Of a stretch of DNA of 38,468 nucleotides, positions 1 through 38,468 are shown piece after piece. Every line of letters starts with the position of its first letter. The stretch's first letter is position 1. Under the pieces are notes generated by a model. It saw only the letters and a list, made by a program, of their open reading frames with translations. It made no database searches and was not told where the DNA came from. The DNA lies in assembly GCA_019695345.1 (NCBI GenBank), contig JAIBAE010000040.1, positions 1-38,468 on the forward strand. Direction: 5' to 3'. Origin of the DNA: Bacteroidota bacterium. GTDB lineage: Bacteria > Bacteroidota > Ignavibacteria > Kapaibacteriales > NICIL-2. The position numbers and the translations under genes were made by a program.

Positions 1-2685
1 GTCAACTTTTGTTTGAACACTTACTAACACAGCATTAGATGATGTACCTGAGCAACCAGCAGCACCATTAACTATACAACGATACAATCCTGATGAACCT
101 GATGTAACATAGGTTAATACTAAGTTTGGTGTGTTTGTACCCAATAATGGATTTCCATCTTTTTCCCACTGAAAGGTTAAGTTCGAGCCGCTTGCAGTTA
201 AAGCGATGGTTGCTGTTGACCCCATACAAGGAGAGATACTACTTGGCTGACGAGTAATAACTGCTGGAGAGTTAACATTGAATGGTCCGGATATGCTGTA
301 TACATTGCCGCGAGCCGCATCAATTACACGAATAGTCAATCCATTACCACCTGCAAGTGAATCGGCAAATGAAAGCTTATACACACCTAAGTTAGCTGCA
401 ACATTGGTTACTAATGATGTAAAGTTGATTCCATTTCGAGAAATTTGAATATGAACTAAACCAACACCACGAGCATTCCATTTAATATCGGTTGGTGTGT
501 TTGTGCAAAAATTTGAACCACTAATTTCAGTGGAAATTGCAATTGAAGGAGTGGTAAAACCAACTGCTGTAAATCCACCATTAGGATTTACTGTATTTAC
601 AGGATCCCAAACTCCATCGTTGTCTGTCCAAAAGTCAATAATCTGTCCTGTAATTAATGAACGTTGTTCAACTCTGCGTACACCTGTTGGTAAACCGTTT
701 GGTATTACTGTGGCCCAAGCACCGCGAGTGTTATCTAATGCTGCGTAGTAGGGAACAGCAGCAACCATAGATGTTCCATCATCCTGTACCATTGCAGTTG
801 AAAGCGGATTACCTGTTCCTGCTGTGTTATCATATAAACAAATAACTGTTTTGAGTGCTAAGCGGCTGTTTGAGTCAACTATACCGGTAAGTTTATTTGT
901 TGTAGTTCCATAATACAATGCTTTCGTAAAGCCAATACTGGAAACACGAGTATCAATCTGACGTGATGAGTCACGAATTGAAACAACCCAATACATGTTT
1001 TTGCCTTCGGTAAAGCGCACGTTGCTTGTTGCAACTAAATTTAACCAAAGTACTTTACTTGTCTCGCCAGCACCGGTAACAAACTCTGAATAATTACCCG
1101 GAGCCATTAAATCACGTGATGCGGCGTTATATGATAATGTGTTTTGATTTGCGTTGTAATGTATATTATTTCCGGCACCAATACCAGTTATTCCCGGAAC
1201 GGAATCTGCACCAACTGCATAGCGGTATGCGGTGTTAGGTTGAAGATTATCAAAACGAACTAACGCATATGTGGGTATGCGAGTAGTAGCATTTGCTGAT
1301 ACCATGTACTGTGGAAATAATGTTTCCACTAATGTAGGTTGTGCTACAACAGATATTATCGAAGAAGTATAGGTAGTTACATTAGAACCATTAACTGCAA
1401 TGACATAATTGCCCGGTGTATCAAATGCTATTGTGTTAAATAGTGCCACACCATTTGTTGGAACAACAGATGTAGTTCCTGTAATAGTACCTGGACCGCT
1501 TACTTTGGTAATGGTGATTGGCCCCGGATAGTTTGCATCCACTGATAAATCAGAGCGTAGTGCTGAGACAGTGATAACTGGTGAAGTAGTATTTACAAAC
1601 AAATTAGTTGGTATACCTTGAACAGAAAACGCACTTGCACGAGGTAAAACCGTGAAGAAACTTGATTGGGCAGGTGTAAGTCCGTCGCCCGATGTTGCAG
1701 TTGCCTGAATACGAACATTTTGTTCGGCAACGCTATACATAATGTTGTTAAATGTAATAGAGTTTTGTCCAGCCGGAATTGTTCCTGATAATGTACCACT
1801 TAATGCGCCAGTTCCATTGACCAACGTTAATTGAATTGAGGTTGCCGTTTGAACATTTTTGGGTAAACCTGCACCATTTTGTGCCTGTACAGTTAACGAA
1901 AATGGTGTTAACACCGATGGAGTTGCAGGAATTAACGATGCAATACCAAGTTGAACAGGAATACCTGTTGAAATATCACTTGCAATAGTAATATCATCTA
2001 CACCTAATTCAGGACGGTTACCGGTTGTTGCGGCAGACCATTGATAATATCTCCAACGTAATTGTACTTCAGCTTGATTTTCGCACGCAGCAGGTAAAGT
2101 AAATGTTGGCATGGTTTGGGTGTGTCCGGTATTTGGATTTGTTGATTTATACTGAATTGTGTCAGTAACACCTCCGCTACCTGTTGCAATACTCCATGCA
2201 CCCGTATTACCAACCCGATATTGTAAAATAATGGCATAATTCCTAAAACCGGTAAGAGTAGAAGCTATGGTCATCCCTGTCCAATCAACTTTAATATTTA
2301 CACGGTTTGTGGTGTTAATAGAAACCACAGCGCCACCTAAGTACCGTGGTGGTGCATAAGGAGACGATGAAGTATTAATAAACGAAAAACCTAATGTTCC
2401 TCTTCCGTTTACGCGTGCACCGGATGTTCTGTTATAGACTGTATCCCAATCACTGTTAGGTTCAAATGACAAACCAAGATTTGCATCCACCAACGACGTC
2501 ATGGAAAGTGTATGAAACCTCATGCTGGTAGGATATGTACGTGCAGCATTGGTATTATCCCATTGTGTAAATGTATAATTGCCTGATGTTAATGGAAATG
2601 GTGATGGATAGGTCTGTGCATTACTACTGATGGTCACAAGACTCATTGCAAGTAGTGCCAGCACATAAAATCGTAACGACTTCAT
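1..2685 (-). CDS. Large secreted repeat/Ig-like domain protein (3' end outside window)
   Basis: An open frame of 895 codons runs from an ATG at 2685 to the window edge without a stop, so the C-terminus is missing. It begins with a clear signal peptide (MKSLRFYVLALLAMS, ending near SSNAQ). The first 230 residues look like a beta-rich exported domain with a phrase typical of such proteins (ELGVDDITI). Long Thr/Ser/Asn-rich beta repeats follow, and an immunoglobulin-like domain lies at about residues 800-890 (Cys...FQWEKDG...GLYRCIV). This architecture is common in Bacteroidota cell-surface proteins exported by Sec and then T9SS; the T9SS sorting domain would lie beyond position 1, so that part is inference. 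No enzymatic motif was seen. It is divergent from the kinase gene to its right. Confidence 0.8.
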   Translation of the reverse strand, partial: MKSLRFYVLALLAMSLVTISSNAQTYPSPFPLTSGNYTFTQWDNTNAARTYPTSMRFHTLSMTSLVDANLGLSFEPNSDWDTVYNRTSGARVNGRGTLGFSFINTSSSPYAPPRYLGGAVVSINTTNRVNIKVDWTGMTIASTLTGFRNYAIILQYRVGNTGAWSIATGSGGVTDTIQYKSTNPNTGHTQTMPTFTLPAACENQAEVQLRWRYYQWSAATTGNRPELGVDDITIASDISTGIPVQLGIASLIPATPSVLTPFSLTVQAQNGAGLPKNVQTATSIQLTLVNGTGALSGTLSGTIPAGQNSITFNNIMYSVAEQNVRIQATATSGDGLTPAQSSFFTVLPRASAFSVQGIPTNLFVNTTSPVITVSALRSDLSVDANYPGPITITKVSGPGTITGTTSVVPTNGVALFNTIAFDTPGNYVIAVNGSNVTTYTSSIISVVAQPTLVETLFPQYMVSANATTRIPTYALVRFDNLQPNTAYRYAVGADSVPGITGIGAGNNIHYNANQNTLSYNAASRDLMAPGNYSEFVTGAGETSKVLWLNLVATSNVRFTEGKNMYWVVSIRDSSRQIDTRVSSIGFTKALYYGTTTNKLTGIVDSNSRLALKTVICLYDNTAGTGNPLSTAMVQDDGTSMVAAVPYYAALDNTRGAWATVIPNGLPTGVRRVEQRSLITGQIIDFWTDNDGVWDPVNTVNPNGGFTAVGFTTPSIAISTEISGSNFCTNTPTDIKWNARGVGLVHIQISRNGINFTSLVTNVAANLGVYKLSFADSLAGGNGLTIRVIDAARGNVYSISGPFNVNSPAVITRQPSSISPCMGSTATIALTASGSNLTFQWEKDGNPLLGTNTPNLVLTYVTSGSSGLYRCIVNGAAGCSGTSSNAVLVSVQTKVD

Positions 2686-2830
2686 AAAAATTCCAAATAG
2701 TTAAAAAAATAACTTGTCAAACTCATTTTTGTAAAAAAGTACGCAAAATTACGGAACGACTAAAAGGTAACAATACACATTTACTTATGTTACGTAAAAT
2801 TCAAATTTCATGGCGGAATTTATGGTAATT

Positions 2831-2882
2831 GTCTTCCGGCATGTGCCGAAGCTACCGTTCTGCGCCGTCACTCGGGCGGGAA
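2831..2882 (+). repeat. GC-rich hairpin repeat, family B, copy 1
   Basis: A hairpin (CTTCCGGCA...TGCCGAAG) is followed by the block TTCTGCGCCGTCAC and then CGGGCGG, which can itself fold (CGCC with GGCG). The same block, with a different upstream hairpin stem, occurs on the minus strand at 17862-17908. The function is unknown. Confidence 0.6.
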
Positions 2883-3094
2883 ATAGCGGTGCTGCGTCGC
2901 ATTTTTACTTTTATCATTGAAGAATCTCTTGTAATGCGATAATACAACGGTTGGGGCGGACTGGGTTGCCGCGCAGTACATTTGCTTCGGCAATAGTGGG
3001 AACACCATTATATTCTGTAAACCTATGAAACAAGAAGCGGTCTTAATCGTTGTTAAAGTGGTGTTAATCAGCTTTTTTAGTGTTTTTCAAATCC

Positions 3095-3102
3095 TATTTT
3101 TG
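3095..3102 (+). promoter_or_regulatory. Putative promoter -7 box for the sensor kinase operon
   Basis: TATTTTTG matches the Bacteroidota -7 consensus TAnnTTTG. It lies 27 bases before the kinase start, after a T-rich stretch. The match is by eye only. Confidence 0.4.
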
Positions 3103-3128
3103 GGTAGTTCAAACTGAAGGATGTAAAA

Positions 3129-5318
3129 ATGAGTAACCGATTTACCAAGTATAATACCCGTTTTATTGTAGCTACAATGGTAATTGCACTATTAGGTTTA
3201 GTAGGAGTGCAGATTCATTGGATATCAAATGCTATGAATTTAAGCGACGAGTTGTTTCGACAACAAGTTAATGAAGCGTTAACAAACGTTGCAAGAAACT
3301 TAGAGCGCAGAGAAGCAGTTAATGATGCAGTTATGGTGGTTGAAAAAAGTAATAGAGATGAACAGGAATCAAATTATACTTCCCCAAAGGCTCATCCTAA
3401 GCAACATTACACCCATAAAAAGTCTGAAATGGCACATGATGCTGATACACCCGTAAACCCTTCTGAAGCAATTTCATATAATTCTAATGCACAAGAAAGG
3501 TCAAATTCACCTGCACCGACTACAACTTTACAGAGTGGGAATACGCAACCGTATTACAATTCAAATAATACAAGACAATCAACGGTAGAATTAGTACAAT
3601 TGAATGTTTCGAGAAATGGGATTGGTGTTACCACTACACAGTCGGCAGTAAATATTAATCCAAGCATGGGACTTTTGTATGTACAGTCAAAACCAACTAC
3701 AAAAAATTCTGGAAGGGTGTGGGACTCGGTTGTTCCCAGACTTCGTGGTAAAATTGATGTAAATTTTAATCAGGTATCGCAGCACTTTAATGAAGCAGTT
3801 CGATTATGCGATGATGGAAGAAATATACAAACAACTTCAATTGCTCAAACCCAACAATCTGTAGATGAACAAATTGCATTAGTTGCCGGAATGCCAATCT
3901 CTATGGAACAACAATATTCCTCAAATGGTATTGGATATACCCAAAGCGCAGGTTCATATCCTGCATCTCGAAACAGAGGATACAAAACCATTAGAACAAC
4001 ACCAAGCGTTGGATATGGTAGAACTATAAACAAAATCGATGAATATGGGAATAGATACTTTACTGTGTATGTTGACCCTGATACCTATGATAATTTATTA
4101 CAATCAGACCAAGAAGTACAACCGCAAGATGATGTACAGGCAGATGAGACAAATGTTGCTAAGGCACATAAGAAAGCTCCAATTGCAAAAATGTTAAATG
4201 CTGACCGTGTTAAAAATAAAGTTGAGATGCTACAGAAAACAGTAAGTGAATTAGGTGAGTTTACAAAAAGTCTGAACCAAAGGGTAAATGAAGTGTTAGT
4301 TGATTCCATGATTGCCAATGAGTTTAGCGCAAAAGGATTACCATTGGATTATACCTTTAGCGTTAAGAACGGTGAAACCAATAAGTTTATTTATGCATCG
4401 GATAAGGTTGAAGACCCGGCAGGAAGTTATCCATATCAGGCAACATTATTCCCCAGTGATATTCTCCAGAAAAACCACAAGTTGATAGTTAACTTTCCTA
4501 ACAAAACATCATATATCATTTCTAATAATCTTGGTGTTTTGTTTTCTTCATTTATGTTTATTATGATGATTGGCGGTGGATTTGGATGGACTATGAGGAA
4601 CTTAGTTCGTCACAAAAAAGTGAGTGAAATGAAGAGTGATTTTATTAATAATATGACTCATGAATTTAAAACTCCTATAGCAACAATAGCGCTTGCTGCC
4701 GATGCATTACGCGACCCCGATGTATCAAGAAATTCCGATAGAGTGGGAAGGTTTATTGGCGTAATTAAGGAAGAAAACCAACGCTTAGGTTCCCAAGTTG
4801 AACGAGTATTACAGGCAGCCCGTTTAGAGCGCGGCGAGTTAGCACTCTCTAAATCCGAAATCAACATCAATGATATTATTCAGAACGCAAAAGATTCCAT
4901 TGCTTTACAGGTAGATGCAAAGGGTGGCATTGTACATTGTAATATGGAAGCTGAGTATCCATTTGTATTTGCCGATGAAATGCATATCCGAAATGTTATG
5001 CTCAACTTGTTAGATAATGCAATAAAATATACAACTAACGAACCAGTTCTTACAATTACCTCCAGAAATGTAGAAGGCGGTGTTAATGTTACAGTAAGAG
5101 ATAACGGCATAGGAATTACTAAAGAAAATCAAAAGAGAGTGTTTGAAAAGTTATACAGAGTTCCAACAGGGAACGTACATAATGTAAAAGGGTTTGGCTT
5201 AGGGTTATCGTACGCAAAAGCAATTGTAGACGCTCATGGCGGCGACATTTCAGTATCAAGTGAATTTGGTGAAGGTAGTGAGTTTACCATTTTCATTCCT
5301 TATGGTAATATGGTTTAA
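3129..5318 (+). CDS. Membrane sensor histidine kinase
   Basis: The 729-aa protein is a two-component sensor kinase. A transmembrane helix at about residues 13-33 and a second at about 461-488 enclose a periplasmic domain of about 425 residues. Much of that domain is low-complexity and rich in Asn, Gln, Ser and Thr; its later part (about 380-460) looks folded. No HAMP domain is obvious. The cytoplasmic part has the H-box MTHEFKTPIA (phospho-accepting His511), N-box LLDNAIKY, G1 DNGIGI, F-box VFEKLYR and G2 GFGLGLSYAKAI. It should autophosphorylate on His511 and pass the phosphate to the response regulator encoded 23 bp downstream. The start has a good ribosome-binding site (GAAGGATG). The input signal cannot be read from the sequence. 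The unusually long low-complexity sensor region may sense the envelope or surface, but that is a guess. Confidence 0.93.
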   Translation: MSNRFTKYNTRFIVATMVIALLGLVGVQIHWISNAMNLSDELFRQQVNEALTNVARNLERREAVNDAVMVVEKSNRDEQESNYTSPKAHPKQHYTHKKSEMAHDADTPVNPSEAISYNSNAQERSNSPAPTTTLQSGNTQPYYNSNNTRQSTVELVQLNVSRNGIGVTTTQSAVNINPSMGLLYVQSKPTTKNSGRVWDSVVPRLRGKIDVNFNQVSQHFNEAVRLCDDGRNIQTTSIAQTQQSVDEQIALVAGMPISMEQQYSSNGIGYTQSAGSYPASRNRGYKTIRTTPSVGYGRTINKIDEYGNRYFTVYVDPDTYDNLLQSDQEVQPQDDVQADETNVAKAHKKAPIAKMLNADRVKNKVEMLQKTVSELGEFTKSLNQRVNEVLVDSMIANEFSAKGLPLDYTFSVKNGETNKFIYASDKVEDPAGSYPYQATLFPSDILQKNHKLIVNFPNKTSYIISNNLGVLFSSFMFIMMIGGGFGWTMRNLVRHKKVSEMKSDFINNMTHEFKTPIATIALAADALRDPDVSRNSDRVGRFIGVIKEENQRLGSQVERVLQAARLERGELALSKSEININDIIQNAKDSIALQVDAKGGIVHCNMEAEYPFVFADEMHIRNVMLNLLDNAIKYTTNEPVLTITSRNVEGGVNVTVRDNGIGITKENQKRVFEKLYRVPTGNVHNVKGFGLGLSYAKAIVDAHGGDISVSSEFGEGSEFTIFIPYGNMV

Positions 5319-5341
5319 TAATTATTTTTAAAGGATACCAT

Positions 5342-6115
5342 ATGTATGCAACTACATTAACAACCAATCCACAGGTTGATTATTTTAGAAACAACGATTT
5401 GGGAGAACGTATGGCACCACGAATTCTATTAGTGGAAGATGATTCTAATTTGGGCTCTGTGCTTACAGAATATCTGGAACTGAAAGGGTACGATGTTACA
5501 CACTGCGTAGATGGTGAAGCAGGCGAGAGCGCATTTGGAACAAAAAAATACGACCTGTGTATTTTGGATGTGATGTTGCCAAAGCAAGATGGTTTTACCT
5601 TAGCCAAACAAATCCGTAAGGTAGATGTTGATGTCCCAATTATTTTCCTTACAGCAAAATCTATGAAGGAAGATAGATTAGAAGGATTTGCCATTGGTGC
5701 TGATGATTATGTTACTAAACCATTCAGCATCGAAGAACTGATGATGCGGGTGAAAGCGATACTGAAACGTACACAAAATCCGGTTCACCAACCAAAAGAA
5801 GTTGCTCATTTTCATATTGGCGAGTACGCTTTCGATTCTGAGCAGCGGTTACTTACATACGAAAATGATAGTAGACAACTTACCCACAAAGAAAGCGAAC
5901 TTCTCAAACTCTTGTGTAATAATACCGGACTTATAGTTAAACGCGGTGATGCCTTAAAGAAAATTTGGGGCGATGATAATTATTTTAATGGCAGAAGTAT
6001 GGACGTGTTTGTAACACGCTTGCGTAAGTACCTTAAAAACGATGGCAATGTACAAATTATAAATGTGCATGGCATGGGTTTTAAACTTACCGTTTTAGGT
6101 CAGTCTATTAATTAA
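5342..6115 (+). CDS. OmpR/PhoB-family response regulator
   Basis: The 257-aa protein is the partner of the kinase just upstream. The receiver domain (about residues 25-145) has the acidic pocket VEDD, the phospho-accepting Asp76 in LCILDVMLP, a Thr in LTAKS and Lys126 in VTKPF. A winged-helix DNA-binding domain follows at about 155-252 (LTHKESELLKLL, then VTRLRKYLK and VHGMGFKL). It is expected to act as a transcription factor controlled by phosphorylation. Two starts are plausible. ATG 5342 has AAGGA six bases upstream. ATG 5411 (MAPRILLVEDD) has GGGAG and gives the usual family length of 234 aa. I kept the longer form because of its site, but the first 23 residues carry no conserved motif. 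The gene is followed by a terminator. Confidence 0.93.
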   Translation: MYATTLTTNPQVDYFRNNDLGERMAPRILLVEDDSNLGSVLTEYLELKGYDVTHCVDGEAGESAFGTKKYDLCILDVMLPKQDGFTLAKQIRKVDVDVPIIFLTAKSMKEDRLEGFAIGADDYVTKPFSIEELMMRVKAILKRTQNPVHQPKEVAHFHIGEYAFDSEQRLLTYENDSRQLTHKESELLKLLCNNTGLIVKRGDALKKIWGDDNYFNGRSMDVFVTRLRKYLKNDGNVQIINVHGMGFKLTVLGQSIN

Positions 6116-6136
6116 ACAATCAATATCGATATAGAA

Positions 6137-6175
6137 AAACCCCGAGAGATAGTTTATTTTTTGGGGTTATTTTTA
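6137..6175 (+). terminator. Rho-independent terminator after the two-component operon
   Basis: AACCCC pairs with GGGGTT across a loop of about 19 bases and is followed by a T-rich tract. It lies 20 bp after the regulator stop codon. Confidence 0.55.
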
Positions 6176-6239
6176 GTTATTGTTACCCACATTCTAAAAT
6201 CAAATCCTTCAGCGCGCCAACCCTGTGCGATCCGACCCG

Positions 6240-6247
6240 TATATTTG
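6240..6247 (+). promoter_or_regulatory. Putative -7 box upstream of the aminotransferase
   Basis: TATATTTG is a perfect TAnnTTTG match. A transcript starting just after it would carry a 5' leader of about 140 bases containing family-A element copy 1 in antisense orientation. Confidence 0.35.
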
Positions 6248-6300
6248 CAATGAATTAATAAATTTCATCCACGAATACGATTATTCGAAGATATACGTTA

Positions 6301-6367
6301 CTCTCCCGCAAAAGCATGGGCAGTTTTTTTTGAATGCCATACAATTGCGGTCATGCGATAGCAGAAT
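6301..6367 (-). repeat. Family-A covarying hairpin element, copy 1
   Basis: Read on the minus strand: flank CTGCTATCGCATGA, stem half CCGCA (6350-6346), a 35-nt interior, stem half TGCGG (6310-6306), then GAGAG. Stem type C:G; pairing extends by one A:T. It sits in the leader of the downstream aminotransferase gene. Confidence 0.75.
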
Positions 6368-6393
6368 ATCTATTACTTAACTCAATCTATTAC

Positions 6394-7560
6394 ATGAAAG
6401 TACCTTTATTAGACCTCAAATTACAATATGCTCCACTGCATAATGATGTATCGGAAGCAATGTTACGTGTTGCACAGAGTCAGGTATTAGTGTTAGGCCC
6501 CGAAACCGCCAAACTTGAGCAAACATTAGCTGCATACACTGACTGTGCGTATGCCGTTGGGTGTTCCAGCGGAACCGATGCGTTGCTTATGGCATTAATG
6601 GCATTAGATATCCAACCCGGCGATGAAGTTATTATGCCAACGTTTTCATTTTTTGCAACTGCCGGTGTTGTTGCCAGACTTCATGCTAAACCTGTATTTG
6701 TTGATAGCGACCCTGTATCGTTTAATGTTGACCCGGAGAAAATCCGACAGGCAATTACAAGCAAAACTAAAGCAATAATTCCTGTGCATTTATTTGGTCA
6801 GAGCTCTGATATGGATGCTATTATGGCGATTGCTAACGAGCACAACATTCCGGTAATTGAAGATGGCGCACAAGCACTTGGAACTCAATATAAAGATGGA
6901 AGAAAATCGGGTAGTATTGGATTAATGGGATGTTTCTCGTTTTATCCAACCAAAAACCTTGGCGCTTTTGGCGATGCAGGATTAGTAACAACCAACGATG
7001 AGCAGTTGTATATCAAGTTAAAACAAATGAGAAATCATGGTATGGAGCCGCGATACTATCATAAGTTTGTTGGTGGTAACTTTAGAATAGATGAAATACA
7101 ATCGGCTGTGCTTAATGCCAAGTACCCACACTTGGAAAACTGGCATAGTGGTAGGCAAGCAAATGCAGCGTATTACACTGAGTTGTTGTTACAACATGGT
7201 TTGGCAACAACTACCGGATGCACCGAATTTACCAGTACTGAAAAAGTTCTTTTACCTGCCGAAGTACATAAAACCGGTGGAGCAAAGAATCATCACATAT
7301 TTAATCAGTATTGCATAAGAGTTCAGAAGCGCGATGAATTACGTCAGTTTTTAGCTTCAAAAGAAATTGGCTCTGAAATTTATTATCCTGTACCGTTCCA
7401 CCGTCAGGAGTGCTTTGCCTACTTAGGTTGCAACGATGCTGATTTCCCGGTTGCAAATGCACTTGCAGATACAGTTATGGCATTGCCGATATTCCCGGAG
7501 TTACAAAGAGAACAGATTGAGTTTGTTGTCCAGACTATTAAAGAATTTATCAGTTTGTAA
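6394..7560 (+). CDS. DegT/DnrJ/EryC1/StrS-family aminotransferase
   Basis: The 388-aa protein is a PLP-dependent sugar aminotransferase of the DegT/DnrJ/EryC1/StrS family. It would convert a nucleotide-linked keto-sugar to an amino-sugar for surface polysaccharide or a glycan. The family N-terminus MKVPLLDLKLQYAPL sets the start at 6394. A longer frame from 6334 would add 20 residues that come from repeat element copy 1. Visible landmarks are CSSGTDALLMAL (PLP phosphate binding), EDGAQALG (Asp157, which contacts the pyridine nitrogen) and SFYPTKNLGAFGDAG (Schiff-base Lys187). The C-terminal part (RDELRQFLASKEIGSEIYYPVPFHRQ) is typical. The exact sugar cannot be assigned. It stands alone between two terminators and not in a visible polysaccharide cluster. 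Confidence 0.93.
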   Translation: MKVPLLDLKLQYAPLHNDVSEAMLRVAQSQVLVLGPETAKLEQTLAAYTDCAYAVGCSSGTDALLMALMALDIQPGDEVIMPTFSFFATAGVVARLHAKPVFVDSDPVSFNVDPEKIRQAITSKTKAIIPVHLFGQSSDMDAIMAIANEHNIPVIEDGAQALGTQYKDGRKSGSIGLMGCFSFYPTKNLGAFGDAGLVTTNDEQLYIKLKQMRNHGMEPRYYHKFVGGNFRIDEIQSAVLNAKYPHLENWHSGRQANAAYYTELLLQHGLATTTGCTEFTSTEKVLLPAEVHKTGGAKNHHIFNQYCIRVQKRDELRQFLASKEIGSEIYYPVPFHRQECFAYLGCNDADFPVANALADTVMALPIFPELQREQIEFVVQTIKEFISL

Positions 7561-7564
7561 AGTA

Positions 7565-7596
7565 AAAAAGGCACATGTAAATGTGCCTTTTTTTAT
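7565..7596. terminator. Bidirectional terminator
   Basis: AAAAAGGCACAT and ATGTGCCTTTTTTT form a near-perfect stem with a GTAA loop. It serves the convergent aminotransferase gene (plus) and the secreted-protein operon (minus). Confidence 0.9.
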
Positions 7597-7614
7597 GAGC
7601 CCTAAGAATTTGTA

Positions 7615-8487
7615 TTAATGAGAAATAACAAGTTTTTGATGAAGCGTTATAGAGTTATTGTTCATACGTAAAATGTATGTGCCATTAGGTATTTGATTTG
7701 GCAAAGAAAGTATAGCACTATTACCAACGTAAGAAATAATCTCAACTGTAGATATCGTGTTTCCTTGAACATCAACGATTGAAAAAAGAGGAATGTTTAC
7801 AGAGTTAAGCACAGGTATTGTTACATTGATAATATTACTTGCGGGATTAGGAAATACGTGTAAACTACCTTCAACATTTGTTGTGTTGTCATCAACATTG
7901 TTTGTATTCAGTTTATTAGGGACATTCAACACAGATTTATATAATTTATCGCCAGTATTCTTTGCGTCACCATTACAGGCATTTGTTATGTAATAAAAGT
8001 GTACTGCGCTTTGATTATCGTGTGGAGCTTGCCAACCAAATGTCCATTCATTCTCGCCAGTAGTAGTAGGAGATATGCCTGCACTTGTATGTGTTACATA
8101 ACTTCTGCCAGCATTAGAAATTATCTGTGTCCGCTTGTTATTAATTACGGGTGGTAAAAACTTACCTATATTCAAGTTTTTATCATCTAAAGCTACTATC
8201 TCGAAACCAAATCGTTTTCCGGTTGATTCTTGAATTCTTAGGTTGATTGTATAAACAGAATCATTTTGATAATATTCAGGTTGTAGGTTATCATTTATTG
8301 ATATTGAGTTTACGTTTGTACCGTTTGAAATTGTAGCGTCTTCGTGGCATCCTGTAATAGCATCGGCACACGTTTTTTCGCCGGGTGCACCTGTACTCCC
8401 TGGGTGGGCACCTGAACTTTTAGCACCTAAGTAGGCAACAGTTACAGCTACAAAGAATAGGGAACTCAAAAAAACTATCTTCTTCAT
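7615..8487 (-). CDS. Secreted choice-of-anchor-V domain protein with T9SS sorting domain (paralog 1)
   Basis: The 290-aa exported protein starts with a signal peptide (MKKIVFLSSLFFVAVTVAYL). A choice-of-anchor-V-type domain follows (SSGAHPGSTGAPGEKTC...GCHEDATI), then a beta-rich reeler-like region, and a type A T9SS C-terminal sorting domain (VFPNPASNIINVTI ... QKLVISH). It should be secreted and attached to the cell surface. The Cys/CysHis pair in the anchor domain is spaced as C-x6-CH, wider than the CxxCH usual for this family. It is encoded 12 bp downstream of a close paralog, in the same operon. AAGGTG lies about 10 bases before the ATG. The molecular role is unknown. Confidence 0.85.
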   Translation of the reverse strand: MKKIVFLSSLFFVAVTVAYLGAKSSGAHPGSTGAPGEKTCADAITGCHEDATISNGTNVNSISINDNLQPEYYQNDSVYTINLRIQESTGKRFGFEIVALDDKNLNIGKFLPPVINNKRTQIISNAGRSYVTHTSAGISPTTTGENEWTFGWQAPHDNQSAVHFYYITNACNGDAKNTGDKLYKSVLNVPNKLNTNNVDDNTTNVEGSLHVFPNPASNIINVTIPVLNSVNIPLFSIVDVQGNTISTVEIISYVGNSAILSLPNQIPNGTYILRMNNNSITLHQKLVISH

Positions 8488-8499
8488 ATATGTTGCACC

Positions 8500-9348
8500 T
8501 TAGTATTTAATGAAATGAATGGATTGAGTATGTGTTGAGCCAGAAACGGTAAATGAATATTTACCTTTTGGCAACTGCTTAATATCTATGGTGGACTCAA
8601 TGTTACCATGTTGGATTAATCTTCCATTTACGTCAAAGATTGAATATCCTTGTGCATGTAGTGTAATTGCATCAGAAATATGTATATAATCTTGTGCAGG
8701 GTTGGGTGATAATGTTATGTGAGAATCAACATCTGAAGTTACATCCGTGGTTGAACTACATGTAAGCTCTGTTTTTAAAGTATATATTTCATCACCTTTA
8801 TCAGTTCCGTCATTATTAGCAGAGGCTGTTGCACAATAGAAGGTAATTTTTCCAATGTTAGTTGCCGGAGCTTTCCATTGTATTTCCCATTTCCCTATGC
8901 CATCAGCAAATGGTTCAGTACCTGCATATGTGTATGTTGCATAATCTCTATCAAGTAATTCATTATAGTTTTTTAGAACTTGTGTTCTATCCTCACACGT
9001 TACAATAAATGTCCCGGCATTTTTCATGTTTTCATCTAAAGCAACCATCTGGTAGCCAAAGCGTTTGCTTTTCATATCACGGATACTTACGGTAATTGTG
9101 TAAGTTTTGCCGGGTTCATAAGTACCTATACCGCCATCAATGTCAATGGTACTTATGGCAGTACCTTTATTTACAGTAGCATCATCGTGGCAACCTGCAA
9201 CTGCACAAGTGTGGTCGCCGGGTGCTCCCGTAGAAGATGCTGGTGCGCCTGAACTTGCTGGGTTTAATATTGCCCCTGTGAATACAACAAAAAGGACAAA
9301 CGAAAAAATTCCTATCAATAAACCGGCAGTTGGTTTAAAGTTGCTCAT
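8500..9348 (-). CDS. Secreted choice-of-anchor-V domain protein with T9SS sorting domain (paralog 2)
   Basis: The 282-aa paralog of the next gene downstream has the same order: a signal anchor (LLIGIFSFVLFVVFTGAIL), an anchor-V-like segment (SSGAPASSTGAPGDHTCAVAGCHDD), a beta-rich middle (KSKRFGYQMVALDE) and a T9SS sorting domain (LSPNPAQDYIHI ... QSIHFIKY). The start at 9348 (MSNFKPTAG) was chosen because CGGAG lies eight bases upstream; the upstream in-frame ATG at 9381 has no such site. The Cys motif here is C-x4-CH. The two genes probably arose by tandem duplication. Function is not known beyond surface location. Confidence 0.85.
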   Translation of the reverse strand: MSNFKPTAGLLIGIFSFVLFVVFTGAILNPASSGAPASSTGAPGDHTCAVAGCHDDATVNKGTAISTIDIDGGIGTYEPGKTYTITVSIRDMKSKRFGYQMVALDENMKNAGTFIVTCEDRTQVLKNYNELLDRDYATYTYAGTEPFADGIGKWEIQWKAPATNIGKITFYCATASANNDGTDKGDEIYTLKTELTCSSTTDVTSDVDSHITLSPNPAQDYIHISDAITLHAQGYSIFDVNGRLIQHGNIESTIDIKQLPKGKYSFTVSGSTHTQSIHFIKY

Positions 9349-9436
9349 ACTAGTACTCCGTGAAAATTCATTCTGCAACATACGGAAACAATAAACACGT
9401 GCAAAATCTGATTGTTACATAATTAACAGGAAAGTT

Positions 9437-11203
9437 TTATATGATTCTGCGGGCTTTGATTCCACGCTCTAACCAATCTTTCTTTTTTAACAACTCCGGC
9501 AAGCTCATTTCTTCTTGGGCTTTGCCAAATCGTTTTTTAGCCTCTGCGTGTACTTGGCTAACTTCAACTCTCCGTCCGTGTGACTTTAAGATGTGTGTAA
9601 GTTTCTGTGCCAAGTCGGAGCATTCCATTCGTAATTGGTGCTCACGCTCACTTACATTGGTGACATTGCCATCGGGGATTCTTGAGATGGCGGCTCCCAT
9701 TAACTCCGGAAATAACGATAATTCGTGCGACGAAAAATTAGATTGTGCTACATCTTGTAATTCCCAAACTGCTTCTTTGTACTCAGGTGTTTTGCGTTCT
9801 ATTTGTTCGCCTTCGCGGGATTGCTTCATCTTCAATCCCATTTTTTCTTCTGTAGCAATCCATTCTAATATTCGTACCAACTCAGAATCATTTGCTGTAT
9901 AAATATCACAAACATTTTCCGATTCCGGGAACGAATCGTAATATCTCATTCCGCGGAAAACCTGTTGCAATGTTTTGGAGTATGCCCGCACTAAATCTGC
10001 TTTAATAATAACACTGATTGGCTTAATGTCTGTGCCTTCTCCAATCATGTCCACTTGTACCATAACATCTACTAAACCATCACGGTATTCCTGCAACAAC
10101 TGCAAACGTTCTGCTTCCGGAATATCCTGGCCTATTCTGGCAGTGCGGTAGTGTGGGTATCGTTCAACTATAAACTCCATCATTGCCTGTGCATGTTTGT
10201 TGCTCATGGCAATTACTAGCATTTGGTGTTGGCGTTTAACACCTGTTGCCTGAAGTGCATGTTGTAGTGTTTGGCGTTTCTCTGCAAAACGCTTAAAGGC
10301 GGGGTCTAACAATGCACGTAAGTATTCATCATGGAAACGTAATTTCTTGCGTGTAAAGTATGCATCAAGATTATTCTTATCTGCCGCTATATATGCCAAT
10401 GCACCAAGCGACATCTCAACGGTCTCGCCGCTTTGTGTATTATACATTTTAATGTTATAATCAACAATATGGCTTGCAACATGTTTTAGGATCCTGCCTT
10501 CGCTATGTGCATTACGTAACGATACCTCGTGTAATGCAACGTAAAATTGTTCTGCGCCGTTACTGGTGAATGGAACGCCAAACAATGTTTTATTATCCGA
10601 ACGTAATGGTGTTCCCGATAACGCTACAGAGCATGCATGAGGGAACTGAGAAATCTTTTCTGCCCACAAACCATCTTCACCTAAGTGATGTACCTCGTCA
10701 AAGATGAACATACACGGAGCTTGTTCGCAAAACGTGCGTAGTGCTTTATGTCCGCCCTTACCACTTGCATATTGGTACGTGGTAATTATTATATCAGTAT
10801 TGAGATTTTTCAGGAAGACTTTTTCACTATCAGCAACGCAATAGGTAAAAGGTGGTGCGCCAATGTTCATAAACACCCGAGCTAATTCTTTGGCATCGGC
10901 GTATTGGTCGCGCAAGTTGCCGCGCGGTACAAAGATGACAACCTTTTGCGCCTTGCGAAGCGTACGAGCAACCACAAAAGAAGAAAGTGCGGTAATTGTT
11001 TTTCCATACCCCGGAACAAACACCCCAAGATGATTCCTCTCGCCGCGCTGGAAAGCCTCGGCAAGCTTTTGTAAAAAAATAAACTGACCTTCGCGAAATC
11101 TGAAACCTCCAGTGCAAGAGATTCCGGGAATTGCTAGAGTTGGTTTAGGGTGCGCAATGCTGCTAATTACGCTATCCGTGAAGTTTTCATCCTTGAACGC
11201 CAT
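9437..11203 (-). CDS. DEAD/DEAH-box (SF2) helicase
   Basis: The 588-aa protein is a superfamily 2 helicase/translocase. Motif I is a Walker A variant (VPGYGKT, Lys68), motif II is DEVH (169-172) and motif III is SGTPLRSD. The second RecA domain carries MLVIAMSNKHAQ, then VDMIGEGTDIKPISVII and the motif VI-like TLQQVFRGMRYYD. The C-terminal tail (VHAEAKKRFGKAQEEMSLPELLKKKDWLERGI) resembles the tail of stand-alone helicases found in phages and some bacteria. No nuclease, methylase or specificity subunit is adjacent, so a restriction system is not supported. AAGGAT lies just before the start. It could act in DNA repair or be of phage origin; neither is shown by the sequence. Confidence 0.88.
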   Translation of the reverse strand: MAFKDENFTDSVISSIAHPKPTLAIPGISCTGGFRFREGQFIFLQKLAEAFQRGERNHLGVFVPGYGKTITALSSFVVARTLRKAQKVVIFVPRGNLRDQYADAKELARVFMNIGAPPFTYCVADSEKVFLKNLNTDIIITTYQYASGKGGHKALRTFCEQAPCMFIFDEVHHLGEDGLWAEKISQFPHACSVALSGTPLRSDNKTLFGVPFTSNGAEQFYVALHEVSLRNAHSEGRILKHVASHIVDYNIKMYNTQSGETVEMSLGALAYIAADKNNLDAYFTRKKLRFHDEYLRALLDPAFKRFAEKRQTLQHALQATGVKRQHQMLVIAMSNKHAQAMMEFIVERYPHYRTARIGQDIPEAERLQLLQEYRDGLVDVMVQVDMIGEGTDIKPISVIIKADLVRAYSKTLQQVFRGMRYYDSFPESENVCDIYTANDSELVRILEWIATEEKMGLKMKQSREGEQIERKTPEYKEAVWELQDVAQSNFSSHELSLFPELMGAAISRIPDGNVTNVSEREHQLRMECSDLAQKLTHILKSHGRRVEVSQVHAEAKKRFGKAQEEMSLPELLKKKDWLERGIKARRII

Positions 11204-11301
11204 TATATCCTTAACAACCGAAGTCTTACAGAAATGGGGCGCAAAAATAAACTACTCACGCACAATTCAAAACGATTCTTTAAATAAAAATAATTATATA
11301 T

Positions 11302-11366
11302 TGTTCTGCTATCGCAGGACTGCACCCAACAGCGGATATTTAACTACCTTAGCTTGCAGGAGATAA
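11302..11366 (+). repeat. Family-A covarying hairpin element, copy 2
   Basis: Flank CTGCTATCGCAGGA, stem half CTGCA (11320-11324), a 30-nt interior, stem half TGCAG (11355-11359), then GAGATAA. This is the only T:A variant at the covarying position. It lies between divergent helicase and Lon-type genes. Confidence 0.75.
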
Positions 11367-11406
11367 CCTCCATTATCAAAGTGCTTTTTTCGTGAATAGA
11401 AATTTC

Positions 11407-11414
11407 TATCTTTG
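11407..11414 (+). promoter_or_regulatory. Putative -7 box for the Lon-type protease gene
   Basis: TATCTTTG matches TAnnTTTG, 28 bases before the ATG. A T-rich stretch ending TTCG lies upstream at roughly the -33 distance. Confidence 0.45.
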
Positions 11415-11442
11415 TGCAAACATCTAACGTGGAAAATATCTC

Positions 11443-13917
11443 ATGCAAAAAAGAAAAGTCGCTACCACTAAAACCAAACGAGTTACAAAACCAAAAACAC
11501 ACTTCGAGTTAAAACCCAACGAATTGCGTTGGCGTTGCAACCACCGAATGTTTGAGTTTCGCACCACTGCCGAGTTAGAGCCACTTACTGGCATAGTTGG
11601 CCAACACCGTGCAATCGAAGCCATACGCTTGGGTGCAGAGATTGGCTCGCGCGGGTTTAACATATTTGTGATGAGTTTGCTTGGTACTGGACGCTTAACC
11701 ACAATACAGCAAGTATTGCGGCGGGTTGCGAACCATCATAAAGATTTTAATGACTATTGTTATGTAAACAATTTCAAGAATCCTGATATGCCACGCTTGT
11801 TAAAGTTTTCCGCCGGCGATGGCAGAAAATTTCAACGTGCAATGGATGATTGCATAACCTTATTACGAAGAAGAATACCACAGTTGTTTGAGGAAGCCCA
11901 TTTCCGTAAAACCCGCAACGAGCTAATCCAAACCTACCGCGAGCAAGAAACAACATTGTTAGAAGAGTTTGATGCACAGATTAGACCCAGTGGTTTTGCA
12001 TTGGGGCAAATCACCGATGAAGACGGAACATCAAAACAAGAGATATTTCCGTTGGTGAAAGGTCAACCTATTACAATTGATAAGTTAGATGAAATGGTTG
12101 CCGCTAAAAAACTAACTTTAAAAAAGGCGCAAGAAATTCTGGAGCAATACAACAAATTCCGCGATGAGTTAATGGATTTAGCCAGAAGGGGAATGCAGTT
12201 GGGGCAAGAGTTTAAGAGAGCATTATTAGAACACGATAAAGCTGCCTCATCAATGATTGTTCATTCTACCTTCAACGAAATCCGTGTCCAATTTGCCGAT
12301 TCTAAAGTGCATGAATACTTGAGTGAATGTGAAATTGATTTGTTGAATAACATTGAGATATTCTCTCCGGCCCATAGCGATGAAACTCAAGATGCAGAGC
12401 TAACGTCCGGTCAGCAATTAAGCGAGAAACTTCTGCAATATTCTGTAAATCTTATTCTCGATAATTCTGAGGCAAAAGCTGCACCTATTATAATCGAAAC
12501 TTACCCAACGTACATTAACTTGTTTGGTACTATCGAAAAGAAATATGATAAAAACGGTTTTGTAAAAACTGACTTCACGCAAATTAAATCCGGTGCTATG
12601 TTACGTGCCGATGGCGGTTACTTGATTGTAAATGCTAGCGATGTATTACTTGATGCAAACGTTTGGCAAACGTTAAAGAGAGTGTTGTTGTATGGTAGAT
12701 TAGAAATACAAAATCAAGACATCTCTAACATTATGGGCGCAACCTTAAAACCCGAAGTGATTGAAAGCAATGTTAAAGTAATTATGCTAGGTGATTACGA
12801 GACATATTCTGCTTTATATGAACTTGAAGAAGACTTTAATAAAATGTTTAAGATAGCAGCCGAGTTTGATTACGAAACCGATCGCGCTGAAAAGATGATG
12901 CAGAATTATGCACGTTTTGTTTCCAAGATATGTAGTGAAGAAAATTTCCCTCATGCTAATCCATCGGGTGTTGCTGCAATAGTTGAATGGGCTGTAGAAC
13001 AAACCGAAGACAAAAACAAAATCACTATCAACTTCAGCGAGGTTGCAGATTTAATACGCGAGGCATCATTCTACGCGCGGCAAGATTCTAAAAAGATTAT
13101 CAGTCGTACCATTATCGAAAAAACTCTTGCCATGCGCCGCCGCAGAACTGAACTGCAAGATGATAAAATTAAAAATCAGATTTATCAAGGAACCGTATTG
13201 ATTGATACAGTAGGGAAGAGAATCGGGCAAATTAACGGACTCACCGTGTACTCAACGGGCTTGATAAGTTTTGGTAAACCGGCGCGTATAACCGTTGCAA
13301 CCGGTGCCGGTAATGCAGGTATTGTAAACATAGAACGAGAGTCAGATTTCAGCGGTAGTATTCATACCAAAGGTGTATTCATTATAACAGGATTGTTACG
13401 TGAGTTGTTTGCCCAACGCCGTCCGTTAGCATTAAGTGCAAGTATTGGCTTCGAACAAAACTACGGTGGTATAGATGGCGATTCAGCCAGTGCAGCCGAA
13501 ATGATAGCTTTACTTTCGTCACTATCCAGAGTGCCTATCAATCAATCAATTGCCATTACCGGAAGTATAAACCAAAAAGGGGATATACAACCTATTGGGG
13601 GTGTGAACGAGAAGATTAAGGGCTTCTTTGAAATATGCGCAAAACGCGGTCTAAACGGTAAACATGGAGTAATTATTCCACATCAAAACATAGCCGACTT
13701 AATGCTCGACTACGATATTGTTGAAGCAGTAAAAAACAAAAAGTTCCACATCTACCCGATAAAGAGATTAGAGGAAGCAGTGGAACTGCTTATGGATATG
13801 AAGGCAGGTGAAATCAACGAAGGATTTACCTATCCCAGCGGAACGCTATACAAACTTGTTGACGAACGTTTAGACGAACTCTATCGTGTTGCGTTCAGGC
13901 ATGAGTTACGCATGTAA
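11443..13917 (+). CDS. Lon-related ATP-dependent protease (AAA_32 type)
   Basis: The 824-aa protein belongs to the Lon-related family that has an AAA domain with a family-specific N-terminus, not the classical LonA N-domain. The nucleotide-binding region has GIVGQHRAIEAIRLG and the variant P-loop LLGTGRLTT. A long helical insertion (about 130-300) follows. The C-terminal S16 protease domain carries the Ser/Lys dyad: Ser681 in DGDSASAAE and Lys724 in GGVNEKIKGFF, 43 residues apart as in LonA. It should degrade unfolded or specific proteins using ATP. The gene is transcribed alone from the TATCTTTG promoter and is convergent with dapA; the two stop codons abut at 13917/13918. Confidence 0.92.
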   Translation: MQKRKVATTKTKRVTKPKTHFELKPNELRWRCNHRMFEFRTTAELEPLTGIVGQHRAIEAIRLGAEIGSRGFNIFVMSLLGTGRLTTIQQVLRRVANHHKDFNDYCYVNNFKNPDMPRLLKFSAGDGRKFQRAMDDCITLLRRRIPQLFEEAHFRKTRNELIQTYREQETTLLEEFDAQIRPSGFALGQITDEDGTSKQEIFPLVKGQPITIDKLDEMVAAKKLTLKKAQEILEQYNKFRDELMDLARRGMQLGQEFKRALLEHDKAASSMIVHSTFNEIRVQFADSKVHEYLSECEIDLLNNIEIFSPAHSDETQDAELTSGQQLSEKLLQYSVNLILDNSEAKAAPIIIETYPTYINLFGTIEKKYDKNGFVKTDFTQIKSGAMLRADGGYLIVNASDVLLDANVWQTLKRVLLYGRLEIQNQDISNIMGATLKPEVIESNVKVIMLGDYETYSALYELEEDFNKMFKIAAEFDYETDRAEKMMQNYARFVSKICSEENFPHANPSGVAAIVEWAVEQTEDKNKITINFSEVADLIREASFYARQDSKKIISRTIIEKTLAMRRRRTELQDDKIKNQIYQGTVLIDTVGKRIGQINGLTVYSTGLISFGKPARITVATGAGNAGIVNIERESDFSGSIHTKGVFIITGLLRELFAQRRPLALSASIGFEQNYGGIDGDSASAAEMIALLSSLSRVPINQSIAITGSINQKGDIQPIGGVNEKIKGFFEICAKRGLNGKHGVIIPHQNIADLMLDYDIVEAVKNKKFHIYPIKRLEEAVELLMDMKAGEINEGFTYPSGTLYKLVDERLDELYRVAFRHELRM

Positions 13918-14799
13918 TTACAGAACGCCAATCTCTTTCAAGGCATCCACTAATTTCTGCTTGTTTACAGGAGCAATTGGCGTTAATGGCAGACGATATA
14001 CTTCTTCAATTAAACCCATTGCATGTAAAATTGCCTTAACAGGAATAGGATTCGATTCAATAAAATTCAATTTCATTAACGGTAACATTTTGTATTGCAA
14101 TTCGCGAGCAGTTGCAAAATCGTTTTGTAAGGCGGCACGAACACAATCGCCAAACATTTTTGGTAGGTAGTTACTTATTACAGCAATTACGCCTGTAGCA
14201 CCACAAGAAATAGCAGGTAATGCTAACGAGTCATCCCCACTTAACAAACTGAAATGTTCAGGCGCACTGCGTATAATTTCTTGCATTTGTTCAAGGTTGG
14301 CCGATGCTTCTTTGGTGGCAATAAAACGGTTTGAGTATTCTGCAATTCGTAATTGAGTTTCGGGTAACATGTTGCTTCCTGTGCGTCCCGGAACATTATA
14401 AATAATCATATCAATATCAACTGCATCCGCAATTGTACGGAAGTGTTCAAAGTGTCCGTTTTGGGTTGGCTTATTATAATACGGTCCAACCAGCAACACC
14501 GCTTCAGCCCCCATATCCTTAGCAGCCTGTGTTAGTTTAATCGAAGCCGCTGTGTCGTTCGAGCCCGTTCCTGCAATCACTTTACATCTTCCGGAAACAC
14601 GCTCTAAAGTGTAACTAATAACACTCAGTTTTTCGTAGGTACTTTGTGTAGCTGCTTCACCTGTGGAGCCGCATGGAACAATACCTTCCACGCCATGTTC
14701 AATTTGCAAATCAATTAACTTACCAAGCGAAGGAAAATCAATTTCACCCGATGGCAAAAAAGGTGTAACAAGTGCTGTTGCTGTACCAAAGAATTTCAT
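13918..14799 (-). CDS. dapA: 4-hydroxy-tetrahydrodipicolinate synthase
   Basis: The 293-aa protein condenses pyruvate with aspartate semialdehyde in the lysine/diaminopimelate pathway. All landmarks are present: GSTGE (44-48), Tyr134 in IIYNVPGRTG, Arg139, and the Schiff-base Lys163 in FIATKEAS. Length is standard for the family. The N-terminus MKFFGTATALVTPF is typical and fixes the start. Repeat element copy 3 lies directly upstream, between dapA and dnaG. Confidence 0.97.
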   Translation of the reverse strand: MKFFGTATALVTPFLPSGEIDFPSLGKLIDLQIEHGVEGIVPCGSTGEAATQSTYEKLSVISYTLERVSGRCKVIAGTGSNDTAASIKLTQAAKDMGAEAVLLVGPYYNKPTQNGHFEHFRTIADAVDIDMIIYNVPGRTGSNMLPETQLRIAEYSNRFIATKEASANLEQMQEIIRSAPEHFSLLSGDDSLALPAISCGATGVIAVISNYLPKMFGDCVRAALQNDFATARELQYKMLPLMKLNFIESNPIPVKAILHAMGLIEEVYRLPLTPIAPVNKQKLVDALKEIGVL

Positions 14800-14827
14800 A
14801 ATGTTTGTATGTACGTTAGTTAATATC

Positions 14828-14890
14828 TGTTGCTATCGCCAGACGGCACCTCTTGAAGGCGGTTATTATACCCATTGCCTTGCCGCTCAG
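14828..14890 (+). repeat. Family-A covarying hairpin element, copy 3
   Basis: Flank TTGCTATCGCCAGA, stem half CGGCA (14844-14848), a 32-nt interior, stem half TGCCG (14881-14885). The 3' flank (CTCAG) departs from the usual GARAG. It lies between dapA and dnaG. Confidence 0.72.
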
Positions 14891-14921
14891 TTCCATGTGT
14901 TCCAAAGATACGTTGTTGGAA

Positions 14922-16820
14922 TCAAAATTCATCAATAGTAATTCCACGAAGTTGCATATCAATCGCATTCTTACGTTTAACTAATTCCATATAAGCAAGA
15001 ATTGTATCATGGTCATCATTCTCTTTCAACTTGTTTTGTATTTCAGTTATTTGTTTAATAACCTTTATCAGCGAGAGTGATAATAAAGAATCGGATATTG
15101 CTTTTTTAATGTCAAGCTGAGGTAACTCAACATCAAAATTACTCCAGTTGCTACTTAGCTGTTCATCAGCAAACAGTAGTTCGCCAATAATGTTCTTGCA
15201 TGCCTGGTCTAACGCTTCGTTCATCATAACATGACCTGCAACCTCAACACCATGATGATGTGCATGTTGAACTGCCTGATAGATTGTTTTTGCTTCGGTT
15301 GTTACAAACGTATCAGTGCTAACTGCAAATCCTTCTTCCATCATCATAAAACCATGGGGCGATACCAATGCAATTTTCAGCAATATCTTTTCTTCGGGGG
15401 TAATGGCAGATTGCTGAATGGTTAGTTTCTCAGCAGGTGGTAATAACTCACGCTTGTTACCATTTTTGATCCACGTCTTCTTTTGCTGATATTGCTGGGG
15501 AACCGGAACTAAACTCTTACTAGGAATAATCTTGTTTAGCTCATCATATAATAACTGTTCCTGCAAAGAAAACCGTTGTGCAACCGAACGTAAAAATATA
15601 TCCCGTTGCAATGCATCTTGCACTAAGGATATTAACTTTACCAATGTACGTACAGCTTCTGCCTGGCCTTTTGGTGTAGCCAACATACCTTGTTGTTTGT
15701 ACTGTTCCGAAAGGTAATCAATAAAGTTCGGTGCATTCCTCAAAAACGTTCTGAATGTTTCAGCGCCATTTCTGCGAACAAAACTATCGGGGTCTTCTTT
15801 GTTTGGTAATGTAACAATGTTAACTTCAAACCCTTTATTTAAGGCCAGTTCAACACCTCGCATTGCGGCATTGATTCCCGCTGCATCGCCATCATATACT
15901 AAGTACATGGTGGTTGAATAGCGCGATAACACATCAAGTTGCTCATTGGTTAACGATGTACCTGAAGATGCTACGGCATTTCTAAACCCATTCTCATGTA
16001 GCGTAATAACATCTGCATAACCTTCAACCATAATCGAAGATTTCTCTTGGCGTATATGCTGCTTGGCCTGGAAAAGCCCATACAAGATTTTACTCTTATC
16101 ATATACCAATGATTGCGGTGAATTGATATACTTCGGTTGGTCTTTAACATCAGTTAATATTCGTGCTCCAAATCCAACAACTCTCCCCATCGAATCATGG
16201 ACGGCAAACATTGCTCTGCCACGGAATCTGTCATACACTTTGCCATCATCTTTCTCAATCACCAGTCCAGCATCCACTAGCGTTTCTTGGGTGTATCCTT
16301 GTTTAATCAGGTACATCATTGTTGCAGACCAATTATCAGGTGCATACCCTAACCCAAACGTTTGCATGGCATCCGCTGAGAAATCTCTATTCAGAAAATA
16401 TGTTCGTACTGAACTACCTTCTTTTGTTTGTAATTGTTTAGAGTAATACTCCAAAGCACTTTGTAATGCTTTATAAGCTAAGTCGGTTTTGTTTTGTTGT
16501 TCTTGCTCTTTTGGAGTGATGTCATCGGTCGGTATGGTAATACCTGCTTTGTTTGCAAGGAAACGAACAGACTCAACAAAGTTCTGTCCGTTATGTTCCA
16601 TCAGAAAAGAAATAACATTCCCGCTTTTACCACATCCAAAACACTTGTAGATTCCAAGCTCCGGGTTTACATTAAACGACGGCGTTTTTTCATTGTGAAA
16701 CGGACACAAACCAAGGAAGTTCTTTCCACGTCGTTGTAAGGCAACATGCTCACCAATCACATCCACAATATCAGAATGCGAGCGTACCTCTTCAACAATA
16801 TGTTCAGGTATGTGGTTAAT
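14922..16820 (-). CDS. dnaG: DNA primase
   Basis: DnaG makes RNA primers for replication. The CHC2 zinc finger (CPFHNEKTPSF...YKCFGCGKSG), the catalytic core and the TOPRIM domain (IMVEGYADVITL ... YLVYDGDAAG) are all present, followed by a helicase-interaction C-terminal domain. The first ATG/GTG/TTG in frame is GTG 16766, but it cuts into the conserved N-terminus. Upstream codons read IPEHIVEEVRSHSDIVDV, the expected DnaG start region, and the frame is open back to a TGA at 16832. No ATG, GTG or TTG lies in between, so I place the start at the ATT at 16820 (632 aa). That numbering puts the zinc ligands at Cys39, His42, Cys60 and Cys63, one off from the E. coli positions. The gene follows folK by 5 bp. 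Confidence 0.93.
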   Translation of the reverse strand: MNHIPEHIVEEVRSHSDIVDVIGEHVALQRRGKNFLGLCPFHNEKTPSFNVNPELGIYKCFGCGKSGNVISFLMEHNGQNFVESVRFLANKAGITIPTDDITPKEQEQQNKTDLAYKALQSALEYYSKQLQTKEGSSVRTYFLNRDFSADAMQTFGLGYAPDNWSATMMYLIKQGYTQETLVDAGLVIEKDDGKVYDRFRGRAMFAVHDSMGRVVGFGARILTDVKDQPKYINSPQSLVYDKSKILYGLFQAKQHIRQEKSSIMVEGYADVITLHENGFRNAVASSGTSLTNEQLDVLSRYSTTMYLVYDGDAAGINAAMRGVELALNKGFEVNIVTLPNKEDPDSFVRRNGAETFRTFLRNAPNFIDYLSEQYKQQGMLATPKGQAEAVRTLVKLISLVQDALQRDIFLRSVAQRFSLQEQLLYDELNKIIPSKSLVPVPQQYQQKKTWIKNGNKRELLPPAEKLTIQQSAITPEEKILLKIALVSPHGFMMMEEGFAVSTDTFVTTEAKTIYQAVQHAHHHGVEVAGHVMMNEALDQACKNIIGELLFADEQLSSNWSNFDVELPQLDIKKAISDSLLSLSLIKVIKQITEIQNKLKENDDHDTILAYMELVKRKNAIDMQLRGITIDEF

Positions 16821-16825
16821 AGATG

Positions 16826-17317
16826 TTATTCAAGTAATGTAACGGTTGATGTATCAGTACAATCTTCCAAAAGCACCGAAATTGATTTGTGTAAAACAGG
16901 ATGTACTACATCAGGCGCAATTTCGGTTGCCGGGACTAAAACAAACTTTCGCTCGTGCATTCTTGGGTGCGGAATAGTAAGAGAATCAGTTGAAATTATC
17001 TCATCGCCATACAACAGAATATCTATATCAATTTCGCGTTCATGCCATTGAGGTCGTTCAACTCTGCCAATCTTTTTTTCAATCAGTTTTATTCCCGTAT
17101 AGAATTCAATTGGAGTTAAACTGGTTGTTCCTAAAACGCACATGTTAATAAAATCCGGTTGCGTAGTATATCCAACCGGTTCTGTTTCATACAACCCAGA
17201 TTCAACAACATTCTTTAACAACATAACATCACGCAGTTCATTGCACGCTCTGTGTAAGTTCTGAATTCTGTCTCCTACATTGGAACCAAGCGAAAGCAGA
17301 ATTGATGTTTGTTTCAT
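16826..17317 (-). CDS. folK: 2-amino-4-hydroxy-6-hydroxymethyldihydropteridine diphosphokinase
   Basis: The 163-aa folate-pathway enzyme transfers pyrophosphate from ATP to 6-hydroxymethyl-dihydropterin. Signature stretches are LLSLGSNVGDR, ETEPVGYTTQPDFINM, and REIDIDILLYG followed by LTIPHPRMHERKFVL. The start MKQTSILLSLGS at 17317 gives the family length; an upstream in-frame Met would overlap folB. It sits 4 bp after folB and just before dnaG, consistent with a folB-folK-dnaG operon. Confidence 0.96.
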   Translation of the reverse strand: MKQTSILLSLGSNVGDRIQNLHRACNELRDVMLLKNVVESGLYETEPVGYTTQPDFINMCVLGTTSLTPIEFYTGIKLIEKKIGRVERPQWHEREIDIDILLYGDEIISTDSLTIPHPRMHERKFVLVPATEIAPDVVHPVLHKSISVLLEDCTDTSTVTLLE

Positions 17318-17321
17318 TGGC

Positions 17322-17705
17322 TTAATCGCGTTGCATTGTTTGCTCAACTTCAATGTAATCCACAACTTGACGGATTGGAACATTCATCTTACGAACGCGG
17401 CAAGTTGCTTCTAATACCTGTGGGAATTTTTCAAAGATTGCATTTAATATCTCGTAGACAACGGTCTCTACTAAGTTATATGAGTCTTCATCGTTCATCA
17501 CTTCCGATAAGCAAAACATTGCTTCTTCGTAGTTTAAGGCCACATTTACATCATCACTCAACACCGCTTGTGTTGAATCATACACCAAGTCTACGTCAAT
17601 CTGATATTGTCCGCCTAAATTCTTTTCTTCTTGTTTAACACCGTGGTAGGCAAAAAACTGTGCGTTTGAAATTGATAAACGAACCGGAGATACAATTTTA
17701 CTCAT
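17322..17705 (-). CDS. folB: Dihydroneopterin aldolase
   Basis: The 127-aa enzyme cleaves dihydroneopterin to 6-hydroxymethyl-dihydropterin and glycolaldehyde, the step before FolK. The motif FFAYHGVKQEE is the family signature, and Lys106 in RVRKMNVP is the likely catalytic lysine. It is the first gene of the minus-strand operon; a promoter box lies at 17735-17742. Confidence 0.95.
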   Translation of the reverse strand: MSKIVSPVRLSISNAQFFAYHGVKQEEKNLGGQYQIDVDLVYDSTQAVLSDDVNVALNYEEAMFCLSEVMNDEDSYNLVETVVYEILNAIFEKFPQVLEATCRVRKMNVPIRQVVDYIEVEQTMQRD

Positions 17706-17734
17706 GGAAATAATGTGTTAATGTTTTACAATGC

Positions 17735-17742
17735 TTACAAAT
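17735..17742 (-). promoter_or_regulatory. Putative -7 box for folB-folK-dnaG
   Basis: TAGATTTG on the minus strand matches TAnnTTTG, 30 bases before the folB start. Confidence 0.4.
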
Positions 17743-17851
17743 CTACATAAAATGAATTTGTAGAAGGTGGAATTGAATGTAAAACCTGAATTTCAGAGAA
17801 CTTTGTTTAACTTTCCCAAGTTTCGCTACAAACGATATCCATGCGCCAATC

Positions 17852-17908
17852 GTCGTTGGGCTCCGCCCGGGTGACGGCGCAGAATGAGTCACTTCGGCAG
17901 AAGTGGGA
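17852..17908 (-). repeat. GC-rich hairpin repeat, family B, copy 2
   Basis: On the minus strand a hairpin (CACTTC...GAAGTG) is followed by TTCTGCGCCGTCAC and then CGGGCGG, the same block as at 2831-2882. The upstream hairpin is kept although its sequence differs. It lies between divergent folB and lipB. Confidence 0.6.
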
Positions 17909-17928
17909 AACAATGATTTTTATAACTC

Positions 17929-18558
17929 ATGATTACTATTGAACATTGGGGCTTAATTGAATATAACGCCGCGTGGGATAGGCAAAAACAATACGTAGCG
18001 GAAATTCAACGAGGTGAACGAGATAGCACCTTAGTTTTGTGCGAACACCCTACGGTAATTACTATTGGCAGAAACGGTACAGAAGACAACGTAACAGCAT
18101 CCAACGATGAATTGGATAAACACGAGGTATCGGTGATTCCAATTAACAGAGGGGGAGATGTAACACTCCATAACCCAGGGCAGTTAGTTGGATATCCAAT
18201 TTTCCGGCTAACGGATTTTAAGGAAGATTTACATTGGTTCTTACGGGAAATTGAAGAATGTATTATTGAGTTGTTACAGCATTATTCAATTTCGGGTGAG
18301 CGAGTTGACGGTTTAACCGGAGTGTGGATAGATAAACAACGGAAAGTCTGCGCTATTGGATTGAATTGTTCGCGTTGGGTTACATCGCATGGATTTGCGT
18401 TGAATGTTGAAAACGATATATCGGAATTCAACTTTATTGTGCCATGTGGAATAACCGATAAAGAAGTAACGTCTATTTCAAAAGAATGCAATCAAAAAAT
18501 TGCAATACAAGAAGTTGCAGAAATTTGTGCGAAGATTTTTTCTAAAAAGTTTGCGTAA
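17929..18558 (+). CDS. lipB: Octanoyl-[acyl-carrier-protein]:protein N-octanoyltransferase
   Basis: The 209-aa enzyme moves octanoate from acyl carrier protein to lipoyl domains, the first step of lipoate synthesis. Visible motifs are INRGGDVTLHNPGQLVGYPI, the Lys in RKVCAIGLNCSRWVTSHGFALNV, and the acyl-accepting Cys173 in FIVPCGITDKEVTS. Length is normal. lipA, the next enzyme in the pathway, lies 0.7 kb downstream on the same strand, separated by tRNA-Gly and one small gene. Confidence 0.95.
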   Translation: MITIEHWGLIEYNAAWDRQKQYVAEIQRGERDSTLVLCEHPTVITIGRNGTEDNVTASNDELDKHEVSVIPINRGGDVTLHNPGQLVGYPIFRLTDFKEDLHWFLREIEECIIELLQHYSISGERVDGLTGVWIDKQRKVCAIGLNCSRWVTSHGFALNVENDISEFNFIVPCGITDKEVTSISKECNQKIAIQEVAEICAKIFSKKFA

Positions 18559-18636
18559 GTATTACCAAAAAGTAAAATTTTGTTTGCGTAGGTGGTGGTG
18601 AATGTAGTAGATTCGCGGCGCATTTGATTTCGGTTA

Positions 18637-18708
18637 GCGGGAGTAGCTCAGTGGTAGAGCGTCACCTTGCCAAGGTGAATGTCGCGAGTTCGACCCTCGT
18701 CTCCCGCT
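18637..18708 (+). tRNA. tRNA-Gly (GCC)
   Basis: A complete cloverleaf is present. The acceptor arms are GCGGGAG and CTCCCGC, the D-arm is GCTCAGTGGTAGAGC, the anticodon loop is TTGCCAA with anticodon GCC, and the T-arm contains GTTCGAC. The CCA tail is not encoded. A small hairpin (GATGGC GTAA GCCATC) at 18710-18725 follows at once. Confidence 0.97.
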
Positions 18709-18743
18709 CGATGGCGTAAGCCATCACTTCCTCTTTATGCTGC

Positions 18744-18784
18744 ATGCCTTGCTATCAATTCCCCCCGATGGCAGGGCATTTTTG
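18744..18784 (+). terminator. Rho-independent terminator after tRNA-Gly
   Basis: A 13-bp stem with two G:U pairs (ATGCCTTGCTATC with GATGGCAGGGCAT) is followed by TTTTT. Confidence 0.85.
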
Positions 18785-18825
18785 TGTCTGCTCATTTCTA
18801 ACTTTAACATACACGGAGGTTTAGG

Positions 18826-19158
18826 ATGGATTTTCAGGATATTCGTTTGCTTGCCAAAAAAATTGTTGACGAAATGGATAACATGCACAAGGCAGATTTA
18901 GCCCCAAAATGGGAGGGAGCTACGTTAATGATTGTTCCCCGCGATGGCAACTTAAAAGCGCAGGAATTGCCCGTTGACAAACTTCTGCACAAAATTGTGA
19001 TGATGCGCGATAATCTGCGCGTTTTGGAGCAACAGGTAAATTCTAACGATAAATTAACCGATGCCGACAAAGTTAAACTCCAAAGCTACATTACCAAATG
19101 TTACGGCTCCATGACGTCGTTTAACTTCCTGTTTTGGAACGAAGAGGATAAATTTTAG
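18826..19158 (+). CDS. Conserved-looking small protein of unknown function
   Basis: The 110-aa protein is not one I recognise. It is soluble, has no signal peptide, and is predicted largely helical with a short beta segment (ATLMIVPRDGNLKAQELP). The C-terminus is aromatic (MTSFNFLFWNEEDKF). A strong ribosome-binding site (CGGAGG) lies seven bases before the ATG, and codon usage looks like its neighbours, so it is probably a real gene. It sits between tRNA-Gly and lipA. Family-A element copy 4 begins right after its stop codon. Confidence 0.75.
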   Translation: MDFQDIRLLAKKIVDEMDNMHKADLAPKWEGATLMIVPRDGNLKAQELPVDKLLHKIVMMRDNLRVLEQQVNSNDKLTDADKVKLQSYITKCYGSMTSFNFLFWNEEDKF

Positions 19159-19218
19159 TTGCTATCGCCCGACCGCACCATAACGCCATAACAACAAATC
19201 CTCAACTTGCGGATAATA
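19159..19218 (+). repeat. Family-A covarying hairpin element, copy 4
   Basis: Flank TTGCTATCGCCCGA, stem half CCGCA (19173-19177), a 30-nt interior, stem half TGCGG (19208-19212). It begins at the base after the preceding stop codon and lies upstream of lipA. Confidence 0.72.
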
Positions 19219-19235
19219 AGAACCACGCAATGTAC

Positions 19236-19243
19236 TATTTTTG
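19236..19243 (+). promoter_or_regulatory. Putative -7 box for lipA
   Basis: TATTTTTG matches TAnnTTTG. It overlaps the alternative TTG start at 19241, which argues for the ATG at 19271 as the real lipA start. Confidence 0.45.
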
Positions 19244-19270
19244 CATCGTGACATTAATCAGAACATCACT

Positions 19271-20155
19271 ATGGACACCACAATAGAATTACCGGTTTTA
19301 CAAACAACACCACAACCGCACGCCCGCAGACCAGAATGGCTTAAAGTTCGCGCTCCGGGTGGAGAATCATTTGCACAGATAAAAACGATGATGCGCTCCA
19401 AAGTGCTCCACACCGTTTGCGAAGAAGCCCGTTGCCCAAACATTAGCGAATGTTGGAACGCAGGAACAGCAACCTTTATAATAAACGGAGATACCTGCAC
19501 ACGTTCGTGTGGATTTTGCGCCGTTAAAACCGGACGTCCGTTGCCATTAGATTGGGATGAGCCTCGTCGTGTTGCCGAAGCAGCCAAACAAATGAACTTA
19601 GTACACTGCGTAATTACATCGGTAAATCGCGATGAACTTAAAGATGGTGGTGCAGAAATCTGGGCAATGACTATTAATGAAGTTCGTAAGCTAAATCCAA
19701 ATACAACAATCGAAGTATTGATTCCTGACTTTAAAGGTAATCTTGACGCTTTACAAATTGTAGTTGATGCTAAACCTGATTTGTTGAATCACAACACTGA
19801 AACTGTTCCGCGTTTATACCGCCGAGTTCGCCCACAGGGTAAATATCAATGGACCTTAAATTTGTTACGCGATGCAAAAGAACGCGGTATGAAAACAAAA
19901 ACAGGCGTTATGCTTGGATTGGGCGAAACCCGTGAAGAAGTAATTCAGGTAATGCGCGACTTACGCGAACAAAACCTTGATGTATTAACATTAGGTCAAT
20001 ACTTACAACCAACCAAAAACCATTTACCAGTTGACCGCTTTGTTCACCCCGATGAGTTTGCAGAATACAAACATATTGGTTTGGAGTTGGGAATTGGGTA
20101 CGTGGAATCCGGGCCACTTGTACGAAGTTCATACCATGCGGAGCGGCATGTATAA
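19271..20155 (+). CDS. lipA: Lipoyl synthase
   Basis: The 294-aa radical-SAM enzyme inserts two sulfur atoms into protein-bound octanoate. The auxiliary iron-sulfur cluster ligands are in CEEARCPNISEC and the radical-SAM cluster is CTRSCGFC. The conserved C-terminal serine is in RSSYHAE. I chose ATG 19271 over an in-frame TTG at 19241 because a promoter box covers the latter. The stop codon overlaps the next start by one base (TAATG), which points to translational coupling with the hydrolase gene. Confidence 0.96.
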   Translation: MDTTIELPVLQTTPQPHARRPEWLKVRAPGGESFAQIKTMMRSKVLHTVCEEARCPNISECWNAGTATFIINGDTCTRSCGFCAVKTGRPLPLDWDEPRRVAEAAKQMNLVHCVITSVNRDELKDGGAEIWAMTINEVRKLNPNTTIEVLIPDFKGNLDALQIVVDAKPDLLNHNTETVPRLYRRVRPQGKYQWTLNLLRDAKERGMKTKTGVMLGLGETREEVIQVMRDLREQNLDVLTLGQYLQPTKNHLPVDRFVHPDEFAEYKHIGLELGIGYVESGPLVRSSYHAERHV

Positions 20156-20919
20156 TGAAATTCACGCTGTTGGGTACAGGCACATCTACGGGAATTCCAA
20201 TGCCTACATGTACGTGCACAACATGTACATCTCCTGATAGTCGCGATAAACGTTTACGCCCATCGTTATTAGTTGAAAGCAATACCACAACCATCGTCAT
20301 AGATACATCCTCAGATTTCCGTCAACAGATGTTAGCGCATCAGGTGATGAAATTAGACGGTGTTGTGTATACGCATCATCATTTCGACCATATAGGTGGG
20401 TTTGATGATATTCGTCCGTATAATTTTACATCAAATTCTATCATGCCTATCTATGCATTAGATAGAACTGCCCAAGCGTTGCGTACAACCTTTCCGTATG
20501 CATTCGAAAAACCTGAACAACTTGGCGGTGGCGTGCCGGAAGTAACCCTTAATGTAATTGATGCAGAACCATTCACCGTACAAGATATTCAGTTTATTCC
20601 TATTCCATTGTATCATGGAATACTTCGGGTAAATGGTTACAGAATAGGGAACTTTGCTTACTGTACGGATACAAATAACATCCCTGAAGAATCTTATCAA
20701 TTGTTAGAAGGTGTAGAAGTTTTAATTCTTGACGCACTTCGATATCATGAACATCCAACTCATTTTACTGTGGAACAAGCTATAGAAGCAGCTACAAGAA
20801 TTGGAGCAAAACAAACGTACTTTACTCACATTGCCCATCAAATACTACATCATGATTTAGATACTAGATTACCACAAGGTATCAACGTTGGATACGATGG
20901 GTTAACCATAGAATTGTAA
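20155..20919 (+). CDS. PhnP-like metallo-beta-lactamase-fold hydrolase
   Basis: The 254-aa protein has the metallo-hydrolase fold. It begins with LLGTGTSTGIP and a Cys cluster (CTCTTC) followed by DKRLRPS, as in PhnP-type cyclic phosphodiesterases. The metal site HxHxDH is at residues 74-79 (HHHFDH), and further His ligands are near the C-terminus (YFTHIAHQ). It probably hydrolyses a phosphodiester, but the substrate is unknown. There is no phosphonate gene nearby. It overlaps lipA and the next gene by one base each, so the three form a tight operon. Confidence 0.88.
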   Translation: MKFTLLGTGTSTGIPMPTCTCTTCTSPDSRDKRLRPSLLVESNTTTIVIDTSSDFRQQMLAHQVMKLDGVVYTHHHFDHIGGFDDIRPYNFTSNSIMPIYALDRTAQALRTTFPYAFEKPEQLGGGVPEVTLNVIDAEPFTVQDIQFIPIPLYHGILRVNGYRIGNFAYCTDTNNIPEESYQLLEGVEVLILDALRYHEHPTHFTVEQAIEAATRIGAKQTYFTHIAHQILHHDLDTRLPQGINVGYDGLTIEL

Positions 20920-21443
20920 TGGCAGACGCAACTTTTACTTCGATACTGGAAGAATCAAACAACCGTTTGTGGGGAGTCCACTTTGTTGTTCCTACTAAAA
21001 TCGCAGAGCAATTCATTACGAAAGAATCCAAGCGTGTGGTGTGTACCTTAAATAAGGAAGTTACGTTCCAGTGCGGGATTTTGTTTGGTAAAAAAGATAC
21101 TACTCTGATAACAGTAAATGCCAAAATCAGGAAACAGCTTCAACTTAGTATAGGTGATAAAGTACATGTCCAACTCACAAAGGATGCAAGTGAATACGGC
21201 TTACCTATAACAGAAGAGTTTAAACATGCTATGCAACTCGATGAAGAAGCATCGTTACTGTTTCATGCCATTACTCCCGGCGCACAACGAACCTTACTGT
21301 ACATTGCCGCCAATATCAAGAACAGCAACGGAAGAATTCTTCGTGCTTTAGCAATACTCGACCATCTTAAACAAACCAACGGTAAGGTTAACTATAAACA
21401 GTTAAACGAGGCAATTAAGTTAACATCGCAAAAAGCTCAGTAG
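20919..21443 (+). CDS. YdeI/DUF1905-type protein
   Basis: The 174-aa protein has an N-terminal DUF1905-like beta domain (FVVPTKIAEQF ... KIRKQLQLSIGDKVHVQL) and a C-terminal YdeI/OmdA-like helical segment (FHAITPGAQRTLLYIAANIKNSNGR). Family members have been linked to bacteriocin resistance, but the biochemical role is not settled. It is the last gene of the lipA operon. Family-A element copy 5 begins directly after its stop codon. Confidence 0.8.
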   Translation: MADATFTSILEESNNRLWGVHFVVPTKIAEQFITKESKRVVCTLNKEVTFQCGILFGKKDTTLITVNAKIRKQLQLSIGDKVHVQLTKDASEYGLPITEEFKHAMQLDEEASLLFHAITPGAQRTLLYIAANIKNSNGRILRALAILDHLKQTNGKVNYKQLNEAIKLTSQKAQ

Positions 21444-21507
21444 GTTTTTGCTATCGCATGACGGCATCCAGTCACACTCACATTAAACCCACAGCTTGCC
21501 GGAAAGA
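21444..21507 (+). repeat. Family-A covarying hairpin element, copy 5
   Basis: Flank TTGCTATCGCATGA, stem half CGGCA (21462-21466), a 30-nt interior, stem half TGCCG (21497-21501), then GAAAGAA. It pairs in inverted orientation with copy 10, 50 bp downstream. Confidence 0.75.
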
Positions 21508-21554
21508 ATCTCTCCCACATATCACTCCTACACCGTCAGATATTTATGTAAGAA

Positions 21555-21616
21555 TTTGTCCCGCAGAAGTACAGTAGCTTGAAACGCAAGGATTGGTGCG
21601 GCTTGCGAAGCAGAAA
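21555..21616 (-). repeat. Family-A covarying hairpin element, copy 10 (diverged)
   Basis: Read on the minus strand: flank CTGCTTCGCAAG (one base shorter than the norm), stem half CCGCA (21601-21597), a 31-nt interior, stem half TGCGG (21565-21561), then GACAAA. The stem is intact although the flank has drifted. Confidence 0.65.
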
Positions 21617-21727
21617 ATAATTTTTGAAAAAATTTATCCTGTAGCGAAGGATTGTACATAGTATGTAGTCTAACTTCCAAAATGATGCACATCGCATCTG
21701 AACGATTCATTATTCACAGGAGTTGAT

Positions 21728-22924
21728 ATTAAGAATAAGCGGATACATTTTTATATAGGTTGTACACTTTTTATTGTTGGTATTGTTATACAAGGTTGTA
21801 GCGATACTCAACAAAATTCACAGCCGGAAAGTATAACTTTTAACAACCAACATAAAGGCGGCAATACAATTATGAGTGAAACGCCAACGCTGCCTTCAAC
21901 ACCATATAATTATGCTAACCTTCAACTGCCGGCGTATCTAACTACACAACAAATAAATGGTCAGAATAATACTCCTTCCAACAATCAGATTACAAACGAT
22001 GGAGCTACGTTAGGACGTGTGTTATTCTACGATAAAAAATTGAGTTACAACAACACTGTGGCTTGTGCTTCATGCCATAAACAAACCAATTCTTTTTCCG
22101 ACCCGGTTAAGTTTAGCACGGGATTTAATGGTGGACAGACATCGCGGAACTCAATGTCCTTGCTCAATGCTCGGTATTATCCAAACGGAAGATTTTTTTG
22201 GGATGAACGAGCATTAAATGCAGAACATCAGGCATCGGGGCCAATTACGAATAGTGTGGAAATGGGAATGACTATACCATCGTTGGTTACAAAACTCAAT
22301 TCAATTTCATACTACCCAACATTGTTTCAAAAAGCATACGGTACAACAACAATTGATTCTACGCGCATTGTAAGAGCTATTGCGCAGTTTGTTCGCTCGA
22401 TGGTTGCATACAGAAGTAAATACGATAACGGACGTTCATCGTTTGGTACGAACATCAATCTTGCAACTACTAATTTCCCGAATTTCTCTGCCGAGGAAAA
22501 CCAAGGAAAGAACATCTTTTTTACAGTAGGGAATTGTGCGGCATGTCACGGAACGGAAACGTTTACCGCGCCAGGCGCACGTAACAATGGTCTGGATTTA
22601 ACATATACTGATAACGGTGTTGGTGCTATTACTGGAAATAATAATCAGCGCGGGTTCTTCAAGTCACCGTCGCTGCGGGGAATTGAGTTAACTGCACCAT
22701 ATATGCACGATGGAAGATTCACAACGCTCAATCAAGTTGTTGAACATTACAATAGTGGTGTAAAGGCGCATCCAAATTTATCGCAAGAACTGAAAGGTCC
22801 AAACGGACAGCCACGCAGACTTAATTTATCACAACAACAAAAGTCGGCACTGGTGGCATTCCTCAAAACATTAACTGATACTGGAATAGCCTCGGATGTT
22901 CGGTACTCAAATCCATTTAACTAA
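21728..22924 (+). CDS. Di-heme cytochrome c peroxidase (MauG/CCP family), lipoprotein, ATT start
   Basis: The 398-aa protein is a bacterial di-heme peroxidase. Heme sites are CASCH (Cys113/Cys116/His117) and CAACH (Cys270/Cys273/His274), with family stretches GRVLFYDKKLS, FFWDERALNAE and FKSPSLRGIELTAPYMHDGRF. It would reduce hydrogen peroxide in the periplasm. The first in-frame ATG (21872) lies after any export signal. The frame is open upstream and encodes a lipoprotein signal peptide (KNKRIHFYIGCTLFIVGIV, lipobox IQGC with Cys24). AGGAG ends five bases before an ATT codon at 21728, and no ATG, GTG or TTG is available in frame there. I therefore take ATT as the start, since heme attachment requires export. 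The gene appears to stand alone. Confidence 0.88.
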   Translation: MKNKRIHFYIGCTLFIVGIVIQGCSDTQQNSQPESITFNNQHKGGNTIMSETPTLPSTPYNYANLQLPAYLTTQQINGQNNTPSNNQITNDGATLGRVLFYDKKLSYNNTVACASCHKQTNSFSDPVKFSTGFNGGQTSRNSMSLLNARYYPNGRFFWDERALNAEHQASGPITNSVEMGMTIPSLVTKLNSISYYPTLFQKAYGTTTIDSTRIVRAIAQFVRSMVAYRSKYDNGRSSFGTNINLATTNFPNFSAEENQGKNIFFTVGNCAACHGTETFTAPGARNNGLDLTYTDNGVGAITGNNNQRGFFKSPSLRGIELTAPYMHDGRFTTLNQVVEHYNSGVKAHPNLSQELKGPNGQPRRLNLSQQQKSALVAFLKTLTDTGIASDVRYSNPFN

Positions 22925-22935
22925 CACCTAAAACA

Positions 22936-22984
22936 GAATCCCCCGATTCCAAACTTCAGACGCCACCTTGTGTGGCGTTTGTTG
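22936..22984 (+). terminator. Rho-independent terminator after the peroxidase gene
   Basis: ACGCCAC and GTGGCGT form a stem with a CTTGT loop and a short T-rich tail. A small GAATC/GATTC hairpin precedes it. Confidence 0.65.
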
Positions 22985-23102
22985 TATTAAATAGTTTGCT
23001 AACGCAATGGGTACCGAACGTTCCGCGTTCCTATAAACTTTGTGTACCCGAAAGAATCATCAATTACATTCATAACGGTTATCGTGATTTCTTGCTGAAG
23101 GC

Positions 23103-23166
23103 TCTTTCCCGCAAATAAAAAAGCCCTGCAATGATGCAAGGCTTGGTGCGGTTTGCGATAGCAACA
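23103..23166 (-). repeat. Family-A covarying hairpin element, copy 6
   Basis: Read on the minus strand: flank TTGCTATCGCAAA, stem half CCGCA (23151-23147), a 33-nt interior, stem half TGCGG (23113-23109), then GAAAGAG. The interior forms a terminator-like hairpin (AAGCCTTGC with GCAGGGCTT and a T-run), so this copy may also terminate the minus-strand operon. Confidence 0.75.
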
Positions 23167-23170
23167 CAAC

Positions 23171-23665
23171 TTATTTAGCTTTTAATGCCGGAACAAGTTT
23201 ATCGCGCATAATTCCAATTGTTTCAAGAACTCTTTCGGGTGCTTTAAAAATGTTTTTAGCGTTATTAGTTGGGTCGGCAACTTTTGTTTTTAAATCGTAA
23301 CAATACATGTTTACTAACATTCTGCCTCCATTAACATTAAATGTTCCGGTTACAACATATTGGCAATTAAGAATAGCAACCGACTTCCAAATATCCGATT
23401 CGTACTGTGCATTATTGGGGTCGAGGTTTAACTCTGCCAACACAGCTTCTACGGTATCCGATGGTACAATATAAAATTGTTTACCATTTAGTTCATGTAA
23501 TGAAAGTGCTGCCCGCAGTGAGTCGGCAATTTTATAACAATACGTGTTAAGAGATAAGTTGCCATCCATATTGCGAATGGGAAGAACGGCTACTCGAACC
23601 GGTTGTGCAAATGCACTAATAGTAATTGCAAGGAACGCAAACAAAATGAAGAAAGGTTTTTTCAT
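23171..23665 (-). CDS. Secreted CsgG/TolB-N-like protein
   Basis: The 164-aa exported protein has a signal peptide (MKKPFFILFAFLAITISAFAQ). The rest reads RVAVLPIRNMDGN...SDTVEAVLAELNLDP...YVVTGTFNVNGGRMLVNMYCYDLKT. This pattern (a predicted promoter-like beta-alpha unit, then a statement of copy-dependent 'VTGTF') resembles periplasmic CsgG- or TolB N-terminal-like domains. The exact role is unknown. It follows the HPt gene by 4 bp and probably shares its transcript. Confidence 0.7.
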   Translation of the reverse strand: MKKPFFILFAFLAITISAFAQPVRVAVLPIRNMDGNLSLNTYCYKIADSLRAALSLHELNGKQFYIVPSDTVEAVLAELNLDPNNAQYESDIWKSVAILNCQYVVTGTFNVNGGRMLVNMYCYDLKTKVADPTNNAKNIFKAPERVLETIGIMRDKLVPALKAK

Positions 23666-23669
23666 GACT

Positions 23670-24014
23670 TTACAGGTTAGATGGTAAATCTTGTTTTTGC
23701 TGAGCGGGTAGTAGACCTTGCGTTTCCAAATAAAGTTTCAGTTCTTGTAAAGATTGTAATATTTCGTTTTTTAACCCTGCTGCTACAGCCCATTGGTGTG
23801 TTTTAGCGCACTCCTGAATCTTTGAACCATACTCCGAAAGATGTTCTACTCCAAACTGTCGTGAAGAACCTTTTAAGGTATGTCCGAAACGATACAATTC
23901 GTATTCATTCTCTGCCTTGGCAAATTCTTCTAAACGAGTTTCGATATCTTTTGTCCAGGAAAGAACAAAGTCGGGGAGAAGTTCAAGTATTATTGGGTCT
24001 TCAGGTAATTTCAT
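23670..24014 (-). CDS. HPt (histidine phosphotransfer) domain protein
   Basis: The 114-aa protein is a stand-alone Hpt domain. The phospho-accepting His45 lies in RFGHTLKGSSRQFG, followed by EYGSKIQECA, matching the four-helix bundle of phosphorelay intermediates. It would carry phosphate between a hybrid kinase and a response regulator encoded elsewhere. The start MKLPEDPI at 24014 was chosen because a longer frame to 24092 would run into the RNase P RNA gene. Only 19 bp separate it from the rnpB 3' end, so it may be transcribed from the same promoter. Confidence 0.85.
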   Translation of the reverse strand: MKLPEDPIILELLPDFVLSWTKDIETRLEEFAKAENEYELYRFGHTLKGSSRQFGVEHLSEYGSKIQECAKTHQWAVAAGLKNEILQSLQELKLYLETQGLLPAQQKQDLPSNL

Positions 24015-24033
24015 AGTATCAATAAATAGTAAA

Positions 24034-24432
24034 CGAAGAGAGCGATAAGCCGAATTCTGTCTGCATTGATGTTTCACAACGGAGGCAATCATTCATCTTG
24101 ATTATACATTACTGCATAATTCATGCAACCTACCCAATACAACATCTCCGCCGAGCAACCGGATGCTTAAAAAGCGTTGTATCCTATTTGGTTTTGCACC
24201 GAACGTGGTTTACACTGCCAATTATATCGCTACAATTGCGGTGCGCTCTTACCGCACCATTTCACCCTTACTGATTAACAGCGGTATATTTTCTGTTGCA
24301 CTATCCGTCGGCTTTGTACATCGGGTGTTATCCCGATGTACATTACCGCCTTGATGTTATCAAGCGTTCTGCTCTGCGGTGTTCGGACTTTCCTCACTAA
24401 CTAATGTTAGCGCGACTGCCTGCTCTCCCCGC
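24034..24432 (-). ncRNA. rnpB: RNase P RNA (class A)
   Basis: This is the RNA subunit of RNase P, which matures tRNA 5' ends. On the minus strand the hallmark GAGGAAAGTCCGAACACC appears near the 5' end and ACAGAATTCGGCTTATCG near the 3' end. The terminal P1 helix closes over about ten base pairs (CGGGGAGAGC with GCTCTCTTCG), which sets both ends. It lies 8 bp after the zinc-ribbon gene; this gene order is common in bacteria. Confidence 0.95.
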
Positions 24433-24440
24433 TACAAATA

Positions 24441-25175
24441 CTACATATATTCTTCTTCAACGCGTAGATCTTCTGGATACAAAATCCGACCACAACTTTG
24501 GCAGGTATAATACGCGTTGATGTTATTACGCATTTCAACAAGCTTTTGTGGAGTAATAGCACTAAAACAACCACTACAACTACCTTTGCGGATATGAACA
24601 GCTGCATCGTTATGGAAAGTACGGATTCGTTCGTATTCCAAATACCAATCATTGTTCACAGCTGCACTTAACTCTTTACGTTTCTTTTGCAGAGTTTTGA
24701 ATTCATCATTTTGTTCGTTTGATAAATCCTCTAACTCTTTTTCCTTCTGTGCTAATTTCTCCTGAAAATCCTTCAAGTCACTTTGTTGGGTGCCAAGTAG
24801 GTTTTCTAAGTTTTCTTGTTTCAACGCGTTTTGTGCCAACTCTTGTTCTAAACGTACTCGTTCGGAACGAATAAACTCTATCTCTTTTGTAATCGCATCA
24901 AACTCTTTATTGTTACGAACCTTGCCGGTAAACTGTGTGTCAGCTAATTTGGCCTCTTTATCGGTAAACTCCTGAAAGGTTATGTGGGTATTGCTCTTAT
25001 GCGAAGCAATTTCCTGTAACGAAGTTTCAGTTTGTTCAACCAATCTCATACGCTCGCGTACTGCTGCTTCAAGTTTCTTTACCTCTTTAGGTAAATCACC
25101 TAATTCTTCATGCATCTCATCCAGCTTCTCATCAATATGAGCCAACGCTGCAATACGTTGTATGTCTGTTTCCAT
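24441..25175 (-). CDS. Zinc-ribbon coiled-coil protein (CT398-like)
   Basis: The 244-aa protein has a long coiled coil (about residues 20-175, heptads rich in Glu, Lys and Leu) and a C-terminal four-cysteine zinc ribbon (Cys200, Cys203, Cys225, Cys228; GSCSGCFSAITPQ...CQSCGRIL). It matches the zf-RING_7/CT398-like family of unknown or nucleic-acid-related function, usually found beside a Nif3 gene as here. The ribosome-binding site is strong (AGGAGAAGGA). It is followed by rnpB. Confidence 0.88.
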   Translation of the reverse strand: METDIQRIAALAHIDEKLDEMHEELGDLPKEVKKLEAAVRERMRLVEQTETSLQEIASHKSNTHITFQEFTDKEAKLADTQFTGKVRNNKEFDAITKEIEFIRSERVRLEQELAQNALKQENLENLLGTQQSDLKDFQEKLAQKEKELEDLSNEQNDEFKTLQKKRKELSAAVNNDWYLEYERIRTFHNDAAVHIRKGSCSGCFSAITPQKLVEMRNNINAYYTCQSCGRILYPEDLRVEEEYM

Positions 25176-25220
25176 TCCTTCTCCTGTAACTAACGTTTAT
25201 AAATTTGTTAACATCAATAA

Positions 25221-26015
25221 TTAAATAGTATACCGAACCGGATTAGTATTACAACTGGTAAATCTGAATACCGGTGCGTTTTCAAAATCTTTACTTTCTT
25301 CTTGCAAAAGTTTAGCCAATCCTTCCGGAACAAACTGCTCCATTTCAAAATGCCCGGGGTCAATTAAACAGATACTCTCACTTGCCTCATGAAACGTATG
25401 ATATTTAACATCGGAAGTAATAAATGCCTGTGCCCCCGAAGCAACTGCATCGCGTAAAAACGATGTCCCGCTTCCACCAACAATTGCAACATGAGTTATA
25501 CGGCTGTTTGGTCCTTCAGAATAACGAACCGGCGAACCACAAACCTCACGTACTTTTTGTACTAATTCCGTTGCCGACATAGGTTGTTTACATGAACAAA
25601 CTAATCCCATTCCATAGCCTACAACAATTTCATCAGCAACTAAAGCACGTTCCGGAACTACTCCTAACTTTTCCGCCAATAAAAAGTTTGTGCCTTGTGG
25701 ATATGCATCATAATTCGTGTGAATAGCTATAATGCTTATATCATGTTTAATTGCACGTGTAACACACCTTCCAATTCGGTTGGTTGTTGTAACAATTTTA
25801 AGCGGAGAAAACAGTAACGGATGAAACGTAACAATACAGTCGCAGGCATTAAGCAATGCTTCGTCGATAACCGAATCGGTAATCTCGAGGCACGTTAGCA
25901 CGCTATGAACTTCACCATTTCCGGTAAAAACCTGAACGCCAATTCTATCGCCGTCCATAGCCGTTACTGGCGGCAAAACCTTTTCAATAATGCGTACAAA
26001 CTCACTAATGTGCAT
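25221..26015 (-). CDS. Nif3-like dinuclear metal centre protein
   Basis: The 264-aa protein belongs to the NIF3/YbgI/YqfO family, hexameric proteins with a two-metal site. The metal-binding segments TFHPLLF and AIHTNYDAYPQGTN are visible, plus the C-terminal FITSDVKYHTFHEA and LIDPGHFEME. Its function is debated; a GTP cyclohydrolase type 1-like role has been proposed in annotations. The start MHISEFVRIIEK at 26015 was chosen over a GTG at 26030. It heads the nif3/zinc-ribbon/rnpB/HPt/CsgG-like cluster. Confidence 0.9.
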   Translation of the reverse strand: MHISEFVRIIEKVLPPVTAMDGDRIGVQVFTGNGEVHSVLTCLEITDSVIDEALLNACDCIVTFHPLLFSPLKIVTTTNRIGRCVTRAIKHDISIIAIHTNYDAYPQGTNFLLAEKLGVVPERALVADEIVVGYGMGLVCSCKQPMSATELVQKVREVCGSPVRYSEGPNSRITHVAIVGGSGTSFLRDAVASGAQAFITSDVKYHTFHEASESICLIDPGHFEMEQFVPEGLAKLLQEESKDFENAPVFRFTSCNTNPVRYTI

Positions 26016-26047
26016 GGCTGTATTAAACACCGTTTTTTATCAGTACA

Positions 26048-26055
26048 CAAAACTA
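26048..26055 (-). promoter_or_regulatory. Putative -7 box for the nif3 cluster
   Basis: TAGTTTTG on the minus strand matches TAnnTTTG, 33 bases before the nif3 start. Confidence 0.4.
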
Positions 26056-26110
26056 CAACAAATGCACAAAGCAATCATTCAGCGTACTAAAAAAACTGGC
26101 GAAAAAGTCC

Positions 26111-26176
26111 TTTTTTGCTATCGCAGACGGCACCAAATCGCCCTTATCAAGAGCGCCGTTGCACTTGCCGGAAAGT
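26111..26176 (+). repeat. Family-A covarying hairpin element, copy 7
   Basis: Flank TTTTTTGCTATCGCAGA, stem half CGGCA (26128-26132), a 33-nt interior, stem half TGCCG (26166-26170), then GAAAGTA. It lies upstream of nif3 and downstream of aspS. Confidence 0.75.
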
Positions 26177-26185
26177 ACCAACAGC

Positions 26186-26224
26186 AAAAAACGACTCACA
26201 ATCGTTACACTGTGAGCCGTTTTG
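26186..26224 (-). terminator. Terminator after aspS
   Basis: AAAACGGCTCACA and TGTGAGTCGTTTTTT form a stem with one mismatch and end in a U-run on the minus strand. It lies 14 bp after the aspS stop. Confidence 0.85.
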
Positions 26225-26237
26225 AGTTTGAATATTA

Positions 26238-28025
26238 TTATGCTTTGGGCTGCAATAAACCAATACCCAAATCACCAAGTTGGCGAGTATCCACCTCCGA
26301 TGGACAGCCATCCATCAGCGATAAACCGCTGGTGGTTTTTGGGAATGCAATTACGTCGCGAATGTTATCGGTACCGCAAAGTAGCATTACCCAACGGTCA
26401 AAGCCAATAGCAATACCACCATGAGGCGGTGCGCCAAATTTTAGTGCGCTTAACAAAAAGCCAAATTTGTTTTCAGCATCCTCACGGGAAAATCCCAACA
26501 AATCGAACATACGTTGCTGAATCTCATTGTTATGAATTCTAACACTTCCTCCGGCAATTTCGTATCCATTACACACTAAGTCGTGAGCAACAGCACGCGC
26601 TTTCGATGGCTCAGTTTGCAGTAACTCAACGTCTTCATCTTTTGGAGCTGTAAATGGATGATGGCGAGCAATGTGTCGGTTTTCTTCTTCGCTAAACTCC
26701 ATTAACGGGAAGTCCATTACCCACAAGAATGCAAACGTATCTTTAACTTGTTCAATCAAGCCGGAACGTTTTGCAACCTCAATACGTAACGCACCAAGAA
26801 TTGTATAACAACGCTCAAACTCTCCGGCTGAGAATAACAACAAGTCGCCATCGGTTGCATTTGCTGCCTGTTTGATTGATGCAATTTCTTCCTCGGTCAA
26901 GAACTTGGCAATGGGTGATGTAACCTCACCATTTTGGAATTTCATCCAAGCCAATCCTTTAGCACCATATTTTTTGGCGTGTTCGGTTAACTCGTCAATT
27001 TGTTTTCTGGAGAACTCTGCGCAACCTTTGGCATTAAGTAATGCTATTACACCGTTCTTTTCTGCTGCGGCATCTTTAAATACTGCAAACCCGCTGTTAC
27101 GGAGTATGTCTGTAACAGTTGTTAGTTCTAATGAATAACGCATATCGGGTTTATCGCTTCCAAAGCGCGTCATTGCTTCATGCCAGCTGATACGCATAAA
27201 CGGTGTCTCAACAGAAACGCCCAACAACCGTTGCCAAACCTCTTTGGTGAATCCTTCAATCAATTCTATAATGTCGTTTTGTTTTATAAACGACATCTCA
27301 ATATCAATCTGTGTAAACTCCGGCTGACGGTCAGCGCGTAAATCTTCATCGCGGAAACATTTTACTATCTGCATGTAACGGTCAAAGCCGCTCATCATCA
27401 AAATCTGTTTGTACAGTTGTGGTGATTGAGGTAAGGCATAAAACTTTCCTTTGTTAATTCTGCTTGGTACTAAAAAGTCGCGCGCACCTTCGGGTGTGGA
27501 TTTCATTAACACCGGTGTTTCAACTTCCAAGAAGTTGTGTTTAGCAAAGTATTCGTGCGTTAACTGATACAATGAGTTCCGCATAATAAAGTTGTGCTGC
27601 AACTTGGTTCTGCGTAAATCTAAGTAACGGTATTTAAGGCGTAATTCCTCGCTTGCTTGCGATTGCTCTTCGTGTGTTGCAATTTCAAACGGCGGAAGTT
27701 CTGCTTTGTTAATAATAACAATTTCATCGGCTAACACTTCTATCAATCCTGTTGGGATTTTTGGGTTAGGGTTCTCGCGCAGACGTACTGTCCCGCAAGC
27801 AGAGATAACAAACTCAGAGCGGAGTTCCTTTGCGGTCTGCGCCAGCAAAGCACTATCATCGGAATTAACAACTATCTGCGTAATTCCGTACCTATCGCGA
27901 ACATCAATAAAATAAACGCTACCAAAATTGCGAACTGCGTTAACCCATCCGTTTAGTGTTACGTTTACCCCGGCGTGCTCGGAGCGTAACTCGCCACACG
28001 TGTTGGTTCTTTGTTTAAATGACAT
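26238..28025 (-). CDS. aspS: Aspartate--tRNA ligase (bacterial type)
   Basis: The 595-aa class II synthetase charges tRNA-Asp, or tRNA-Asp and tRNA-Asn if non-discriminating. The OB-fold anticodon domain (LNGWVNAVRNFGSVYFIDVRD) is followed by the catalytic core with motif 2 FRDEDLRADRQPEFTQIDIEMSF (split across the site) and motif 3 GIAIGFDRWVMLL. A bacterial GAD insertion lies at about 290-400. Length is standard for the bacterial type. A structured leader (28082-28172) lies between its promoter box and its start. The ribosome-binding site is AAGGA. Confidence 0.97.
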   Translation of the reverse strand: MSFKQRTNTCGELRSEHAGVNVTLNGWVNAVRNFGSVYFIDVRDRYGITQIVVNSDDSALLAQTAKELRSEFVISACGTVRLRENPNPKIPTGLIEVLADEIVIINKAELPPFEIATHEEQSQASEELRLKYRYLDLRRTKLQHNFIMRNSLYQLTHEYFAKHNFLEVETPVLMKSTPEGARDFLVPSRINKGKFYALPQSPQLYKQILMMSGFDRYMQIVKCFRDEDLRADRQPEFTQIDIEMSFIKQNDIIELIEGFTKEVWQRLLGVSVETPFMRISWHEAMTRFGSDKPDMRYSLELTTVTDILRNSGFAVFKDAAAEKNGVIALLNAKGCAEFSRKQIDELTEHAKKYGAKGLAWMKFQNGEVTSPIAKFLTEEEIASIKQAANATDGDLLLFSAGEFERCYTILGALRIEVAKRSGLIEQVKDTFAFLWVMDFPLMEFSEEENRHIARHHPFTAPKDEDVELLQTEPSKARAVAHDLVCNGYEIAGGSVRIHNNEIQQRMFDLLGFSREDAENKFGFLLSALKFGAPPHGGIAIGFDRWVMLLCGTDNIRDVIAFPKTTSGLSLMDGCPSEVDTRQLGDLGIGLLQPKA

Positions 28026-28081
28026 GATAAATCCTTGAAGTAATTTTCAAAATGTAATAAATAGGAATAGATTGATGAGGT

Positions 28082-28172
28082 ATAACGATATTTAGCCCGC
28101 AAGCGGGCAATCACAATCTTGTGTGCTTATAGCGGCAAATGCCGTTAGGGCTCTATGTGATATGGTCGTTAT
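28082..28172 (-). promoter_or_regulatory. Structured 5' leader of aspS
   Basis: On the minus strand the ends pair (ATAACGA with TCGTTAT). Inside are a CGGC/GCCG hairpin and a CACA/TGTG hairpin. A GCCCGC/GCGGGC hairpin competes with an AGCCC/GGGCT stem for the same bases. The element lies in the expected aspS 5' untranslated region. No T-box consensus is visible. A regulatory role is inferred. Confidence 0.5.
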
Positions 28173-28192
28173 CATCGTGTTTTTGCGGTGTG

Positions 28193-28200
28193 CAAAAATA
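28193..28200 (-). promoter_or_regulatory. Putative -7 box for aspS
   Basis: TATTTTTG on the minus strand matches TAnnTTTG. A start just after it gives a leader of about 160 bases that contains the structured element. Confidence 0.45.
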
Positions 28201-28264
28201 GGAGATTACTTCGTATTGGAAAAACTGATGTTTATTATTGTTTTCGGCTACAATGGCGGTTAAC

Positions 28265-29407
28265 TTAATTCTCCTCCTGCTGCCCGACAGGTTCTTGTGC
28301 TAATTCAACACCTTCATCGTGATGTACTTCTTCGTATAACGCCATAAACGAGTCGAAAATTTCCTCTACAGAAATATCCTGAAAATGTTTATCGGCGGTA
28401 ACTGTACACGAGCAGTGCAGCGTATTATACGGATACCACGGCATTCTATCCAAGTTGTAATGTTGGAATAACCCAACAGTTGGAGTGTTAAAGGCAGAGG
28501 CAACATGAATTAACGAAGTATCGGGTGATATAAAAATATCGGCGTCGTGAATCAACGTAGCATACTCATGAAACGAGATATTGGGCTGAACTCTGTTTGC
28601 GCCGGTTGCCTGTACAATTTGTTGCGCCTGTGTGTTGTATTCCGGCGAAGAACCTACAAACACATCTGTTTCAGGTGCATCGGATTGAATCTTTTGAATA
28701 AGCTGAATAAAATGGTCAGTACCCCAATACCGTTCCTTAACACTTCCGGATATATTTATAAAACATGTTACCTTTTTTGTGGCTTGGCTGAACAACTGTT
28801 GGTTGCGTTGTATGTCAGCTTCGTTAATTGGATAACTGGGAGCTAAGTGTATCTCGTGTGGATTGATACCAAACGGAGTTAGTAATTCTGCAATTACATC
28901 TATTATGTGATGCACAGACCTATCGGGCAAAGGAACTACATGTGTGTAAACAGCTGCATTGTCTTTTAGAAAGCCAACGGCATATGTGCTCTTCGCATAT
29001 TTTGTTATCAGAGAAGAAGTTGTTGATGTGTTGTCTATCAAATCTACTATACAATCGTAATGTTCTTTGCGGAGTTGTTGTAGTAGTGAAATGGTTGACC
29101 AAAAACCTTTTTTTAAAAGCAGAGGTTTAATACCAAATTCATTGCTGATATGTTTTGCGTTAAAATTGCTTTCGCCGTAGAGCACATGTATTTCTGCATT
29201 GGGATATTGTTCGCGAAGTGCTTTAAATACCGGCGTTGATATAATAATATCGCCAATTTTATCCTGGCGTAATAACAAGATTTTAGGATTGTGAATCTTT
29301 TCTAAAATGTCAACAGGTTCGGTAACTATTTCAACGTTAGAAGTATCATTGAACTTTGCATTTATATAGTTCCTGATGTTTATTTCAAGTTGCTTTAAGA
29401 ATTTCAT
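28265..29407 (-). CDS. Glycosyltransferase family 9 (heptosyltransferase-like)
   Basis: The 380-aa GT-B enzyme resembles lipopolysaccharide heptosyltransferases. The N-terminal motif is ILLRQDKIGDIIISTPVFKALREQYPNAEIHVL and the C-terminal sugar-nucleotide site is DIFISPDTSLIHVASAFNTPTVGLF. The N-terminus has a 35-residue extension before the core and the C-terminus an acidic tail. It follows a second family 9 gene by 8 bp. The acceptor cannot be deduced; a lipopolysaccharide core or other surface glycan is likely. Confidence 0.9.
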   Translation of the reverse strand: MKFLKQLEINIRNYINAKFNDTSNVEIVTEPVDILEKIHNPKILLLRQDKIGDIIISTPVFKALREQYPNAEIHVLYGESNFNAKHISNEFGIKPLLLKKGFWSTISLLQQLRKEHYDCIVDLIDNTSTTSSLITKYAKSTYAVGFLKDNAAVYTHVVPLPDRSVHHIIDVIAELLTPFGINPHEIHLAPSYPINEADIQRNQQLFSQATKKVTCFINISGSVKERYWGTDHFIQLIQKIQSDAPETDVFVGSSPEYNTQAQQIVQATGANRVQPNISFHEYATLIHDADIFISPDTSLIHVASAFNTPTVGLFQHYNLDRMPWYPYNTLHCSCTVTADKHFQDISVEEIFDSFMALYEEVHHDEGVELAQEPVGQQEEN

Positions 29408-29415
29408 AAGTGTTT

Positions 29416-30381
29416 CTAAATCATTTCTCGTATTCTATCAATTGCCCTTACCACATCATCTGTTGTAATATCAGATATTTCTTCCTTCCCATCCTTGGGT
29501 TGAACAATGCACTGCACCGTTGATAGTGGAGCAAAACGTTCTACATTCCATTGTACGGTAGAAAATAATGCAATCACGGGTGTATTCCATGCAGATGCAA
29601 TGTGGAGTGGAGCACTATCCGGTGTAATTACAAATGCTGCTTTTTGTATCAGTGCAACCACGTCATGTATATCTCGTGGTGTAAATATATGAAGTTTCGG
29701 ATTTTCCTGATACACTTTCTCAACAATTTGTTTATCTGCCGGGGTTGATGTGAGTATGACCTCAAAGTGTGATTCACTAAGATGTTTTGTAATAGCAACC
29801 CATTTATCAATCTCCCAATATCTATTTGGTTGTCCCGCAGAAACATTAATCACAGCCATGTTATTAGGCAAAACACGTTTAAGATATTCAGCTACATACC
29901 CTTCTGAATCTTGGTATGATTGTAATCCAAACGTTACCTGTTTATTAGTATTATCTAACGTATGTAATGCCGCCAAAAACCGCATGGCTACTTGCTTTGG
30001 TGGGGAAGTAGTATTGGTTAAGTGTGCATAGGCATCAATATCAAAAACATGTTCGCCGGGTTTGTTGAATCCTACGGTTTTCTTTGCGCCTATTAATGTT
30101 GCAAGCCACTTGCTTTCGGTTGAATATTCATCCTTTGGGTCGATGTACAAATCGTATTTGTGCAATCGTAGTTTGGTTAATAACACAGGCAAAGTAAGTA
30201 GAGATTTCTCGTACACATAAAATTTATCAACTCCTGCTATACTTTTTTGCAATTGTTGGTTCCGTTGTGAACATAACACGTGTAATTCACAGGTAGGGTA
30301 CAGGTGTTTAATGGCAACCAACAGAGGGGTAGTTAAGATTAAATCCCCATAACGACCTATTTGAACAACAAGAATCTTCAT
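29416..30381 (-). CDS. Glycosyltransferase family 9 (heptosyltransferase-like)
   Basis: The 321-aa protein begins directly with the family 9 motif ILVVQIGRYGDLILTTPLLVAIKHLYP and has the C-terminal nucleotide-sugar motif FVITPDSAPLHIASAWNTP. It is a paralog of the downstream gene and is compact, without extensions. It lies 12 bp after the family 2-like gene. The three genes probably act in turn on the same glycan. Confidence 0.9.
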   Translation of the reverse strand: MKILVVQIGRYGDLILTTPLLVAIKHLYPTCELHVLCSQRNQQLQKSIAGVDKFYVYEKSLLTLPVLLTKLRLHKYDLYIDPKDEYSTESKWLATLIGAKKTVGFNKPGEHVFDIDAYAHLTNTTSPPKQVAMRFLAALHTLDNTNKQVTFGLQSYQDSEGYVAEYLKRVLPNNMAVINVSAGQPNRYWEIDKWVAITKHLSESHFEVILTSTPADKQIVEKVYQENPKLHIFTPRDIHDVVALIQKAAFVITPDSAPLHIASAWNTPVIALFSTVQWNVERFAPLSTVQCIVQPKDGKEEISDITTDDVVRAIDRIREMI

Positions 30382-30393
30382 AACAAATATGCG

Positions 30394-31275
30394 TTACTTC
30401 ACTTCAACAAAATTCTTGTACTCGCCAATGCGGAAGCCGGTAACTTTTTCAATACTGTCGGTTAACCATACCATAAACGGACGTTTGTTTCTGCGGGTTG
30501 GGTCGTAGGCGGAAGTCCAGTGTTTATCTCGTTGAATTTTTTCTGCCATCACTAAAGGGTGAGTTTCTTTAAATAATGTTGACTCATAACAACGGTAATC
30601 AAACTCATCTGCTTTTGGAACTTCAGGTAAGTGTTCATCATCGTGCCACAGACGGTTGAAGTCGGTGAATTTTTTTGTTTGGGTATGTGGATGTCGCACC
30701 CAACCGTAATGGAAGATTCTTGCCTCAGTTTGCTTTGCGCGAAGTTTCCTGAAACCGCCGTCATCAGTTTTTACCTTAAACCCTTGTGCATCGCCCCACG
30801 AAACAACATTTGTATTCCGTTTAAAAGCACGAATCTCACGGCGGTACCATTGTCTGCCAACACCAATGTATTCATAACTCCCAAAGAAATGCCGCCACCT
30901 AAACAACAATGCCTCAACATCCGGTGAGGTATTTGCCGCAAGCATTTCATTCTTTATAATGTCGTAATCACCTTCGTGAAGTACCTCATCGCCTTGTAAA
31001 TACAAGCACCAATCATATTGCGTGTGTGCCAAAGCAACATCAGTTTGTTGGGCTAATATCTTACCGCCGGAGCGCAAGGTGTCATCCCACACCGTATCTA
31101 TAAGTACAATCTTTGGGTTGTTTAAGGCAACAATGTCTTCGCGCGTTTTGTCGTCGCTGTTACCAATGGCAACAACAACTTCATCGCACAATGGCAGAAG
31201 CGATTTGATAGACTCAATAAAAGGATAGCCGTAATAATTACCGTTACGGATAAATGTAAAGCCGGAAATTTTCAT
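30394..31275 (-). CDS. Glycosyltransferase family 2-like protein
   Basis: The 293-aa protein has a GT-A-type N-terminus (GFTFIRNGNYYGYPFIESIKSLLP...CDEVVVAIGNSDDKT) and an acidic metal-site candidate in CLYLQGDEVLHE. The rest (RAFKRN...WGDAQGFKV) fits family 2-like transferases acting on surface polysaccharide. It is the first gene of the three-gene operon, read from a promoter box 22 bp upstream. The sugar is unknown. Confidence 0.85.
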   Translation of the reverse strand: MKISGFTFIRNGNYYGYPFIESIKSLLPLCDEVVVAIGNSDDKTREDIVALNNPKIVLIDTVWDDTLRSGGKILAQQTDVALAHTQYDWCLYLQGDEVLHEGDYDIIKNEMLAANTSPDVEALLFRWRHFFGSYEYIGVGRQWYRREIRAFKRNTNVVSWGDAQGFKVKTDDGGFRKLRAKQTEARIFHYGWVRHPHTQTKKFTDFNRLWHDDEHLPEVPKADEFDYRCYESTLFKETHPLVMAEKIQRDKHWTSAYDPTRRNKRPFMVWLTDSIEKVTGFRIGEYKNFVEVK

Positions 31276-31296
31276 ACAATGATTTCATGTTTACTG

Positions 31297-31304
31297 CAAA
31301 GTTA
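31297..31304 (-). promoter_or_regulatory. Putative -7 box for the glycosyltransferase operon
   Basis: TAACTTTG on the minus strand matches TAnnTTTG and gives a short leader before the start at 31275. Confidence 0.45.
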
Positions 31305-31318
31305 ACCTTCGCCGTCAT

Positions 31319-31456
31319 TCAATCATCATTTTTGTCTCCCGAATCATGTTCATTGCCCTTAGCAGAATCTCTATGTTGTGTTGGAAATATCTGTTCATCT
31401 ATACTATATACCGATGCCAATGCACGCAACATTTCCCCTGTAATATCTTCGTCCAT
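31319..31456 (-). CDS. Possible small acidic protein
   Basis: A 45-codon frame (MDEDITGEMLRALASVYSID...GDKNDD) has AGGGG four bases before its ATG. The N-terminal half could be helical and the C-terminus is strongly charged. I do not recognise it. It lies between the glycosyltransferase promoter and the CRISPR locus and could be a chance frame. Confidence 0.25.
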   Translation of the reverse strand: MDEDITGEMLRALASVYSIDEQIFPTQHRDSAKGNEHDSGDKNDD

Positions 31457-31512
31457 ACGTCCCCTGAGTAGTTTCCTCAAACATCCGCATTTTGTATAGG
31501 AAATCACAGAGT

Positions 31513-31527
31513 AGTACTACGTATTTT
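31513..31527 (+). repeat. 15-bp inverted repeat, left copy
   Basis: AGTACTACGTATTTT is the exact reverse complement of 35025-35039. The pair brackets the tracrRNA and cas9. Confidence 0.5.
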
Positions 31528-31608
31528 TTGCTATCGCATGACCGCACCGAACCGACGATGTAAGGGCAGAAATTTTTCTGCCCCAATAATCTCACTATGC
31601 GGGAGAGA
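31524..31608 (+). repeat. Family-A covarying hairpin element, copy 8
   Basis: Flank TTTTTTGCTATCGCATGA, stem half CCGCA (31542-31546), a 51-nt interior with its own hairpin (GGGCAGAAA with TTTCTGCCC), stem half TGCGG (31598-31602), then GAGAGAA. It is the longest copy and abuts the left inverted repeat beside the CRISPR locus. Confidence 0.75.
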
Positions 31609-31729
31609 AACTCAACTAAAGTTATAACAATACGGAATCAAAAACGAGACGAGGAAATTGATGTGGTAGTAATTAGCCTATACTAAATTAAAAGGTAGGA
31701 ATGCGCAGTACAGAAGGTTGGTTTTAGAC

Positions 31730-31817
31730 AAAAAAAAACCCTGCCGAAGCAAGGTATTTGGAATCCTTCGGTGCAAGCACCTTATTATAGGAAGTGCAAA
31801 CACTGTTCTGTTACATT
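31730..31817 (-). ncRNA. tracrRNA for the type II-C system
   Basis: This RNA pairs with the crRNA repeat and is bound by Cas9. Read on the minus strand from 31817, the 21-nt block 31817-31797 is complementary to the last 21 bases of the crRNA-sense repeat with a single G:U. After a short bulge, 31791-31784 (CCUAUAAU) pairs with the first eight repeat bases (two G:U pairs). A nexus-like hairpin GGUG-CUUG-CACC (31781-31770) follows. The RNA ends on a terminator stem CCUUGC-UUCG-GCAGGG (31754-31739) and nine Us (31738-31730). It is divergent from cas9. The exact 5' end is not known; a near-match promoter box (TAAGTTCG) lies at 31830-31823. Confidence 0.9.
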
Positions 31818-31831
31818 TAGTGCGAACTTAC

Positions 31832-31839
31832 TAAATTTG
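31832..31839 (+). promoter_or_regulatory. Putative -7 box for cas9
   Basis: TAAATTTG matches TAnnTTTG, 46 bases before the cas9 ATG. It nearly overlaps the presumed tracrRNA promoter on the other strand. Confidence 0.45.
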
Positions 31840-31885
31840 CCGTACATACATAATATAATTATCAATCTTTAGCACGGAGTATTCT

Positions 31886-34800
31886 ATGGCTATCCTTTGG
31901 GGATTTGATATAGGAACCAATTCGATTGGATGGGCTATCATTAATGATACTGATAACAGTATAATTGATACTGGAGTAAGGATTTTTCAGGAAGGTGTTA
32001 ATGATACAAACACCGATAAAGAAGAAAGTAAAAATGCAACCCGCCGCCGTTTCAGGCAGTCTCGCCGGATGTACTACCGTAGGGCAATGCGCAAACAGAT
32101 GTTGTTAAAAAATCTTCGCACACTTGGATTTGCACCGGAGAGCGATGCTGAACTTCAAACTTTTTTTGATAAAGACCCATACCAAATACGTAAACGTGGT
32201 TTAACAGAACAACTGACTCGTTACGAGCTTGGCAGAGCGTTATTCCACCTGAACCAACGCCGCGGCTTTAAAAGCAACAGAAAAGTAGATGCGGGCGATG
32301 AGGAAAACGAAACAGGAGTTGTAAAGTCTTCTATCAAGGCAATTGCAGAGGAGATGCAACAAGAGCATGCTACAACATTGGGTGAACTGTTTGCCAATCA
32401 TAAATCTTCAGGTGCTAAGGTTAGAGGCAAATACACTGCCCGAAAGATGTACGAAGATGAATTTCAAATGCTGTGGACTGCTCAACAATCCTATTATCCC
32501 GATGAACTGACAGAGGAGAACCGTACAATAATTGGTGAGAAAATTATTTTCTTTCAACGTCCTATTTCACGGCAGAAAGGGAAAGACGGCAAACCACTCC
32601 CTAAAAAATCAATTGTTGGGAAATGTACCTTCGAGCCCGGTAAAATCCGAGCTCCAAAATACTGTTTGGAGTTCCAGGAATTTAGAATGTGGCAGGATAT
32701 AAATAAGTTAACGGTGTATGGTGGGAATAGAATTCACGAAGAAGACCAGCTTCTAACAGAACAAGAAACACACCTACTTTCAAGATATTTACGTACACAT
32801 AATACAATAAACATTGATCCTTCTGATAAAAGGAATAATTACAAGAGTTTTATTGAACTATTAGCATTACCAAAATTACCAAAGGGCGAATACTACCAGT
32901 TTAACCTGAAACAATTACACGGTAACACAACTATTGTACGTTTACAACATGCACTTGGCGAATCTTTGCTTACAAGATTCACACAGGAACAAATTGAGCA
33001 AATGATTCACACGCTTAGTTTTGCCGAAGACCCTGTTAAAACAGCAGAGTATGCACAACGGAAATGGAATCTATCACCGGAAGAGGCTGAAAAATTTGTT
33101 AAAGTAAAATTAGAAGAAGGATACGCAAGTGTAAGTACTCGTGCTATGAAAAAAATAGTACCATACTTACAAACAGGTCACCCATACCACGAGGCGTGTA
33201 AAGCCGCAGGGTATCATCATTCCTTAGAAGAGGATATTCCGGTAACCGGGGAAATGCCACGAGTAAACGCTAAGGAACTCCGCAATCCTATTGTTGTTGT
33301 TGCCTTAAATCAATTACGTTTAGTTGCAAACGAAATGGCACAAGAATACGGTTTACCCGATTATATTCGTGTAGAAATGGGTAGAGAATTACGGTTGCCA
33401 AAATCTAAACGAGTGGAAATTGAATTTAAGAACAGGAAATTAGATAAGGAACGGAAAGAAATTGAAGAAATATTATTAAAGGAGCCACACCTCCGTATGC
33501 AAAACCCAAGCAGAAACGATATTATAAAATATCGTTTGTGGCAGGAAACAGGTGGAGTATGTATCTATACAGGTACCGTTATTCCTTTGGAACGCTTGTA
33601 CGATAATGATGTTGATATTGAACACATATTACCCTATAGCCGCACATTAGATGACTCCCAAGCCAACAAAACAATTTGTTTACGAGAGCCAAACATTGCC
33701 AAAGGAGACCAAACACCATACGAGTGGTTACACGGCAAAGAACAATATGAAGAGCTTTTGGAACGGGTAAAACGCAGCCCAATGCCACGTAACAAGAAAA
33801 ACAAATTCTCTATGACACCAAAAACATTTGGAGAGATTAACAAGGATTTCATTGCGCGGCAGTTGAATGATACACGGTACATTTCTTCACAGGCAAGAAA
33901 TTATCTGCGTTATTTGTGCAAGGATGTAAGTGTAGGCAATGGCTCTATTACATCGTGGTTGCGGTGGCAATGGGGGTTAAATACCATCCTTAACCCCGAA
34001 GGCGATAACGAGAAAAACCGTGCAGACCACCGCCACCATGCAATAGATGCTATTTGTATTGCATTTACTTCGCGGTCAATGTATCAAAAAATGTCCACCC
34101 TCAATACATTAGACCAAATGATAAAAAACACCCGCGTAAAATATGAGTACCCGTGGGAAACATTCAGGGTTGATGTACATACTGCAATAGATAGAATTTT
34201 AGTATCGCATAAAGTGAATAAAAGAGTTCGCGGGCAAATGCACGACCAAAACTATTTTGGAAGGAAGTATATTCGAGGTACTGAAATTCCAATGGTAAAC
34301 GAAAGGGGTACACCGCGTTTTACAAAACGCATTGCAGTTCCATCGTTAAGTATTAACCAGATTCAGAATATTGTTGATACTGGAGTTCAAAAGGTTATTA
34401 TAAATCACTTACTTACCAGAGGTATCGATATTAAAAACCCTGCATCAATAAAAAAATCTGCCTACGATAATGCCCTAAAAGAAGATATTTATCTGCCAAG
34501 TAAAAAAGGCAATCCGCCACCCATCAAATCTGTGCGTGTGTTCTTCGATGAAAATTCCCTGAAACAGTTAAAGGGGTATAATGTATGGGTTAAAACAAAT
34601 GGCAATCATCATTGTGTTTTGTATGAGAAACCGGACGGAAGCCGTGATGCTGATATTGTTACATACTTTGATGCCTATAAAAAGATTAAGGAACATGTAG
34701 ATGTACATAAACACCGAAACAGCGATAAAGGCAATTTTGTTTGCTCACTTGTAATTAACGAAATGTGGTTACTTGATTATCACCCCGATGAAATCGACCT

Positions 34801-35026
34801 TAGCGATACAAAAATTAGAAACTTAGTTGCTAATAAATTGTGTAGGGTAAAAGCAATGAGTTTAATGAATCTTACTAGCAAAGTAATCTCATTGGTTAAC
34901 CATAGGGTTGCATTAGATGATAGAGCAAGTGGTGAAAAGAATACAATTTCAAAAGTGCCAAATACGTTATCAGGATTTAAAGTATCCATTTCTCCCATTG
35001 GTAGGTTATCGGTTGCAACAGAATAA
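31886..35026 (+). CDS. cas9: CRISPR-associated endonuclease Cas9 (type II-C)
   Basis: The 1046-aa RNA-guided nuclease is in the size range of type II-C Cas9s. RuvC-I is WGFDIGTNSIGWAII (Asp8). It is followed by an arginine-rich bridge helix (RRRFRQSRRMYYRRAMRKQ). RuvC-II is IRVEMGRELR (Glu497). The HNH domain has DVDIEHILPYSR with catalytic His580 and Asn603 in EPNIAKG. RuvC-III is HHAIDAICIAF (His718, Asp721). All catalytic residues are present, so it should cut both strands. The PAM-interacting region (about 800-1046) cannot be read for specificity. CGGAG lies eight bases before the ATG. A divergent tracrRNA is upstream and the array lies 0.28 kb downstream. No cas1, cas2, csn2 or cas4 gene is present. 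Confidence 0.98.
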   Translation: MAILWGFDIGTNSIGWAIINDTDNSIIDTGVRIFQEGVNDTNTDKEESKNATRRRFRQSRRMYYRRAMRKQMLLKNLRTLGFAPESDAELQTFFDKDPYQIRKRGLTEQLTRYELGRALFHLNQRRGFKSNRKVDAGDEENETGVVKSSIKAIAEEMQQEHATTLGELFANHKSSGAKVRGKYTARKMYEDEFQMLWTAQQSYYPDELTEENRTIIGEKIIFFQRPISRQKGKDGKPLPKKSIVGKCTFEPGKIRAPKYCLEFQEFRMWQDINKLTVYGGNRIHEEDQLLTEQETHLLSRYLRTHNTINIDPSDKRNNYKSFIELLALPKLPKGEYYQFNLKQLHGNTTIVRLQHALGESLLTRFTQEQIEQMIHTLSFAEDPVKTAEYAQRKWNLSPEEAEKFVKVKLEEGYASVSTRAMKKIVPYLQTGHPYHEACKAAGYHHSLEEDIPVTGEMPRVNAKELRNPIVVVALNQLRLVANEMAQEYGLPDYIRVEMGRELRLPKSKRVEIEFKNRKLDKERKEIEEILLKEPHLRMQNPSRNDIIKYRLWQETGGVCIYTGTVIPLERLYDNDVDIEHILPYSRTLDDSQANKTICLREPNIAKGDQTPYEWLHGKEQYEELLERVKRSPMPRNKKNKFSMTPKTFGEINKDFIARQLNDTRYISSQARNYLRYLCKDVSVGNGSITSWLRWQWGLNTILNPEGDNEKNRADHRHHAIDAICIAFTSRSMYQKMSTLNTLDQMIKNTRVKYEYPWETFRVDVHTAIDRILVSHKVNKRVRGQMHDQNYFGRKYIRGTEIPMVNERGTPRFTKRIAVPSLSINQIQNIVDTGVQKVIINHLLTRGIDIKNPASIKKSAYDNALKEDIYLPSKKGNPPPIKSVRVFFDENSLKQLKGYNVWVKTNGNHHCVLYEKPDGSRDADIVTYFDAYKKIKEHVDVHKHRNSDKGNFVCSLVINEMWLLDYHPDEIDLSDTKIRNLVANKLCRVKAMSLMNLTSKVISLVNHRVALDDRASGEKNTISKVPNTLSGFKVSISPIGRLSVATE

Positions 35027-35039
35027 AATACGTAGTACT
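35025..35039 (-). repeat. 15-bp inverted repeat, right copy
   Basis: AAAATACGTAGTACT overlaps the cas9 stop codon and matches 31513-31527 exactly in inverted orientation. A related GTAGTACGTAC lies near 35224. Confidence 0.5.
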
Positions 35040-35080
35040 TCGTATAGAAATATATCCCAAAGGAAGGGCATGTAAGCATT

Positions 35081-35203
35081 ATGCAGTTTACCGATAAACA
35101 ATTTGGTATGATAAAAAACTTCTGGGGATATGGCAGAAGCCAACCGGAGCGATTTGGGCAATTAACCATGTTCACCGAACAAACGGAACTGCAAATAGCA
35201 TAA
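35081..35203 (+). CDS. Possible 40-aa protein between cas9 and the array
   Basis: The frame starts MQFTDKQFGMIKNFWGYG and ends TEQTELQIA. AGGAAGGG lies about 13 bases upstream, which is rather far. It sits where cas1 and cas2 normally lie in type II-C loci and is followed by a strong terminator. It matches no Cas protein I know. It may be a real small gene, a relic or a chance frame. Confidence 0.35.
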   Translation: MQFTDKQFGMIKNFWGYGRSQPERFGQLTMFTEQTELQIA

Positions 35204-35208
35204 AAAAA

Positions 35209-35246
35209 AACGGGTACATGTTGTAGTACGTACCTGCTTTTTGGTT
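35209..35246. terminator. Bidirectional terminator between cas9 and the array
   Basis: CGGGTAC pairs with GTACCTG (one G:U) with a T-run on both sides: TTTTT on the plus strand and nine Ts on the minus strand. It would end cas9 transcripts and also right-to-left array transcripts. Confidence 0.75.
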
Positions 35247-35304
35247 GTTTTTCAAAACGTTCTTTGTTGTAACGTGTTGGGAATCAAATGTTTGTAAAAA
35301 ATAT

Positions 35305-38039
35305 AATGTAACAGAACAATGTTTGAAACCAACCTACAACTTATCGACAGGAGAGGTTTCGATGAGATTGAATGTAACAGAACAATGTTTGAAACCAACC
35401 TACAACATTGCACGAGTACCAGAATCCTGTATAATTAATGTAACAGAACAATGTTTGAAACCAACCTACAACCAATGTGATTCACTTCTCATCGCATTGC
35501 TGAATGTAACAGAACAATGTTTGAAACCAACTTACAACACATCTGTTGGTCCGATTGTAAGTGTAAGAAATGTAACAGAACAATGTTTGAAACCAACCTA
35601 CAACGTGCCGGTGTAATCTAAATCATTGTACCAAAATGTAACAGAACAATGTTTGAAACCAACCTACAACGAATAAACGATGTGCAGAAATCCGCACTAC
35701 AATGTAACAGAACAATGTTTGAAACCAACCTATAACATAGCCGCAATCTCTAAAGTGTTGTAGTCCAATGTAACAGAACAATGTTTGAAACCAACCTACA
35801 ACTATGCTGTTTTAGCGTGTTTCCGCGCCCCTAATGTAACAGAACAATGTTTGAAACCAACCTACAACTCATCGCTAACCGATGTGTATCACCCAGATAA
35901 TGTAACAGAACAATGTTTGAAACCAACCTACAACGAAGCTGACATTCATAGCAACCAACAGTTGAATGTAACAGAACAATGTTTGAAACCAACCTACAAC
36001 TAGTACTGTGACTGCGTAATTAACATGCGGAATGTAACAGAACAATGTTTGAAACCAACCTACAACACATCAGCTGAGGCAATGTTTCACGGCGTAAATG
36101 TAACAGAACGATGTTTGAAACCAACCTACAACCGGTAAGATATGTTGCTATGATAGTTACCGAATGTAACAGAACAATGTTTGAAACCAACCTACAACGG
36201 TGGCAGACATACCGTAAAGATAAATGTAAATGTAACAGAACAATGTTTGAAACCAACCTACAACCGAAAACAGTGATAGACTTGTTCAACGTGGAATGTA
36301 ACAGAACAATGTTTGAAACCAACCTACAACTGGCTCTCTCCTTACCACAATAATTGTGAAAATGTAACAGAACAATGTTTGAAACCAACCTACAACTTGC
36401 CCTCGTCGTATTTACGAACTTGTTCAATGTAACGGAACAATGTTTGAAACCAACCTACAACGGTAGTAGTGACTCTCGCATACCAAACAAAAATGTAACA
36501 GAACAATGTTTGAAACCAACCTACAACCGTAACACACCAACGCTGGGACAAGATTTAAATGTAACAGAACAATGTTTGAAACCAACCTAAAACACCTATT
36601 ACGTAGGAGTACCGATATGGCTAAATGTAACAGAACAATGTTTGAAACCAACCTACAACATGCAGGGGCTTGGTTGTTAGCGGGTTGAAATGTAACAGAA
36701 CAATGTTTGAAACCAACCTACAACCACCGTATGTTGCAGGGTTGGGTAAGGTAAAATGTAACAGAACAATGTTTGAAACCAACCTACAACGGATATAGTT
36801 ATTCTGCAACTGCATATCTAATGTAACAGAACAATGTTTGAAACCAACCTACAACATACACACAGTACCCACGTGGTACTAAGGAAATGTAACAGAACAA
36901 TGTTTGAAACCAACCTACAACGTACGGGAACCTTCAAAAATCATACGCCACAATGTAACAGAACAATGTTTGAAACCAACCTACAACATCATTAAAGCGG
37001 GCATCTTCATCCATAAAATGTAACAAAACAATGTTTGAAACCAACCTACAACGTTATAATTCATTAGTACACCTCACCCTTGAATGTAACAGAACAATGT
37101 TTGAAACCAACCTACAACAAACAAGATTGAAAATGATAAAGCAATCTTAATGTAACAGAACAATGTTTGAAACCAACCTACAACGAAACGAACGGCAACT
37201 AAAAGAATCGTTAAATGTAACAGAACAATGTTTGAAACCAACCTACAACACGGCAAACATATTGTATCGGCAAGCAGTCAATGTAACAGAACAATGTTTG
37301 AAACCAACCTACAACTCAATCTTGATTGAGTCATCTACACCGTTTAATGTAACAGAACAATGTTTGAAACCAACCTACAACTACACAGAAGTCCTCCCCT
37401 CTTTTGCATACAATGTAACAGAACAATGTTTGAAACCAACCTACAACCATAACAGCCAAACAAACAAGAAGAAAGGGAATGTAACAGAACAATGTTTGAA
37501 ACCAACCTACAACAGAATTCGGCAAGCGAGCAACACAAACATTAATGTAACAGAACAATGTTTGAAACCAACCTACAACTGATGTGGATTTGAACTCTGT
37601 TGTTGGTTTAATGTAACAGAACAATGTTTGAAACCAACCTACAACACTGTCATCATAAAAACACACATACACCTAATGTAACAGAACAATGTTTGAAACC
37701 AACCTACAACTCAATAAACGTTGCCAAAGCTGCCAAATCTAATGTAACAGAACAATGTTTGAAACCAACCTACAACCGTTGTATGTCTTTGGGTTCGGCG
37801 GGTGATAATGTAACAGAACAATGTTTGAAACCAACCTACAACCCAAGCGTTGTATATCCTGCCGCCGTGTTTAATGTAACAGAACAATGTTTGAAACCAA
37901 CCTACAACAAACTCATAAAAACACCTACCAAAAATTAAATGTAACAGAACAATGTTTGAAACCAACCTACAACCCTTTCTCAGCAAAAGAATCCAGAAAC
38001 CCGAATGTAACAGAACAATGTTTGAAACCAACCTACAAA
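35305..38039 (-). CRISPR. Type II-C CRISPR array, 42 repeats and 41 spacers
   Basis: The repeats are 36 bp. In crRNA sense (minus strand) they begin GTTGTAGGTTGG and end TGTTCTGTTACATT. Of the 41 spacers, 34 are 30 nt and seven are 29 nt; I saw no duplicated spacer. Repeats with one base change are numbers 4, 7, 13, 18, 20 and 27, counted from the cas9 side, and repeats 28-41 are identical. Repeat 42 differs only at its outermost base. The conservation gradient and the tracrRNA pairing both put the leader on the right, with transcription toward cas9. Apparent open frames inside the array are products of the repeat period. Confidence 0.99.
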
Positions 38040-38043
38040 TATA
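38036..38043 (-). promoter_or_regulatory. Candidate leader promoter box at the array edge
   Basis: TATATTTG on the minus strand is a perfect TAnnTTTG. It is partly created by the one changed base of repeat 42. No clear upstream -33 element is seen. Confidence 0.35.
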
Positions 38044-38073
38044 CAATCGTTCCGTTTCCCTCCGTATCTTTGT

Positions 38074-38133
38074 AAGCCCTGTCATTCAGAGGATGATTGC
38101 CTTCGGGCGCACCCGTGTACGTGGCAGGGCTTT
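38074..38133. ncRNA. Tandem structured element, unit 1
   Basis: AAGCCCTG and CAGGGCTT close a multi-branched fold. Inside are an arm TCATTC-AGA-GGATGA and a GCC-TTCG-GGC hairpin, with a short U-tract after it. A second unit follows at a period of 79 bp. It could be a terminator or a structured RNA, and its transcribed strand is not certain. Confidence 0.5.
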
Positions 38134-38152
38134 GTTATTTAATTATATTCGT

Positions 38153-38215
38153 AAGCCCTGTCATTTAGGGAATGATTGCCTTCGGGCGCATTTATGTACG
38201 TGGCAGGGCTTTTTC
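38153..38215. ncRNA. Tandem structured element, unit 2
   Basis: This unit has the same closing stem and the same TTCG hairpin as unit 1. The first arm is TCATTT-AGG-GAATGA: two stem positions differ from unit 1 and both still pair. It ends in TTTTT, so it can act as a plus-strand terminator. Confidence 0.5.
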
Positions 38216-38228
38216 ATACGTCCCCACA

Positions 38229-38255
38229 GACCAGCTGATTACAAATCAGCGGCTC
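38229..38255 (-). pseudogene. tRNA-Thr (TGT) fragment
   Basis: On the minus strand GAGCCGCTGATTTGTAATC continuing into AGCTGGTC matches the anticodon arm (loop TTTGTAA, anticodon TGT) and variable loop of tRNA-Thr. The D-arm, T-arm and acceptor stem are missing, so it cannot be a working tRNA. Confidence 0.55.
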
Positions 38256-38318
38256 TCCCCGGCACACCACCACTCTGTTAATGTCACGCCGCTCGGTGCC
38301 GTCCCGCGATAGCAGAAA
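38254..38318 (-). repeat. Family-A covarying hairpin element, copy 9
   Basis: Read on the minus strand: flank TTCTGCTATCGCGGGA, stem half CGGCA (38301-38297), a 32-nt interior, stem half TGCCG (38264-38260), then GGGAGAG. Its 3' edge touches the tRNA-Thr fragment. Confidence 0.75.
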
Positions 38319-38361
38319 ATTATTTAGAATGATTGACGGATTGCAAGAAACCGTTATCTTC

Positions 38362-38468
38362 GCGGCGAAACAATGACGGTGCCGAGGCACAATGCCTTGG
38401 AGAATAGGGAATCCCGTGAAAATCGGGAACGGTTGCGCCGCTGTAATGGCCGACAAATCTCATATGCC
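38362..38468 (+). promoter_or_regulatory. Cobalamin riboswitch (cut by window end)
   Basis: The conserved core GGGAATCCCGTGAAAATCGGG and B12-box-like GCGCCGCTGTAATGG are present, after a GGTGCC-containing 5' part (split across fields of the consensus). It should control a cobalamin transport or synthesis gene just beyond the right edge by binding adenosylcobalamin or a related form. Confidence 0.9.

What the first reader, a model, noticed from the sequence alone, without database searches (positions are those of the whole stretch)
31730..38039. Type II-C CRISPR locus without cas1 and cas2
Cas9 has all catalytic residues, and tracrRNA and a 41-spacer array are intact, yet no cas1, cas2, csn2 or cas4 lies between cas9 and the array or elsewhere in the window. 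The only frame in that space is 40 codons. The adaptation genes may have been lost, or may act from another locus. The long, regular array suggests acquisition was active fairly recently.
Basis: partly seen in the sequence, partly recalled or inferred. Interest (0 to 1): 0.6.

Follow-up and report, generated by a model that had tools for sequence, protein, structure and literature searches.

The report
CRISPR-Cas9 locus that lost its memory-writer
This bacterium carries a seemingly working CRISPR-Cas9 immune locus whose two genes for recording new infections were deleted, leaving a stump of one of them, so it can probably still use its 41 old memories but can no longer write new ones; similar loci are known but uncommon.

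Summary
Cas9 (31886-35026), tracrRNA (31822-31729, - strand) and an array of 42 repeats/41 spacers (35305-38039) are intact, and no cas1 or cas2 gene was found in the window or in the rest of the 99.9%-complete assembly. All 13 order relatives with a readable locus have cas9-cas1-cas2. The locus is therefore a type II-C system in which about 1.1 kb (all of cas1, first ~56 codons of cas2) was deleted, with a 13-nt filler whose only other genome copy lies inverted 3.5 kb away. Acquisition from another locus is not supported. Recent acquisition is contradicted: 6 of 40 inner repeats carry private point mutations, against 7 of 1136 in 34 comparison arrays. Cas9 shows no relaxation. Most likely it is an interference-only, frozen immune memory. 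Orphan II-C cas9 loci are known (Campylobacter), so this is a new member of a known kind with an unusually legible deletion scar.

The parts
31729..31822 (-). tracrRNA (about 94 nt, ends inferred): anti-repeat 31797-31818, terminator hairpin with poly-T
   Evidence: folding and duplex with the repeat; same position and strand upstream of cas9 in G015, G009, G024, G017
31886..35026 (+). cas9, 1046 aa, type II-C, catalytic residues intact
   Evidence: PADLOC Cas9 4.4e-107; Pfam RuvC_III and HNH_4; nearest order relatives 35-42% identical; conservation check
35027..35039 (+). 13-nt filler at the deletion junction, AATACGTAGTACT (15-nt match 35025-35039 if the end of the cas9 stop is included)
   Evidence: only two copies in the genome
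31513..31525 (-). the other, inverted copy of the filler; possible template, next to a dispersed 22-bp motif
35040..35203 (+). cas2 remnant: codons ~57 to the end, one in-frame TAG near its start, native stop lost (9 extra codons)
   Evidence: HMM 36.3 bits, E 3.7e-10 among window ORFs; best shuffled ORF 13.0 bits; whole-genome profile E 1.7e-10, only hit; alignment
35204..35304 (+). leader with a terminator-like hairpin at about 35211-35235, AT-rich up to the first repeat
   Evidence: sequence; G015 shows the same order of cas2 stop, hairpin, leader, repeat
35305..38039 (-). CRISPR array, 42 repeats/41 spacers; crRNA sense is the - strand; leader-proximal end at 35305, oldest (extra) repeat 38004-38039 with one mutation
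   Evidence: orientation from the tracrRNA and from PMC12080349/PMC6008519
28793..28822 (-). near-match (27/30) of spacer 10 in a GT9 glycosyltransferase gene, PAM-proximal 11 nt perfect
   Evidence: E 7.2e-5

Best explanation
A chromosomal type II-C CRISPR-Cas9 locus, ancestrally tracrRNA-cas9-cas1-cas2-leader-array, lost cas1 and the first ~56 codons of cas2 (about 1.1 kb) in a deletion running from the cas9 stop into cas2, with a 13-nt filler left at the junction. Cas9, tracrRNA, leader and array remain. It most likely works as interference-only immunity: the array is transcribed on the minus strand, tracrRNA pairs with each repeat, and Cas9 cleaves DNA matching the 41 inherited spacers, but no new spacers can be added. 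Shown: gene content, scar, ancestral order, excess of repeat mutations. Inferred: that crRNAs are made and Cas9 cleaves, that acquisition is zero, and that the filler was copied during repair.
For: Cas2 stump in the expected place. Intact cas1 and cas2 directly after cas9 in 13 order relatives, 12 with the array next to them; in the nearest, cas1 starts 4-8 nt inside the cas9 end, so the window lacks cas1 from its first codon. No Cas1 and no other Cas2 in the genome. In a wider sample 69 of 71 Cas9 loci with enough flank keep an intact cas1. Six private point mutations in 40 inner repeats vs 7/1136 in 34 other arrays, Fisher p 1.5e-6, rank 1 of 35. [quoted passage not shown] Cas9 deviates at 1 of 63 near-invariant positions, rank 24 of 86, so no relaxation is visible.
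Against: No close strain is held, so the deletion cannot be followed within the species or dated. No transcription or cleavage data. No protospacer was found in GenBank phages or for three spacers in IMG/VR, so present usefulness of the memory is unshown. 163 contigs leave a small chance of cas1 in a gap. At the repeat mutation load about 13 substitutions would be expected in cas9, so intactness alone is weak proof of selection.
Confidence: 0.8

Rival explanations
1. Adaptation still happens in trans, with Cas1-Cas2 from another CRISPR locus, plasmid or unassembled contig feeding this array, as VI-B uses II-C Cas1 in Flavobacterium columnare.
For: Precedent (PMC8092290); leader and first three repeats of the array are intact; assembly is in 163 contigs.
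Against: No Cas1 or second Cas2 in a 99.91%-complete assembly; no other array with this repeat; repeats of the leader-proximal half are mutated, not fresh.
Confidence: 0.06
2. Assembly artefact: the population has cas1-cas2 and the assembler collapsed or mis-joined the region.
For: Fragmented draft assembly; no reads available here.
Against: A collapse would hardly make a cas2 stump with an in-frame TAG, a changed stop and a 13-nt filler; no cas1 is found on any contig.
Confidence: 0.05
3. The whole system is a dying relic: Cas9 is no longer expressed or used and the locus is decaying.
For: Six mutated repeats; cas2 stump decaying; no phage targets found.
Against: Cas9 ORF, catalytic residues, near-invariant positions, tracrRNA and its pairing are all intact; the array still has 41 spacers.
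Confidence: 0.25
4. A naturally cas1-less II-C lineage (ancient minimal system) rather than a loss within this lineage.
For: Cas1-less II-C Cas9s form their own cluster on CampyICE1 (PMC8743540).
Against: The Cas2 stump keeps 54% identity to G009 Cas2, as much as intact Cas2s of the order share; every order Cas9 relative with a readable locus has cas1 and cas2.
Confidence: 0.03

Closest known systems
Type II-C CRISPR-Cas (e.g. Riemerella anatipestifer CRISPR1, PMC6008519; order relatives G015 and G009)
   Same: tracrRNA upstream of and opposite to cas9, ~1050-aa Cas9, 36-bp repeats starting GTTG in crRNA sense, 30-nt spacers, leader on the cas side of the array
   Different: cas1 and most of cas2 deleted; the array carries many private repeat mutations
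Orphan cas9 of Campylobacter coli and the CampyICE1 II-C Cas9 (PMC8743540)
   Same: II-C Cas9 without cas1/cas2; CampyICE1 also has arrays and tracrRNA and is thought unable to acquire spacers
   Different: CampyICE1 is a mobile element with three short arrays; this one sits in chromosomal housekeeping context (aspS, RNase P, dnaG) with one 41-spacer array and a visible cas2 scar
Flavobacterium columnare VI-B locus (PMC8092290)
   Same: effector and array without its own cas1/cas2
   Different: there a II-C Cas1 in the same genome serves it; here no Cas1 exists in the assembly

Membership tests
Type II-C CRISPR-Cas | Cas9 effector with RuvC and HNH nuclease motifs | tested here: met
   nearest solved structures are Cas9 proteins of 1082-1095 aa
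Type II-C CRISPR-Cas | tracrRNA complementary to the repeat | tested here: met
Type II-C CRISPR-Cas | CRISPR array with matching repeats | tested here: met
Type II-C CRISPR-Cas | no csn2 or cas4 in the locus (distinguishes II-C from II-A and II-B) | tested here: met
   only the cas2 stump lies between cas9 and array; scanned neighbours are GT9s, aspS and others; csn2/cas4 were not searched genome-wide
Type II-C CRISPR-Cas | cas1 and cas2 adaptation genes | tested here: not met
   absent genome-wide apart from a cas2 stump
Type II-C CRISPR-Cas | Cas9 cleaves guided DNA targets next to a PAM | not testable with these tools
   needs expression or a plasmid assay
Orphan (adaptation-less) II-C Cas9 loci | intact cas9, tracrRNA and array without cas1/cas2 in the genome | tested here: met
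Orphan (adaptation-less) II-C Cas9 loci | no spacer turnover between strains | not tested
   no second strain of this species held

The most novel reading that the evidence does not exclude
A chromosomal Cas9 system kept by selection as a fixed, read-only immune memory long after losing its writer, so that repeat decay in the array works as a clock for the time since acquisition stopped.
Probability: 0.35. Interest if true: 0.5.

Novelty: new member of a known kind. Interest (0 to 1): 0.33.

Why it matters
It is a legible case of a CRISPR system losing adaptation but keeping interference: the scar fixes the ancestral state, and the array shows what a frozen memory looks like (private repeat mutations, none propagated, most in the newest half). 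Comparing cas9 constraint with repeat decay across such loci would test whether read-only immunity is maintained or is only a stage of decay.

Tried and rejected
Cas9 and the repeat in viral contigs: nothing. All spacers against GenBank phages and three spacer seeds against IMG/VR: nothing; the spacer-10 pattern: nothing. A second self-match, spacer 23 at 28875-28903 (22/29): rejected as chance, because read in the gene's frame the spacer contains a stop. L172's apparent repeat mutations: rejected as an edge-base artefact, so repeat ends were trimmed in the final comparison. Rfam has no family for the tracrRNA (one search gave only a sub-threshold istR match). The 23-nt junction string is not a dispersed repeat.

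Full report
Observation. The window is a complete contig (C46) of a 4.56-Mb, 163-contig assembly rated 99.91% complete. It holds a 1046-aa Cas9 (31886-35026), a tracrRNA on the minus strand just upstream (anti-repeat 31797-31818, ending in a poly-T hairpin) and an array of 42 repeats and 41 unique spacers at 35305-38039. The repeat occurs nowhere else in the genome. Pfam Cas1 and Cas2 give no hit in the genome, and a Cas1 profile made from order relatives gives none even at E<=10. The same Pfam Cas1 search finds Cas1 in 33 of 60 relatives, including all the Cas9-bearing ones except G054, whose cas9 is cut by a contig end. The stated observation is confirmed. The contig ends 429 bp beyond the array in a cobalamin riboswitch.

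The missed piece. A profile from 76 Cas2 sequences, built without the window, scores it 36.3 bits (E 3.7e-10 among window ORFs); the best of twenty shuffled ORF sets scores 13.0 bits. An order-level Cas2 profile finds exactly one match in the whole genome, at 35039-35173 (E 1.7e-10), with one TAG inside. The stump reads V*KYIPKEGHVSIMQFTDKQFGMIKNFWGYGRSQPERFGQLTMF and then runs 9 codons past the usual Cas2 end. It begins about 13 nt after the cas9 stop.

Ancestral state. In the order, 13 Cas9 relatives with a readable locus carry intact cas1 and cas2 after cas9, and 12 of them show the array next to cas2. In the nearest ones cas1 begins 4-8 nt inside the end of cas9. The tracrRNA sits in the same place and orientation in G015, G009, G024 and G017. 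Among the 80 best Cas9 loci of the genome collection, 69 have an intact cas1, nine are cut by a contig end, one has a split cas1 and one (L136) keeps only cas1 fragments, with no cas2 and no array found. So the window locus lost about 1.1 kb: all of cas1 and roughly the first 56 codons of cas2.

Junction. The 13 nt between the cas9 stop and the cas2 stump, AATACGTAGTACT, occur only twice in the genome; the other copy is inverted at 31513-31525, 3.5 kb away. With the end of the cas9 stop the match is 15 nt, and none of 200 shuffles of the junction reaches it. A filler copied from nearby during repair would explain this; that is inference. The other copy adjoins a dispersed 22-bp motif with 347 copies in the genome.

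Has acquisition been recent? [quoted passage not shown]). Here the far repeat (38004-38039) is indeed mutated, which fits. Six of 40 inner repeats carry one private point mutation each, five of them in the leader-proximal half. Thirty-four other arrays measured the same way, with edge bases trimmed, have 7 of 1136. The window array ranks first of 35; the Fisher p of 1.5e-6 treats repeats as independent, so the rank is the safer statement. The published average is 5% of non-extra repeats, against which six of 41 has p 0.016. The leader-half excess alone is not significant (p 0.10).

Is the effector still under constraint? The window Cas9 departs at 1 of 63 near-invariant columns, rank 24 of 86. 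That fits maintained function. However, at the repeat mutation load (6 per 1476 bp) cas9 would have received about 13 substitutions if neutral, so an open frame alone would not be strong proof (own estimate).

Targets. No spacer matches GenBank phages, nor do three leader-proximal seeds match IMG/VR. In its own genome only spacer 10 has a credible match: 27 of 30 to a GT9 glycosyltransferase gene 7 kb from the array (E 7.2e-5), PAM-proximal 11 nt perfect, mismatches at 12, 15 and 16. Whether this is a self-derived spacer whose target has since changed, or a spacer from a homologue, cannot be told. It would be at most a weak self-target.

Verdict. A type II-C CRISPR-Cas9 locus that lost its adaptation module by a deletion with a preserved scar, probably working as interference-only memory. 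Comparable orphan II-C loci are known in Campylobacter (PMC8743540), and adaptation-less loci that borrow Cas1 are known (PMC8092290), but no Cas1 is available to borrow here. New member of a known kind.

Noticed in passing
window 31529-31550 (-), 38293-38314 (+); genome-wide: A sharply bounded 22-bp motif TCGGTGCNGTCNNGCGATAGCA with 347 copies (<=1 mismatch, both strands about equal) in the 4.56-Mb genome and none in the reversed control; 17 of 22 copies inspected lie outside ORFs of 100 aa; not seen in the relatives' loci fetched. Function unknown.
   Followed up: partly
window 28793-28822 and 35935-35964: Spacer 10 matches 27/30 of a GT9 glycosyltransferase gene 7 kb away on the same contig, the only credible spacer match in the genome.
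   Followed up: partly
L136:11339-11642: A second Cas9 locus (Proteobacteria MAG) with only cas1 fragments, no cas2 and no array found: a further-decayed parallel.
   Followed up: no
L077:13316-14245: Flavobacterium poyangense Cas9 locus with cas1 split into two frames beside an intact cas2.
   Followed up: no
window 38360-38468: The contig ends inside a cobalamin riboswitch.
   Followed up: no
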